Shown here: piece by piece, positions 1 through 9,311 of the stretch
How the letters are laid out: the number at the start of each line of letters is the position of its first letter
Numbering within the stretch: the first letter of the stretch is position 1
DNA from: a bacterium
Lineage (GTDB): Bacteria > ARS69
Assembly: GCA_025774865.1 (NCBI GenBank)
Contig: JALGZO010000544.1
Span: forward strand, 1 to 9,311
DNA: 9,311 nt
Direction: 5' to 3'
The notes under the pieces: model-generated
The model's input: the letters and a program-made list of their open reading frames with translations, nothing else
Told to the model about the DNA's origin: nothing
Database searches by the model: none
Program-made: the position numbers and the translations under genes

Positions 1-29
1 CCTACGAGGATGGCGCCCTACCGCGAACG

Positions 30-902
30 CTAGGGCTTTAACGCGGACCACCGATCCCACGCCCTGACCGGCGTCGTCCCGGACGCGAGGACGCCGCACG
101 CGATGGTCTCCGTCCCGCCTGCGACCACCTGACCGTGCTCCGTCATCACCCACGAGTACGCCGGCGACCCGTCGTAAGTCGCAGTGGCTCGGTACTCGTC
201 GGCCCACACCGACATTTGCCCGGACGGGCAGCCGTCGTTGCTCGGCACCTGGAGATCCATGTCCCAGCCCATCGCGAACGAGATGTCGATGAAGTCACCT
301 CCAGAATGCCAGAAGAGGTCGACCCCCATCGTGCCCGTCCCGTCGACCGAATACGGACCGTCCGGCAGACCTGACACGTCGAGCTCCGACGCGTACGCCA
401 TGTCCATCGAGATCGTCTCGCCGTTGTCCTCGGCGTCGAGCGTGATGACCCAGTCCATGTCGAACGTGAGGACCGCGGTCGTTTCGTCGGGCTCACTCTG
501 CGGAGTTCCCGCTCCATCCCGGAACTGGATCCACACCCAGATATCGTAGGTCGCAGTGCCGGTCGAGTCGGTCTCCACTCCCTGGGTGTCGAGAATCCAT
601 GCTCCCTGCTGGGCATCCCAGATGAAGTCGTCCGCCGCTCGGGCCGGACCCACCGGGAATCCGAATCCGTTCAAGATCTGCGTGAAGTCGCCGTGCGCGA
701 TTGCGTCGATGCCGGCCACGACTCCGTTCGCCGTATCGAACGTGAGGAGCGCCTGCTCCTGAAACGCTTGGGGGTCAGTGCTGCCGGTTCCGCCCCCGCC
801 GCCGGTTCCGGTGACCTCGTCACCCTGGGGGTCACAGCCAGCGCCGAGGAGGAGGAGGAAGGGCAAGAGCGCGAGGCGGCGGAGAGTGAGAGTGGAGAGC
901 AT
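30..902 (-). CDS. Putative lipoprotein of unknown function
   Basis: This is a 290-residue predicted lipoprotein that I do not recognise. The N-terminus has two arginines (R8, R9), a leucine-rich hydrophobic stretch and a lipobox ending LLGAGC, so lipidation at Cys23 is likely. A low-complexity Thr/Gly linker (about residues 30-42) follows. The rest is acidic, rich in Trp, Asp, Gly and Thr, and alternates polar and hydrophobic residues in a way that suggests an all-beta fold. Two cysteines near the C-terminus (C225, C269) could form a disulfide. The residue after the lipid Cys is Asp, which in E. coli would keep a lipoprotein in the inner membrane; whether that rule holds here is unknown. The frame stays open upstream to 1070, but the start at 902 is preferred because AGGAG lies 7 nt before it and the signal peptide begins there. 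The gene is divergent from the heme-barrel gene. Confidence 0.8.
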   Translation of the reverse strand: MLSTLTLRRLALLPFLLLLGAGCDPQGDEVTGTGGGGGTGSTDPQAFQEQALLTFDTANGVVAGIDAIAHGDFTQILNGFGFPVGPARAADDFIWDAQQGAWILDTQGVETDSTGTATYDIWVWIQFRDGAGTPQSEPDETTAVLTFDMDWVITLDAEDNGETISMDMAYASELDVSGLPDGPYSVDGTGTMGVDLFWHSGGDFIDISFAMGWDMDLQVPSNDGCPSGQMSVWADEYRATATYDGSPAYSWVMTEHGQVVAGGTETIACGVLASGTTPVRAWDRWSALKP

Positions 903-909
903 TTCGGGA

Positions 910-914
910 CTCCT
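910..914 (-). promoter_or_regulatory. Ribosome binding site fixing the lipoprotein start
   Basis: On the minus strand AGGAG precedes the ATG at 900-902 with a 7-nt spacer. It supports this start over in-frame upstream ATGs as far as 1070, whose extra residues are Arg-rich and unlike a signal peptide. Confidence 0.75.
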
Positions 915-1015
915 GACAGAGGTGCGGGATCGAAGGTGTCTCCATCTCATCGGCAGGCGAAGGATCCCACTTGCGTCGGAGCAGCTCGCAAGCCCCCGGA
1001 CGAGTCGATTCTCGG

Positions 1016-1029
1016 CCGATCGTGATCGG
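1016..1029. promoter_or_regulatory. 14-bp palindrome, possible operator
   Basis: CCGATCgtGATCGG is an inverted repeat with perfect 6-bp arms and a 2-bp centre. It lies in the divergent intergenic region, 12 bp upstream of the predicted -35 box at 1042. The 7-mer GATCGGA at its right end recurs at 1088-1094. The position suits an activator or repressor site, but a palindrome of this size can arise by chance in GC-rich DNA. Confidence 0.3.
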
Positions 1030-1041
1030 ATTTGGAAGTCG

Positions 1042-1070
1042 TTGACGGGTCGACGAGGGGTTCGCATCAT
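1042..1070 (+). promoter_or_regulatory. Predicted sigma70-like promoter for the heme-barrel/YceI unit
   Basis: TTGACG (1042-1047, five of six consensus bases) is followed after 17 bp by CATCAT (1065-1070, four of six). Transcription would start near 1077, giving a leader of about 37 nt before the GTG at 1114. The spacing is ideal and the -10 is only moderate. I saw no equally good promoter for the divergent lipoprotein gene in the 903-1113 region. Confidence 0.4.
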
Positions 1071-1101
1071 CGCGGACTCGACACGACGATCGGACTCCTT
1101 C

Positions 1102-1110
1102 GGAGGTGAG
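1102..1110 (+). promoter_or_regulatory. Strong ribosome binding site fixing a GTG start
   Basis: GGAGGTGAG is a near-perfect complement of the usual 16S rRNA 3' end. Its GGAGG core ends 7 nt before the GTG at 1114. It decides the start of the heme-barrel gene, because the reading frame is open far upstream (to 778, overlapping the divergent gene). Confidence 0.85.
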
Positions 1111-1113
1111 CTC

Positions 1114-2268
1114 GTGAGCCGACTCGCCCGCCCCTGTGCCGGACGTTGGTTGGTGCTTTCGGCCCTCGTCGGCTTCGCGGCGTCGCCCGCTCTGGCTACT
1201 CCCCGCTACTCGATGAGGATCGGGCAGAAGTGCAATCTGTGCCACGCCAACCCGACGGGCGGCGGTCAGCGCGATCCCTACGCGTCCCAGTACCTGCTCC
1301 CGACCCGGCTCGCGATGCAGCTGCAGGAAGAACCGCCCGCCACCCCCGATCCGCAGATCGGGGAGAGCGTCACGCTGGGCGCCGACCTCCGTACATTCTT
1401 CTTGAAGAGTGATGCCGCGGGCGCCCGCGAGAACTTCGTCGAGATGCAGGCATCGGTTTACCTGAAGCTGCAGCTCGATCCGCGTTTCAGCGCGTACGTT
1501 CACCAGGAGTTCGGCGCCGGCAGATTCGGCGGGGGATCCGCGGAGGCCTGGGAGATCTACGGAATGGGATACGTCCTCCCCGGCAACGGTTACGTGAAGA
1601 TCGGGAAGTTCGTGCCGGCGTTCGGCTGGAAGACTCCGGATCATCGATCATTCACGCGGCGCGAGTTCGTGTTCCTTCCCCGATTCCCGCCGCACTCCGA
1701 CACGGGGATCGAGATCGGAACTCATCCCGGCCCGTTCGTGATCAACGCGTCGATCGTCAACGGCGCCGCGCAGTCCGCGTTCGACAACAACGACGAGGTC
1801 GCGTTCGTGGGGCGGGGAGCGTGGCGGTCGACTTTCCGCGGCGTGAACGCGGTGGTCGGCGGCTCGTACTACTACGACTCGGGAACCGCCGAGAAACGCC
1901 AGGCGGGCGGCCCGTTCGCGGGGCTCCACTGGAAGAAGCTCACCTGGCTCGGCGAGTTCGACTGGGGGCTACGGGAGCCGTCCGCGAGCGGCTCGATCTC
2001 GAGCTTCACCACGACGAACGAGCTCGCGGTGCAGCTGATTCAGGGTCTCGACGTCGTGGGAACGTACGACTTCCACGATCCGGACCTGGACTTCCAATCG
2101 GGAGCCGTGCACCGCGTCGGGGGAGGCGCCGAAGCGCTGCTCTTTCCGTTTCTCGCGTTGCGGGCCGTGCTGAGCTTCTACTCGGTGGACGACGGCCCGG
2201 CGGTCGGGGAACTGGGATTCTCCGACGACTTCAAGGAAGGACATGTTCAGGTTCAGTTCCTGTACTAG
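1114..2268 (+). CDS. Secreted monoheme c-type cytochrome/outer-membrane beta-barrel fusion (porin-cytochrome-like)
   Basis: The product is 384 residues, starting at GTG after a strong Shine-Dalgarno. Residues 1-28 form a signal peptide with a likely cut after ALA. Directly after it comes a single heme-attachment motif, C40-N-L-C43-H44, followed by a Gly-rich NPTGGG turn. From about residue 85 to the end the chain alternates short amphipathic strands, with porin-like text such as GYVKIGKFVPAFG (159-171), and ends FLY. A terminal aromatic residue is typical of outer-membrane barrels recognised by the BAM machinery. I infer a barrel with a heme domain at its N-terminus, an arrangement resembling Cyc2-type porin-cytochromes, although overall homology to Cyc2 cannot be judged by eye. 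The YceI-family gene follows after 37 bp, probably in the same operon. Alternatives: a porin with a CXXCH that binds metal rather than heme, or a redox sensor. Substrate and electron partner are unknown. Confidence 0.75.
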   Translation: MSRLARPCAGRWLVLSALVGFAASPALATPRYSMRIGQKCNLCHANPTGGGQRDPYASQYLLPTRLAMQLQEEPPATPDPQIGESVTLGADLRTFFLKSDAAGARENFVEMQASVYLKLQLDPRFSAYVHQEFGAGRFGGGSAEAWEIYGMGYVLPGNGYVKIGKFVPAFGWKTPDHRSFTRREFVFLPRFPPHSDTGIEIGTHPGPFVINASIVNGAAQSAFDNNDEVAFVGRGAWRSTFRGVNAVVGGSYYYDSGTAEKRQAGGPFAGLHWKKLTWLGEFDWGLREPSASGSISSFTTTNELAVQLIQGLDVVGTYDFHDPDLDFQSGAVHRVGGGAEALLFPFLALRAVLSFYSVDDGPAVGELGFSDDFKEGHVQVQFLY

Positions 2269-2305
2269 AACCTCTTCCCCTCCGAGGGTGAGGAGAATCG
2301 TGCGA

Positions 2306-2902
2306 ATGACCAGGATCTCGATCACACTCGGCCCCGCGCTCGCCGCGGCCCTCCTCGCGCTCGCGCCCCCGGCCCGGGCGGACAGCTTCCGGATCGTCGA
2401 TCAGGCCGAAGGCAATCTCGTGAAGTTCGAGTCGAAGGCGACTCTGGAGAGCTTCGACGGGACGACGTCGAGCGTCCGGGGAAGCGTGAGCCTCGATCCC
2501 CACGATCTCGGAGAGCACTTCGAGATCGAGGTCGAAGTGGACCTTCGCACGCTCGACACCGGCATCTCGATGCGGGACCGGCACATGCGGGAGAATCACC
2601 TCGAGACGGACGAGTTTCCGATGGCCGTGTTCGAGGGCGCCCAGATCGTCGAGGGAGCCGGCACGGACCTGACGACCGGCGGGACGCACGAGATCCTGAT
2701 CGAAGGGCGGCTGGAGATCCACGGCGTGGCGCAGATGATCCAGGTCCCGCTCGAGCTCACGCTCGACGGGGCGGATCTGCACATCGTGAGCCGCTTCGGC
2801 GTCGCGCTCTCCGACCACGACATCGACCGACCGAGGTTCCTCGTGCTCCGGCTCGGAGACGTGCAGATGGTGACGGTCGACGTGGTCGCGGGACCGGAGT
2901 AG
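2306..2902 (+). CDS. YceI-family periplasmic lipid/quinone-binding protein
   Basis: The product is 198 residues with a signal peptide (residues 1-25, cut after ARA), so it should be periplasmic. The family signature is clear: a VRGSVSLDP segment (58-66), LDTG then the conserved RDRHMR (90-95), and LETDEFP (99-105), as in YceI proteins where this region reads RDxHL/MR...YP. The length is typical of the family with its leader. The fold is a lipocalin-like beta-barrel; characterised members bind polyprenoid lipids or isoprenoid quinones. AGGAG at 2291-2295 serves the ATG at 2306 (10-nt spacer); a GTG at 2300 is an alternative adding two residues. The gene follows the heme-barrel gene by 37 bp and is probably co-transcribed. 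In E. coli yceI sits beside a cytochrome b561 gene, so redox neighbours have precedent. The ligand here is not known. Confidence 0.9.
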   Translation: MTRISITLGPALAAALLALAPPARADSFRIVDQAEGNLVKFESKATLESFDGTTSSVRGSVSLDPHDLGEHFEIEVEVDLRTLDTGISMRDRHMRENHLETDEFPMAVFEGAQIVEGAGTDLTTGGTHEILIEGRLEIHGVAQMIQVPLELTLDGADLHIVSRFGVALSDHDIDRPRFLVLRLGDVQMVTVDVVAGPE

Positions 2903-2915
2903 CGCCGCCCCGGTC
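2892..2915. terminator. Weak hairpin at the convergent ends of the YceI and SppA genes
   Basis: GACCGG (2892-2897) pairs with CCGGTC (2910-2915) across a 12-nt loop that contains the YceI stop codon. There is no T-run on either strand, so this would be a poor intrinsic terminator. The two genes converge with only 19 bp between their stop codons, and nothing better is visible. Confidence 0.25.
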
Positions 2916-2921
2916 GCCAGG

Positions 2922-5420
2922 TCACCAGTCCATCCAGCCGTCCGGAATCGCCTCCGGGGGAACGAGCAGCATGGGCGCCCCGGGTCGGTCCGCCAGCATC
3001 CGCACGTAGCGCCACGCGTACTCCTCGCGCTCGACCTCGTCCCCCACGAGCGGTTCGACGAAAGAGCTCATCCGAAGCAGGCGCGCCGTCGACAGCCCGA
3101 ATCGCGGCCGCGGTGGATACTCCTCGATCAGGATCTCCTCGTCCGGCTCGAGACCGGCGAGCTCCCGCGCTCTCGCGAGGGCGTCGGGGAGCGTCCCGAT
3201 CTCGTCGCAGAGGCCGCGCTCGACCGCGTCCCCCCCCATCCAGACCCGCCCTTCGGCGAGCTCGCGGACGCGCTCCTCGGGGAGGTTGCGCCCCCGGGCC
3301 ACGGACGCGACGAAGCCGTCGTAGAGCTCCATGGTCCCCTCGCGCATGCGCTCCTTCTCGCCTTCGTCGAGGTTTCGCGTCGGCAATCGCAGCCCGATGA
3401 GGGGGAAACGGATTCCGCTGAACAAATCCGCGTGCGATCCGCGCTGAATGCCGTCCGCGGAGAACCCCGTCTTCCCGCCGAGCCCATCGTCCCAGACCCA
3501 CGCGGAGATCACGCCGATCGACCCGGTGACGGTGAGGGGAGTCGTGTACATCCGATCGGCGTCCGTGCAGATGCGATAGCCGCCCGACGCTGCCACGTCT
3601 CCTTGCGTGATGACGACCGGCTTCCCCTTCCCCCGCAGTTCCACGACGCCGTCGGCCACGAGCTCCGCCGGCAGGGGATCGCCGCCCGGCGAGTCCGCGC
3701 GCATCACGACGGCGGCGACGTCACGACGCTTCGCGAGCTTCTCCAGATGACGAGACATCCCGCGACCCTGGAATCCCTTGTCCATCTCGCTGGCGCCGTC
3801 CGCGTAGACCAGCGCGACGACCGGGGGCTTGCCCCACCGCTCGTCGTAATGCGGGCCTTCCGGCTCGCGGTTCGCCAGCGAGCCTCCCCGCTCCTTCACC
3901 CACTTCCGAACGTCTTCCCACCGTCCGAGGGCGTCGACGAGTCCTCGCTCCTTCGCTTCCTCCGCGAAGATGATCGCGCGTTCCTCCACGATCGTCTCGA
4001 ACGCCGCTTCCGAGATCCCACGCGACTCGCAGATCTCGGCCCGGAGCGTCTCGTAGATGACGTCGACCTGGCGACCGATCTGCTCGCGATCGGCCTCGGA
4101 CATGTCCGTTCGGGTGAACGTCTCGGCCGCCGACTTGTACCGGAAGTAGCGGTGCTCCTCGAATCCGATCCCGAGCTTCTCGAGGAGTCCTTTCATGTAC
4201 GTGCGCTGGGCCGCGAGCCCGACGATCTCGAGATCACCGCGCGGCTCCATGACCACGTGGTCAGCCGCCGACGCGAGCCAGTAACCGCCCATTCGGGCCC
4301 GATCCAGGTGGACCGCGACTTCCAGTCCGGCCTCCTGGCACGCCACGAGCTCCTGTCGCAGCTCCCACAAAAGCGACGGCCGGATGCGCGACTCCGAAAG
4401 CCGTACGACGACTCCTCCGACGCCCGCGTCCCGTCGGAGCCGTTCGAGCTGGTGGCAGACGTCGATCCACGCCACCCGCTTCTTGTCGAACCAACGACCG
4501 CGCTGGTAGGTGAGCGTGCGTTTCTCGAGATCGATCGTCTCCCATCGCTTGTGGCCCGAGCGCTTCCTCAGCCAGGTCTCGAACGGGAGCCCCCGGTACG
4601 GCGGATTGCCCCGGACGAGGTAGGTCGTCGTACCGCGGTCACCCCCGTCGTCGTAGCCGGGCAGGATGTGGAGACCGAGGCGGTCGATGGTCAGTCCGAG
4701 ATTGACCACGTACTCGAGCTCGTCGGTGCCCGACCTCTCCTGCACTCGCGCGCCGAGGTGAACGCCCCCGGCTGGCCGGATCTCCACCCCCGCGGACCAC
4801 TCCCCGTCGCCGATCCGCTGCTTCGACGTCAGGGAGTAGTCACCGAAGACCGTCAGCTCGGGACGTCCGAGGGGCCGAATCCCGAGGTCCGCGACTCCCA
4901 CGGCGTGGCTTCGCTCCGCCGAGAGAAGCCCGCTCAACCCATAGCTCATGAACCGGTTCGGACGCGCGATGCTGCCCAGGACAAGGCCGTTGTCTCGGCC
5001 GAGGGCGTCGTCGTCGCCGGTCGACCACCGCCAGGCGACGCCCGTATGCGCGATGCGGTTCCCGGCCGCGAAGCCCACCTGGTAGTCGTAAACGCGAAGC
5101 CGTCCGCTCTCGGCGGGCACGGTGCGCCGCTCCACGGAGAATCCGAGTTGGCCCCCGGCCGACAGTCCCCAATTGTCCAGGGAGTGCTGCACCACCGTGT
5201 CGTCGTTCCACCAGAACGCGAGCTCGCCACCCGCGACCGTCGACCACGCGGCGGGGTTCACGAGACCGCCGACGGCCCCTCCCGTGACGCTCGGCGACGC
5301 CGGGAGAAGATCCCGGCGCGCGAAGTCCGTCACCGAGTCGGACGCGGTGGCCGCGCCGGAGGCAAGTGTCGCCGCAGCGATGGCGAGTGCGATCCCGTGG
5401 ATTCCGTCACGCGCGGTCAT
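2922..5420 (-). CDS. sppA: Signal peptide peptidase SppA (S49 family), with an extra barrel-like N-terminal region
   Basis: SppA cleaves leftover signal peptides after secretion. The product is 832 residues, against about 620 for E. coli SppA. Residues 1-27 are a signal peptide. Residues about 42-255 do not look like SppA: they begin with a GGAVGGLVNPAAW stretch recalling the N-terminal GGA...NPAAL motif of FadL/PorV-like outer-membrane barrels, and continue as roughly 10-12 short amphipathic strands. From about 310 onward come two tandem S49 domains. The general-base Lys is K429 in YKSAAETF, the oxyanion-type SPGG is 577-580, and the nucleophile Ser is S612 in ASGGY, so the Ser-Lys dyad is intact and the enzyme should be active. 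A good Shine-Dalgarno (GGAG at 5427-5430) precedes the ATG. The gene lies 24 bp after the sulfatase-like gene, likely in one operon. The barrel reading is inference. Confidence 0.9.
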   Translation of the reverse strand: MTARDGIHGIALAIAAATLASGAATASDSVTDFARRDLLPASPSVTGGAVGGLVNPAAWSTVAGGELAFWWNDDTVVQHSLDNWGLSAGGQLGFSVERRTVPAESGRLRVYDYQVGFAAGNRIAHTGVAWRWSTGDDDALGRDNGLVLGSIARPNRFMSYGLSGLLSAERSHAVGVADLGIRPLGRPELTVFGDYSLTSKQRIGDGEWSAGVEIRPAGGVHLGARVQERSGTDELEYVVNLGLTIDRLGLHILPGYDDGGDRGTTTYLVRGNPPYRGLPFETWLRKRSGHKRWETIDLEKRTLTYQRGRWFDKKRVAWIDVCHQLERLRRDAGVGGVVVRLSESRIRPSLLWELRQELVACQEAGLEVAVHLDRARMGGYWLASAADHVVMEPRGDLEIVGLAAQRTYMKGLLEKLGIGFEEHRYFRYKSAAETFTRTDMSEADREQIGRQVDVIYETLRAEICESRGISEAAFETIVEERAIIFAEEAKERGLVDALGRWEDVRKWVKERGGSLANREPEGPHYDERWGKPPVVALVYADGASEMDKGFQGRGMSRHLEKLAKRRDVAAVVMRADSPGGDPLPAELVADGVVELRGKGKPVVITQGDVAASGGYRICTDADRMYTTPLTVTGSIGVISAWVWDDGLGGKTGFSADGIQRGSHADLFSGIRFPLIGLRLPTRNLDEGEKERMREGTMELYDGFVASVARGRNLPEERVRELAEGRVWMGGDAVERGLCDEIGTLPDALARARELAGLEPDEEILIEEYPPRPRFGLSTARLLRMSSFVEPLVGDEVEREEYAWRYVRMLADRPGAPMLLVPPEAIPDGWMDW

Positions 5421-5444
5421 GCGGATCTCCTCTCCTGGGTGTTC

Positions 5445-6668
5445 CTAGTCGATGTACCCCAACGCGCGAAGCCTCTCGGTGAGCTCTGGGCTCGGCGCCT
5501 CCGCGGACAACTCTCGCACGATCCCGCCGAGACCGGCGAGGAGTGTTCGGAACTCGCGGACCCGTTCCGGATGCTCGGCGGCGACGTCTCTCGTCTCCCC
5601 CGGGTCGTTCTGCAAGTCGTAGAGCGCGCTGCCCGCCCTCCCGTCCAGCACGAGCTTCCACGGCCCATCGACGAACGCCTTGCGCCGGCCCATCTCGCTG
5701 ACCGCCGGCAGCGACGGACCGATCTCGCCGCGCAGGCGGCCCACCAGGCTCACGCCGTCGAACGAGCCCGCGACCGGGAGCCCCACCCCCTCGAGGATCG
5801 TCGGAGCGACGTCGAGGTTGCGGACCGTCTCGGCCACGAGTGCCCCGCCGCGCTCGTCGTTCGGGTCCCGGAGGATCAGCGGCACGTGCACGAGCTCCTG
5901 GAAGACGGTGTGCGAATGCAGCACGGTACCGTGATCCCAGAGTTCCTCGCCGTGGTCCGAGACGACGATCACCAGCGTCCGGCTCTCGAACCCCTCGCCC
6001 TCCAGGACGCGGAGAAGCCGGCCGACCTCCGCATCCGTGTACCGGATTCCGCCCGCGTACAGCGACCGAATTCGTCGGCGCTCGACGGGTGAGAGTCGCG
6101 GCGGGTCGCCATCGCCCTCGAGTCCCCGCAAGCGCCGGCAGAGCTCTCTCGTCCCCGCCCCCGGAACGAACGCGAAGAACGGCTCGCGATTGCCTTCTTC
6201 CCACCACGACGCGATTCTCGGCACCGCCCACGAGAGCCCGGCCCGGTCCTCTTCGTATTCCGCGAAACCGCGGTCGAACCCGAGTTCGGCCGAGATGTTG
6301 CCGCCGCCCGTGAGAGCGATGGTCCTCCACCCCGCGTCTCGCATCAATTCCGCGAGCACCGGGCGCTCGTCGTCCGTGAGGGACGCCGGGCGCGACTGGA
6401 ACATCGAGCGGTGCGAGGGAAGCGTCGACGCCGACTGCGCGATACATGACCGGAACATGGCGCCTCGCCGGGCCAGTCGGTCGAGGTATGGACTGATCCC
6501 TCCGGGGTGACCCCAGGCCCCGAGGTGATCCGCGCGCAGCGTGTCGAGCGAGATCAAAAGGACGTTCAGCGGAGCCGCGTGTCGGGGAGAGCACGAAACG
6601 AGGGGCGGCAACGCGACCAAGAGCGCCCAGAGGAGCGGCAGGCGGTGACGAGCGAAGGGGTCGCGCAT
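5445..6668 (-). CDS. Sulfatase-like lipoprotein (alkaline phosphatase superfamily)
   Basis: The product is 407 residues. A hydrophobic leader ends in the lipobox LVSC (Cys26), so it is a predicted lipoprotein. The superfamily is shown by NVLLISLDTLRADHLG (35-50, with metal-ligand D42), STLPSH (81-86) at the nucleophile position, SDHGEEL (237-243, metal-binding D238/H239), HSH (251-253), and a C-terminal LYDLQNDPGETRD typical of sulfatases. Two points are odd. The nucleophile position holds Thr82 rather than the Cys or Ser that is converted to formylglycine in true sulfatases. The usual DPHxPY segment after the central FFAF (164-167) is not recognisable. The enzyme may therefore be a phosphohydrolase or phosphotransferase, or have lost sulfatase activity; the substrate is unknown. 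No Shine-Dalgarno is visible before the ATG. The sppA-type gene follows after 24 bp. Confidence 0.85.
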   Translation of the reverse strand: MRDPFARHRLPLLWALLVALPPLVSCSPRHAAPLNVLLISLDTLRADHLGAWGHPGGISPYLDRLARRGAMFRSCIAQSASTLPSHRSMFQSRPASLTDDERPVLAELMRDAGWRTIALTGGGNISAELGFDRGFAEYEEDRAGLSWAVPRIASWWEEGNREPFFAFVPGAGTRELCRRLRGLEGDGDPPRLSPVERRRIRSLYAGGIRYTDAEVGRLLRVLEGEGFESRTLVIVVSDHGEELWDHGTVLHSHTVFQELVHVPLILRDPNDERGGALVAETVRNLDVAPTILEGVGLPVAGSFDGVSLVGRLRGEIGPSLPAVSEMGRRKAFVDGPWKLVLDGRAGSALYDLQNDPGETRDVAAEHPERVREFRTLLAGLGGIVRELSAEAPSPELTERLRALGYID

Positions 6669-6679
6669 GGCCGGACGAA

Positions 6680-6707
6680 ACTATCGGGGTCCCCCCCGAC
6701 TCGTCAA
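6680..6707 (-). promoter_or_regulatory. Predicted promoter for the sulfatase-like/SppA operon
   Basis: On the minus strand TTGACG (6707-6702, five of six) is followed after 16 bp by GATAGT (6685-6680, four of six). Transcription would start around 6673, only a few nucleotides before the ATG at 6668, so the message would be leaderless or nearly so. That would fit the missing Shine-Dalgarno. The spacer contains a run of seven G. Confidence 0.4.
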
Positions 6708-6716
6708 GAAACGCCG

Positions 6717-6725
6717 TGATAGAAT
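6717..6725 (+). promoter_or_regulatory. Extended -10 element upstream of mutM
   Basis: TGATAGAAT fits an extended -10 (TGN followed by TAGAAT, five of six to TATAAT). The expected start of transcription, about 6731-6734, is next to the mutM ATG at 6735, predicting a leaderless or nearly leaderless message. No convincing -35 or Shine-Dalgarno is present, which is compatible with that reading. Confidence 0.35.
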
Positions 6726-6734
6726 TCCGCCGAG

Positions 6735-7553
6735 ATGCCGGAGCTTCCCGAAGTCGAAACGATCGCCCGCACGTTGCGGCCCCGGCTGGAGGGCGCCGTG
6801 ATCACCGGCGCGAGGGTCGCCCGCCGGGACTACGTGCGCGCCCCCCGACCCTCGGCCGGTGCTCACCTCGTGGGCAAGCGAATCCGATCGGTGCGACGCC
6901 ACGGCAAGCGCCTCTCGCTCCTTCTGGAGCCGGCCGGGGTGGTCACCGTGCACCTGGGGATGAGCGGCCGGATCGACCTCCGAAGCCCCGGAGAGCCGTT
7001 GGCGAAGCACACTCACTTCCGGGTCTCGTTCCGAGACGCCGCGTTCGAGATGCGCGTCCAGGATCCCCGGCGATTCGGCGGGGTATGGGTCGCCCGCGAC
7101 GGCGGCGACCCGGCCGGCGACCTCGGTCCGGACGCCCTGCGAGTACGCCTTCCCGGCTTTCGCCGGATCCTCGACCGCCCCCGGAAGATCAAGGCTCTGC
7201 TCCTCGACCAGCGAGCGATCGCCGGGCTCGGCAACATCTACTGCGACGAAGCTCTCTTCGCGTCGCGCATCCACCCGTTGGCGCGCGCGAACTCCCTCAC
7301 CGCGGACGAGCGGCGACGATTGCTGCGGGCGATCCGCACCGTCCTGACCGCCGCGATTCGCCACGGCGGCTCGACGATCCGCGACTACCGAGACGCCGGC
7401 GGCCAACCCGGCGGTTTCCAGGATCGGCACCGGGTCTACGGACGCGCCGGCGAGGCGTGCCCCGCGTGCGCCACGCCGATCTCGAGAGTGCTGGTCGCGA
7501 GCCGCTCGACGCATCTCTGCGCGCGGTGCCAGCGGCTCTCGCGGGGCAGCTGA
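6735..7553 (+). CDS. mutM: Formamidopyrimidine-DNA glycosylase (Fpg/MutM)
   Basis: This bifunctional base-excision repair enzyme removes oxidised purines such as 8-oxoguanine and formamidopyrimidines, then cuts the strand by beta/delta elimination. The product is 272 residues, the normal family length. The N-terminus is the diagnostic MPELPEVE with catalytic P2 and E3. K58 in the RRHGKR segment matches the conserved Lys57 region, HLGMSGR is at 73-79, and the helix-two-turns-helix signature GLGNIYCDE is at 164-172 with conserved N167. QDPRRFG (109-115) and DYRDAGGQPGGF (217-228) are typical lesion-recognition loops. The C-terminal zinc finger is complete: C242-x2-C245 and C262-x2-C265. Everything needed for activity is visible. 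The gene stands alone, divergent from the sulfatase-like gene across 66 bp. Fpg is preferred over the sister enzyme Nei because of the MPELPEVE start. Confidence 0.97.
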   Translation: MPELPEVETIARTLRPRLEGAVITGARVARRDYVRAPRPSAGAHLVGKRIRSVRRHGKRLSLLLEPAGVVTVHLGMSGRIDLRSPGEPLAKHTHFRVSFRDAAFEMRVQDPRRFGGVWVARDGGDPAGDLGPDALRVRLPGFRRILDRPRKIKALLLDQRAIAGLGNIYCDEALFASRIHPLARANSLTADERRRLLRAIRTVLTAAIRHGGSTIRDYRDAGGQPGGFQDRHRVYGRAGEACPACATPISRVLVASRSTHLCARCQRLSRGS

Positions 7554-7565
7554 AGAAGAGAGAGA

Positions 7566-7587
7566 CCCCCGCCCTTTCGAGCGGGGG
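7566..7587. terminator. GC-rich hairpin between convergent genes
   Basis: CCCCCGC (7566-7572) and GCGGGGG (7581-7587) form a perfect 7-bp all-GC stem with an 8-nt loop. It lies 12 nt after the mutM stop and about 35 nt after the stop of the converging orphan gene. There is no T-run for the plus strand. On the minus strand the stem is followed by a pyrimidine-rich TCTCTCTCTTCTTC, so it may work better for the minus-strand operon. A shared bidirectional terminator is the likely role. Confidence 0.6.
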
Positions 7588-7621
7588 CCGTTCGCGACCA
7601 GTCCAGCGTCGCGGAAGTCGA

Positions 7622-7999
7622 CTACCAGTCCAAGATGACGATCGACTGAACGGGTTGGGCAATCGCCGAACCGGGGAGGAGAACGGTGACGGCCATCTCG
7701 ACGTGGCCATCCGCCGATTGCTTTTCGAACGTCGGTTGGAGCGGATTCTTTCCGCTGTCTTGGAGCGGAAACAAGATGTCTTGGAATCCGTTGTTCATCG
7801 TCTCGTCGTCCGGTTTCAACTGCGAGTGGTTCGCAAGTCCGATGTAGGCCCACACGGTGGCTGGCGCCGGACCGGTCTGAACGAGCGAGAACACGGCCGA
7901 CTCCTCGCCACTGAGGTCGATTGGAGACGGAGGATCGAAATCGATGTCACCGGTGCTGGGATTGATGTTGATCGCGATTCTTTTCTGCGTTAGCGGCAT
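7622..7999 (-). CDS. Small orphan protein, unknown function
   Basis: This 125-residue protein matches no family I recognise. It has no signal peptide, transmembrane segment or cysteine. Alternating hydrophobic/polar stretches (IAININP near the start, AVFSLVQTG, VEMAVTVLLPG and the C-terminal SIVILDW) suggest a compact beta-sandwich. The ATG at 7997-7999 is chosen because AGGAG (8008-8012) lies 8 nt upstream. An in-frame ATG at 8045-8047, one nucleotide past the stop of the TPR gene, would add 16 residues by coupled translation but has no clear ribosome site of its own. The gene follows the TPR gene in the same direction and is probably the last gene of that operon, ending before the 7566-7587 hairpin. 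Its GC content is lower than its neighbours: two 60-bp stretches I counted (7741-7800 and 7921-7980) are 50-52% G+C against 68% for 8281-8340. Confidence 0.75.
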   Translation of the reverse strand: MPLTQKRIAININPSTGDIDFDPPSPIDLSGEESAVFSLVQTGPAPATVWAYIGLANHSQLKPDDETMNNGFQDILFPLQDSGKNPLQPTFEKQSADGHVEMAVTVLLPGSAIAQPVQSIVILDW

Positions 8000-8007
8000 G
8001 GGTATTT

Positions 8008-8012
8008 CTCCT
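8008..8012 (-). promoter_or_regulatory. Ribosome binding site deciding the orphan gene start
   Basis: AGGAG on the minus strand, 8 nt before the ATG at 7997-7999, supports the 125-residue form over the form starting at 8047. Confidence 0.7.
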
Positions 8013-8048
8013 CTCATACCTGGGGTGGACGTGGGAATCAGTTTCATC

Positions 8049-9311
8049 TCACTCGGGAATCTGCAAGCTGGCGACCATCTCGCGGAATTCCGGCGTCGAC
8101 ACGAGGGCCTGCCACTTCAGTTCGTCCTCCATCATCTTGAGCGGGAAGCCGGCTTCCAGCGCGCGCCGCGCGGTCTCGAGCGACCGCGGCCTATCCCCGA
8201 GCGACTCGAACGCATCCGCTGCGTGGAACAGGACGTTCATGTCGCCCGGAGCGAGATCGAGTGCTCGCTCGGCGGCGCGGATCCCGTCGTCCGGCCGGTC
8301 GGCCTTCACGTAGTACCCCGCCACGAGCGAGAGGACGAACGCATCGTCCGGTGTCTTTGCGAGCTGATCCTCGGCCAGTTCGATCGCGCGCTCGAGCGCG
8401 GTGGCCAGCTCCTCTTCCCGGCCGGGGAGCCTCTCGTAGACGCTCAGGACGTTGCCCCAGACCCGGTGGTCGCCGTCGTCCAGCGCGAGCGACGCCTCGA
8501 GATTCGTCGCGGCCTCTTCGAAACGATCTTCAGCCATGTAGACCGTTGCGATGTTGGAGAACGCGCGGTGGTTCGGCTCGATGGCGATCGATTCGAGGTA
8601 CGCGTCGATGGCCTTCTCGTTCTGACCGAGATAGAAGTACAGCGCGCCGAGGGTCGACTTGTAGCGGGCGTTCCCCGGCGTGAGCGCCGCGGCCCGCTCG
8701 ATCGAGACGGCAGACTCCTCGATCTTTCCCCGCTGGTAGAGGTGGCGGCTGAGATTGCGGTGCGTTACCCAGTCGTCGGGGGCCGCCCGGGTAGCTTCCA
8801 ACAACGTTGCCTCCGCCTCCTCGGGGCGCCCGAGCCCGAGCTGCGCGCCCGCGAGCAGCCGCGACGTCTCCCCGTCCGCGGGGTCCAGCTCGAACGCCTG
8901 TCGGAGCTCTGCCTCCGCCGCTTCTGTCTCGCCGGCCTCGAGGAGAAGCCTCCCCCGGACCCGGTGGGCGAGCCCCGAGCCGGGCGCCTTCCCGACGGCG
9001 TCGCGCGCGACTTCCCTCGCCCGGGCCGCGATCGCCTCGTCTCCTCCTCCGGCCGAGGCTCGCCAGAGCGCTTCGGCGAGACCGACGCGAGCCGGCACGA
9101 ATTCCGGATCCGACTCGACCGCCCGCTCGAAGGAACTCACCGCCGCCTGGACGCTTCCGTCGTCCTCTGGGCGTGCCAGGTAGCCGCGGCCGTAGAGGTA
9201 CGCCGCGTACGCGGACGGCACCGTCGCCGGCCGCTCGCCTTCCACGACGGAGAGCGCGGCCAGGTCGAAGCGATCCGCGAGGATGCGCGAGACGTTGCGC
9301 GCGAGCTGTTC
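8049..9311 (-). CDS. C-terminal TPR region of a larger regulatory-type protein (partial, 5' end outside window)
   Basis: The frame is open without a stop to the right edge, so 420 residues are visible and the true N-terminus lies outside. A GTG at 9243-9245 could be taken as a start, but the codons before it read as continuous protein (EQLARNVSRILADRFDLAAL), and the junction before SAYAAYLYGRGYLAR resembles the linker found before TPR arrays in bacterial kinase-TPR, cyclase-TPR and FlgO-like proteins. About nine tetratricopeptide repeats of about 34 residues follow, between about 9160 and 8130, with the usual small/large residue pattern (for example NEKAIDAYLESIAIEP). The C-terminus has an ALEAGFP...ELKWQALVSTPEFREMV tail typical of such proteins. 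TPRs mediate protein-protein contacts; catalytic function cannot be judged without the missing part. The orphan gene follows directly. Confidence 0.85.
   Translation of the reverse strand, partial: EQLARNVSRILADRFDLAALSVVEGERPATVPSAYAAYLYGRGYLARPEDDGSVQAAVSSFERAVESDPEFVPARVGLAEALWRASAGGGDEAIAARAREVARDAVGKAPGSGLAHRVRGRLLLEAGETEAAEAELRQAFELDPADGETSRLLAGAQLGLGRPEEAEATLLEATRAAPDDWVTHRNLSRHLYQRGKIEESAVSIERAAALTPGNARYKSTLGALYFYLGQNEKAIDAYLESIAIEPNHRAFSNIATVYMAEDRFEEAATNLEASLALDDGDHRVWGNVLSVYERLPGREEELATALERAIELAEDQLAKTPDDAFVLSLVAGYYVKADRPDDGIRAAERALDLAPGDMNVLFHAADAFESLGDRPRSLETARRALEAGFPLKMMEDELKWQALVSTPEFREMVASLQIPE

Follow-up and report, generated by a model that had tools for sequence, protein, structure and literature searches.

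The 9,311-nucleotide stretch of DNA analyzed here (the window) harbors, at positions 2922–5420 of the minus strand, a clear long gene that encodes a protein of 832 amino acids. From the N-terminus onward, this fusion protein consists of a signal peptide, a predicted barrel of the FadL/PorV superfamily with an NPA-containing hatch, and two S49 peptidase domains (Table 1). The initial annotation described positions 4656–5340, that is, residues 27–255, as a barrel-like extension of an SppA peptidase. The N-terminal region was correctly recognized as the location of the barrel, but the predicted barrel ends near residue 270 (window position 4611), past the proposed boundary at 255.

Table 1 Features of the fusion protein and their positions in the window
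Feature	Residues	Window positions	Strand	Basis
Sec-type signal peptide	1–26	5343–5420	-	Read from the sequence; hydrophobic window of 1.56 spanning residues 6–24
Hatch segment preceding the barrel	36–65	5226–5315	-	Model: short helices ahead of strand 1
NPA motif	55–57	5250–5258	-	Conservation; alignment on the NPA of PorV-family proteins
Predicted 14-stranded outer-membrane barrel	66–270	4611–5225	-	AlphaFold2 model and structure matches
Variable linker	271–290	4551–4610	-	Poorly conserved; no hydrophobic helix
First S49 domain (Lys429 at 4134–4136)	291–530	3831–4550	-	PF01343, TIGR00706
Second S49 domain (nucleophile Ser612 at 3585–3587)	531–770	3111–3830	-	PF01343, best stretch 596–757

The signal peptide contains no lipobox cysteine by sequence reading and is likely to be cleaved after A24-T25-A26, and a hydropathy scan detected no transmembrane segment further along the protein that would be stronger than this N-terminal one. 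Signal-peptide-like starts are present in every member with a complete start within the set of 26 barrel-S49 proteins that we aligned (the set includes relatives fetched by name; two of the proteins lack the start at a contig end). Upstream of the fusion gene and on the same strand lies a sulfatase-family gene (5445–6668, minus strand) with a lipoprotein-like signal (LVSC); the two genes are separated by about two dozen bases, and the pair is retained in genome G001 (locus L056). On the opposite strand, the frame 778–2268 (coding part about 1003–2268) encodes a single haem-binding-type motif, CNLCH, near the mature start; its product is possibly an outer-membrane barrel protein, for which Pfam yields only a very weak match to Porin_O_P (E = 0.1), and a relative of this gene adjoins the fusion gene in locus L054. 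Beyond close relatives, no conserved gene neighborhood of the fusion gene was found.

The C-terminal part of the protein (residues 315–770) is SppA-like by both Pfam and NCBIfam. The PF01343 model matches it in two stretches with 203.6 bits (cut-off 24.9), and TIGR00706 scores 190.8, above its cut-off of 155.45; the long-form SppA model TIGR00705 reaches 231.6 bits, below its cut-off of 311.45, so that this equivalog assignment does not extend to the fusion protein. In the alignment with the Escherichia coli SppA structure 3bez (chain numbering offset by 25 residues), K429 and S612 correspond to K209 and S409, in agreement with the initial claim of an intact catalytic dyad, and both residues are invariant in all 26 full-length relatives. 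Judging from these matches, the fusion protein is a member of peptidase family S49, with a predicted Lys/Ser dyad that spans its two domains. It resembles E. coli SppA (protease IV; 3bez/3bf0; TIGR00705) in the two S49 domains, the aligned dyad and the predicted periplasm-facing orientation. A single N-terminal helix anchors the E. coli enzyme in the inner membrane, and the enzyme acts on liberated signal peptides in the periplasm (PMC9360617); where SppA has this helix, the fusion protein has a predicted barrel of about 205 residues. The same difference separates the fusions from their paralogs. A strong helix (19-residue hydropathy 2.3–3.2) precedes the S49 core in 30 of the 30 ordinary S49 paralogs, whereas none of the 26 fusions contains an inner-membrane helix between the signal peptide and the S49 core (maximum window 1.41), which indicates that the barrel occupies the place of that helix. 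Nearly all of the 25 fusion genomes tested additionally encode an S49 protein of the ordinary kind, roughly 300 or 600 residues long, G198 having the fusion only; in the window's own genome, a second S49 gene extends off the end of a contig (C173).

Several sequence signals point to the nature of the N-terminal region. Residues 47–59 (GGAVGGLVNPAAW) contain the NPA motif that had been claimed for this region; N55 and P56 are invariant in 26 of 26 relatives, and at the third position 24 relatives have A and the other 2 have S. This conservation, together with that of K429 and S612, shows that the observation is more than chance. The amphipathic strands that had been noticed by eye are reflected in the hydrophobic moment: the ratio of the mean values at 170 and 100 degrees is 1.47 for residues 60–275, compared with 0.66 and 0.83 in the S49 halves, so that the beta-type signal is confined to the N-terminal region. 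Close to the end of the last strand, an aromatic residue (Y267 in the window's protein) is found in 25 of the 26 members, which would fit a barrel-assembly signal. Curated families are nearly silent on this part of the protein. Residues 28–300 are not covered by any Pfam or NCBIfam model; direct searches with the barrel region of the 26 members in Pfam, NCBIfam and PDB sequences yielded nothing usable, with one member matching Toluene_X (PF03349) at E = 0.0047, and none of the 26 directly matched NF033709 (PorV/PorQ family) at E-values up to 1.

We modeled residues 28–310 with AlphaFold2 from an alignment of four sequences, with three relatives permitted. The initial annotation proposed structure prediction of residues 28–300, with a soluble fold as a refuting outcome; the model instead shows a barrel of fourteen strands preceded by short helices (pTM 0.63, mean pLDDT 56). 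In structure comparison (VIA-align), the best match of this model is FadL (Z = 21.5 over 229 residues at 3.3 A), followed by type IX translocon PorV (8gl6_F, Z = 20.8; 6h3i_F, 20.6) and the FadL-type subunits of Bacteroidota BAM complexes (Z = 17.6–19.4); TodX transporters match the fold as well, whereas OmpG, also 14-stranded, reaches only 15.5. The choice of the FadL/PorV superfamily is well separated from other barrels, although the details of this low-confidence model should not be trusted. With a pLDDT of 48.6 and a pTM of 0.37, the model of the full-length protein is too weak to position the peptidase relative to the barrel.

Homology to the PorV family emerges through profiles only. A profile of the fusion N-terminal region (A4) was compared with 22 PorV-family proteins from a set gathered independently from these genomes by means of the public NF033709 model. 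The hhalign probability was 96.6% (E = 6e-10, score 75.5), with NPA aligned on NPA; control scores were 14.8 for the reversed PorV alignment, at most 16.3 for column-shuffled ones and 11.5 for the S49 alignment. Conversely, where the A4 profile gives weak and short matches, the proteins stand alone, and NCBIfam assigns the majority of them to the PorV/PorQ family. The suggested FadL/PorV-type barrel is accordingly supported by the structure model, by controlled profile-profile homology and by the lack of a transmembrane helix past the signal peptide. With FadL/TodX (PF03349), the fusion protein shares a predicted 14-strand barrel (at low pLDDT) with an N-terminal hatch that carries NPA and aligns with the N-terminal region of FadL/PorV; it differs in that its barrel is much smaller, has very short outer loops and is attached to a C-terminal peptidase. 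With the PorV/PorQ family, including PorV of type IX secretion (NF033709), it shares fold, sequence homology and the aligned motif; however, PorV is a standalone protein of about 350 amino acids, and in the profile alignment the PorV consensus does not show the RP motifs of the fusion at the periplasmic ends (R153-P154 and R182-P183). A barrel of the FadL type serves as part of a complex in the Bacteroidota BAM machine, whose FadL-family subunit BamG (PMC12611786) lacks a peptidase domain.

In the FadL family, an even number of strands brings the chain back to the periplasm. With 14 strands, the peptidase would therefore be located on the periplasmic face of the outer membrane. In a genome of the same set, a PorV-family barrel is fused at its C-terminus to an OmpA domain (L138, 512–2008, minus strand), and OmpA domains are cell-wall-binding modules. 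The initially suggested orientation, in which the S49 part faces the periplasm, is a consequence of the even strand number and is supported by this PorV-OmpA fusion. With positions assigned according to the model, the periplasmic turns are more conserved than the outer loops (2.19 vs 1.35 bits). The turns contain R182, P183 and G219, and R153-P154 sits where a strand ends on the periplasmic side; all are near-invariant or almost so, and the predicted outer loops are variable and only about 2–9 residues long. This pattern suggests that the working face is not the external one, and the periplasmic rim of the modeled barrel may dock the peptidase.

From these observations, we infer that the fusion protein resides in the outer membrane, and it is very probable that the gene encodes an outer-membrane form of long SppA in which the barrel is mainly an anchor and the S49 part degrades periplasmic peptides below it; the cellular role, peptide degradation included, is proposed by analogy with SppA, and the substrates may, as the initial annotation proposed, differ from those of the E. 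coli enzyme. In such a scheme, Sec would export the chain and the signal peptide would be removed, after which the BAM machinery would fold the barrel into the outer membrane. The 14 strands would return the chain to the periplasm, so that the S49 part, probably oligomerized as in SppA, would be suspended on the inner side of the outer membrane and break down peptides and protein fragments in the nearby periplasm, while the ordinary SppA of the same cell would do likewise from the inner membrane. The barrel would serve chiefly as an anchor, with its conserved periplasmic turns possibly docking the peptidase.

The architecture is not peculiar to the window. A homolog search with the N-terminal region alone, as the initial annotation had called for, used residues 1–258 and produced matches in 25 of 290 genomes, nearly all of them in frames of about 790–945 codons, and the A4 profile matched proteins in 85 of 386 genomes. 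About 64 of these 386 sampled genomes carry the fusion (counted from frame lengths and E-values, and including G086, where the gene is truncated at a contig edge), and the S49 domain was present in all 21 of the long frames that were checked among the weaker A4 matches. An assembly chimera was considered as the source of the architecture and rejected, given its recurrence in about 64 genomes and in each of these 21 frames. Nearly all fusion genomes are outside the window's phylum, the exceptions belonging to the window's own family, and the carriers represent dozens of distant bacterial families; the relatives fetched by name are metagenome-assembled genomes, one of them from a Candidatus Krumholzibacteriia bacterium. 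In the tree of the S49 part, 21 fusions, including the window's, form one core clade (support 99/95), and other fusions are interleaved with ordinary forms in poorly resolved deep forks; the tree needs five label changes, of which well-supported branches force just one. Both one fusion event with later losses and several fusion events are possible on this tree. Two loci depart from the common arrangement. At L005 (2–211, plus strand), an apparent GAF-domain fragment at the contig start continues in frame into the barrel, with no signal peptide; this contig end is probably chimeric. At L150 (540–2285, minus strand; G106 contig C158), there is a second copy of the barrel domain, perhaps decayed or split, in which the frame stops directly after the barrel and an in-frame TGA is reported.

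The barrel could, alternatively, be a working channel that passes hydrophobic peptides or lipopeptides, from the outside or, via a FadL-like side opening, from the outer membrane, straight to the peptidase. The fold matches the FadL and TodX transporters, barrels of the FadL family move hydrophobic molecules (PMC12611786), and the NPA motif of the FadL hatch, reported to be essential for the conformational change of FadL (PMC8407342), is nearly invariant here. The short, variable outer loops do not fit such a conduit, however, and a FadL-type fold is no proof of transport, because standalone PorV-family relatives carry the aligned NPA as well and BamG is a structural subunit of the BAM machine (PMC12611786); we consider a channel distinctly unlikely. 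Less probable still is a reading of the N-terminal region as a soluble periplasmic domain rich in beta strands, with an uncleaved signal peptide holding the protein at the inner membrane. The low confidence of the barrel model and the lack of a curated family for this region leave some room for this reading, against which stand the controlled profile homology to PorV, barrel-fold Z-scores far above those of other matches, the alternating-residue pattern and, in most members, an N-terminal hydrophobic stretch weaker than that of the anchored paralogs.

A different kind of role, also unlikely, would be that of an accessory that removes failed substrates or remnants at the type IX secretion system or at a BAM machine of the Bacteroidota type. 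Subunits of the FadL family occur in such machines (BamG and PorV), and SprA, the channel of type IX secretion, is found in 60 of the 64 fusion genomes compared with 93 of the 322 others (E up to 1e-3), or 59 and 67, respectively, when weak matches are left out (Fisher p below 1e-22, a value that ignores shared ancestry). Among the 25 fusion genomes tested, PorV-family proteins above the cut-off, SprA matches and a C25 peptidase are each found in 24. Yet shared ancestry can yield the same association, and 4–5 fusion genomes lack SprA. The strongest SprA matches come from genomes without the fusion, such as G211 and G341, so that type IX secretion does not need the fusion protein, and no conserved neighborhood links the fusion gene to type IX or BAM genes. 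The type IX link is therefore a lead only, and SprA may merely mark a shared lineage. Near one fusion gene, L006 (1574–4297, minus strand) encodes a repeat-rich secreted protein with an apparent type IX-style C-terminal sorting tail (NPFNP...). A more elaborate possibility, to which we give little credence, is that the hatch and the periplasmic rim gate or switch on the S49 chamber, which would degrade peptides at or through the outer membrane in conjunction with type IX export in many bacteria.

The outer-membrane form of SppA that we favor would thus amount to ordinary S49 catalysis on an unusual anchor, widespread and apparently unnamed; our literature search, which offers weak evidence given that most subscription papers were outside its scope, found no description of a barrel-S49 architecture. 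Textbook accounts place SppA in the inner membrane and have it dispose of spent signal peptides. If the proposed location is correct, many bacteria would carry out SppA-type proteolysis at both boundaries of the periplasm, and the annotation "signal peptide peptidase SppA" would conceal two cell addresses. The fusion would then provide a concrete family, with named residues, for studying the handling of debris from peptides and proteins at the outer membrane.
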